From: Flavobacteriia bacterium
Lineage (GTDB): Bacteria > Bacteroidota > Bacteroidia > Flavobacteriales_D > Crocinitomicaceae
Direction of reading: 5' to 3'
DNA length: 35,834 bases
NCBI GenBank assembly: GCA_947455515.1
Contig: CANGOF010000015.1
Location: 1 to 35,834 of the forward strand
Shown here: positions 1 to 35,834 of the stretch, one piece after another
Layout: every line of letters starts with the position of its first letter
How positions within the stretch are numbered: the first letter of the stretch is position 1
Made by a program: the position numbers and the translations under genes
Notes under the pieces: generated by a model
Told to the model about the DNA's origin: nothing
What the model saw: only the letters and a program-made list of their open reading frames with translations
Database searches by the model: none

Positions 1-366
1 CAATATTCTACTCAAAAAGCATCACATGATTCGTTGGTTAAACATGCACAAGTAGCCTTATTAAATATTCAATTAAATCAAAAAAAATCAGACGTTAACT
101 ATATTTCTTTTTGGTTTAAAACAACAGATGGAAAAAAAATAACTGGTTACCAAAAATGTGGTGATGACTATAATAAATATGAAAAAGCATTTATCATTTA
201 TGATACTACAAACCCTTCAAACTATGAATTCTCATTTGATTTCACTTCGTATTCCCCCCGTTGGCTAATCATCTTTTTCTTTTTTATAGAGCTTCCATTG
301 TTGGTTATTATGGGGTATAATTTTATCCGTATTGTGTTTTCACTTTTTTCTCTTGTGAAAAAGTAA
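1..366 (+). CDS. C-terminal part of a small membrane protein (5' end outside window)
   Basis: The frame is open from the first base of the window, so the gene almost certainly starts upstream. A TTG at position 34 could serve as a start, but nothing marks it as one. The visible 121 residues have a soluble part ending near the words FIIYDTTNPSNYEF, then one strongly hydrophobic segment (WLIIFFFFIELPLLVIMGYN) close to the C-terminus and a short basic tail. The arrangement of a soluble domain with a YDxxNPS-like phrase followed by a C-terminal membrane helix is reminiscent of DUF3592-type proteins, but this is only a resemblance. Function unknown. Confidence 0.55.
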   Translation, partial: QYSTQKASHDSLVKHAQVALLNIQLNQKKSDVNYISFWFKTTDGKKITGYQKCGDDYNKYEKAFIIYDTTNPSNYEFSFDFTSYSPRWLIIFFFFIELPLLVIMGYNFIRIVFSLFSLVKK

Positions 367-533
367 TTGTTATTTTGAACTAAAATTGATATGAACCTAA
401 ACTCAAAAAATAGAAAAACTGCTTATTTCATTTTCTATGGAATTCTCGTAATATTATTGATTAGAGAATACACCTAACCAATCCTTCTAATTTCAAACTT
501 ATTATATTTTATCATAACAAAAAACTTAACTCT

Positions 534-1547
534 ATGAAATTAACATTTATCGTAATCACTCTCTTTATTTACTTGTGCTCATCAATTACATTTTCACAGG
601 ATACAACTTTCTATGATGTCGATTGGAACAATACAACGAAAGATAAAGCCAGTTATTTTTTTACAAAACCTTATTTAGATAATCCTTACCCAGAAATGGA
701 TGGAAAGGTAGATACATTAAAAAATAATCATATTCTATCTTTCGGGAATCGATCTATTACTAAAATTGATTTTTGCTTTCACTTAATTCCTGACAAATTC
801 TTTATCGGTAAAAAAGTGAAAATCTATAATAATGGTCACGCGTATAGAACACTTAATTTAAGTAATGACATCGATTGGCCAAGTGAAGAAATTCGAGAAA
901 AATCAGGCGAAAACTTCCCTAAATGGAAGGCTCCAAAAGATGGAGATACGGTTGAAATTTGTTGGGTATTTAATCGTTTTCCTTCTTTAGAAAGTCGCAA
1001 AAACTATCCAGACATCGTTTATATAGTAAAATATAAAGATTATTTTGTTCCTGTTAGTGGTAAAGGATTAACAATGATTGACCACAAGCAATATCAAATT
1101 GAATCTTCAACTGTAACTAATACAACAACTACCCAACATAAAATACCAATTTCCTATGTACTTGCCCCTGGACTTATTTACCAGAACCAACTTTTTGGAG
1201 AATTAAACTTACTATTTGCAAAAATTGAATGTGCAATGTGCGCACCCTGTGTTATTTATGGACCTTATATCGGAGTTGAATCCAATTTTAATTCAAAAAA
1301 TCACATCTATGGTTTTAAAGCAGGTTACCAAATCGCTATGTTACCAATAAGTCTTCGAGGAAGTGTTGTGAACTACATGGATAATAAACAATCAGACCTA
1401 AGGTTGTTGCCGGAAATTGGATTGAGTTTTCTTGGCATTGTAAATTTAAACTATGGTTATAACATACCGCTACTAGCTTTTCAATCTAACTCAATAGCAA
1501 AACATCGACTTTCTTTGGTTATCAATTTATCACGAGAATTGTGGTAG
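534..1547 (+). CDS. Secreted protein of unknown function, possible outer-membrane C-terminal barrel
   Basis: This protein of 337 residues has a signal peptide (about 1-21, ending FSQ, a typical Bacteroidota cleavage context). I do not recognise the family. The first 200 residues look globular, with several aromatic residues. From about residue 205 the chain changes to short alternating hydrophobic strands (for example ISYVLAPGLIYQ, GVVNYM, LSLVINLSRELW), as in small Bacteroidota outer-membrane barrels. The last strand ends almost at the C-terminus in W, compatible with barrel insertion. The start ATG follows an AT-rich leader with no clear Shine-Dalgarno site. The downstream spacer carries composite repeats. 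An outer-membrane or surface role is inferred only from this pattern. Confidence 0.7.
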   Translation: MKLTFIVITLFIYLCSSITFSQDTTFYDVDWNNTTKDKASYFFTKPYLDNPYPEMDGKVDTLKNNHILSFGNRSITKIDFCFHLIPDKFFIGKKVKIYNNGHAYRTLNLSNDIDWPSEEIREKSGENFPKWKAPKDGDTVEICWVFNRFPSLESRKNYPDIVYIVKYKDYFVPVSGKGLTMIDHKQYQIESSTVTNTTTTQHKIPISYVLAPGLIYQNQLFGELNLLFAKIECAMCAPCVIYGPYIGVESNFNSKNHIYGFKAGYQIAMLPISLRGSVVNYMDNKQSDLRLLPEIGLSFLGIVNLNYGYNIPLLAFQSNSIAKHRLSLVINLSRELW

Positions 1548-1560
1548 TTTAAATTGTATC

Positions 1561-1819
1561 CAAATCTAACGAAGTTAGATACCCTCTGTGACCTCTACTT
1601 TAACCAAACACGTCACTTTTCTCTTGCCCTCTGTGATAAAAAACGAGCGATTTGTAATTTTATAACCTGTCACCTCCCTTAATCCCTCCTCCAGGAGGGA
1701 AACCTTAAGTTCCGAATAAAAATACATTGCATTCCAAATCTAACACAGTTAGATTCACTCTGCGCCCTTTAATCTAAACCAACCACTTCCATAATCTCCC
1801 TTGCCCTCTGCGCTAATAA
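1561..1819. repeat. Composite intergenic repeat, copy A (unit-hairpin-unit)
   Basis: This fills most of the 403-bp spacer between 1547 and 1951. It has two copies of a roughly 82-bp unit. Each begins with a small inverted repeat (ATCTAAC nnn GTTAGAT at 1564-1580 and 1738-1754) and holds CTCTGTGnCCT-like words near both ends. Between them lies a GC-rich palindrome, CCCTCCTCCAGGAGGG (1684-1699), preceded by CACCTCCCTTAAT. The same modules recur at 3352-3610 and 10252-10410. No coding sequence is supported here. Confidence 0.8.
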
Positions 1820-1922
1820 CTTCGATTCTTGCGTACCCTCCAAGCCTATGTGTTAAAACTAAACCATACTCACCTTCCTTCTAACACCTTCTAAAATTTT
1901 AGTGTAACTCTCAACAATTTTG

Positions 1923-1930
1923 TATTTTTG
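1923..1930 (+). promoter_or_regulatory. Candidate -7 box (TATTTTTG)
   Basis: TATTTTTG fits the Bacteroidota -7 consensus TAnnTTTG and lies 20 bp before the ATG at 1951. No TTG/TTTG -33 element is visible at the usual distance, so this is a weak call. It would give a very short 5' leader. Confidence 0.35.
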
Positions 1931-1950
1931 AACCCAACAATTTTACCCTC

Positions 1951-2529
1951 ATGTCCTCACCAACTACCCTCCCCATTCTCTCCTTTGAAAACGAAACCAC
2001 CTTCGAGAGCTGGCTATCCGAAAACCACCTCGATTCGACCGGTGTTTGGCTGAAAATTTTCAAAAAGGGATCTAAGCAACAAACTGTCACGTATGCTGAA
2101 GCATTAGATGTCGCATTGTGTTTTGGCTGGATCGATGGACAAAAAAAATCATTCGATGAACACGCTTGGTTGCAGAAATTTTGTCCGCGAAGCAAAAAAA
2201 GTACTTGGTCTAAAATCAATATTGGGCATGTCGAACGCTTAATCAAAGCTGGAAGAATGCAAGCGCAAGGACACAGAATGATTGAACACGCCAAAGAAAC
2301 TGGCAGCTGGGAGCTAGCATACGACTCCCCGAGCAACATGACAATTCCGGATGATTTTCTTCAAGCATTGAGTAATAATCAACAAGCAGAAGCATTTTTC
2401 AAACAACTCAACAAAACAAACCTGTATGCGATAGGATTTCGACTTCAAACAGCAAAACGCGCAGAAACACGTGAGAAACGCATGCGCGAGATTATTGAGA
2501 TGTTAGAGAAAGGAGGGAAATTTCATTGA
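1951..2529 (+). CDS. YdeI/OmpD-associated (OmdA) family protein
   Basis: This is a cytoplasmic protein of 192 residues with no signal peptide or membrane segment. The N-terminal half has the family hallmarks: FESWLSENHLDSTGVWLKIFKK, then YAEALDVALCFGWIDGQ, then a basic phrase with KFCPRSKKSTWSKIN. The C-terminal part has the PDDFLQAL...AEAFFKQL element and ends in a Lys/Arg-rich helix (RAETREKRMREIIEMLEKG). This matches the bacteriocin-protection YdeI / OmpD-associated family (PF13376). Molecular function is poorly known for the family. The length is typical. It stands alone: repeats lie upstream and a convergent esterase gene begins 15 bp after its stop. Confidence 0.85.
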   Translation: MSSPTTLPILSFENETTFESWLSENHLDSTGVWLKIFKKGSKQQTVTYAEALDVALCFGWIDGQKKSFDEHAWLQKFCPRSKKSTWSKINIGHVERLIKAGRMQAQGHRMIEHAKETGSWELAYDSPSNMTIPDDFLQALSNNQQAEAFFKQLNKTNLYAIGFRLQTAKRAETREKRMREIIEMLEKGGKFH

Positions 2530-2543
2530 AGTAAAACTTCTTT

Positions 2544-3281
2544 TCACTCCTCTCCAAACCACAGATTCAACTGATCTAACTCCTTTTGAATAACCTGATG
2601 TCCCATTGGGTATTCAATATAACGCACTTTTACGTTCAGTTGCTCCAGGTAAGTTTTTGCTTCACGTGCATTCGTGATACCCAACATTCCGTCTTGCGTG
2701 CCATGTACCATGAATACCTTCATGCGTTGCAAAGCAGGTGACGGAGTTATACTCGGTTTGATTTCGTCTAACAATCTACCACTCAAACAAAAGATGCCTT
2801 TCACTTTTTCGGGGTATAAGAGACCAATGGTTGAACTCATAATTGCCCCTTGACTAAATCCACCTAAATAGATGTCGTCTAACCCGTATTTTACTTTGAT
2901 TTTTTCCAAAAATTGAAGAATTGCCTTACGACTTTGCAACTCCTCATTAGGATTATATACAGGTTTACCCGACGAAAAATCGACATGGTACCACGCATAA
3001 CTCCCTTTCGATAAGGTAAATTTTCCGCGTGGAGCAATAATGTAACAATCCTTCGGTAATTGATCACGCAAACTAAACAAATCGTCTTCATTACTCCCCA
3101 ACCCATGCAATAAAACAATCGCTTTTTTCGTTTTTCCAGCAACTCGTGGTTCTTGAACCAAATAGTGTAGTACCACCTCCTGTTGGTTTGTCGTAGTTTT
3201 TACTTCACTGTTTTGCGCACTACAAAACGAACACATCAAACCAAGCTGGATACCTAATAATAAACGGACTGCCAATTTCAT
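2544..3281 (-). CDS. Secreted alpha/beta-hydrolase, phospholipase/carboxylesterase type
   Basis: This protein of 245 residues begins with a signal peptide (about 1-22, ending CSAQ), so it probably acts in the periplasm. The fold is an alpha/beta-hydrolase close to the carboxylesterase/acyl-protein-thioesterase family. It has the oxyanion phrase LLHGLGSNEDD (about 57-67), the nucleophile elbow GGFSQGA with Ser143, the acid in VHGTQDG (Asp197) and the base in PMGHQV (His228). The complete triad suggests an active ester or thioester hydrolase; the substrate is unknown. The gene converges on the YdeI-family gene. Its upstream side (3282-3972) is a 690-bp spacer full of repeats. Confidence 0.85.
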   Translation of the reverse strand: MKLAVRLLLGIQLGLMCSFCSAQNSEVKTTTNQQEVVLHYLVQEPRVAGKTKKAIVLLHGLGSNEDDLFSLRDQLPKDCYIIAPRGKFTLSKGSYAWYHVDFSSGKPVYNPNEELQSRKAILQFLEKIKVKYGLDDIYLGGFSQGAIMSSTIGLLYPEKVKGIFCLSGRLLDEIKPSITPSPALQRMKVFMVHGTQDGMLGITNAREAKTYLEQLNVKVRYIEYPMGHQVIQKELDQLNLWFGEE

Positions 3282-3351
3282 TTTTCTAGTTTTTCGATAA
3301 AAATAAAGATTTATAGGTGATGTCGGTGTTTGAATTACGATCAGTTGTTAT

Positions 3352-3610
3352 AAATCTAACGCAGTTAGATTATCTCTGTGTCCTCTAATTCGCACCAAAC
3401 ACGTCCAATATCTCTCCTGTCCTCTGTGATAAAAACTCCGAGCACGTTGATTAATTTGTCGTGTCACCTCCCTTAATCCCTCCTCAAGGAGGGAAACTTT
3501 ATATTCCGAATAAAATAATACAGCATAAAAATCTAACGCATTTAGATTCTCTCTGCGCCCTCTACCCCAAACCAAACAAATCCATAATCTCTCGTACCCT
3601 CTGTGATAAA
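3352..3610. repeat. Composite intergenic repeat, copy B (unit-hairpin-unit)
   Basis: It has the same organisation as copy A. Unit one starts with ATCTAACGCAGTTAGAT (3354-3370) and ends near CTCTGTGATAAAA. A palindrome CCCTCCTCAAGGAGGG follows at 3478-3493, preceded by CACCTCCCTTAAT. The phrase ATATTCCGAATAAAA comes next, then unit two with a slightly decayed inverted repeat (ATCTAACGCATTTAGAT, 3531-3547). The spacer 3282-3972 has no supported gene. Open frames across it run through repeats and differ from copy to copy. Confidence 0.8.
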
Positions 3611-3645
3611 ACTCTTCGCTATTTTTTGTTTCAGATCATTTACCC

Positions 3646-3714
3646 GACTCCAGCGGAGTCAAACATTGCTTGCCAAAGGCAAGCTCTCTTCACAAAACGA
3701 CTCCAGCGGAGTCG
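3646..3714. repeat. REP-like cluster: two identical palindromes flanking a third
   Basis: GACTCCAGCGGAGTC occurs at 3646-3660 and again at 3699-3713, where it extends to CGACTCCAGCGGAGTCG. Between them lies a different palindrome, GCTTGCCAAAGGCAAGC (3668-3684), with 7-bp arms. Three hairpins in 69 bp resemble the BIME arrangement of REP elements. A variant, GACTCCAGAGGAGTC, lies at 8773-8787. Confidence 0.75.
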
Positions 3715-3972
3715 CACATCTGTTTCATCCATCCTATTCCACTTTCTCAAGAACCAATAATAAATTAGATTCCAAATTATCCTCCCTTATGTACAAAATT
3801 CTTAATCTACACTAGCAATCAAATAATGAGTAATTTTGAGCGTTAACTTATAAGTTATTAGTCAATTGCTCATGAAATTTATTCCTTTACTTTTTGTACT
3901 AATTTCTTGTTCATTACAATGCTTTTAAACGAGAAAAATATATAAATACATTGAAGTAAAACTGCCCTAATC

Positions 3973-4545
3973 ATGAAAGAACTACTAACGCTATTTTTAT
4001 TCTCAGGACTAACACTTCTCTTTTTCATTTTAACAATTGTAATTGGTTACCTCAAAAAAAGAAACATATTTAAGCGACTTTCACTTATTTTTCTGTTAGT
4101 TTTTATAGTGTTAATTTCCTGGACCTCCTTTCGATTCTTTTCTAAATCCTACCAAAACGTAAAAGAGGTAATCACTCCAAGAACAGGTAAAGAAATTTAC
4201 GATGCACTGTTTGATGCACCTCGAGAAAGTAATTGCGTGCAGGTACTTCATTACCAAGACCAAGTGATTCCTAAAATAGACTATGCTATCTGGTTGCATT
4301 TTAGAACTTGCCCTTCCGAATTAAAACGTATTTTATCCAAACATCGATTTTCAAAAGAGGTTGTTACATCCCCCTCAACATCACTTTCCATTCCACAGTA
4401 TAAAAATATAAAATGGTTTAATCCTTTGACACTTGGAGACACCATTCTTGTTTACGAATATGCTAATGAAAGTAGAAATAACATCCAAACTATTTTCACA
4501 AATCCACAAGGAAGTGAGGCTTTCATTAGAGATATATTAGACTAA
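3973..4545 (+). CDS. Two-helix membrane protein of unknown function
   Basis: This protein of 190 residues has two membrane helices near the N-terminus (about 4-27 and 35-56). They are separated by a short basic loop (KKRNIFKR), which places that loop in the cytoplasm, and a domain of about 130 residues should then sit on the same side as the N-terminus. The domain has two cysteines (in SNCVQV and RTCPSEL) that could pair if it is extracytoplasmic. I do not recognise the family. It is the first of a run of plus-strand membrane-protein genes (3973-5931); an 86-bp gap separates it from the next, so co-transcription is possible but unproven. Confidence 0.6.
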   Translation: MKELLTLFLFSGLTLLFFILTIVIGYLKKRNIFKRLSLIFLLVFIVLISWTSFRFFSKSYQNVKEVITPRTGKEIYDALFDAPRESNCVQVLHYQDQVIPKIDYAIWLHFRTCPSELKRILSKHRFSKEVVTSPSTSLSIPQYKNIKWFNPLTLGDTILVYEYANESRNNIQTIFTNPQGSEAFIRDILD

Positions 4546-4631
4546 AATTAAAGCATTTGCAACTATTCATCCAAGCGGATGGAGCATCTTTTGTAAATTT
4601 CGCTACTTTTACCTAAGAATCAATCTCCTTT

Positions 4632-5483
4632 ATGTTAGAAGTCAGACTAATTTCTGTAATTCTTGGATTATTTTATGTGAATTATCGTTATTCCGATAAA
4701 CTTATCACCTTTTTCATTACTTCATTGGTTTCTTTTAGTGTAAGTTTTCTTTGTTTACTTCCTTTTTTCAATGAAAATCAATTCAACTTTAATGAACAAA
4801 TACAACATTATCCCTATTGGTTTGTTGTTACCTATGCGATTCTAAACCACGCAGTAAATAGAAAAAACAACAAAATAATACTCACAGAAGGAATCACGCT
4901 CATGCAATCTTTAGCCATTGTATATTGGGGTTTCGACTTAAAACTTTATCAAGAAAGGGACACCGTTCTCCTTTCCATTTTTGGATTTGGCTTATTATTC
5001 TGTTTATATGCATGTTATCATGCGCTTTCGAAATCTCTTTTAACACGGAACAGCAGACTATATTTAAGTATCTGTATTTCAGTCATTACCATCATTTTTG
5101 CATTTGATTTTTTAGTACACCTTTTAATTAAAGATCAACATGTATCCAATAGCTTTTACAGTCAGTTACTTATTGGTGTTCAGTTTTTTCTTTTAGGTGT
5201 ATCAAGTATGTTTATCCTTCAAAACACTATGCTATTATTTCGATTTCGCTATGCAAGAGGCAAAGAACTTGTCGACTTAAAAAATGAACATATAGACAGA
5301 TTTTCAAACAAACAAATCGAGCGTTCAGCAGCACTCACTTGTTTACTCTATGCAACAATGATTTACTCTATCAATTTCTTCTTTCATATTGTCCCAAAAA
5401 ACACCGCAATTTGGATTGTATTTGTAACTTTCCCTTTTGTTTTAATGTTAATAAAGCAATGGAATTCAAAGAGTAAGAAATAA
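4632..5483 (+). CDS. Polytopic membrane protein of unknown function
   Basis: The 283 residues are dominated by hydrophobic stretches, by eye seven or eight membrane helices. The clearest are at LITFFITSLVSFSVSFLCLL, LSIFGFGLLFCLYACYHAL, LYLSICISVITIIFAFDFLV, LLIGVQFFLLGVSSMFIL and the C-terminal pair ending WIVFVTFPFVLMLIKQW. A charged cytoplasmic-looking loop (RFRYARGKELVDLKNEHIDRF) separates the last two helices from the rest. No catalytic or transport motif is visible. The stop lies 10 bp before the next ATG, so the two genes are very likely co-transcribed. Confidence 0.6.
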   Translation: MLEVRLISVILGLFYVNYRYSDKLITFFITSLVSFSVSFLCLLPFFNENQFNFNEQIQHYPYWFVVTYAILNHAVNRKNNKIILTEGITLMQSLAIVYWGFDLKLYQERDTVLLSIFGFGLLFCLYACYHALSKSLLTRNSRLYLSICISVITIIFAFDFLVHLLIKDQHVSNSFYSQLLIGVQFFLLGVSSMFILQNTMLLFRFRYARGKELVDLKNEHIDRFSNKQIERSAALTCLLYATMIYSINFFFHIVPKNTAIWIVFVTFPFVLMLIKQWNSKSKK

Positions 5484-5493
5484 TACTTAAGAA

Positions 5494-5931
5494 ATGAAAG
5501 AAATACTTTTATCACAAAAAAAGCCGATACTCCTATTATTGTTATTTTGTATTTTTCAACCTTTCTTTGATATTTTACTATTTATAAATTATGGTCCTGC
5601 AAATACCTGTGTAGGAAGTGGAGATTGTTTGGTAATTGAACAAACATTTTTCAAATCGCTTACCTATATTTTTATTCCGTTAGGGGTTTTATCGTTGGTA
5701 ATGTTTCATTTTAAACTTAATATACATTTTAGAATTTCCATAATTTCCATTTTATTTGGATTTATTGCGCTTTTTAAAATTAATCTGATGCTTTTTGATG
5801 ATAGAATTGCTGCTTGGAGTACCTATACTGAACAAGAAACATTGATGAATACAATCATACTATCATCACCAACTTTACTAATCCAAATGATTACATTGAA
5901 AATTTTACTAACTAAATTTAATAAAGTATGA
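5494..5931 (+). CDS. Small four-helix membrane protein of unknown function
   Basis: This protein of 145 residues has four membrane helices by eye (about 11-33, 54-74, 79-99 and 117-139). A short loop after the first helix contains two cysteines (NTCVGSGDCLV), which could form a disulphide if exposed outside. The family is not recognised. It lies 10 bp after the preceding membrane-protein gene, and its TGA overlaps the next ATG (ATGA), indicating translational coupling and a common transcript through 6476. Confidence 0.6.
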   Translation: MKEILLSQKKPILLLLLFCIFQPFFDILLFINYGPANTCVGSGDCLVIEQTFFKSLTYIFIPLGVLSLVMFHFKLNIHFRISIISILFGFIALFKINLMLFDDRIAAWSTYTEQETLMNTIILSSPTLLIQMITLKILLTKFNKV

Positions 5932-6476
5932 AAAATACTCTTACAACATTAATTCTATTAGTAACAACAACCCTATCCTATTCACAAAAAAGCGCTTTCA
6001 CACAATTTATTCCGGATGGTTATATACTTAAAGATTCCTTAAAATGCGATTTGAATTTGGATGGAATAAGTGATTATCTACTCGTTTTAAAAGACAAAAA
6101 CGAAGAAGTAGCAGAAATAGGTGAAACCCTACGGCCAATTTACATCTTAGAAGGGATAAAAGAAGGAGGATATCGATTAGCGGAAAAAAATGACAGTATT
6201 GTATTATCCAAAAATGATGGAGGTGCTTTTGGCGATCCCTACGCTGGTTTGGTTGCCAAAAAGAATTACTTTTCCATTGAACAATACGGAGGAAGTAACT
6301 GGCGATGGTCGAGAATTTATACTTTTAAATACGATCAAAAAACGAAGAAATATTACCTTCACAAAGACGCTGGAGTATCTTACCATACATCCAACCCAAA
6401 TAAAGTGGAAAAATTGAATTACCATAAAGAACTTTGGGGAAGAATTGAATTTAAAGATTATCTTCTTAAAAATTAA
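5928..6476 (+). CDS. Secreted protein with a DxDxDG-type calcium-loop motif
   Basis: This protein of 182 residues has a signal peptide (about 1-19, ending SYSQ). Right after it comes the phrase LKCDLNLDGISDYLLVLKD. Its D-x-N-x-D-G-x-x-D spacing is that of calcium loops in FG-GAP/VCBS-like or dockerin-like repeats. The rest (for example GGAFGDPYAGL and SIEQYGGSNWRWSRIYTFKYD) resembles small Bacteroidota proteins that read like a single beta-propeller blade set, but no family can be named firmly. The start overlaps the stop of the upstream membrane-protein gene by ATGA, so the two may be made together. Periplasmic or surface location is inferred from the signal peptide. Confidence 0.65.
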   Translation: MKNTLTTLILLVTTTLSYSQKSAFTQFIPDGYILKDSLKCDLNLDGISDYLLVLKDKNEEVAEIGETLRPIYILEGIKEGGYRLAEKNDSIVLSKNDGGAFGDPYAGLVAKKNYFSIEQYGGSNWRWSRIYTFKYDQKTKKYYLHKDAGVSYHTSNPNKVEKLNYHKELWGRIEFKDYLLKN

Positions 6477-6510
6477 TGGATATTAGTTTAAAAATATAAA
6501 CATCAATAAA

Positions 6511-7077
6511 ATGCAAAAAACCACTCTCTTCCTCTTATGCTTTATAGCAAGTATTTCTTTTACTCAAACTACTGATAAAGAGCAACCAACAAATTCAAAA
6601 AAATTCTTCATCGGACTCGGAATTGGCGCTGGAACGCTTCATTTACGTGCAAATGATACTTCTCAAACTACATTTTCAACCACGATTCCAAACATCAAGG
6701 TTGGGTATCGCTTCAATAATCGATTTGCGTTACTCGCATTATTACCAGGAGCGAATTATAAATACCATCACAAAGACAGGGGATTTGAAGCCTTTATCCT
6801 GGCTGGACAATGGTGGGTAACCCCAAAATGGTGGTTATTAGGTGGAAGTGGATTAACATTTGACGCTCCTGCATTTTATACTGTGAAAGATCCAAAAACC
6901 GCCGGATTTTACACCGGTGCACCAGCATTCACTTTTGCTACAGGTTATGAAATCATAAAAATAAAACATTGTTCCATCGACCTACAATACCGACTTTTTT
7001 ACGGTAAATCACATATTCAAAACAATGGAACACGCGAAGGAATCGCTAACATGTTCATTCTCGGGTTTAATTGGTAA
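6511..7077 (+). CDS. Small outer-membrane beta-barrel protein
   Basis: This protein of 188 residues has a signal peptide (about 1-18, ending SFTQ). After a short linker the chain is a series of amphipathic strands with glycine-aromatic girdles: FFIGLGIGAGTLHL, NIKVGYRFNNRFALLALL, EAFILAGQWWVTPKWWLLGGSGL, APAFTFATGYEI, SIDLQYRLFYG and a last strand FILGFNW ending in W. This is the picture of an eight-stranded OmpA/OmpX-like barrel (OMP_b-brl family). Function unknown. It lies 34 bp after the preceding gene and could be part of the same transcript. Confidence 0.75.
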   Translation: MQKTTLFLLCFIASISFTQTTDKEQPTNSKKFFIGLGIGAGTLHLRANDTSQTTFSTTIPNIKVGYRFNNRFALLALLPGANYKYHHKDRGFEAFILAGQWWVTPKWWLLGGSGLTFDAPAFYTVKDPKTAGFYTGAPAFTFATGYEIIKIKHCSIDLQYRLFYGKSHIQNNGTREGIANMFILGFNW

Positions 7078-7148
7078 CTAAAAAATTATAAATCCCTAAA
7101 ATTCAAGTTGATTTTTGTAATTTAACGCCTCAATTTTAATGCGCTAAA

Positions 7149-7511
7149 ATGAACACCACAGACACCCACAACCAACGAATAGCTACAATGCTTTTTTCTT
7201 CTGTTTATCCGTTATACCTTACCAAAATTGAAAAAAAAGGACGTACCCAAGCAGAATTAAATGAAGTCATCACTTGGTTAACTGGATTTGATAATGCGAA
7301 AATTGAAACACACATTCAGGAAAAAGTAAATTTTGAGTCGTTTTTCCATCAAGCAAAACTAAACCCAAATGCTTCACAAATTACGGGTGTTATTTGCGGT
7401 TACCGTATCGAGGAAATCACGAATCCACTTACACAACAAGTACGTTATTTAGATAAATTAGTGGACGAATTAGCAAAAGGACGAATAATGGAGAAAATCT
7501 TACGTAAATAA
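7149..7511 (+). CDS. DUF2200 family protein
   Basis: This is a cytoplasmic protein of 120 residues that matches the DUF2200 pattern almost end to end. It has an N-terminal [18 protein letters not shown], then the [11 protein letters not shown] helix, [22 protein letters not shown], and the closing [21 protein letters not shown]. The length is the usual one. The function of the family is not established. It stands between the barrel protein and an acyltransferase, 23 bp before the latter. Confidence 0.85.
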
Positions 7512-7534
7512 AGAATAAAATTTAGACAAATAAA

Positions 7535-8701
7535 ATGAATCCATTAAATCCTATTTTTGCACTTACTGTTTTTTCATTAGCTTTTGGAACAGCATATCTA
7601 CTTAATTCAAAATATAAAATTGTAATCAATAATAACCGCTACGAAACTATTGACGGTATACGAGGATTTTTAGCTATAAGTGTTTTTATTCACCACGCTA
7701 CAATTTGGTTTCATTATCTTCATACGAATTCTTGGGAAGCACCTAAATCAAATCTTTATAATCAACTTGGTCAAACAAGTGTTTCATTATTTTTTATGAT
7801 TACCTCTTTTTTATTTGTTTCCAAACTTTTAAACGAAGGTACACAAACAACAAATTGGAAAGATTTCTTTATCGGTAGGATTTTTAGATTAGTTCCCTTA
7901 TACCTTGTATCCATTATTTTACTAATCTTCATAGTAATGATTTGTACTCATTGGAAATTAAATGTTTCTATCATCGACTTCTTGAAACAATTGACACATT
8001 GGGGAACTTTTACAATGTACGATGCACCAAAAATAAATCATTGTGAATTTACAAACATCATAAATGCTAGCGTTATATGGTCACTTCCTTATGAATGGCT
8101 ATTTTATTTTAGTTTACCTCTGCTTTACATCATAATCAACAGAAAAAAAACATCCATTTCATTTAGTATAATTAGCTTGTTGTTTATCGTTGTTTTTTAT
8201 CGATTTCATGGAATACTTAAACCACATATTATGTCCTTTATTGGTGGAGCAATAGCTCCTTTTCTGATAAAATATAAACCAAAAAAAATCAACTTTAATT
8301 CGGTATTTTTAAGTATCACTCTACTCCTTTCATTGGGTTTGATTTTACGTTACAATTCATCCGACAATATTCTTTGTAAAATGTTTATTATTATTGCCTT
8401 CAACCTTATCGCTTTAGGAAATAACCTTTTTGGACTCTTAAAAAATACTACCTTAAAGTTTTTAGGTGAACTTTCCTATAGTACCTACCTCTTGCATGGT
8501 ATACTTATTTTTTGTGTAATGTATTTTTGTGTAGGACTTACGGATGCAAAAACTTTAACAGCAACAAACTATTGTTTAATTCTAATTGGAATCACTCCTT
8601 TAGTTGTCATTATTAGCTTTTTAACCTATCTTTTTATTGAAAAACCCGGAATGAATTATGGTAAAAAACTAAGAATAAAGAATAATACCTCCAACATTTA
8701 A
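7535..8701 (+). CDS. Acyltransferase-3 family membrane protein
   Basis: This protein of 388 residues has about ten membrane helices. Near the N-terminus it has the acyltransferase-3 (PF01757) signature YETIDGIRGFLAISVFIHHAT, with the conserved histidine in the first family helix, then SLFFMITSFLF, a basic loop with FFIGRIFRLVPLYLVSI, and a late STYLLHGILIF element. It ends with FIEKPGMNYGKK. Members O-acylate envelope polysaccharides, lipids or antibiotics at the membrane; the acceptor cannot be read here. A second member lies at 19180-20334. The gene is followed by a 149-bp spacer with a REP-like palindrome. Confidence 0.88.
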   Translation: MNPLNPIFALTVFSLAFGTAYLLNSKYKIVINNNRYETIDGIRGFLAISVFIHHATIWFHYLHTNSWEAPKSNLYNQLGQTSVSLFFMITSFLFVSKLLNEGTQTTNWKDFFIGRIFRLVPLYLVSIILLIFIVMICTHWKLNVSIIDFLKQLTHWGTFTMYDAPKINHCEFTNIINASVIWSLPYEWLFYFSLPLLYIIINRKKTSISFSIISLLFIVVFYRFHGILKPHIMSFIGGAIAPFLIKYKPKKINFNSVFLSITLLLSLGLILRYNSSDNILCKMFIIIAFNLIALGNNLFGLLKNTTLKFLGELSYSTYLLHGILIFCVMYFCVGLTDAKTLTATNYCLILIGITPLVVIISFLTYLFIEKPGMNYGKKLRIKNNTSNI

Positions 8702-8772
8702 ACCTCTGTTTACAAAAAATATTGAATTAATTGAAATTTCAACTCTAACCAAATAAATTAAAGCTCATACTC

Positions 8773-8787
8773 GACTCCAGAGGAGTC
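8773..8787. repeat. REP-like palindrome GACTCCAGAGGAGTC
   Basis: This 15-bp palindrome has 7-bp arms (GACTCCA is matched by GGAGTC with the central position varied) and is followed by ACTTTTTG. It differs at one central base from the two copies at 3646-3660 and 3699-3713. It lies 71 bp after the acyltransferase stop and could also act as a terminator. Confidence 0.6.
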
Positions 8788-8871
8788 ACTTTTTGTTTGT
8801 TCATCAAGCAAATAGCAATTTTGTTGTTTTTTCTAAATAATTAGCGAAATTTGAAAATTCATAATTATAAG

Positions 8872-9606
8872 ATGATTAACAATTTACTTCAACTTCACTT
8901 ATCGAAATATGGTTTTTTAAATTCCAACCAAAGTAATATTGGAATGCCAAATGCGATTGGGATTGGAATCACAGTAGGTTTCTTTCTATTAGTTTTAATT
9001 GTTATACTTAAAGTAAGAAAAAGTATACTTAACGATAAAAATAGAAAAAAACGAAAAATGAGCCATTTACCAGTAAAAACTGTGTTATATATCGCTTCTT
9101 CTCTCGACAATTACATAGCGAAACCTGATGGAAACTTGGATTGGTTAACTTTTTTTCCTCAACCAAAGACAGGAGATTATGGCTATAAAGCACTTCTAAA
9201 CAACACTGAAACAATCGTGATGGGTAGAAATACCTATGAAGAATTAATTGCTGCTGTGGATGACTGGCCCTATGCTAATTTTTTTACTTACATTATCACA
9301 TCGAACCCATATTTCGAAGTAAAAACTCCAAACACCTTCGTGGTATCGAACAACTTTCCAAAATTCATTGAAAACATTAAAATTAGAAGTTCGAAAAATT
9401 GCTGGATTGTTGGTGGTGGACAATTAATTTCTGAATTCTTAAATCAAGATCTGATTGATACGATGATTATTTCAATGGTACCAATAATTTTGGGCGACGG
9501 AATTCCCCTTTTCCCTAATAAACCAAATGAAAGTAATTGGAAATTAGTAAATGTAGAAAAATTTGATACTGGACTCATCAATTTAACGTACAAAAAATTA
9601 ACCTAG
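8872..9606 (+). CDS. Dihydrofolate-reductase/RibD-C-like protein with N-terminal membrane segment
   Basis: The C-terminal 183 residues are a DHFR-like/RibD C-terminal domain. They contain KTVLYIASSLDNYIAKPDGNLDWL, ETIVMGRNTYEEL, NCWIVGGGQLISEFL and IIPLFP-like closing strands around ILGDGIPLFP. This superfamily binds NADPH and reduces pterin- or pyrimidine-like substrates. The frame begins with about 62 extra residues that include a strong membrane helix (IGITVGFFLLVLIVILKV) and a very basic stretch (KNRKKRKM). ATG 8872 is used here; a TTG at 8851 is also in frame. The more usual family start would be the ATG at 9058. Choice of start decides whether the enzyme is membrane anchored. Confidence 0.75.
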   Translation: MINNLLQLHLSKYGFLNSNQSNIGMPNAIGIGITVGFFLLVLIVILKVRKSILNDKNRKKRKMSHLPVKTVLYIASSLDNYIAKPDGNLDWLTFFPQPKTGDYGYKALLNNTETIVMGRNTYEELIAAVDDWPYANFFTYIITSNPYFEVKTPNTFVVSNNFPKFIENIKIRSSKNCWIVGGGQLISEFLNQDLIDTMIISMVPIILGDGIPLFPNKPNESNWKLVNVEKFDTGLINLTYKKLT

Positions 9607-9626
9607 TTCTCTCTTACGGAAGCAAT

Positions 9627-9668
9627 ACTGCATCACCTCAAAGAGGAAAGATTTATGTTCTACGTCAA
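9627..9668. repeat. Decayed fragment of the composite repeat
   Basis: CATCACCTCAAAGAGGAAAG followed by ATTTATGTTCTAC closely tracks the hairpin flank of copy C (CACCTCCCTTAATCCCTCC... then AATCTTATGTTCTAC). The palindrome core is shortened. It reads as an eroded copy in the 135-bp spacer 9607-9741. Confidence 0.5.
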
Positions 9669-9706
9669 TTAATTTATAAACCTCATGCGTTTTTATAATT
9701 ATTTCG

Positions 9707-9714
9707 TATTTTTG
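9707..9714 (+). promoter_or_regulatory. Candidate -7 box (TATTTTTG)
   Basis: TATTTTTG matches TAnnTTTG, 27 bp upstream of the ATG at 9742. A -33 element is not evident, so support is limited. Confidence 0.35.
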
Positions 9715-9741
9715 ATTCATAGTTAAAAACAGGAAAAATTA

Positions 9742-10230
9742 ATGATAATTAATCAAATAGAACAATATAAAAATTCTATTGTCATTTTAAAAAAATCTAT
9801 ATTTTTCGTTTTCTTCATTCTAAGTTCAAATTTTTCATTTACACAAAATGATTTCAAAAACTGGGACTCAGTTTTAGTTATTCAAAGAGTTCATTTAAAA
9901 GATACCACTTTATTCATCCCTTGTTTATACAAGGACTTAGTTTTAGACACAAATAAAGTAATTGATATTAGAAAAGTATTTATAATTGCCAATAATCAAA
10001 AAAAATACAAATTTCAACCTTTAAAAACTTGTGTTGAGCTAACATACTTTGACTCATCCAAAGAATTTGAATGGGATTTATCCTATTCTTCAACACAATT
10101 TATTAGAAAATTATTAATTGGTGGTAGTAAGTATAAAATATCCCATTATTGGATAAATATAGATCAAAAAGGAAACATTATTAATTCTGAAAGTGAATCC
10201 AAGTATTTTAGAGGTATAATCTGTAAATAA
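9742..10230 (+). CDS. Short secreted protein of unknown function
   Basis: This protein of 162 residues starts with a long, partly charged N-region followed by a hydrophobic stretch (SIFFVFFILSSNFSF) and a FTQN cleavage-like site near residue 35, so export is likely. The mature part, about 125 residues, has alternating polar and aromatic strands and two or three cysteines, with no recognised motif. Base composition is very AT-rich, even for this window. A shorter start at an internal methionine is not available before the signal peptide. It stands alone, between a decayed repeat and repeat copy C. Confidence 0.55.
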   Translation: MIINQIEQYKNSIVILKKSIFFVFFILSSNFSFTQNDFKNWDSVLVIQRVHLKDTTLFIPCLYKDLVLDTNKVIDIRKVFIIANNQKKYKFQPLKTCVELTYFDSSKEFEWDLSYSSTQFIRKLLIGGSKYKISHYWINIDQKGNIINSESESKYFRGIICK

Positions 10231-10251
10231 ATCATTTACATTTCAACTTAT

Positions 10252-10410
10252 CACCTCCCTTAATCCCTCCTCAAGGAGGGAAATCTTATGTTCTACTTTA
10301 ATTTTCATATCTTTATTCACTCCTACCAAATCTAACGCAGTTAGATTCCCTCTGCGGCCTCGAATCTCAGTCAAATGCGTCCATTTCTCTCTTGTCCTCT
10401 GCGCTAAAAA
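10252..10410. repeat. Composite intergenic repeat, copy C (hairpin-unit)
   Basis: CACCTCCCTTAAT leads into the palindrome CCCTCCTCAAGGAGGG (10265-10280), then AATCTTATGTTCTAC. One unit follows, starting with ATCTAACGCAGTTAGAT (10330-10346) and ending near CTCTGCGCTAAAAA. Compared with copies A and B it lacks the first unit. It fills the 241-bp spacer before the gene at 10472. Confidence 0.75.
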
Positions 10411-10459
10411 ACTCTCTGAACTTTATATAAAAAACACACCTCCATAAAACGTTTTCTCG

Positions 10460-10467
10460 TAATTTTG
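10460..10467 (+). promoter_or_regulatory. -7 box abutting the start codon (TAATTTTG)
   Basis: TAATTTTG fits TAnnTTTG and ends only 4 bp before the ATG at 10472. If used, transcription would begin at or next to the start codon, giving a leaderless or nearly leaderless mRNA. No convincing -33 element was found about 20 bp upstream. Confidence 0.4.
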
Positions 10468-10471
10468 TACC

Positions 10472-11023
10472 ATGAAGTCTTTGTCCATCCTCTTACTATT
10501 CATCCTGCTCGCCAGTTCTACCTGCATTTCAAACGCTATAAAAAAAGATATTCAAACGTTAGAATCTCACGAAATCACCTGCACGGACTCCTCCTGCTTC
10601 GGGAAATACATCGGAAAAGAATTTGTGAATGGTTCCGATATCGCCCATCAATTCTCCAATAAAATGGCTAAAGCGGTTGGTGATAAACTCAAGGAATTGT
10701 ATACGAATGGAAAATACAGTAAGGTTGACCTGCCAAACATCTACATGTCTACCAAAGGAATGGGAACGGGAAATGTAACTTATGAATTAAACATCCCTTT
10801 TGTAAGCGTTTCGAATAAATGTGAGGCACGAACTTCCTTTGACCACTCTGGCGGTTGGAACCACTCCCCTGCTATAAAAACACGTAAAGAACGTTTATTA
10901 AAAATCTTATTACCAAGCGATTCGTTAGATATTAGTCCACTTAAAACGACACCCGAAGGACTCCAAGAATTTTGGATCCAATGGAGAAATAATGAAATTC
11001 AAGCAGATTGCCTTAAAAACTAA
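10472..11023 (+). CDS. Secreted protein of unknown function
   Basis: This protein of 183 residues begins with a hydrophobic signal peptide (MKSLSILLLFILLASSTCIS). The cysteine at 18 is preceded by SST, a poor lipobox but not excluded as one. The mature part carries four or more cysteines (ITCTDSSCFG, NKCEAR, ADCLK), consistent with disulphides outside the cytoplasm. Its centre has a histidine/tryptophan phrase, DHSGGWNHSPA. I do not recognise the family. The DUF1801 gene starts 4 bp after its stop, so the two are probably co-transcribed. Confidence 0.65.
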   Translation: MKSLSILLLFILLASSTCISNAIKKDIQTLESHEITCTDSSCFGKYIGKEFVNGSDIAHQFSNKMAKAVGDKLKELYTNGKYSKVDLPNIYMSTKGMGTGNVTYELNIPFVSVSNKCEARTSFDHSGGWNHSPAIKTRKERLLKILLPSDSLDISPLKTTPEGLQEFWIQWRNNEIQADCLKN

Positions 11024-11027
11024 CAAG

Positions 11028-11666
11028 ATGAACCCAAAAATAAATGATTTCTTTGAGGATCTTACCAAATGGAAAGATGAATTAATGGTTTTAAGAACCA
11101 ATGTCTTGGATTGTTTACTCCACGAAGAAGTGAAATGGGGTGTTCCTTGTTTTACGCACAATGGAAAAAACATAGTTCTCATTCACGGGTTCAAAGATTA
11201 TTTTGCCGTACTTTTCATGAAAGGTGCATTGTTACTCGATAGTGAAAACATCCTGATTCAACAAACAGAAAACGTGCAATCTGGAAGACAAATTCGCTTT
11301 ACTTCTATGGAAGAATTGGTTGCTAATGAAGCTACAGTAAAAGCCTATATCTTAGAAGCAATCGAAGTCGAAAAAGCAGGGTTGAAAATCGAACACAAGA
11401 AAAAAGAAGAATATACTGTTCCTGAAGAATTGACGGATAAATTCAAGCAAGTCCCTAGTTTTAAAGCTGCCTTCGAAGCTTTAACTCCCGGTCGACAAAA
11501 AGGCTACCTACTCCATTTTTTAGGTGCAAAACAATCTATAACGCGCATTACACGCATTGAAAATTGTACGTCTAAAATTCTCCAAGGCAAAGGCCTCACT
11601 GATTGTACTTGTGGCCTATCCAAACGTATGCCTAACTGCGATGGCTCCCACAAATATGCTCAATAG
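11028..11666 (+). CDS. YdeI-like DUF1801 protein with C-terminal CDGSH iron-sulfur motif
   Basis: This protein of 212 residues is read from the ATG at 11028, which starts MNPKINDFFEDLTKWKDEL in the usual DUF1801 way; an in-frame ATG at 10992 would overlap the previous gene by 32 bp. The DUF1801 part contains LRTNVLDCLLHEEVKWGVPCFTHNGKNIVLIHGFKDY and FMKGALLLD, then the YdeI tail with FKAAFEALTPGRQKGYLLHF and a TRITRIE...ILQGKGL phrase. The chain then continues into CTCGLSKRMPNCDGSH. This fits C-x-C-x2-S-x3-P-x-C-D-G-S-H exactly, the motif that binds a 2Fe-2S cluster by three Cys and one His in CDGSH proteins. A cytoplasmic redox or Fe-S role is inferred. It lies directly behind the secreted-protein gene. 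Confidence 0.85.
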   Translation: MNPKINDFFEDLTKWKDELMVLRTNVLDCLLHEEVKWGVPCFTHNGKNIVLIHGFKDYFAVLFMKGALLLDSENILIQQTENVQSGRQIRFTSMEELVANEATVKAYILEAIEVEKAGLKIEHKKKEEYTVPEELTDKFKQVPSFKAAFEALTPGRQKGYLLHFLGAKQSITRITRIENCTSKILQGKGLTDCTCGLSKRMPNCDGSHKYAQ

Positions 11667-11844
11667 CACCCTACAGATTCTCAAAGAGAATCAACTTAAA
11701 TACCTTAATAAATCTCCATCAAATCACACCCAAACTCAACCTTAATTTCTTAATAGTTAATATCCTTCAATCATATTCTACCTATCTATAATCTCGAATC
11801 TGCAAATTTGTAATTTTCTTATTTGTAATTTGTAAATTCGCGCC

Positions 11845-12957
11845 ATGAAAAAATTCTTTGCTAATCGTTGGGTTAAATACCCTTTCTTCACCTTAGTATT
11901 TGCCTTTGCAATCGTTGGTTTCTTCTTATCTGCAACCTATATGGCTGTTCAGTTAAAATTAACAAACGATGCGGGCTCCATCGACATGAACGACCGTTAC
12001 TTCAACGAAATCAAGGATAAATACAATCAATCGTTTAAAATCGACACAACAAACGGGGAAATTCGCTCCTATAAAAACTTAGAACGCTTGTTAATTCTGA
12101 ACAAATATTGTCCAAAAAATGCAACTTTCATTATGGATGCATACATGAAGGACAAAAATGAAGTAGAAACGAGTAAAATGATTGATGCTGTTGAGCTTTT
12201 CTTACGCAAAAACAAAGCGTATCAAAATGAAATCAAACAGTTACGAAAACCAAAGAAAATGCCAAAACGCATCCAAGGAAGTATCTTTGATTGGATGAAT
12301 ATATCGGAATGGCAGGACTTTAAAATCGCTGTTGCAAAAGATAAGAAATTGATCGATTCAGTTCAAAATTTAACCGGAGTAGAGTCACGTTTGATTGTCG
12401 CTTGCTTGGTAGGAGAACAAATTCGTCTTTTTAACTCCAAAAGAGAAGCCTACAAAAAATGGATTGGACCCTTGAAAATTTTAACTGTGGAATCGCAATT
12501 TTCACTTGGAGTAACCGGCATCAAAGAACAAACAGCAATCGATATTGAGAAAAATCTACACGACCCAAAATCGGTATATTATTTAGGAGACAAGTATACA
12601 CATCTTCTTGATTTCAAAACAGAAAACCCAAAAGCAGAACGCGTTGACCGATTAGTAGATTACAAAAATCATTTCTATTCCTACATTTACGCAGCAATCT
12701 TCGTAAAACAAGTGAAAATCCAATGGGAAAAAGCTGGTTATCCAATTGATAACAGACCTGAGATCTTAGCTACACTTTTCAATGTTGGCTACCCACAATC
12801 GGAACCTAAAAAGAATCCAAAAGTTGGTGGTTCTACCATAAAAATCCATGAAAAACCGCATTCTTTCGGTGCAGTTGCATATGAATTTTATTACTCTGGA
12901 GAATTATATGACCTTTTCCCTTTCAAAGCGAAAAAGTTTGATTTTAATCAACAATAA
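11845..12957 (+). CDS. Membrane-anchored protein, possible lysozyme-like (DUF1402-like) domain
   Basis: This protein of 370 residues has one N-terminal membrane helix (about 13-35, YPFFTLVFAFAIVGFFLSATY) after a basic start, so the bulk lies in the periplasm. The second half has phrases typical of lysozyme-fold transglycosylase-like proteins: TGVESRLIVACLVGEQIRLF, VESQFSLGVTGIKEQTAIDIEKNL, YSYIYAAIFVKQVKIQWEKAG, and a late FGAVAYEFYYSGEL. The GxESRL and GVTGIK phrases and the helix order recall DUF1402-type proteins, suggesting peptidoglycan binding or cleavage. A catalytic glutamate cannot be fixed by eye (E in VGEQ or VESQ are candidates). A bulged hairpin at 13018-13049 lies downstream. 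Confidence 0.6.
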   Translation: MKKFFANRWVKYPFFTLVFAFAIVGFFLSATYMAVQLKLTNDAGSIDMNDRYFNEIKDKYNQSFKIDTTNGEIRSYKNLERLLILNKYCPKNATFIMDAYMKDKNEVETSKMIDAVELFLRKNKAYQNEIKQLRKPKKMPKRIQGSIFDWMNISEWQDFKIAVAKDKKLIDSVQNLTGVESRLIVACLVGEQIRLFNSKREAYKKWIGPLKILTVESQFSLGVTGIKEQTAIDIEKNLHDPKSVYYLGDKYTHLLDFKTENPKAERVDRLVDYKNHFYSYIYAAIFVKQVKIQWEKAGYPIDNRPEILATLFNVGYPQSEPKKNPKVGGSTIKIHEKPHSFGAVAYEFYYSGELYDLFPFKAKKFDFNQQ

Positions 12958-13017
12958 TTTACGACTACAAAAGCAACCTTTTCAAAAAAAGAATGTTATA
13001 CATAAAAGGATGCTTAG

Positions 13018-13049
13018 TTAGAAAGATAATTACTATCTTAACTTTCTAA
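13018..13049 (+). terminator. Possible terminator hairpin
   Basis: TTAGAAAGATA (13018-13028) can pair with TATCTT and CTTTCTAA (13034-13049) across a two-base bulge and a short loop. The stem is AT-rich and the following bases are A rather than T on this strand, so it is a weak intrinsic terminator at best. It lies 60 bp after the stop at 12957 and 31 bp before the next gene. Confidence 0.3.
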
Positions 13050-13080
13050 AAAAATATAAATTCACATTGAGAAAAAAAGG

Positions 13081-16000
13081 ATGAAATTGAAGATTATACT
13101 TGCTTTTTTTATACTTATCTCACTTAATTGGAGTTTTTCTCAAGGTGGAACAAAGCCTGGCTCTACGGGAGCATCAATTACGCTACCATTTTATTTTGCT
13201 GGGAAATCATTAACTGGAAAAGTAAACGATGTTAGTAACCCTCCTGGTTTTGTTTCTCCATATACCACTGGACCAGATTATTTTTTCTATCATAAAGCTT
13301 TAACTTCAGGAAATATCTTTATCGATTTATCTTTTGTTACTGTTCCTGGAACACAGTTAATGCCAAGTATTTCTGTATGGGATGGAAAACCTGGTGCTGG
13401 TGGAGTATTAGTTCAAGCAGTAACATCCATTGGTGATCAAACTGTAGATAATATCTTGAGACTTTCGTTTAAATCGGTTGTAAACAAGCAATATTGGATA
13501 ATGCTTGATTGTGGAACGACTGACGGTTATGATTATAGCTTATTTATTTATAACTCTCCTGTTCAAGGTGCTTGTTCCAATATTGGTTTTGAAAATGGAG
13601 ACTTTACCAATTGGATCGAAACAGACGGAAGTGCTACGGAAGGTTGTGCAACTGCTCAACATCCAGTTTATTTCCCAACATCCAGTTTGTCCAATTCAAA
13701 TTTAAATACTGCCCCACAACATAAAATTACTCGATCTGGTGTTGATGCCATCGGTGGGTTTAAAAAGGTTTGTCCAGGATTGGAAAGTAAATCGCTTCGA
13801 ATTGGAGACAGTACAATGACTGTTAGAAGACATAATGCCAATACAGGTGTCGTAACCAATGGTGCTTCTATTGAACAACAATTTTTAGTCACCAAATCAA
13901 ACTCATTATTCACCTACTATTACGCTGTTGTATTAGAAGCTTCCGGTCACGCACCGAGTCAACAACCTACCTTCCGCGTAGATGCATTCGATAAAAATGG
14001 TGGTCGTATACTTTGTGGAGAATATTTAGTGGTTGCCAGTGGTGCTATTCCTGGTTTCGTAAATGCAGGTCCGTACGATGATCCAAACGATGCTTTTCCA
14101 TTAGACCCTTCTGATCCAGATGTATATTATAAAACTTGGACTCCAGTTTTTATCGATTTATCCAAATACATTGACTCAAGTATTACGGTTCGTTTTACGG
14201 TGATGGACTGTTCGGAGGGCGCTCATTTTGGTTATGCCTATGTCGATGCAGTATGTCAACCGTTAGAAATTACGGGGAATTCTTCGGTTTGTAATGGCGG
14301 ACAAATTACGTTACACGCGCCTCAAGGAGGATCTACGTATAAGTGGACTATTAAAGGTGCTCCTGCCGTTTTAGGAACTAAAGATTCTTTAGTAGTCAAT
14401 CCAGCAGTACCCACGACCTATCAATGCGAAATTGTCTCGGTTGCAGGTTGTATTACTCTTTTAGATAAACTAATTACTCCTGAAGCAAAACCTATAATTT
14501 CCACTATTTCTGGAGATTTAGCAATTTGCACCAGTGAAATTGTCAATCTAACAGGGAATGGTTCAGCCGATACGATTTCTCCTTGGAAATCTTCTAATCC
14601 TGCTGTTGCGAGTATCGATATTACTGGAAAAGTAACTGGTCTTACAGCAGGAAATACAACAATAAGCTACAAATCATTAGGTGGTTGTTTACGTGACACA
14701 CTTTTAACTGTAAGTATAAGTGCAACTGTAACTGGTACAACTTCCTTTTGTAAAGGTTTAACCACACAGTTAACCAATACAACACAATCTCCTGACGCAA
14801 CAACACCTTGGACATCGGCAAATGGTGCAATTGCAACGGTCAGTTATACAGGGGTAGTAACAGGTGTAGCTTCAGGTTCTACAACGATCACTTTTTTAAG
14901 TGCTTCAGGATGTAAAACAGATAAAGTCGTTACTGTAAGTCTAACTCCAAACGCAACCAATCCCGGAGCAACTTCTGCATGCGATAGCTATACTTTACCT
15001 GTGATTGCTGGAACTAATCTTAATAAACCGAAATATTTTGATAATACTCAAGCATTAGGTGGTAAGGTGATTTCTGGTAATTTAAATTCCACACAGACGG
15101 TTTGGATTTTTGATTCTACTGGAGTTTGTAAAGATGAAAAAAGTTTTGTTGTAACCATATCCACTACTCCTACAGTTGCCCAACCTGCAGATGTGAATGT
15201 TTGTAGCGCATACGTATTGCCTGCGTTAACTAATGGGAATTATTACACTGGAACTGGTAAAACTGGAGTAAAATTAAATGCTGGTGATTCTATCAAATCT
15301 TCGCAAAAACTATATGTTTACGATGTTTCTGCTACAAATTCAACATGTTTTGCTGAAAAAAACTTTCAAATAAATATCAACTCATCTGTTTCAAACACAC
15401 CGAAAGACTCGAGTGTGTGTGATAAATATATATTACCTGCTATCGCAAATGTGACTTACTATACAGGAACGAACCAAACAGGAACTCTTCTACCAGCAGG
15501 AGACAGTATAAAAGCGACGCAAAAAATTTACGCATATGTTTCTATACCAGGTCCACAAGGATGTATTACGGAAAAAAACTTTACAATAACCGTTCAAACT
15601 TCTCCTTCAATTACCTCTCCTGTTGACATCGAAGCATGCGATAGTGTGGCTTTACCCGTTTTGGTGAAAGGAAGTTATTATACAGGAACTTTAAAAACTG
15701 GCGCTTTAAAATCAGCAGGTGACTTCATTACAACTACACAAAACATCTACGTATATTTTGAAAACAACACTGCTCCAAATTGCCATACAGAAAAAATTCA
15801 GAAAATAATAATTAACAACTCTCCAATATTAGCTAAGCAAAATGATACCATTGTGTGTGATAGTATTGTTCTTCCAAACTTGGCTTTAGGAAATTACTAT
15901 GGTGCTACAAACAAAGGAGGTACAAATTATGGTACAAGCTCAAAAATTAAAATAAGTACACCTGTCTACATATACGCGGAATCAGGTACTACTAAAAAGT

Positions 16001-17937
16001 GTATTAGTGAGAAGTTATTTCAGATTACTGTGAAAAATGCTCCGGTATTAGCTAATCTTTTGCTTATTGAAGCATGTGATAGCGTTGCATTACCTGTTTT
16101 AGCAAAAGGGAATTATTATACTGGCAGTTTAAAAACAGGTGTTGCAAAGCTTGCTGGAGACTTTATTTCCACCTCTCAGGATGTATATGTATATGCTGAA
16201 ACAGGGAATAGTCCCAATTGTTACTCCGAAAAAATTCAAAAAATTACGATAAACAAAACGCCGAAGCTACTTTCCGTAAAAGACACTACGATTTGTGATA
16301 GTATTATTCTTCCAAATTTAGCTATTGGAAATTATTATGGTGCTACGAATAAAGGTGGAACAAATTATGGTACAAACGCTAAAATAAAATCAAGTTTACC
16401 GATCTATATTTATGCAGAATCGGGATCAACAAAAAAATGTATCTCTGAGAAGAATTTCCAAATAACCATTAAAAATTCACCCACCTTAATTAACCCAAAT
16501 GCTTCCGTAGGTTGTGATAGTGTGCAATTACCAGCCTTGGTTCAAGGTAAATATTATTCCGCAACCCTAAAAAGTGGTGTGCAATTAAATCCTGGTTCCT
16601 ACATGAAAGCAAGTACAACATTGTTTGTCTATGACGAAACAGGTGGAATTCCGAATTGTTATTCTGAAAAAACAAAAACGATTACTGTAAATAAATCTTC
16701 ATTGATTACTAAGCCAAACGATACTACCGTTTGTGATTCTTATAACTTTCCTAAAATAAAAGGAACAAATCTAACTAATAAGGAATTATATTTTTCAAAT
16801 CCAAAAAACATTCCAAGCCAACACATTACAAGTCCTATTAATTCCACATTGAAGTTATATATCTACGACTCTTTATACGCCTGTTCTGACCAAAAAAGCT
16901 TTACGGTAACTATAAACAAATCTCCGAAAATTAATAATCCTGGTCCACAATCGATTTGCGATACATTTAAACTTAAAAAACTTACTGGTACAAATCTTTC
17001 AGGTGCTGAAAATTATTATTTCAACATGCAAAAAAAGAACGGAAAAGTCGTAAACACTTCAATTACTTCAGACACAACGCTATACATTTATGACATTAAC
17101 AAAGGATGTACGTATGAAGATAGCTTCAAAGTATTTATTGGACAAAAACCGAATATTATATTTAATGTGGATAAAGTAACTGGTTGCATACCGTTTACTT
17201 CAACATTCACGAATGGTTCGACAAACATTGGTGACACTTCGGTTTGGTATTTTGGGAATGATTCATTGGTGGTTTATGGAGACAATCCTGTAATTAATTA
17301 TACATTTAAAGAGGCCAAATGTTATGACGTAACATTCAAAACAACCAATAATGGTTGTGGAAATAAATTAACCAAATCAAAATACATTTGCGGTAACTCT
17401 ACTCCTATTGCAGATTTTGACTTTCAACCTACCGTTGCTTCAGTTTTAGATCCAACGATTAGTTTTGTAAATAAATCCTCCATAGATGCCACCAAATATA
17501 GTTGGGATTTTGGAGACGATTCTACCAGTACTACTAAAGATCCCAAACATACTTTTTACGGAAAACCACAAACGTATGTGATTTTGCTTACAGCTTCAAA
17601 TAAAGCAAATTGTATTTCACAAATGGTAAAATCGATAGAAATTTTAGATCAATTAATTTATTATGTTCCAAATACCTTTACCCCAGATGGTGATGAAATT
17701 AATAACTTCTTTAAACCGATATTTTTTAGTGGCTTTGATCCACAATCTTACACGCTTTATATCTTTGATCGTTGGGGAGAAATTATTTTTGAATCACATG
17801 ATACAACCGTTGGTTGGGACGGAACCTACGGAAATAAGCCTTGTTTACTCGGTACCTATACATGGACCATTCAAGTGACCGATACCGTTAAAAAAGAAGT
17901 GAAAAATCTCCATGGACACGTTAATTTAATTCGTTAA
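13081..17937 (+). CDS. Giant T9SS-secreted repeat protein with CHU_C (type B) sorting domain
   Basis: This protein of 1618 residues is the largest in the window. It has a signal peptide (about 1-21, ending SFSQ) and a unique N-terminal region to about 400 with a jelly-roll-like phrase around GFENGDFTNWIETDGS. An Ig-like part follows, then two BIG2-like units near 500 and 578 (ASIDITGKVTGLTAGNTTISY and ATVSYTGVVTGVASGSTTITF). Ten repeats of about 73 residues run from 634 to 1357, each opening C-D-x-x-x-L-P and ending S-E-K-x-x-x-I-x-I. Two PKD-like units follow (1369-1525, the second with YSWDFGDDS). The last 95 residues (VPNTFTPDGDEINNFF, YIFDRWGEIIFES, GWDGTYGNKP, GTYTWTIQV) are the gliding-motility-associated CHU_C domain, the type B signal for the type IX secretion system. 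A surface adhesin or matrix role is inferred. Confidence 0.9.
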   Translation: MKLKIILAFFILISLNWSFSQGGTKPGSTGASITLPFYFAGKSLTGKVNDVSNPPGFVSPYTTGPDYFFYHKALTSGNIFIDLSFVTVPGTQLMPSISVWDGKPGAGGVLVQAVTSIGDQTVDNILRLSFKSVVNKQYWIMLDCGTTDGYDYSLFIYNSPVQGACSNIGFENGDFTNWIETDGSATEGCATAQHPVYFPTSSLSNSNLNTAPQHKITRSGVDAIGGFKKVCPGLESKSLRIGDSTMTVRRHNANTGVVTNGASIEQQFLVTKSNSLFTYYYAVVLEASGHAPSQQPTFRVDAFDKNGGRILCGEYLVVASGAIPGFVNAGPYDDPNDAFPLDPSDPDVYYKTWTPVFIDLSKYIDSSITVRFTVMDCSEGAHFGYAYVDAVCQPLEITGNSSVCNGGQITLHAPQGGSTYKWTIKGAPAVLGTKDSLVVNPAVPTTYQCEIVSVAGCITLLDKLITPEAKPIISTISGDLAICTSEIVNLTGNGSADTISPWKSSNPAVASIDITGKVTGLTAGNTTISYKSLGGCLRDTLLTVSISATVTGTTSFCKGLTTQLTNTTQSPDATTPWTSANGAIATVSYTGVVTGVASGSTTITFLSASGCKTDKVVTVSLTPNATNPGATSACDSYTLPVIAGTNLNKPKYFDNTQALGGKVISGNLNSTQTVWIFDSTGVCKDEKSFVVTISTTPTVAQPADVNVCSAYVLPALTNGNYYTGTGKTGVKLNAGDSIKSSQKLYVYDVSATNSTCFAEKNFQININSSVSNTPKDSSVCDKYILPAIANVTYYTGTNQTGTLLPAGDSIKATQKIYAYVSIPGPQGCITEKNFTITVQTSPSITSPVDIEACDSVALPVLVKGSYYTGTLKTGALKSAGDFITTTQNIYVYFENNTAPNCHTEKIQKIIINNSPILAKQNDTIVCDSIVLPNLALGNYYGATNKGGTNYGTSSKIKISTPVYIYAESGTTKKCISEKLFQITVKNAPVLANLLLIEACDSVALPVLAKGNYYTGSLKTGVAKLAGDFISTSQDVYVYAETGNSPNCYSEKIQKITINKTPKLLSVKDTTICDSIILPNLAIGNYYGATNKGGTNYGTNAKIKSSLPIYIYAESGSTKKCISEKNFQITIKNSPTLINPNASVGCDSVQLPALVQGKYYSATLKSGVQLNPGSYMKASTTLFVYDETGGIPNCYSEKTKTITVNKSSLITKPNDTTVCDSYNFPKIKGTNLTNKELYFSNPKNIPSQHITSPINSTLKLYIYDSLYACSDQKSFTVTINKSPKINNPGPQSICDTFKLKKLTGTNLSGAENYYFNMQKKNGKVVNTSITSDTTLYIYDINKGCTYEDSFKVFIGQKPNIIFNVDKVTGCIPFTSTFTNGSTNIGDTSVWYFGNDSLVVYGDNPVINYTFKEAKCYDVTFKTTNNGCGNKLTKSKYICGNSTPIADFDFQPTVASVLDPTISFVNKSSIDATKYSWDFGDDSTSTTKDPKHTFYGKPQTYVILLTASNKANCISQMVKSIEILDQLIYYVPNTFTPDGDEINNFFKPIFFSGFDPQSYTLYIFDRWGEIIFESHDTTVGWDGTYGNKPCLLGTYTWTIQVTDTVKKEVKNLHGHVNLIR
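15632..16507 (+). repeat. Coding tandem duplication of a two-repeat block (438-bp period)
   Basis: Within the repeat region of the giant secreted protein, two repeat types alternate: type A (CDSVALPVL..G.YYTG.LKTG) and type B (CDSI.LPNLA.GNYYGATNKGG). A-B is followed by a second, very similar A-B. Each repeat is 73 residues, so the block period is 146 residues or 438 bp. The neighbouring repeats are more diverged. Confidence 0.75.
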
Positions 17938-17948
17938 TTCTATTTTAA

Positions 17949-19187
17949 ATGAATTCATCAGAACGCTTAAAACACTTATTTAGTTTACCAGTAATTGTTG
18001 CTGCTTTAGGTTATTTCGTAGATATCTACGACCTACTTCTATTTGGTATCGTTCGTATTCCAAGTTTGGAATCGATGCACATTAATCCAGAAACAACAGG
18101 GAAATTAATCTTAAACTGGCAAATGGCTGGACTACTTATTGGTGGTGTACTTTGGGGTGTTTTGGGAGATAAAAAAGGAAGACTTTCAGTTCTATTTGGT
18201 TCCATTATTACCTATTCCATCGCAAATATTGCTTGTGGATTTTTACCGCAAATCAACTTTATGGACAAAGGATCTGCATACATGATTCTTCGTTTCATTG
18301 CAGGCGTTGGTTTAGCAGGTGAATTGGGAGCTGGTATTACTTTAGTTTCAGAATCCTTACCCAAAAACCTTAGAGCTATCGGAACATCTATCGTTGCAGG
18401 TTTTGGATTATTAGGAGCTGTTGTTGCGAATTTCACGGTGGAATTATCTGGAGATTGGACCATCGCCTATTGGATTGGTGGTGGAATGGGAATCTGCTTA
18501 TTGTTACTCCGAATTGGCGTTGTTGAATCAGGAATGTTTCATCAAATCAAACATCAATCTGATGTTAAAAAAGGAAACTTTTTTATGTTTTTCACTTCGA
18601 AAGACCTTTTCTTAAAATACATGAAATGCATAGGTATCGGTTTACCAACCTGGTTCTGTATTGGTATCCTTGCCATGTTTGCAAATCAGTTCGCCGCTGA
18701 TTTAGGAATCAAAGAAGAAGTTAAACCAGGCATGGCAATCATGTGGGCATATATCGGGATTTCTGTTGGAGATTTATCCAGTGGTTTTATTAGTCATTGG
18801 CTACATTCTCGAAAAAAAGCGATATTATACATGATGATTTTTACATTAGTCGGTGTATTACTCCTTTTATTTTCCGGAATTAAAACTGCTAATATGTATT
18901 ATTTCTACTGTGTTTGGTTAGGTTTAGGTACAGGATATTGGGCGATGTTTGTTACGGTAAGTGCAGAACAATTCGGTACAAATATTCGTTCTACCGCAGC
19001 AACTACGATTCCTAACTTTGTTCGTGGTACCGTTATTCTAATGACCATTTTATTCGATTACCTAAAACCATCTACTCAAGTAATAATGGCTGGCGCTATT
19101 GTTGGATTAATCTGTTTTTTCTTAGGTATTGTATCTACAATATCTATTCCCGAAACACACGATAAAGAATTAGATTTTAATGATTAA
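17949..19187 (+). CDS. MFS transporter (metabolite:proton symporter type)
   Basis: This protein of 412 residues has about twelve membrane helices. The Major Facilitator signature between helices 2 and 3 is clear: GGVLWGVLGDKKGRLSVLFGS (GxxxDxxGRxxxL). Helix 1 carries an acidic pair near FVDIYDLLLFG, and the first half has RFIAGVGLAGELGAGITLVSE. These are features of the sugar-acid/aromatic-acid symporter side of MFS (MHS/AAHS-like). The substrate cannot be read; an organic acid is plausible but is inference only. It starts 11 bp after the giant protein's stop, and the next gene overlaps its end by 8 bp, suggesting one transcript with the acyltransferase. Confidence 0.85.
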   Translation: MNSSERLKHLFSLPVIVAALGYFVDIYDLLLFGIVRIPSLESMHINPETTGKLILNWQMAGLLIGGVLWGVLGDKKGRLSVLFGSIITYSIANIACGFLPQINFMDKGSAYMILRFIAGVGLAGELGAGITLVSESLPKNLRAIGTSIVAGFGLLGAVVANFTVELSGDWTIAYWIGGGMGICLLLLRIGVVESGMFHQIKHQSDVKKGNFFMFFTSKDLFLKYMKCIGIGLPTWFCIGILAMFANQFAADLGIKEEVKPGMAIMWAYIGISVGDLSSGFISHWLHSRKKAILYMMIFTLVGVLLLLFSGIKTANMYYFYCVWLGLGTGYWAMFVTVSAEQFGTNIRSTAATTIPNFVRGTVILMTILFDYLKPSTQVIMAGAIVGLICFFLGIVSTISIPETHDKELDFND

Positions 19188-20334
19188 ATTGGAAACAAAT
19201 AATACACCTAACACCATCTATTTTAAAAACTTAGATGTACTTCGTTTTTTTGCGGTATTTATGGTGTTTTTCGCCCATGCTTACGAAGGATGGTGTGGAT
19301 GGTTCAATAAACCTGGGATATTAACGGTAAATCAGGAATACAAAGAATTCACCTTTATTGGAGAAATTATTAATAGAGGAATTTCAAACGGTGGATTCGG
19401 CGTAGATGTATTCTTTCTTATCAGTGGGTTTCTGATTACTTTTTTACTTCTTAAAGAAAAAGAAAAGACACAAAAAATTCATATTCTAAACTTCTTTATT
19501 CGTAGATCGTTACGTATTTGGCCAGCCTATTTTTTATTAATTGCTTTAACCCCACTGTCTATTCATTTAGCGAACGCGAAATCACCTGACTACCTGCCAA
19601 ACCTTTTGTTCTACAATAATTTTCACGCAATAAAAATCAATCTATGGCAATATCCTTTTGCACACCTTTGGTCCATTTGTGTAGAAGAACACTTTTACTT
19701 ACTATGGCCTTTTGTAATTGCTTTTTGGCCTAAGAAACATTTACCCAAACTTTTTGGAGGAATTATAACTGCAAGTATTTTATTTCGTATGTACGTACTT
19801 TTCGCTGGTTGGAACCCTCTGTACAGCTATTTACACACACTTGCTCGCGTGGATATCATTGTCATTGGTGCAAGTTTTGCTTATTACTATTTTCATAACA
19901 CCATTACATTTAAATCACCAAAATGGCTTCGTGTAAGTATCTATTTATTATTTCTTATCGTATATTTTAGTACACCAGTTTATTCCTATAACACTTTATT
20001 CGAAGTTACAATTAAAAAATATTTTTTCAGTCTTATTGTTGGTTATGGAATGATTCATTTTTTATTTAATCCAAATACCTTATTTAAACTCCCATTTCTT
20101 AAAATATTTAATTATTTGGGTAAAATTTCTTATGGTATGTACTTATTTAGTAATGTACTGATTCCTATAATTGTGATTCGATTTATGTATAAGTGGAGTT
20201 CACAAAATATGTACCTATACTTCTTTTTAAATTTTATCCTAACTGTTGGAATTGCAGCGTTTGTATATCATTTTATCGAAAAACCAATCCTAAAATGGAA
20301 AAAACGATTTGAAATCGTACAAACAAAACGCTAA
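19180..20334 (+). CDS. Acyltransferase-3 (OafA/YrhL-like) membrane protein
   Basis: This protein of 384 residues has roughly ten membrane helices. The family signature near the N-terminus is LDVLRFFAVFMVFFAHAYEGW, with the conserved His in helix 1. It is followed by GGFGVDVFFLISGFLITFLLL, the basic loop FFIRRSLRIWPAYFLL, and a mid-protein HLWSICVEEHFYLLWP. It ends FVYHFIEKPILKWKKR. All of these are strong acyltransferase-3 (OafA) marks, more canonical than in the paralogue at 7535-8701. The enzyme should O-acetylate a surface glycan or lipid. Its ATG lies inside the MFS gene (8-bp overlap), indicating translational coupling. Confidence 0.92.
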   Translation: MIKLETNNTPNTIYFKNLDVLRFFAVFMVFFAHAYEGWCGWFNKPGILTVNQEYKEFTFIGEIINRGISNGGFGVDVFFLISGFLITFLLLKEKEKTQKIHILNFFIRRSLRIWPAYFLLIALTPLSIHLANAKSPDYLPNLLFYNNFHAIKINLWQYPFAHLWSICVEEHFYLLWPFVIAFWPKKHLPKLFGGIITASILFRMYVLFAGWNPLYSYLHTLARVDIIVIGASFAYYYFHNTITFKSPKWLRVSIYLLFLIVYFSTPVYSYNTLFEVTIKKYFFSLIVGYGMIHFLFNPNTLFKLPFLKIFNYLGKISYGMYLFSNVLIPIIVIRFMYKWSSQNMYLYFFLNFILTVGIAAFVYHFIEKPILKWKKRFEIVQTKR

Positions 20335-20427
20335 ACACTTAACAACATTTAGTGTATAAATTCGAGCTTTTTTTACAATCGAGTAAAGTACAAAAATGTA
20401 ATTTTACACCAAAATAAAAACAAACCT

Positions 20428-21174
20428 ATGAAATTGTTACAAGACAAAGTGGTTCTTATCACAGGAGCATCTAGAGGAATTGGAAAAGCAATTGCTGAAG
20501 AATGCGCAAAACAAGGAGCAATCGTTGCTTTTACTTATATATCTTCCGAAGAGAAAGCAAAAGCATTAGAAGCGGAACTTTCTGTGAATGGTGGTGTTGC
20601 AAAAGGATTTAAATCCGACGCAGGTAATTTTGATGCTGCACAACAATTAGTAGACGATGTTGTAGCAACTTACGGTACAATTGACGTTCTAATTAACAAT
20701 GCTGGAATCACAAGAGATACATTATTAATGCGAATGACAGAGCAACAATGGGATGAAGTAATTAATACCAACCTTAAATCTGCATTTAACTTAACTAAAG
20801 CGGTTCAAAAACCAATGTTAAAAGCGCGTAAAGGTTCAATCATCAATATGTCTTCTGTAGTTGGTGTTAGTGGAAATGCTGGTCAAGCAAACTACGCTGC
20901 TTCTAAAGCTGGTTTAATTGGATTCACAAAATCGGTTGCACAAGAATTAGGGTCTCGTAACATTCGTTGCAATGCAATTGCTCCAGGTTTCATAGAAACG
21001 GAAATGACTGCTGCTTTAGACGAAAAAGTAGTTCAAGAATGGAGAAATTCTATTCCTTTAAAAAGAGGTGGAAACCCAATAGATGTTGCAAACGCAACGG
21101 TTTTCTTAGCGTCTGATATGTCTGCATATATTACAGGACAAACATTACACGTGTGTGGTGGGATGTTGATGTAA
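20428..21174 (+). CDS. fabG: 3-oxoacyl-[acyl-carrier-protein] reductase
   Basis: This short-chain dehydrogenase/reductase of 248 residues reduces 3-oxoacyl-ACP with NADPH in type II fatty-acid synthesis, in the cytoplasm. It has the nucleotide-binding TGASRGIGKAIA (12-23), the NNAG motif (90-93), Asn115, Ser142/143 in NMSSVVG, and the catalytic YAASK (Tyr156, Lys160). APGFIETEM and the closing SAYITGQTLHVCGGM are typical of FabG. The length is standard. It stands alone on its strand after a 93-bp spacer and ends just before a perfect terminator hairpin shared with the convergent paa operon. Confidence 0.93.
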   Translation: MKLLQDKVVLITGASRGIGKAIAEECAKQGAIVAFTYISSEEKAKALEAELSVNGGVAKGFKSDAGNFDAAQQLVDDVVATYGTIDVLINNAGITRDTLLMRMTEQQWDEVINTNLKSAFNLTKAVQKPMLKARKGSIINMSSVVGVSGNAGQANYAASKAGLIGFTKSVAQELGSRNIRCNAIAPGFIETEMTAALDEKVVQEWRNSIPLKRGGNPIDVANATVFLASDMSAYITGQTLHVCGGMLM

Positions 21175-21180
21175 TTTTTT

Positions 21181-21222
21181 TTAATTTGTAGGGATGTAGT
21201 ATGCTACATCCCTACAAATTAA
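21181..21222. terminator. Bidirectional terminator / GTAG-type REP-like palindrome
   Basis: Two 19-bp arms pair perfectly: TTAATTTGTAGGGATGTAG (21181-21199) and its complement at 21204-21222, around a 4-base loop TATG. T-runs follow on both strands, so it can stop both fabG transcription (plus) and paaC transcription (minus). The core begins GTAG and ends CTAC, like the palindrome inside the RAYT gene at 24395-24423. Confidence 0.9.
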
Positions 21223-21226
21223 AAAA

Positions 21227-21973
21227 TTACCATATCGCATCGTGGTATTTGTTGGTCAAAAATTGCATTTCCGCCAATAAATATCCGAAAGATTCCGTAT
21301 GAATACCTTTTTTAACTCCACTAAACGTGGTGAATTTAGTAGGAATCTCTAACGTTGCAGTTGTTAACACAGCTTGAACTTGAGCCAACCACGCTTCGTA
21401 AATCAATCTTAAATCAACACCAATTCCTTTTTCAAGCATTTCGGTATCTACTGAAGAGTTTTCAAACAACTCGTTCGTATACCCCCAAAGTTCTTGTAAT
21501 GCGTTTGTCGCTTTTTCTTTGGATAGCTCTGTTCCTTTTCCAAAACGTATCATCCATTCCGAACTACGTTTTAAGTGGTACTTCACCTCTTTTAACGATT
21601 TATGTGCAATCGAAACTAAAAAAGCATCCTTACTTTCTGTCAATGCTGAAAAGAAGTGGTAGTTAAATACATCCATCAAAAATTGACGGGTCATCAACTG
21701 CGCAAAATCTCCATTTTCTTTTTCAACCAACAATACATTGCGATACTCGTTTTCATTTCTTCGGTATGCGAAATCATCTCCTCTAAAATTTCCTCTTTGT
21801 TTCGCAATCTCCTCGTAAATCGATTCTGCCAAACCAATGAAGTCCAAAGCAACATTCGTTGTCGCTAAATCCTCTTCCAAAAATGGTCCTTTACTACAAT
21901 TTTCACTCAAACGGTGACTTAAAATCAACGCGTTGTCAGCAATTTGTAAATAATAGTTATGTACTGAATTCAT
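21227..21973 (-). CDS. paaC: Phenylacetyl-CoA 1,2-epoxidase subunit PaaC
   Basis: This protein of 248 residues is the structural, non-catalytic ferritin-like partner of PaaA in the phenylacetyl-CoA epoxidase (aerobic phenylacetate degradation). Family phrases are the N-terminal HNYYLQIADNALILSHRLSENCSKGPFLEEDLATTNVALD, the FAYRRNENEYRNVLLVEKENGDFAQLM block and the HLKRSSEWMIRFGKGTELS block. The catalytic carboxylates of PaaA are not all present, as expected. It is the last gene of the minus-strand paa operon and starts 2 bp after the paaB stop. Its stop lies 5 bp before the shared terminator. No paaD or paaE follows. Confidence 0.93.
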   Translation of the reverse strand: MNSVHNYYLQIADNALILSHRLSENCSKGPFLEEDLATTNVALDFIGLAESIYEEIAKQRGNFRGDDFAYRRNENEYRNVLLVEKENGDFAQLMTRQFLMDVFNYHFFSALTESKDAFLVSIAHKSLKEVKYHLKRSSEWMIRFGKGTELSKEKATNALQELWGYTNELFENSSVDTEMLEKGIGVDLRLIYEAWLAQVQAVLTTATLEIPTKFTTFSGVKKGIHTESFGYLLAEMQFLTNKYHDAIW

Positions 21974-21975
21974 AA

Positions 21976-22269
21976 TTACATGTTTTTAACTCCTTCTGGA
22001 AGGTTGTAAAACGTTGGATGTCTATATATTTTATCTGTTGCTGGTTCAAAAAAACTTGCGTCTTCTTCTACCGTTACTGCAACAATCTCAGCGCTTGGAA
22101 CGACCCATAATCCTGTTCCTTCTCCCCTACGTGTATAGGTATCACGCGCATTGTTTAACGCCATTTCTTTATCATACCCATGTACTGCGCCAGCATGTTT
22201 GTATGGCTGACCAGCTTTACTTTGAATAAAAACTTCCCAAAGTTGTCCTTGTGTATCTTGATTACTCAT
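21976..22269 (-). CDS. paaB: Phenylacetyl-CoA 1,2-epoxidase subunit PaaB
   Basis: This small subunit of 97 residues bridges and stabilises the PaaA-PaaC complex. The signature is WEVFIQSKAGQPYKHAGAVHGYDKEMALNNARDTYTRRGEG, followed by WVVPSAEI and a C-terminal YRHPTFYNLPEGVKNM. The length is typical. It lies 14 bp downstream of the GreA-like gene and 2 bp upstream of paaC, all on the minus strand and presumably on one mRNA. Confidence 0.95.
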   Translation of the reverse strand: MSNQDTQGQLWEVFIQSKAGQPYKHAGAVHGYDKEMALNNARDTYTRRGEGTGLWVVPSAEIVAVTVEEDASFFEPATDKIYRHPTFYNLPEGVKNM

Positions 22270-22283
22270 CGCTTTTCTATTTT

Positions 22284-22733
22284 TTATTGTATGGTGTGAA
22301 TATTATATTGATGTCCTGAAAAAGTAAACGAATCTCCTGCTTTTTTACCTTTAATGTTTACAAAAATTGGTGCGCTTACAGAAACTCCAACGATTTGTTT
22401 ATGCTCGTATAAAAATGGAACTGTTGCAACTCCTAAGAAAAAGTTAAACATATCTGTCGTTACTAATGCTCCAACCGTCGCTTCGTCTTTTGCAGAAAAA
22501 TCTATTTGTTTAATACGCTCCAAATCTTTCTCTGTTTTAACGATTTGCTCTTTCAATAAATCCACCATCACATTGGAAACGGTTTGTGTCGAATAATCCT
22601 CAGGATCCAAGGTGTCATTCTCATCCAAATCAGAAGAACCTTTTTTAGTTGCTAATTCTTCACGTAATTCTGCAATGATATTCTCGTAATTGGAAACCAT
22701 TACTTTTTTTAATTCATTTTTATCGATAGTCAT
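22284..22733 (-). CDS. GreA/GreB-like small protein inside the paa operon
   Basis: This protein of 149 residues has no signal peptide. The first 85 residues look like two helices of a coiled coil, split by a very acidic loop (SSDLDENDTLDPEDYS, about 33-48). The remainder is a compact domain with phrases ALVTTDMFNFFLGVATVPF, VGVSVSAPIFVNIKGKKAGDSFTFSGHQYNI. This layout of a coiled-coil hairpin with an acidic tip and an FKBP-like C-terminal domain is that of GreA/GreB transcript-cleavage factors and their relatives. Sequence similarity to classical GreA is low, so function is uncertain; an RNA-polymerase secondary-channel role is inference. It sits between paaA (11 bp) and paaB (14 bp) and must be co-transcribed. 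Confidence 0.6.
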   Translation of the reverse strand: MTIDKNELKKVMVSNYENIIAELREELATKKGSSDLDENDTLDPEDYSTQTVSNVMVDLLKEQIVKTEKDLERIKQIDFSAKDEATVGALVTTDMFNFFLGVATVPFLYEHKQIVGVSVSAPIFVNIKGKKAGDSFTFSGHQYNIHTIQ

Positions 22734-22744
22734 AGTTTGTGTTT

Positions 22745-23683
22745 TTATTTCGTTATATAATCTTCAAAAGCTTGTGCACATTCGCGAACCCAAGCACCCT
22801 CTTCGTGGTACTTAATATGGTGATCTAATCGTTGTTTGTTGCATGGTCCATCACCATTTACAACTGTCCAGAATTCATTCCAATCGATTTCACCATGGGT
22901 ATACGTTCCATCTTCCAATAAGGTAATTGCTGGATCCGGAATTGTCAAACCAATCAAATGTGCTTGTGGTATTGTTTTTTGGATAAACTTCTCACGTAAT
23001 TGATCGTTTGTCTCACGCTTGATTTTATACTTCATGGCTGTACCAGAACGAGGAGAATCTCCATCTTTTGGCCCAAACATCATCAATGCTGGCCACCACC
23101 AACGGTTCATCGCATCTTGTGCCATGGCGCGTTGTTCTTTGGTACCTTCCATCATTTTCCACATGATTTCATATCCCTGGCGTTGGTGAAACGATTCTTC
23201 TTTACAAATACGCACCATCGCTCTTGCATACGGACCATAGGAAGTACGTTGTAAGGAAACTTGATTCGTAATTGCAGCTCCATCTACTAACCAACCAATG
23301 GCCCCGATGTCCGCCCAATTCAAGGTTGGATAATTAAAAATAGAAGAATATTTAGCCTTTCCTTCGTGTAACCATTGGATGAATTGATCGCGACTAACAC
23401 CTAAAGTTTCTGCAGCGCTGTATAAATACAATCCGTGTCCACCCTCATCTTGAATCTTCGCAAGCAATATTTTTTTACTTCTCAAACTTGGAGCGCGTGT
23501 AATCCAGTTCCCTTCAGGTTGCATACCAATCACTTCCGAGTGAGCATGTTGTGAAATCTGACGTATTAAATGTGTACGATAATCCTCAGGCATCCAATCG
23601 TTCGGTTCAATCTTTGCCTCCGCATCTATCTTCGCTTGAAATTCTTTCAATAACGTTTCTTCTGTTACTTGGGTCAACTCCAT
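22745..23683 (-). CDS. paaA: Phenylacetyl-CoA 1,2-epoxidase catalytic subunit PaaA
   Basis: This protein of 312 residues is the diiron oxygenase subunit that epoxidises the ring of phenylacetyl-CoA in aerobic phenylacetate degradation. Iron ligands are visible in two ExxH pairs: Glu80 and His83 in [11 protein letters not shown], and Glu163 and His166 in [15 protein letters not shown]. Earlier carboxylates lie near [15 protein letters not shown]. Other family phrases are [22 protein letters not shown] and [14 protein letters not shown]. The length is standard. It is first in the operon paaA, GreA-like, paaB, paaC. Upstream, an inverted repeat at 23745-23778 may be an operator. Confidence 0.95.
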
Positions 23684-23744
23684 AATATCCTTAGTTAAAT
23701 TTTCGTCCTACAAATTTGACAGAAAAGAAATTCTAAGATTATGA

Positions 23745-23778
23745 TATTGACTACTGAAAAAACTGATTTTAGTCAATA
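23745..23778. promoter_or_regulatory. Candidate operator upstream of paaA
   Basis: A perfect 9-bp inverted repeat, TATTGACTA (23745-23753) and TAGTCAATA (23770-23778), is separated by 16 bp. It lies 62-95 bp upstream of the paaA start. Two dyad half-sites spaced by about two and a half helical turns could bind a dimeric repressor or two dimers. No regulator gene for it is present in the window. Confidence 0.35.
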
Positions 23779-23968
23779 ATGGGGTGAATGTAAATATCAA
23801 TTAGCTATTAAAATTTATCATTTAAATTTTCTGTGAAAACGTTCTTTTTTTGTTGTTATCTATTTTTTAAAATCATCTTTTTCACTAATTTAATATAAAA
23901 AGGAGGAAAATTAAACCCTTAAAATCTCAATATAAACCTATTAAGAATGAATTAAAAATCGTTTTAAA

Positions 23969-24742
23969 ATGTCAGAATTAAAATTTAAAAACAAATACCG
24001 TATACCATCCAATCGTTTGAAAAATTGGGATTATAGTACCAATGCAGCCTATTTCATTACAATCTGCACACAAAATCGTGAACATTATTTTGGAGAAATA
24101 AAAAATGGTGAAATGCAATTAAATGAATTAGGTGAAAACGCAACCCGTTTTTGGTTGGATATACCGATACATTTTCCATTCATTGAATTGGGGAATTTTG
24201 TCGTGATGCCAAACCATACGCATGGGATATTGATAATTGATAAATTGCCAATTAATATGAATGGTTGTGGTGTAACGAAAAACGATATGGGAAATGAATG
24301 GGACAGCGGGAACGGTGTGGTTGGACGTGACGGCGGGAACGGTGCGGTGGGACGTGACGGCGGGAACGGTGCGGTGGGACGTGACGGGTATGGGGTAGAT
24401 ACGCCCAAATTGGGCGTATCTACGTCCCCATCGTCACGTCCATACCCGTCAACCCCATCCCCATCACACGTTTCATCAAACACCCGTATTTCAACCAAAC
24501 ATATCGAAACCGAAAAACCGAAAAACGGCGGGAAAAATGAACAATGGAAACCGGGCACAATTGGCGTGATAATAAATCAATACAAACGGATCGTTACCAT
24601 TAATAATCGAAAAATTAATCCTGATTTTAAATGGCAATCCAATTATCACGATCATATTATTCGGAATTCTTTTTCATTTGAAAATATTCAAAATTATATT
24701 GAAAAAAATCCATCTAAATGGAACGAGGATAAATTTTATTAG
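23969..24742 (+). CDS. REP-associated tyrosine transposase (RAYT, Y1/IS200-like)
   Basis: This single-strand DNA nuclease of 257 residues belongs to the Y1 (HUH) superfamily. The HUH motif is PNHTHGILII (about 82-91). The catalytic tyrosine is likely that in GVIINQYKRIV. The end (FKWQSNYHDHIIRNSFSFENIQNYIEKNPSKW) is the classic RAYT tail. The start, RLKNWDYSTNAAYFITICTQNREHYFG, is equally typical. RAYTs act on REP palindromes, usually with a GTAG foot, and lack the mobility of true insertion sequences. The middle (about 110-175) is a low-complexity insert encoded by three 27-bp repeats and a perfect palindrome. No terminal inverted repeats or target duplications were seen around the gene. Confidence 0.88.
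   Translation: MSELKFKNKYRIPSNRLKNWDYSTNAAYFITICTQNREHYFGEIKNGEMQLNELGENATRFWLDIPIHFPFIELGNFVVMPNHTHGILIIDKLPINMNGCGVTKNDMGNEWDSGNGVVGRDGGNGAVGRDGGNGAVGRDGYGVDTPKLGVSTSPSSRPYPSTPSPSHVSSNTRISTKHIETEKPKNGGKNEQWKPGTIGVIINQYKRIVTINNRKINPDFKWQSNYHDHIIRNSFSFENIQNYIEKNPSKWNEDKFY
24308..24388 (+). repeat. Three 27-bp tandem repeats inside the RAYT gene
   Basis: Units begin at 24308, 24335 and 24362, each starting GGGAACGGTG and ending GACGTGACGG plus one base. They encode GNGxVGRDG three times. The last two are nearly identical; the first has two or three substitutions. The GC content here is much higher than in flanking DNA. Confidence 0.9.
24383..24450. repeat. REP-like palindrome embedded in the RAYT reading frame
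   Basis: At 24395-24423 a perfect 14-bp stem, GTAGATACGCCCAA and its complement around a single A, begins GTAG and ends CTAC. Outer arms GACGGGTATGG (24383-24393) and CCATACCCGTC (24440-24450) also pair. GGACGTGACG of the tandem repeats is complementary to CGTCACGTCC (24431-24440). The palindrome is translated as VDTPKLGVST without breaking the frame. Confidence 0.85.
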
Positions 24743-24895
24743 GATAGAAATTTACAAGGAAATAATATTCATTCTCAATATAACGATACTATCAGATTCA
24801 TTGTACAATAATAAACAGTAGAATTCTTGTTAATCATAACAGAATCCGGATCGCAGATTATAAAAACATTCTCTCCATTGTTCGTAAGTTATATT

Positions 24896-24925
24896 TTTGA
24901 ATCTCCGAAAGTCTTTGTACATTTG
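24896..24925 (+). promoter_or_regulatory. Likely dnaX promoter
   Basis: TTTG at 24896-24899 as -33 and TACATTTG at 24918-24925 as -7 (TAnnTTTG) are separated by 18 bp, slightly short of the usual 19-21. The ATG of dnaX follows 23 bp after the -7 box. A second TATTTTTG overlaps the -33 element. Confidence 0.45.
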
Positions 24926-24948
24926 TTACACAAAAACAAAAACCAAGC

Positions 24949-26064
24949 ATGAGCGATTTTGTAGTATCGGCTAGAAAGTATAGACCCCAGACCTTTGACA
25001 CTGTCGTAGGACAAGGGCACATTACCTCTACCCTTAAAAATGCTATAAAAACGAATCACTTAGCGCAAGCTTTTTTATTTTGTGGTTCTCGTGGAGTTGG
25101 TAAAACAACTTCTGCACGTATCTTGGCAAAAACAATCAACTGTTTTAATCGTACAGAAAGCATTGAAGCATGTGATCAATGTGAATCCTGTTTATCTTTT
25201 AATTCAGGAGCTTCATTAAATGTTTATGAACTAGATGCTGCTTCCAATAACTCGGTGGATGACATTCGAGAATTGGTAAACCAAGTACGCATCGCTCCAC
25301 AAATTGGAACGCACAAAGTGTATATCATTGATGAGGTTCACATGTTATCTAATCAAGCATTCAATGCATTTTTGAAAACCTTGGAAGAACCACCTGCGCA
25401 TGCCATCTTCATCTTGGCTACAACAGAAAAACATAAAATTATTCCAACGATTCTTTCCCGTTGTCAAATTTTCGACTTCCACAGAATCAAAATAAAAGAC
25501 ATCGCCGATCACCTTTCTTATATTTCGGTAAAAGAAGGTATCAGTGCAGACTCGGAAGCATTACACTTAATCGCGCAAAAAGCAGAAGGAGCACTTCGTG
25601 ATGCCCTTTCTATTTTCGATCAAATTGTGAGTTTTGCTGGTAACAACTTGACTTACCAGGCAGTAATCGACAACTTAAACATCTTAGATTACGATTACTA
25701 TTTCCGTATTGTTGACAATGCTTTAAAAGAGGATATACCTTCTTGTTTATTGTTATTCAATGACATTCTTGAAAAAGGATTTGACGGACACAATTTCATC
25801 GTTGGCTTAGCTGACCATTTCCGTAATTTATTAGTTTGCAAAGACATGCGAACAGTTAAATTATTAGAAGTTGGTGAAAGTGTCGAAAATCGTTTTACAG
25901 AACAAGCTAAAGCGATTGAAACACCGTTTATCTTGCGTGCTATGGGCGTATTGAGTAAAGCAGATGTAGAATACAAAGCTTCTAAAAATCAACGTCTTTT
26001 GGTTGAACTTGCAATCATGCAGATTTGTTCAATTAAAAATGAGCTTGAAAAAAAAAAGGATTAA
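24949..26064 (+). CDS. dnaX: DNA polymerase III subunit gamma (dnaX, frame-0 product)
   Basis: This is the clamp-loader ATPase, 371 residues in frame 0. It opens with ARKYRPQTFDTVVGQGHI. It has Walker A CGSRGVGKTT (45-54), a four-cysteine zinc module (Cys65, 75, 78, 81), ELDAASNNSVDDIR, Walker B VYIIDEVHM (124-132), sensor 1 LATTEKHKI and the arginine finger in SRCQ (Arg171). It covers domains I-III (AAA+, lid and collar), which is what a gamma form needs, and ends ELEKKKD-stop right after a run of ten A. The -1 frame is open from that run to 26675 and encodes a tau-type C-terminus. Whether both forms are made by slippage or the run length is a sequence error cannot be decided here. Confidence 0.92.
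   Translation: MSDFVVSARKYRPQTFDTVVGQGHITSTLKNAIKTNHLAQAFLFCGSRGVGKTTSARILAKTINCFNRTESIEACDQCESCLSFNSGASLNVYELDAASNNSVDDIRELVNQVRIAPQIGTHKVYIIDEVHMLSNQAFNAFLKTLEEPPAHAIFILATTEKHKIIPTILSRCQIFDFHRIKIKDIADHLSYISVKEGISADSEALHLIAQKAEGALRDALSIFDQIVSFAGNNLTYQAVIDNLNILDYDYYFRIVDNALKEDIPSCLLLFNDILEKGFDGHNFIVGLADHFRNLLVCKDMRTVKLLEVGESVENRFTEQAKAIETPFILRAMGVLSKADVEYKASKNQRLLVELAIMQICSIKNELEKKKD
26048..26058 (+). promoter_or_regulatory. Slippery A10-G run at the dnaX frame junction
   Basis: Ten consecutive A (26048-26057) followed by G. In frame 0 the codons read GAA AAA AAA AAG GAT TAA. The heptamer A-AAA-AAG at 26052-26058 is exactly the E. coli dnaX -1 ribosomal slippery site, in the right phase. A run this long also favours RNA-polymerase slippage, as described for Thermus dnaX. 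No clear Shine-Dalgarno stimulator upstream or strong hairpin downstream was seen. Confidence 0.7.
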
Positions 26065-26675
26065 CTGATTTCGTTTCCCTCATCCCATTTTTTGGTCAGG
26101 CAGACAAAAACGCTCCTGCAGTCCCTGTAAAACCTAAATCAAACACACCTTCCTACGCTGAAATTTCGATGAAAAAAGAAATTAAATCGATGGAAAAAAT
26201 TAGCGGAGAGGTTCAAACGAATCTACTTTCTATCAAAGAATTAACTGCTAAAAAAGTAGAAGATGCGACGGAAGGAGGAACCAATAATGCCAACCGACCA
26301 AAAACTCCTTTCTCCACCGATCAACTCAAAATGTTTTGGAAGAAGTTTGCCTTTAAAATGAAGGAGGAAGGAAATGATACGATTTACTTGGCAATGATTA
26401 AACGCGACCCGAAAATCATTGGAGAATTTCATGTAAACCATGAAGTGGATAACCAAGTGCAAATCGATTACATCCAAACACACATTTCGGAATTAATTGA
26501 ATACTTACGAGAAAGTCTTAAAAACTGGGCAATATCAGTTGATTTTGCTATATCAGAAAATCTTGAAGAAAACGTAAAACACCAAACTGGTAAAGATCGT
26601 TTTAACGCATTAGCAAGAAAAAATCCGAATTTGTTCACGTTGCAGAAGACCTTTAATTTGGATGTAGAATATTAG
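26058..26675 (+). CDS. dnaX: dnaX tau-specific C-terminal extension (-1 frame)
   Basis: Read in the -1 frame from GGA at 26058, the frame stays open for 205 codons (GLTDFVSLIPFFGQADKN..., then MKKEIKSMEKI from 26169). It joins the frame-0 part to give about 575 residues, the size expected of a Bacteroidota tau subunit. The first 80 residues are a linker rich in Pro, Lys and Ser. The rest contains FSTDQLKMFWKKFAFKMKEEGND and TGKDRFNALARKNPNLFTLQKTFNLDVEY, as in the C-terminal DnaX domain of this phylum that contacts the polymerase. Independent translation from ATG 26169 is conceivable but would give a domain without ATPase. Treating it as a separate gene would be misleading. Confidence 0.8.
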   Translation, partial: GLTDFVSLIPFFGQADKNAPAVPVKPKSNTPSYAEISMKKEIKSMEKISGEVQTNLLSIKELTAKKVEDATEGGTNNANRPKTPFSTDQLKMFWKKFAFKMKEEGNDTIYLAMIKRDPKIIGEFHVNHEVDNQVQIDYIQTHISELIEYLRESLKNWAISVDFAISENLEENVKHQTGKDRFNALARKNPNLFTLQKTFNLDVEY

Positions 26676-26681
26676 TTAACT

Positions 26682-27959
26682 TTAACGCTTCAGCCCTACT
26701 TCCCCAATAAACCCTCTCAAATACTCCACATTTTCTTTGTTCTCCGGGAGTTGATTCATGATCAAACGACCAATATCTTTCATTAGTGGATATGCTAAAC
26801 TTTCATAGTCGTATTTTGCATCATTGATAACTTCATCTTCGTTAGCATAGATTCCAACGGTCAAAACAAATTCTTTCCCTGAATCTAAATCTACAATGTA
26901 AGCCGCATCGATAGCACATCCGAAAGACAAACCTACCATATTAAATGATCGGAAACGACTAAGACTATCGTTCATATAAGTTGTATTTGTGTCTTTACCA
27001 AAAAATAAATATTTTTTATAGGTCGCTGGAAACTCTTTTGGATTATAGTCTAAGCCAAATTCTGAAGGATATTTTCCTAAATTTTGAATGACATATTTAC
27101 GTTGCTCTTCGGTAATATCAAAAGTATGCGCAAATTCAGACTTAGGAAAAATTACACCATTTAATGTTTTGTGTAAATCTACCAACTCCATATTATTTTG
27201 TCGTGAAAAATCAAAAGGACGTGGAACAATTTTTTTATCCAATCCTTCGTATGCTTTTCCGATTTTATAGGTCGAGTCTGTTAAGATAGTGTCTTCATTT
27301 GTAATACCACGACGATTGTATAACCATTCATTTCTTCTTCCTAAAAACACATAAGAATCACTAATTCTATTTTGATCTAATGAACAATTCAAGACAAACT
27401 TGCGAATAATTTTAGTGTTCTGGTAATTCATTTCCTTCAAACGACGATTCAATTGTTGTTGTCCAACAAAATCAAACATACGGTTGTACGCATCGTTATC
27501 CGAAACAGCTAACATTTGTTTTGTAAATAAATCTAATGTGTAATATTCTAATTTATTTCCAATCTTAACAGAAAAAGCAGTTGGCATACACCCTTTCTCT
27601 TTGTTGAATTTCAGTAAGGTCTCGTAAGTAACTCTTGGTCGAAGTTTATGGATTTTATTGTATTCTTCCATTCCAATTAATATCGTCGGAAGCTTCACAA
27701 TACTAGCAGGATAAAGGTATTCCTTTTCATTCATTCGAAATCCAACGGTTTCCAAGGTTACTTTTCCATTGGCGCGTTTGATTTCCGTAAAAACAATTTT
27801 GAATCGGTATTTTTCTGGAGATTCAATCACTTTAGGATATTTATTCTCCAACGAATCCAATACATTTTGTAAAATTCTGGACGCAGTCGATTCGGAGGTA
27901 ACTTGACCAAACAAATTACCACTTATTACTAATGCTATTATTACGAACGCTTTACCCAT
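26682..27959 (-). CDS. Class A beta-lactamase-like serine hydrolase
   Basis: This protein of 425 residues has a signal peptide (about 1-19, ending LFGQ), so it is periplasmic. It has the active-site SxxK motif in YPASIVKLPT (Ser86, Lys89) and an SDN motif in LAVSDNDAYNRMFDFVG (Ser153-Asn155), in beta-lactamase order and spacing. The C-terminal strand region (GLSFGCAIDAAYIVDLDSGKEFVLTVGIYAN) is where the KTG box should lie. No Lys-Thr-Gly is seen; SFG stands in its place. It is longer than true class A enzymes (about 290). It fits a Bacteroidota serine-hydrolase family whose substrate is not known, so resistance should not be assumed. Its start overlaps the permease stop by 19 bp. Confidence 0.8.
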   Translation of the reverse strand: MGKAFVIIALVISGNLFGQVTSESTASRILQNVLDSLENKYPKVIESPEKYRFKIVFTEIKRANGKVTLETVGFRMNEKEYLYPASIVKLPTILIGMEEYNKIHKLRPRVTYETLLKFNKEKGCMPTAFSVKIGNKLEYYTLDLFTKQMLAVSDNDAYNRMFDFVGQQQLNRRLKEMNYQNTKIIRKFVLNCSLDQNRISDSYVFLGRRNEWLYNRRGITNEDTILTDSTYKIGKAYEGLDKKIVPRPFDFSRQNNMELVDLHKTLNGVIFPKSEFAHTFDITEEQRKYVIQNLGKYPSEFGLDYNPKEFPATYKKYLFFGKDTNTTYMNDSLSRFRSFNMVGLSFGCAIDAAYIVDLDSGKEFVLTVGIYANEDEVINDAKYDYESLAYPLMKDIGRLIMNQLPENKENVEYLRGFIGEVGLKR

Positions 27960-29257
27960 CTGTATACTGGTATTCCAATTAAAGTAATTCCTAACCCTAT
28001 AAAGGACTCTTTTGGCTTATCTACCAAACCAAAGATAAGTATCCAAGTTTGGAACAACAAGAAGATGATTGGAAATAACGGAAAAACAACCTTATTTATT
28101 AATCCACTCACATTTTTAATACGCAAACCTACACGTATAGAACCAATTACGGTCAACATGGTGAAAAGATTAAGTACAAACCCAATCATAATAATTAAAC
28201 TTTGAAACGAGGAGGTCGCAACAAACGCAAAAGCAATTCCCGCTTGTATCCATAGCGCACGAACTGGGATTCCACTCTCATTATTTGAACTAAACCAATT
28301 TAATTTTGAAAAATCTTTTGCGACGGCATTGGTTACTCTTGGTCCAGCCAACACCATACTGGAAATACTGGAAATCAATAAAAAGGAAATTACACCTCCA
28401 AATATTCTCCCCCAAGTATCACCTAATACTTTCTCCACAAAAATCACCCCAACATCTAATTGTCCCGCCATTTGATCGATTGGAATATTTTTTAGGAACA
28501 CATAATTTAATAGTACATATAAAATAGACACAGTTCCCGTACCAATAATTAAAGCTAAGGGAACATTTCTTTTCGGATTTACTACTTCACCTCCAATATA
28601 GGCTGCAGCATTCCATCCAGAATAGGCATAACCAACAAAAAATAAACAAAGGGCAAACATCTTATCCCACACATCGGTAAAAAATTTGTCTCCGATAGAA
28701 AAATCAACATCTACTTTATTGCTTGAAAACAAACCAATAAGGATCAAAACCACTAGAATAATAATTTTAATCGTAGAAGAAACATTTTGAAAAACGGAGC
28801 TTACCTTATGACTACGAGAATGCATCAAAGTAATGAAGAATAAAATAATCGCTGCATAAACAGTAACCATAGGAATACCAATAAAACTCGCGTTTTGTTC
28901 GGAGTGGATCATTCCAGAAAAATAGGAACTAAACGCAAAACAAGCAGCAGCAATCGGAGCTGCGAACCCTAAAAGAAACGAAATCCAACCTGAAAGAAAA
29001 CCAAGTTGTTCGGAATATGCGGATTTTAAAAAGAGGTATTCTCCCCCATTTTTCTTGTAGAAGGTTCCTAAAATCGCATAAGAATATGCACCAAAGAAAG
29101 CAATGACCCCTCCTATAATCCACAATAAAAGTATTGCAGACCCCGATTGCACATCCAGTACTTGAAAACCAATACTCGTAAACACACCAGCACCAATCAT
29201 ATTGGCAACTACCACCATAATTGCGGTGTATAAACTAAATTTTTTCTTTTTTACCAT
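27941..29257 (-). CDS. APC-family amino-acid permease
   Basis: This protein of 438 residues has about twelve membrane helices. The APC hallmark in helix 1 is VVVANMIGAGVFTSIGF (the GAGVF backbone-binding turn). It is followed by LLLWIIGGVIAFFGAYSYAILG, KKNGGEYLFLKSAY, and in the middle SGWNAAAYIGGEVVNPKRNVPLAL, which is characteristic of amino-acid/polyamine/organocation transporters. It should move amino acids across the inner membrane; the specific substrate is unknown. It is third in a minus-strand operon, 15 bp after the lipoprotein gene and overlapping the serine-hydrolase gene by 19 bp. Pairing with a peptidase-like hydrolase hints at cell-wall peptide or amino-acid recovery (inference). 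Confidence 0.9.
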   Translation of the reverse strand: MVKKKKFSLYTAIMVVVANMIGAGVFTSIGFQVLDVQSGSAILLLWIIGGVIAFFGAYSYAILGTFYKKNGGEYLFLKSAYSEQLGFLSGWISFLLGFAAPIAAACFAFSSYFSGMIHSEQNASFIGIPMVTVYAAIILFFITLMHSRSHKVSSVFQNVSSTIKIIILVVLILIGLFSSNKVDVDFSIGDKFFTDVWDKMFALCLFFVGYAYSGWNAAAYIGGEVVNPKRNVPLALIIGTGTVSILYVLLNYVFLKNIPIDQMAGQLDVGVIFVEKVLGDTWGRIFGGVISFLLISSISSMVLAGPRVTNAVAKDFSKLNWFSSNNESGIPVRALWIQAGIAFAFVATSSFQSLIIMIGFVLNLFTMLTVIGSIRVGLRIKNVSGLINKVVFPLFPIIFLLFQTWILIFGLVDKPKESFIGLGITLIGIPVYRWVKRS

Positions 29258-29272
29258 GGAGGTTTGAAGTGT

Positions 29273-30457
29273 TTACTTCTTTTTGTAGATGACTTGTAAA
29301 TTCGTTTCCCCCACTGCTACGTTGTAACCAATTCTGAACGGTAAGTTTTTACTTGTCAATTTTGTAGTATCCGAATAAGCACGCACCATGTCTGGTTGGA
29401 TACGTGAAGAGAACAAAGGAATTACTTTTTTATAACCACCATATAATTTTACATCCCAAGTACCATCGATAAAGTATTTATATGGGATACCACTATCGTC
29501 TTGTACCACCATGTTCGAGGATTTCAAAATGTAATTACGTGTTTTAGAGAAATAATCACGTGAATTCAAATACGAAGCAGCCTTCAACATCGTGTGGTGT
29601 TCACCAAAAGTACTGACCCAATTAAAGAAATTGTCAATTTTAGGATTCTCATCACTTAAGTCCGTATTATAATAGAATAAGTGTTTCACTTTATTATCCG
29701 CAGACAAAAACTCGATATCCAACCCTGGACTAAACATCCCCTCGGTTCCAGAAGTATATTTAATCACTGCATTTTCTTTTAAAATAAAGTGACGAATGTT
29801 GCGAATTTTATTTCCTCTTCTTGCTAAATAGAATAATAACGAATGTAAAGTTCCGTTAACCGTTTTTTGGTTAAACTGGACTGCCATACTTTTTGTACGG
29901 AAGAACCCTGACTTCATGGAGATATCCAAACTGTTAAAAATTTGGTTCAAATAACTTTGTAAATCCGTATTGGATAGTTGATCGTAATTCGGTAAATAGC
30001 CTGGTTTTTCTAATCCTACCAAAATGTAATTTTTCACATCAGAGAAAAACGCATCCGCATATACAAAATCGGCACCAGCTAAAGGATAAAACAAAGTATT
30101 ACATGCATAATTCTCCGGAATCATTTTCTTTTCTTTCACCCAATTGGAAATCGGCAACATTTTTGATTTTGTAAACCCAGAAAATTGTGCATTTACAGTT
30201 GCGGGATAAGTACTAACCAACTTACGTTTTTTAACGAAATTATTTTCAAAACCTCCAATAGTTAAGGCGATATCTGTAAAAAAAGAATCAATGTAGATGG
30301 AATCTTTAGGTTCTTCTATTGTTTTTTCCGCTTTTACTTCTTGTTGAATTACGTTTGTTTTATTTTCATTTTCAGTCACTTTTTCAGAAGTAGAATTACC
30401 ACAAGAAACTATGAATATCCCAATAAAAACACTTATGCTTTTAACATTTAATTTCAT
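29273..30457 (-). CDS. Lipoprotein of unknown function
   Basis: This protein of 394 residues has a short signal ending in a lipobox-like VSCGNS (Cys at about 19), so it is probably a lipoprotein. About 35 acidic and lysine-rich linker residues follow. The domain of about 340 residues starts around SIYIDSFFTDIALTIGG and includes YACNTLFYPLAGADFVYADAFF, FYLARRGNKIRNI and a closing INV-strand region. I do not recognise the family with confidence. The phrase NTLFYPLAGADF resembles a Bacteroidota family of uncharacterised lipoproteins, but that is an impression. It follows the Pmp3-type gene by 12 bp and precedes the permease by 15 bp. Confidence 0.7.
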   Translation of the reverse strand: MKLNVKSISVFIGIFIVSCGNSTSEKVTENENKTNVIQQEVKAEKTIEEPKDSIYIDSFFTDIALTIGGFENNFVKKRKLVSTYPATVNAQFSGFTKSKMLPISNWVKEKKMIPENYACNTLFYPLAGADFVYADAFFSDVKNYILVGLEKPGYLPNYDQLSNTDLQSYLNQIFNSLDISMKSGFFRTKSMAVQFNQKTVNGTLHSLLFYLARRGNKIRNIRHFILKENAVIKYTSGTEGMFSPGLDIEFLSADNKVKHLFYYNTDLSDENPKIDNFFNWVSTFGEHHTMLKAASYLNSRDYFSKTRNYILKSSNMVVQDDSGIPYKYFIDGTWDVKLYGGYKKVIPLFSSRIQPDMVRAYSDTTKLTSKNLPFRIGYNVAVGETNLQVIYKKK

Positions 30458-30469
30458 TCTTACTATTTA

Positions 30470-31114
30470 TTATATTTTATCAAAGATTACTAATAATGCA
30501 TATACCAATCCAGGCACCCAAAAAAGTAATGTTAATATTAGTGCAATTAACGTTTTTTTTAAGTCAAATCCTGTATAAATTAAAACACCTAAAGGAGGGA
30601 AAATAATACTCAAAATAATTCCTAAAATTTGATCAGAAGATAAACTTATATTTGATCTTTCGGTAGATACATTTTTCTTAATTAATATGCGAGAAGTTTT
30701 TCTAATAATGACATTATCTTTCTCTTTATTCTTTTGAGTTATAATTTGATTTTTTGATGTTTTGGCTGTTGACTTAATCTCTTTATTATTAGAATTATCT
30801 ATCTGAATAACAGATTTTAAAGCAATTGTTTCACTTAAAATTTCTTCAATTTTTTCGGAACTGTTTTTTATATCAACATCCGTATTAGTTACTGTAGTTT
30901 TTGCAGGTTGAACTTTTCTATTTTGAACAACTTCATTTGAAATTTGCGAATTTTCAATTTCACCTTTAGCTTGGTGTTTTTTTACATGAAAAGAAAAACC
31001 ACTCATATATCTTCTTTTTTCAATTTTCCCTAATGAAAAGGTTGATTCTCCAGTTTTACAAGAGCTAATTAACAAAGAAATAATTGCGAAAAATATAAGT
31101 ATTATTTTTTTCAT
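30470..31114 (-). CDS. Lipoprotein with C-terminal YqaE/Pmp3 membrane domain
   Basis: This protein of 214 residues begins with a lipoprotein signal peptide (LLISSCKTG, Cys at about 19). Soon after comes EKRRYMSGFSFHVKKH, a phrase typical of this Bacteroidota protein type. A long Lys/Asn/Ser-rich linker follows. The last 52 residues, ILGIILSIIFPPLGVLIYTGFDLKK...LLFWVPGLVYALLVI, are a YqaE/Pmp3 domain: two membrane helices with the PP-LGV and W-PG-I/VYA marks. Stress-related membrane roles are known for Pmp3 in other organisms; here the role is unknown. It is the first gene of the minus-strand operon (31114 down to 26682), divergent from rarA across a 180-bp spacer. Confidence 0.82.
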   Translation of the reverse strand: MKKIILIFFAIISLLISSCKTGESTFSLGKIEKRRYMSGFSFHVKKHQAKGEIENSQISNEVVQNRKVQPAKTTVTNTDVDIKNSSEKIEEILSETIALKSVIQIDNSNNKEIKSTAKTSKNQIITQKNKEKDNVIIRKTSRILIKKNVSTERSNISLSSDQILGIILSIIFPPLGVLIYTGFDLKKTLIALILTLLFWVPGLVYALLVIFDKI

Positions 31115-31241
31115 TTTAATCTAAATATAAGTTCTCAAAGTTAACATTAAAGTAACAAATCGAGTACGTACTAATTCAAAAAGATGTTGCGATATCACAA
31201 CAATATATCAACAACAACTATTAAATTGTGGATAACAAGGG

Positions 31242-31272
31242 TTGCTTTTATGTTTTTTATTTATTATATTTG
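31242..31272 (+). promoter_or_regulatory. rarA promoter (Bacteroidota type)
   Basis: TTG at 31242-31244 as -33 and TATATTTG at 31265-31272 as -7 (TAnnTTTG) are 20 bp apart, the preferred spacing for the primary sigma factor of this phylum. The rarA ATG (31295) lies 22 bp downstream. It is the best promoter in the window. Confidence 0.6.
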
Positions 31273-31294
31273 AGTTAAAGGTGAATTATTAACT

Positions 31295-32578
31295 ATGCAA
31301 CAAGCCATCCCGTTAGCGGAACGAATGAGGCCTAATTCCTTAGACTCATACATTGGACAATCTCAGTTATTGGGGGTGGACGCTTCATTTAGATTGGGTT
31401 TAGACAAAGGACTTATCCCGTCGATGATATTGTGGGGGCCTCCCGGAGTAGGTAAAACTACCTTAGCCTATTTAATTGCAAAACAAACCAATAGAACCAT
31501 ACACACCTTATCTGCCATATCCTCTGGTGTAAAAGACGTACGCGATGTAATTCAAAAAGTAGAACAAGGCGGATTATTTCAAGAGAAAGGAACGATATTA
31601 TTTATAGATGAGATTCATCGTTTTTCAAAATCACAACAAGATTCCTTATTAAATGCTGTGGAACGCGGTATAATCACTTTAATCGGTGCCACAACAGAAA
31701 ATCCATCTTTTGAGGTTATCTCTGCGTTATTATCTCGTTGTCAAGTATACACCTTACAAAATCATAGTCAAGAAGAACTCTTAGCGATTTTAAATCAAGC
31801 AATTACTAAGGATAGTTATTTAAAGAATAAAAATATCTTTCTGGAAGAAACCAATGCTTTATTAGGAATTTCAGGAGGAGATGCTCGTAAATTATTAAAT
31901 GTCTTTGAATTAATCATTTCCAATTGTGAAGAATGCAAAGAAATTACAGTTAACAACGTACTAGTTGAACGATTTGCAAATAAAAGTTTGGCCATCTACG
32001 ATAAAGATGGTGAAGTACATTACGATATTGCTTCTGCTTTTATCAAATCCATACGAGGAAGCGACCCAAACGCAGCCGTTTATTGGTTAGCAAGAATGAT
32101 TGCTGGTGGCGAAGACCCGAAATTTATTGCACGACGCTTATTAATTTCAGCAAGCGAAGATATTGGACTTGCAAACCCAACCGCATTAGTGATGGCTAAC
32201 AATACGTTTCAGGCAGTACAAGCTATTGGTTGGCCTGAATCGCGCATAATATTATCGCAATGTGTAATTTATTTAGCTACCTCTCCGAAAGGTAATGCTG
32301 CATACATGGCAATTAATCAAGCACAACAAATAGTTAGTCAAACTGGAAATTTACCTGTTCCAATTCCTCTAAGAAATGCACCAACTAAATTAATGAAAGA
32401 CTTAGGCTATGGAGAAGGATATAAATATTCTCACGATTACGAGAATAATTTTGTACAACAAGACTTTATGCCAGAATCTTTAAGTCATACCAACTTTTTT
32501 AATGCTGGTAGTAGTAGAAAAGAACAAGAAATTTCAGAACAAATTCAACAATTATGGGGAACAAAATATCCTATTTAA
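31295..32578 (+). CDS. rarA: Replication-associated recombination protein RarA (MgsA)
   Basis: This AAA+ ATPase of 427 residues is related to clamp loaders and acts at stalled replication forks. It has the N-terminal PLAERMRPNSLDSYIGQSQLLG, Walker A LWGPPGVGKTTLAY (GPPGVGKT at 48-55), Walker B ILFIDEIHRFSKSQQD (101-116), sensor 1 LIGATTENPSFEV (129-141) and the arginine finger in LSRCQVYTL. The C-terminal part has the RarA-specific KSIRGSDPNAAVYWLARMIAGGEDPKFIARRL, then ASEDIGLANP, and ends with PLRNAPTKLMKDLGYGEGYKYSHDY. It is full length. Its 3' end overlaps the next gene by 25 bp, so the two are co-transcribed. Confidence 0.95.
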   Translation: MQQAIPLAERMRPNSLDSYIGQSQLLGVDASFRLGLDKGLIPSMILWGPPGVGKTTLAYLIAKQTNRTIHTLSAISSGVKDVRDVIQKVEQGGLFQEKGTILFIDEIHRFSKSQQDSLLNAVERGIITLIGATTENPSFEVISALLSRCQVYTLQNHSQEELLAILNQAITKDSYLKNKNIFLEETNALLGISGGDARKLLNVFELIISNCEECKEITVNNVLVERFANKSLAIYDKDGEVHYDIASAFIKSIRGSDPNAAVYWLARMIAGGEDPKFIARRLLISASEDIGLANPTALVMANNTFQAVQAIGWPESRIILSQCVIYLATSPKGNAAYMAINQAQQIVSQTGNLPVPIPLRNAPTKLMKDLGYGEGYKYSHDYENNFVQQDFMPESLSHTNFFNAGSSRKEQEISEQIQQLWGTKYPI

Positions 32579-33576
32579 GTTCAGCGCTGCTCTACTATTT
32601 GGTAGTTTATCCTCTCTCTTTGTTACCATTGAGCGTGATTTACCTATTTACTGATGTACTTTATTTTATATTAACACGAATTGCTCCTTATCGAAAAAGA
32701 TTAATAAGTAAAAACTTATATAAATCATTTCCTCAAGCTTCACATGCACATCGTAAAAAAATTAAGCGAGCATTTTACCAACATCTTTGTGATTTATTAG
32801 CGGAAAGTATAAAAAACATTTCCATTTCGGAACGAGAATTACGCAGACGATTTAAGGTGAGCAATTACTCCATTTTAAACAAATTATATGCTGAAGGGAA
32901 AGATGTATTATTAGTCTCTGGACATTACAATAATTGGGAATGGATGATAACGGCACAAAATATACTTTTTCGACACCAAGCAGCAGGCATTGGAATGCCT
33001 TTAAGTAACGCTTTTTGGAACAAAAAGTTAAACGAGCGTCGTGCACGATTTGGAATGGAAATACTTAGCGCCAATAACCTTCATGAATTCTTAGGTAGCG
33101 AGCATCCTAAACCAATCGCTACACTTATCCTTTCTGACCAAGCCCCTTTCGACTCATTAAAGTCGTATTGGATGAATTTTCTAAATCAAAAAACCCCTGT
33201 TTTTTTTGGCTGTGAACAACTTGCTCATCAATATAATTCTGCGGTTGTTTATTTCGTTATAAACAAACGAAAAAGAGGTTACTACAAAGTTGATTTCCAA
33301 TTAATATGTGAAAATGCAAAAGATATGCATTATGGTGAAATAACTGAAAAATACACAAAGCTGATTGAAAAAGCGATTAACAAACATCCTGAATATTGGT
33401 TATGGTCTCATAATCGTTGGAAACGACACATTCCAGAAAATTTAGAGGCTTTACGAATTGAACAACAAGAGAAATTCGAAAAACGTTTTCCTGCTGTTAA
33501 AAAAAAATTAAATACCGACTCTAATAATGTGACTAATTCAGAAAATCCCAAGTCAATCCAATACGCAAAATTTTAG
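32554..33576 (+). CDS. Lipid A biosynthesis acyltransferase (LpxL/HtrB-like)
   Basis: This inner-membrane-associated enzyme of 340 residues transfers a secondary fatty acyl chain during lipid A assembly. It has an N-terminal hydrophobic region (about 7-42), then RISKNL-like RKRLISKNLYKSFP, and the catalytic HX4E box in VSGHYNNWEW (His124, Glu129). A later DQAPFDSL and the closing WLWSHNRWKR are both family marks. Bacteroidota usually have a single LpxL-type enzyme. It starts 25 bp inside rarA in another frame. Its last 44 bp overlap the end of the convergent porin-like gene, leaving no room for a terminator between them. Confidence 0.9.
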   Translation: MGNKISYLSSALLYYLVVYPLSLLPLSVIYLFTDVLYFILTRIAPYRKRLISKNLYKSFPQASHAHRKKIKRAFYQHLCDLLAESIKNISISERELRRRFKVSNYSILNKLYAEGKDVLLVSGHYNNWEWMITAQNILFRHQAAGIGMPLSNAFWNKKLNERRARFGMEILSANNLHEFLGSEHPKPIATLILSDQAPFDSLKSYWMNFLNQKTPVFFGCEQLAHQYNSAVVYFVINKRKRGYYKVDFQLICENAKDMHYGEITEKYTKLIEKAINKHPEYWLWSHNRWKRHIPENLEALRIEQQEKFEKRFPAVKKKLNTDSNNVTNSENPKSIQYAKF

Positions 33577-35278
33577 GCATTACGGGATATCCGTTTACGA
33601 TGCGATTAGTTCGGTCGTTCCAAGAATTATCAATGTTTTCATATTTGAAATAGAAACGCATTTCATCGATTGCAATTCCAACAAATGCATCCAATTGTAC
33701 AACTGAATTATACACTTTGCTATTTGGATTAATGATGGAGAAAGTGCTCAAACGCGAATCAAAACTTAACAAGGAATAAGAAGATTTCACATACACATCT
33801 GTTCCTACAAGAAACTCATATTTTTCCTTTCCTTTAAGTTTTTTCTTCCAAAACAAACGTCCACGTACATCGTATTTTGGTAAAAGATTGGTTGCTCCAC
33901 TTACCTTATTTATCGTAATCCTTGGTTGTAGATAGAAATCACCTGCATTTAAATTACAAGATGCGCTAATATATACTTGTTGAATTTGTGTAAGTGTATC
34001 ATTCCTCCATTGATCGTTAATGAAAAAATAAGTGTGATCCATTTGTTTATACCCAATTTTTATTTGTGTGTTCAACTTTCCTTTTCCAGCGAAAGCATAT
34101 AACATAGAAACAAGCCCTTGTTTTTGAATAAAAGGCATTTTCCAACCGATTGTATTACCAAAATACAAACGTTGAAAAGGTTCTGGTACAAGTTGGCTAT
34201 AACCTACCTCTAAGGAATTTGAAAATTTTTCTTTATTAGTAACGATAGCACCGTTGTGGCTAAATTGATTTCCTTGCCCCACTAAATTTTGCATACCCCC
34301 ATAACTTACAGATGCCTTGCCAAACTTCCATTTAGAAGTCAAAGTAACATTAATTGCATTTTTAATCTGTTCCGCATTTGTTTTGTAAATCCAATACACA
34401 CGATTTACACCTACCTGTGTAGTGTTCATTTTAGTCTTCAAAAAATATCCTATCCCATTTTCAAGGTAGGACCATTGCGAAAGATCACGAGTATAATTTG
34501 GATTAATAAAAAATGGATAGATTTTAGAAATCGAGTCTGTTTCTCGGAAGATACGATGATCAACCCTCAAAACATTATTAAAAGTTAAACCGGTTTCCAA
34601 CTTTCTTAAAGAATCTTTTCTTAAAAAATCCCAAACGGATTGGTGATGTAGGAGATAAAGTTTACTAGAATCCATTGCATTACTTTTTAAAATCGGAGTA
34701 TACACAAGACTATATTGACTAAGCATTTTATCATCGTTAGTCACCCCACCATTTAGATTTCGTACTATATTCGTAGCAGAACCTTCAACTAAATGCTTCC
34801 ATTTCACCCCATATTTAGATAAGCTTAACGTAAATGCATCTAAACTAAAAGCACTTTGTTTATATAAAGTAGCACTTACATTTCGAGTGTAATTTAAAGC
34901 GAAATGAACATTTCCTCTTAAGGTTTGTTGATAATCTGCATGTAAGTATTGTTGACCACCGGTACCAACTGAATACATAAATCCGGCATGCGGCAATGCA
35001 GTAAACGTTGGTCCACCAATTTTAATTACGCGATATTGCTTTGGTAAAGACTGAAAGAAATTGAAATAATCATTTCCATTTACACCAAAAGGATTGTTTT
35101 GCGTACCACCCGGTAAGGTTGTTTGTTTTTCAGCGAAATAAAGATCCAAGGAATCGTTTGATTTTCCTCCTGATCGAAAATCTGCTTTCAGTGTATCCAC
35201 TTTATGAAATAGCAAATTCGTCTGTCCAATCGAAACAAACGAAAGAAAAATCAAACTTAAAAATCCAACTAATTTCAC
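33533..35278 (-). CDS. Outer-membrane porin-like protein (Porin_10 type)
   Basis: This protein of 581 residues has a signal peptide (about 1-18, ending SIGQ) and uses a GTG start (a Val codon read as Met). Most of the chain is a run of amphipathic beta strands with aromatic girdles (for example HFALNYTRNVSATLY, FTLSLSKYGVKWKHLVEG, YFFINDQWRNDTLTQIQQVYISASC) and a terminal strand near ILRIGLTWDFLN. The N-terminal QQYLHADYQQTLRGNVHFALNY and the general organisation match the Bacteroidota putative porin family (PF14121). The transported solute is unknown. It converges with the LpxL-type gene and overlaps it by 44 bp. Confidence 0.8.
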   Translation of the reverse strand: MKLVGFLSLIFLSFVSIGQTNLLFHKVDTLKADFRSGGKSNDSLDLYFAEKQTTLPGGTQNNPFGVNGNDYFNFFQSLPKQYRVIKIGGPTFTALPHAGFMYSVGTGGQQYLHADYQQTLRGNVHFALNYTRNVSATLYKQSAFSLDAFTLSLSKYGVKWKHLVEGSATNIVRNLNGGVTNDDKMLSQYSLVYTPILKSNAMDSSKLYLLHHQSVWDFLRKDSLRKLETGLTFNNVLRVDHRIFRETDSISKIYPFFINPNYTRDLSQWSYLENGIGYFLKTKMNTTQVGVNRVYWIYKTNAEQIKNAINVTLTSKWKFGKASVSYGGMQNLVGQGNQFSHNGAIVTNKEKFSNSLEVGYSQLVPEPFQRLYFGNTIGWKMPFIQKQGLVSMLYAFAGKGKLNTQIKIGYKQMDHTYFFINDQWRNDTLTQIQQVYISASCNLNAGDFYLQPRITINKVSGATNLLPKYDVRGRLFWKKKLKGKEKYEFLVGTDVYVKSSYSLLSFDSRLSTFSIINPNSKVYNSVVQLDAFVGIAIDEMRFYFKYENIDNSWNDRTNRIVNGYPVMPKILRIGLTWDFLN

Positions 35279-35423
35279 TTGAAAAGAAAATTGTATTTAT
35301 AATTATTGAATTGTACGAGGCAGACAATAAATTTAAAATTGGAGTTTACTGGTGTAAATAACATTTTAAATTTAGAAGTTGAACGAAGCACAATCCAATG
35401 ATTAAACTTCTATAAACTAAAAA

Positions 35424-35442
35424 AGGGGGAACAAATCCCCCT
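35424..35442 (-). terminator. rpsT intrinsic terminator
   Basis: AGGGGGA (35424-35430) pairs with TCCCCCT (35436-35442) around a 5-base loop. On the minus strand the stem is followed by a run of T (the A-run at 35419-35424). This is a textbook intrinsic terminator 24 bp after the rpsT stop. The rest of the spacer 35279-35465 shows nothing else. Confidence 0.85.
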
Positions 35443-35465
35443 ATATCTTTATTTAAAATCGTGTA

Positions 35466-35717
35466 TTATAATTTATTGATTTTAACAGCTAAACCTGATT
35501 TCAAGTTTGCAGCTTTGTTAGCATGAATAATATTTTTCTTAGCTAACTTATCAATCATAGAAGATACAGAAACAAATAACGTTTGAGCTTCAGCTTTGTC
35601 AGTTAAACCACGTAATTTACGCAACGCGTTTCTTGTAGTTTTATGTTGGTATTTATTAATCAGTCTTTTTGACTCATTAGATCTTATTCTTTTTTTAGCA
35701 GACTTATGATTAGCCAT
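35466..35717 (-). CDS. rpsT: 30S ribosomal protein S20
   Basis: This basic protein of 83 residues binds 16S rRNA in the small subunit. It has the classic start [33 protein letters not shown], a [18 protein letters not shown] region (the KKGIIHKNKAARxKSxL motif of S20) and a lysine end. The length is standard. It lies 48 bp after the tRNA-Glu on the same strand, so read-through from the tRNA is likely, and it ends at a strong terminator. The only ATG-flanking element upstream is AT-rich and without a clear Shine-Dalgarno site. Confidence 0.97.
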
Positions 35718-35765
35718 AATAGTTATTTATTTAAATTTAATTAAGAAACTTTGTTCTTTTTCTTG

Positions 35766-35834
35766 CAGCCCATAGGAGAATCGAACTCCTGTTTCCAGGA
35801 TGAAAACCTGGCGTCCTAACCACTAGACGAATGG
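35766..35834 (-). tRNA. tRNA-Glu (anticodon TTC), 5' end cut by window
   Basis: On the minus strand the sequence shows the D arm GTCTAGTGGTTAGGAC, the anticodon arm CCAGG-TTTTCAT-CCTGG with anticodon TTC (35802-35804), and the T arm AGGAG-TTCGATT-CTCCT. The 3' acceptor strand is ATGGGCT (35767-35773) with discriminator G. The last four bases of the 5' acceptor (CCAT) are present and pair with it; three bases (AGC expected) lie beyond the window. CCA is not encoded. Glutamate identity is clear. Confidence 0.93.

Follow-up and report, generated by a model that had tools for sequence, protein, structure and literature searches.

A 35,834-nt stretch of DNA from a Flavobacteriia bacterium, here called the window, contains a gene for a RAYT (TnpA_REP), a bacterial DNA-cutting enzyme of domesticated type, with a perfect palindrome in the middle of its coding sequence, starting with GTAG, ending with CTAC and translated in frame. 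This raises the question of what the palindrome is and what has kept it inside the gene of a transposase. How RAYTs and REPs are matched over evolution is an open question, and the lineage studied here offers one enzyme and one candidate site, with no visible dispersed population.

The RAYT gene and its variable insert

The gene lies at 23969..24742 on the forward strand and encodes 257 aa of the Y1 HUH transposase type, with the HUH motif NHTH (H83, H85) and the catalytic Y243. In an alignment of 46 RAYTs, relatives plus a few from distant phyla, H83, H85, W222 and Y243 were among the invariant residues. A profile of the RAYT family matched the solved E. coli TnpA_REP (4er8), and the AlphaFold2 model of the window protein gave fold matches to 4er8, IS608 TnpA and ISDra2 TnpA, which bears out the identity given in the initial annotation. 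With the curated model REP_Tyr_transpos (NF047646) the protein scored 40.8 bits (E 1.8e-10), below the cut-off of 80, and Pfam Y1_Tnp, present in 26 of the 46 relatives, was missed. As the long insert splits the NF047646 match, we read the shortfall as a failing of the score and not as a sign of the wrong family. We concluded that the 257-aa ORF is a RAYT. Its enzyme core is under strong purifying selection, with dN/dS of 0.04–0.14 at dS of 0.29–1.25 between six orthologues.

Orthologue comparison and pLDDT delimited a variable insert of 93 aa (24263..24541, forward strand), predicted to be disordered. In the AlphaFold2 model most of it has a pLDDT below 50, and it is bounded by core strand 83–90 and helix 198–214. 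The palindrome-bearing insert thus sits between the HUH motif and Y243, in a loop, as had been proposed from the sequence. The homologue alignment that had been suggested as a check showed an insert kept in place and variable in length (39–116 aa in the six orthologues).

The RAYT sits between paaA and dnaX in G000 (the genome of the window), G004, G005 and G010. In G001, G008 and G009 the whole unit, positions 23777–24876 of the window, is missing and the flanks are joined almost directly; its gain or loss was therefore clean. When filled and empty sites at 23777–24876 were compared, neither terminal repeats nor a target duplication could be seen.

The palindrome and its surrounding repeats

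The palindrome GTAGATACGCCCAAATTGGGCGTATCTAC is found at 24395..24423 on the forward strand. Its 14-bp arms are perfect and it is read in frame as VDTPKLGVST, as first described; the spacer is 1 nt. With a foot at either end (GTAG and CTAC), it is a double-foot REP-like element. It is one of only two palindromes in the window with arms of at least 10 bp (spacer up to 9). When the codons were shuffled synonymously a 14-bp arm was reached in 3 of 1000 shuffles. This test was judged weak because the peptide itself nearly dictates the palindrome, and comparative evidence was counted as stronger for the same reason. Because of the palindrome, an open frame of 157 aa that crosses the insert on the reverse strand (24085–24558) encodes VDTPNLGVST.

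The palindrome is the centre of an imperfect long hairpin (24377..24441, forward strand), whose 32-nt arms, 24377–24408 and 24410–24441, are 78% complementary. A perfect 12-bp inverted pair, with its left member at 24382–24393 and its right member at 24440..24451 (forward strand), bounds the inverted unit. A 27-bp tandem repeat with the consensus GACGGCGGGAACGGTGCGGTGGGACGT occupies 24302..24387 on the forward strand (3.2 copies, 94% match). The further inverted segments and the three 27-bp repeats reported around the palindrome were thereby recovered. Set against the definition of a REP element, the window palindrome is short and GTAG-tagged, lies within the RAYT ORF instead of being extragenic, and is single copy instead of repetitive in a genome assembly that is about 87% complete.

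Folded as single-stranded DNA, an 81-nt region reached -31.2 kcal/mol (z = -7.1), a value matched by none of 200 shuffles. As mRNA the hairpin segment gave a z of -2.8 and was matched by one shuffle in 200, which would suit a regulatory hairpin in the RAYT mRNA that slows translation or alters decay, with or without RAYT binding, and leaves expression low. REP hairpins have indeed been proposed to down-regulate RAYT expression (PMC3733652). However, the hairpin lies mid-coding, far from the start codon, and its flanking arms vary between orthologues. Moreover, such a hairpin alone would leave unexplained both the GTAG/CTAC feet and the identity with dispersed intergenic REPs seen in other lineages. 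We consider this explanation unlikely.

Occurrence of the palindrome in the genus

Dispersal was tested through pattern searches only, in 13 congeneric genomes. The core GCCCAANTTGGGC occurred eight times, always within six RAYT orthologues: one copy in each of G000, G004, G005, G010 and G011, and three in that of G003. Outside the orthologous RAYTs it was not found in the 13 genomes, several of which are incomplete assemblies (86.5% for the genome of the window), and no further copies with up to 3 mismatches in a 27-mer were detected in them. No dispersed REP population is visible as the source of the window palindrome. Other double-foot families are dispersed, each at low copy number: one, starting GTAGGGA, has 14 pattern matches in the genome of the window, and another, starting GTAGANAC, has several in congeners. 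A genome search for GTAG...CTAC palindromes, as had been proposed, therefore returned dispersed members of other families, whereas the family of the window palindrome was found nowhere else. This is a mixed result for the original description, which a lack of related palindromes elsewhere would have spoken against.

The 14-match family has a member in the window itself, an intergenic double-foot REP (GTAGGGATGTAGTATGCTACATCCCTAC, 21177–21226) with 11-bp perfect inverted flanks between convergent genes; at this locus other congeners have different REPs and G004 has an ordinary terminator-like hairpin. A candidate REP flanking the RAYT gene downstream (GTAGAATTCTTGTTAATCATAACAGAAT, 24818–24845) was dropped, as its fold was weak in the window and not above shuffles in G004 and G005.

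In two other RAYT lineages, represented by six genes in four genomes (G005:C30, G008:C1, G008:C5, G009:C41, G010:C1 and G010:C40), an internal 28-mer is identical to dispersed copies of the same genome. This supports naming the internal copy the cognate REP.

Palindromes across RAYT homologues

Among the 46 RAYTs, a palindrome with arms of at least 9 bp was found in the insert of 30 and in the conserved core of two; 16 inserts were without one. GTAG at one end was combined with CTAC at the other in 16 of the 30. Examples are GTAGAGACGCAATGCATTGCGTCTCTAC in L014 and L047, GTAGGGATAGGGCATGCCCTATCCCTAC in L048 and L054, and GTAGGGGCGACCCATTGGGTCGCCCCTAC in the Chloroflexi RAYT L041, which are translated in the two frames that put no stop codon in the foot. 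Palindromes are thus a family-wide property of the insert. Another RAYT lineage in the genome of the window, represented by L044 (G000:C32) and L053 (G004:C18), carries several differing palindromes in one insert, with a short GCATCGC-like core in common.

These counts bear on the explanation that the palindrome is a functionless old double-foot REP in a tolerant loop, kept palindromic only by a mutational bias, template switching at hairpins. Random insertion at the density of dispersed REPs would give about 0.001 per insert, and insert palindromes in 30 of 46 RAYTs exceed this about thousandfold. In addition, no source population for such a REP is visible in any of the 13 genomes. We regard this origin as quite possible, and as the main rival of the resident-site explanation given below.

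Conservation at the DNA level

No position of the palindrome core changes among the eight copies, which share one reading frame, while pS in the gene reaches 0.61; GCCCAA is unchanged in every copy over this divergence. The codons CCC and GGC are used in eight of eight, and account for just 3.4% and 3.7% of Pro and Gly codons, respectively, in six window genes. In the seven distinct palindromes 93.9% of the stem cells pair and the covariation is 0.218; no shuffle out of 500 was as high on either measure, although the shuffles ignore relatedness and the eight copies, which come from six species and include three from a single gene, are a small and non-independent sample. In slid-partner controls pairing was at most 43%. 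The invariant rare codons and the compensatory stem changes are good but not final evidence that the palindrome is kept at the DNA level. The plain version of the earlier suggestion, an old REP insertion kept in frame, does not account for an invariant core and a compensated stem at pS up to about 0.6, nor for the lack of any other copy in 13 genomes.

The feet are less constant. In G010 one foot is lost (CTGC), and in G003 one palindrome starts with GTTG and two are without a foot. Either the two ends need not both carry a strict GTAG, or the site is in decay in these genomes.

At the protein level each of the eight copies retains P-[KN]-L-G, as would be expected if a linear motif, DTPKLG, bound a partner and the palindrome simply followed from the codons. 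That the rare codons CCC and GGC are invariant argues against this, as do the unrelated peptides encoded by the palindromes of other lineages (GRDAMHCVST, VETRHALSLQ) and the insert itself, predicted disordered and highly variable. We therefore give a role of the peptide very little credence.

Inversion and remodelling around the palindrome

The surroundings of the palindrome differ among the congeners through inversion, inverted duplication and tandem repetition, and the arms flanking it differ between orthologues. A 60-bp unit (24382..24441, forward strand), which in G000 consists of TGACGGGTATGGG-palindrome-GTCCCCATCGTCACGTCC, has one orientation in G004 and G005 and the other in G000 and G010; once inverted, the window unit is identical to that of G005 at 58 of 60 positions, and the reading frame stays open whichever way the unit lies. 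Copy number of the 27-bp repeat varies: 3.2 in G000 and higher in G005, with no clear copy in G004.

The common orientation in G000 and G010 could be explained by transfer of a RAYT allele between the two lineages, which is possible. Synonymous divergence between these genomes is 0.32 in the RAYT versus 0.72 in paaA and 0.69 in dnaX, and the low value suggests either exchange of RAYT alleles or constraint at the nucleotide level.

Template switching between inverted repeats is known to produce inversions and duplications, including within coding sequences (PMC8604942, PMC8794818). By analogy, hairpin-induced template switching during replication probably remodelled the surroundings of the palindrome. 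The same process speaks for a functionless REP: it makes arms alike, inverts spacers and generates tandem copies, in coding DNA as well (PMC8604942, PMC8794818), and inversion with inverted or tandem duplication is seen both in the RAYT and around the dispersed REPs of the genus. The damaged feet in G010 and G003 point the same way. But template switching preserves the complementarity of the arms and not their sequence, and GCCCAA is invariant in eight copies.

A further explanation is that the RAYT acts on its own gene, and that its recognition of the single-stranded hairpin causes the 60-bp unit to invert and duplicate in frame. We consider this improbable. If true, the insert would be self-editing, both orientations would be translatable and the enzyme would always travel with its substrate.

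Architecture of dispersed REPs

At 34 loci, one per orthologous group, the double-foot REPs of the genus have locus-specific perfect inverted flanks with a mean of 9.0 bp; permuted flanks averaged 1.0 bp and did not go beyond 2.4 bp in 2000 permutations. The dispersed REPs are thus the centres of longer palindromes, for example at L077:1034–1095, L103:593–646 and L110:598–659. A description of longer palindromes with locus-specific arms around double-foot REPs was not found in the literature searched. REP-free relatives have neither arm at two loci, so the arms are no older than the REP and did not serve as its target hairpin. Insertion of REPs into the loops of existing terminator hairpins was rejected on this ground, and also because at 29 of the 34 loci the left flank ahead of the REP is rich in T, the reverse of what a terminator would show.

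Orthologous REP loci showed flank copying and tandem half-REP units, some of them 27 bp long. One locus exists in three states in G010, G008 and G009 (L066, L070 and L078): with non-palindromic flanks, with the right flank shifted towards the inverse of the left, and with an added half-REP and inverted right flank. These changes look like template switching. Tandem units of half-REP plus arm were observed beside full REPs at L090:1460–1528, L108, L105, L114 and L129, with a length of 27 bp at L090 and L108. The 27-bp repeats and additional inverted segments of the RAYT thus belong to a type that is common around REPs of this genus.

A candidate recognition site resident in the RAYT gene

We give roughly even chances to the explanation that the palindrome is a resident candidate recognition site of the RAYT type, a cognate double-foot REP within its own RAYT gene. 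It would sit in the only part of the protein where nearly any sequence can be accommodated in frame. The RAYT would bind, and perhaps nick, the internal site as a single-stranded hairpin, and the site would be retained; retention by recognition would mean that enzyme and substrate are inherited together. Template switching at the hairpin would meanwhile remodel the surroundings of the resident site.

Characterised TnpA_REP requires GTAG and cleaves the REP as a single strand (PMC8266576). By analogy the window RAYT is expected to recognise GTAG, and recognition of the palindrome is the corresponding proposal. The RAYT may also nick its own gene and regulate itself. Retention of the palindrome by selection is likewise plausible, but template switching alone can keep palindromes perfect and yield compensatory changes (PMC8794818), which leaves selection for the site unproven. 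For a RAYT without dispersed REPs, the internal palindrome may be the sole substrate. Recognition of the palindrome by the enzyme would account for the joint inheritance of enzyme and substrate; without recognition, template switching by itself would be enough to keep a palindrome in coding DNA perfect from species to species.

Comparison with known systems

The general arrangement, a RAYT gene carrying its own REP-type hairpin, was published in 2018 by Quentin et al. (PMC6006769), and the literature searched contained no other description of RAYT-internal REPs. In their subclass 2.4, listed together with the group 4 RAYTs of Bertels et al., TnpA_REP genes hold in-frame REPs, generally between the HuH and Y motifs, and some of these are double-foot (GT[AG]G...C[TC]AC). 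Their beta3/alphaC insert differs from gene to gene in both length and sequence, and an 8-aa insertion at the end of alphaB is a further trait of the subclass (PMC6006769). The window RAYT likewise has a variable beta3/alphaC insert, an in-frame double-foot palindrome, the exact WQ motif and a Bacteroidota host. It differs in its HuH motif (NHTH, not NH[IFV]H) and its Y motif (YIEKNP, not YIxNNP). Also unlike subclass 2.4, its palindrome was not detected at any other place in the genome, the gene has no convincing REP beside it and the unit is inverted between congeners. The gene fits the subclass in anatomy, with two of three short motifs one residue off.

Di Nocera et al. (2013) described GTAG-tagged REPs as palindromes of 20–40 bp, some of them inside genes (PMC3733652). 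The window palindrome is also short, GTAG-tagged and intragenic, but it is not repetitive, is confined to one RAYT gene lineage and is tagged at both ends. With the TnpA_REP of E. coli and Stenotrophomonas (PMC8266576; 4er8) the window RAYT shares the fold family and the HUH motif with one Tyr, whereas the REPs of those systems are extragenic and numerous and their enzymes are without a hairpin-bearing insert. Perfect coding inverted repeats with arm homogenisation and spacer inversion, as seen here, are known from Nematomorpha mitochondria (PMC6649704) and yeast (PMC8604942), but those palindromes are not recognition-type sites of a transposase. New in the present lineage are a core found only in the orthologous RAYT, its conservation at the DNA level and the in-frame 60-bp inversion between congeners. 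New in the genus are two RAYT lineages whose internal and dispersed REPs are identical, and dispersed REPs that lie inside longer, locus-specific palindromes.
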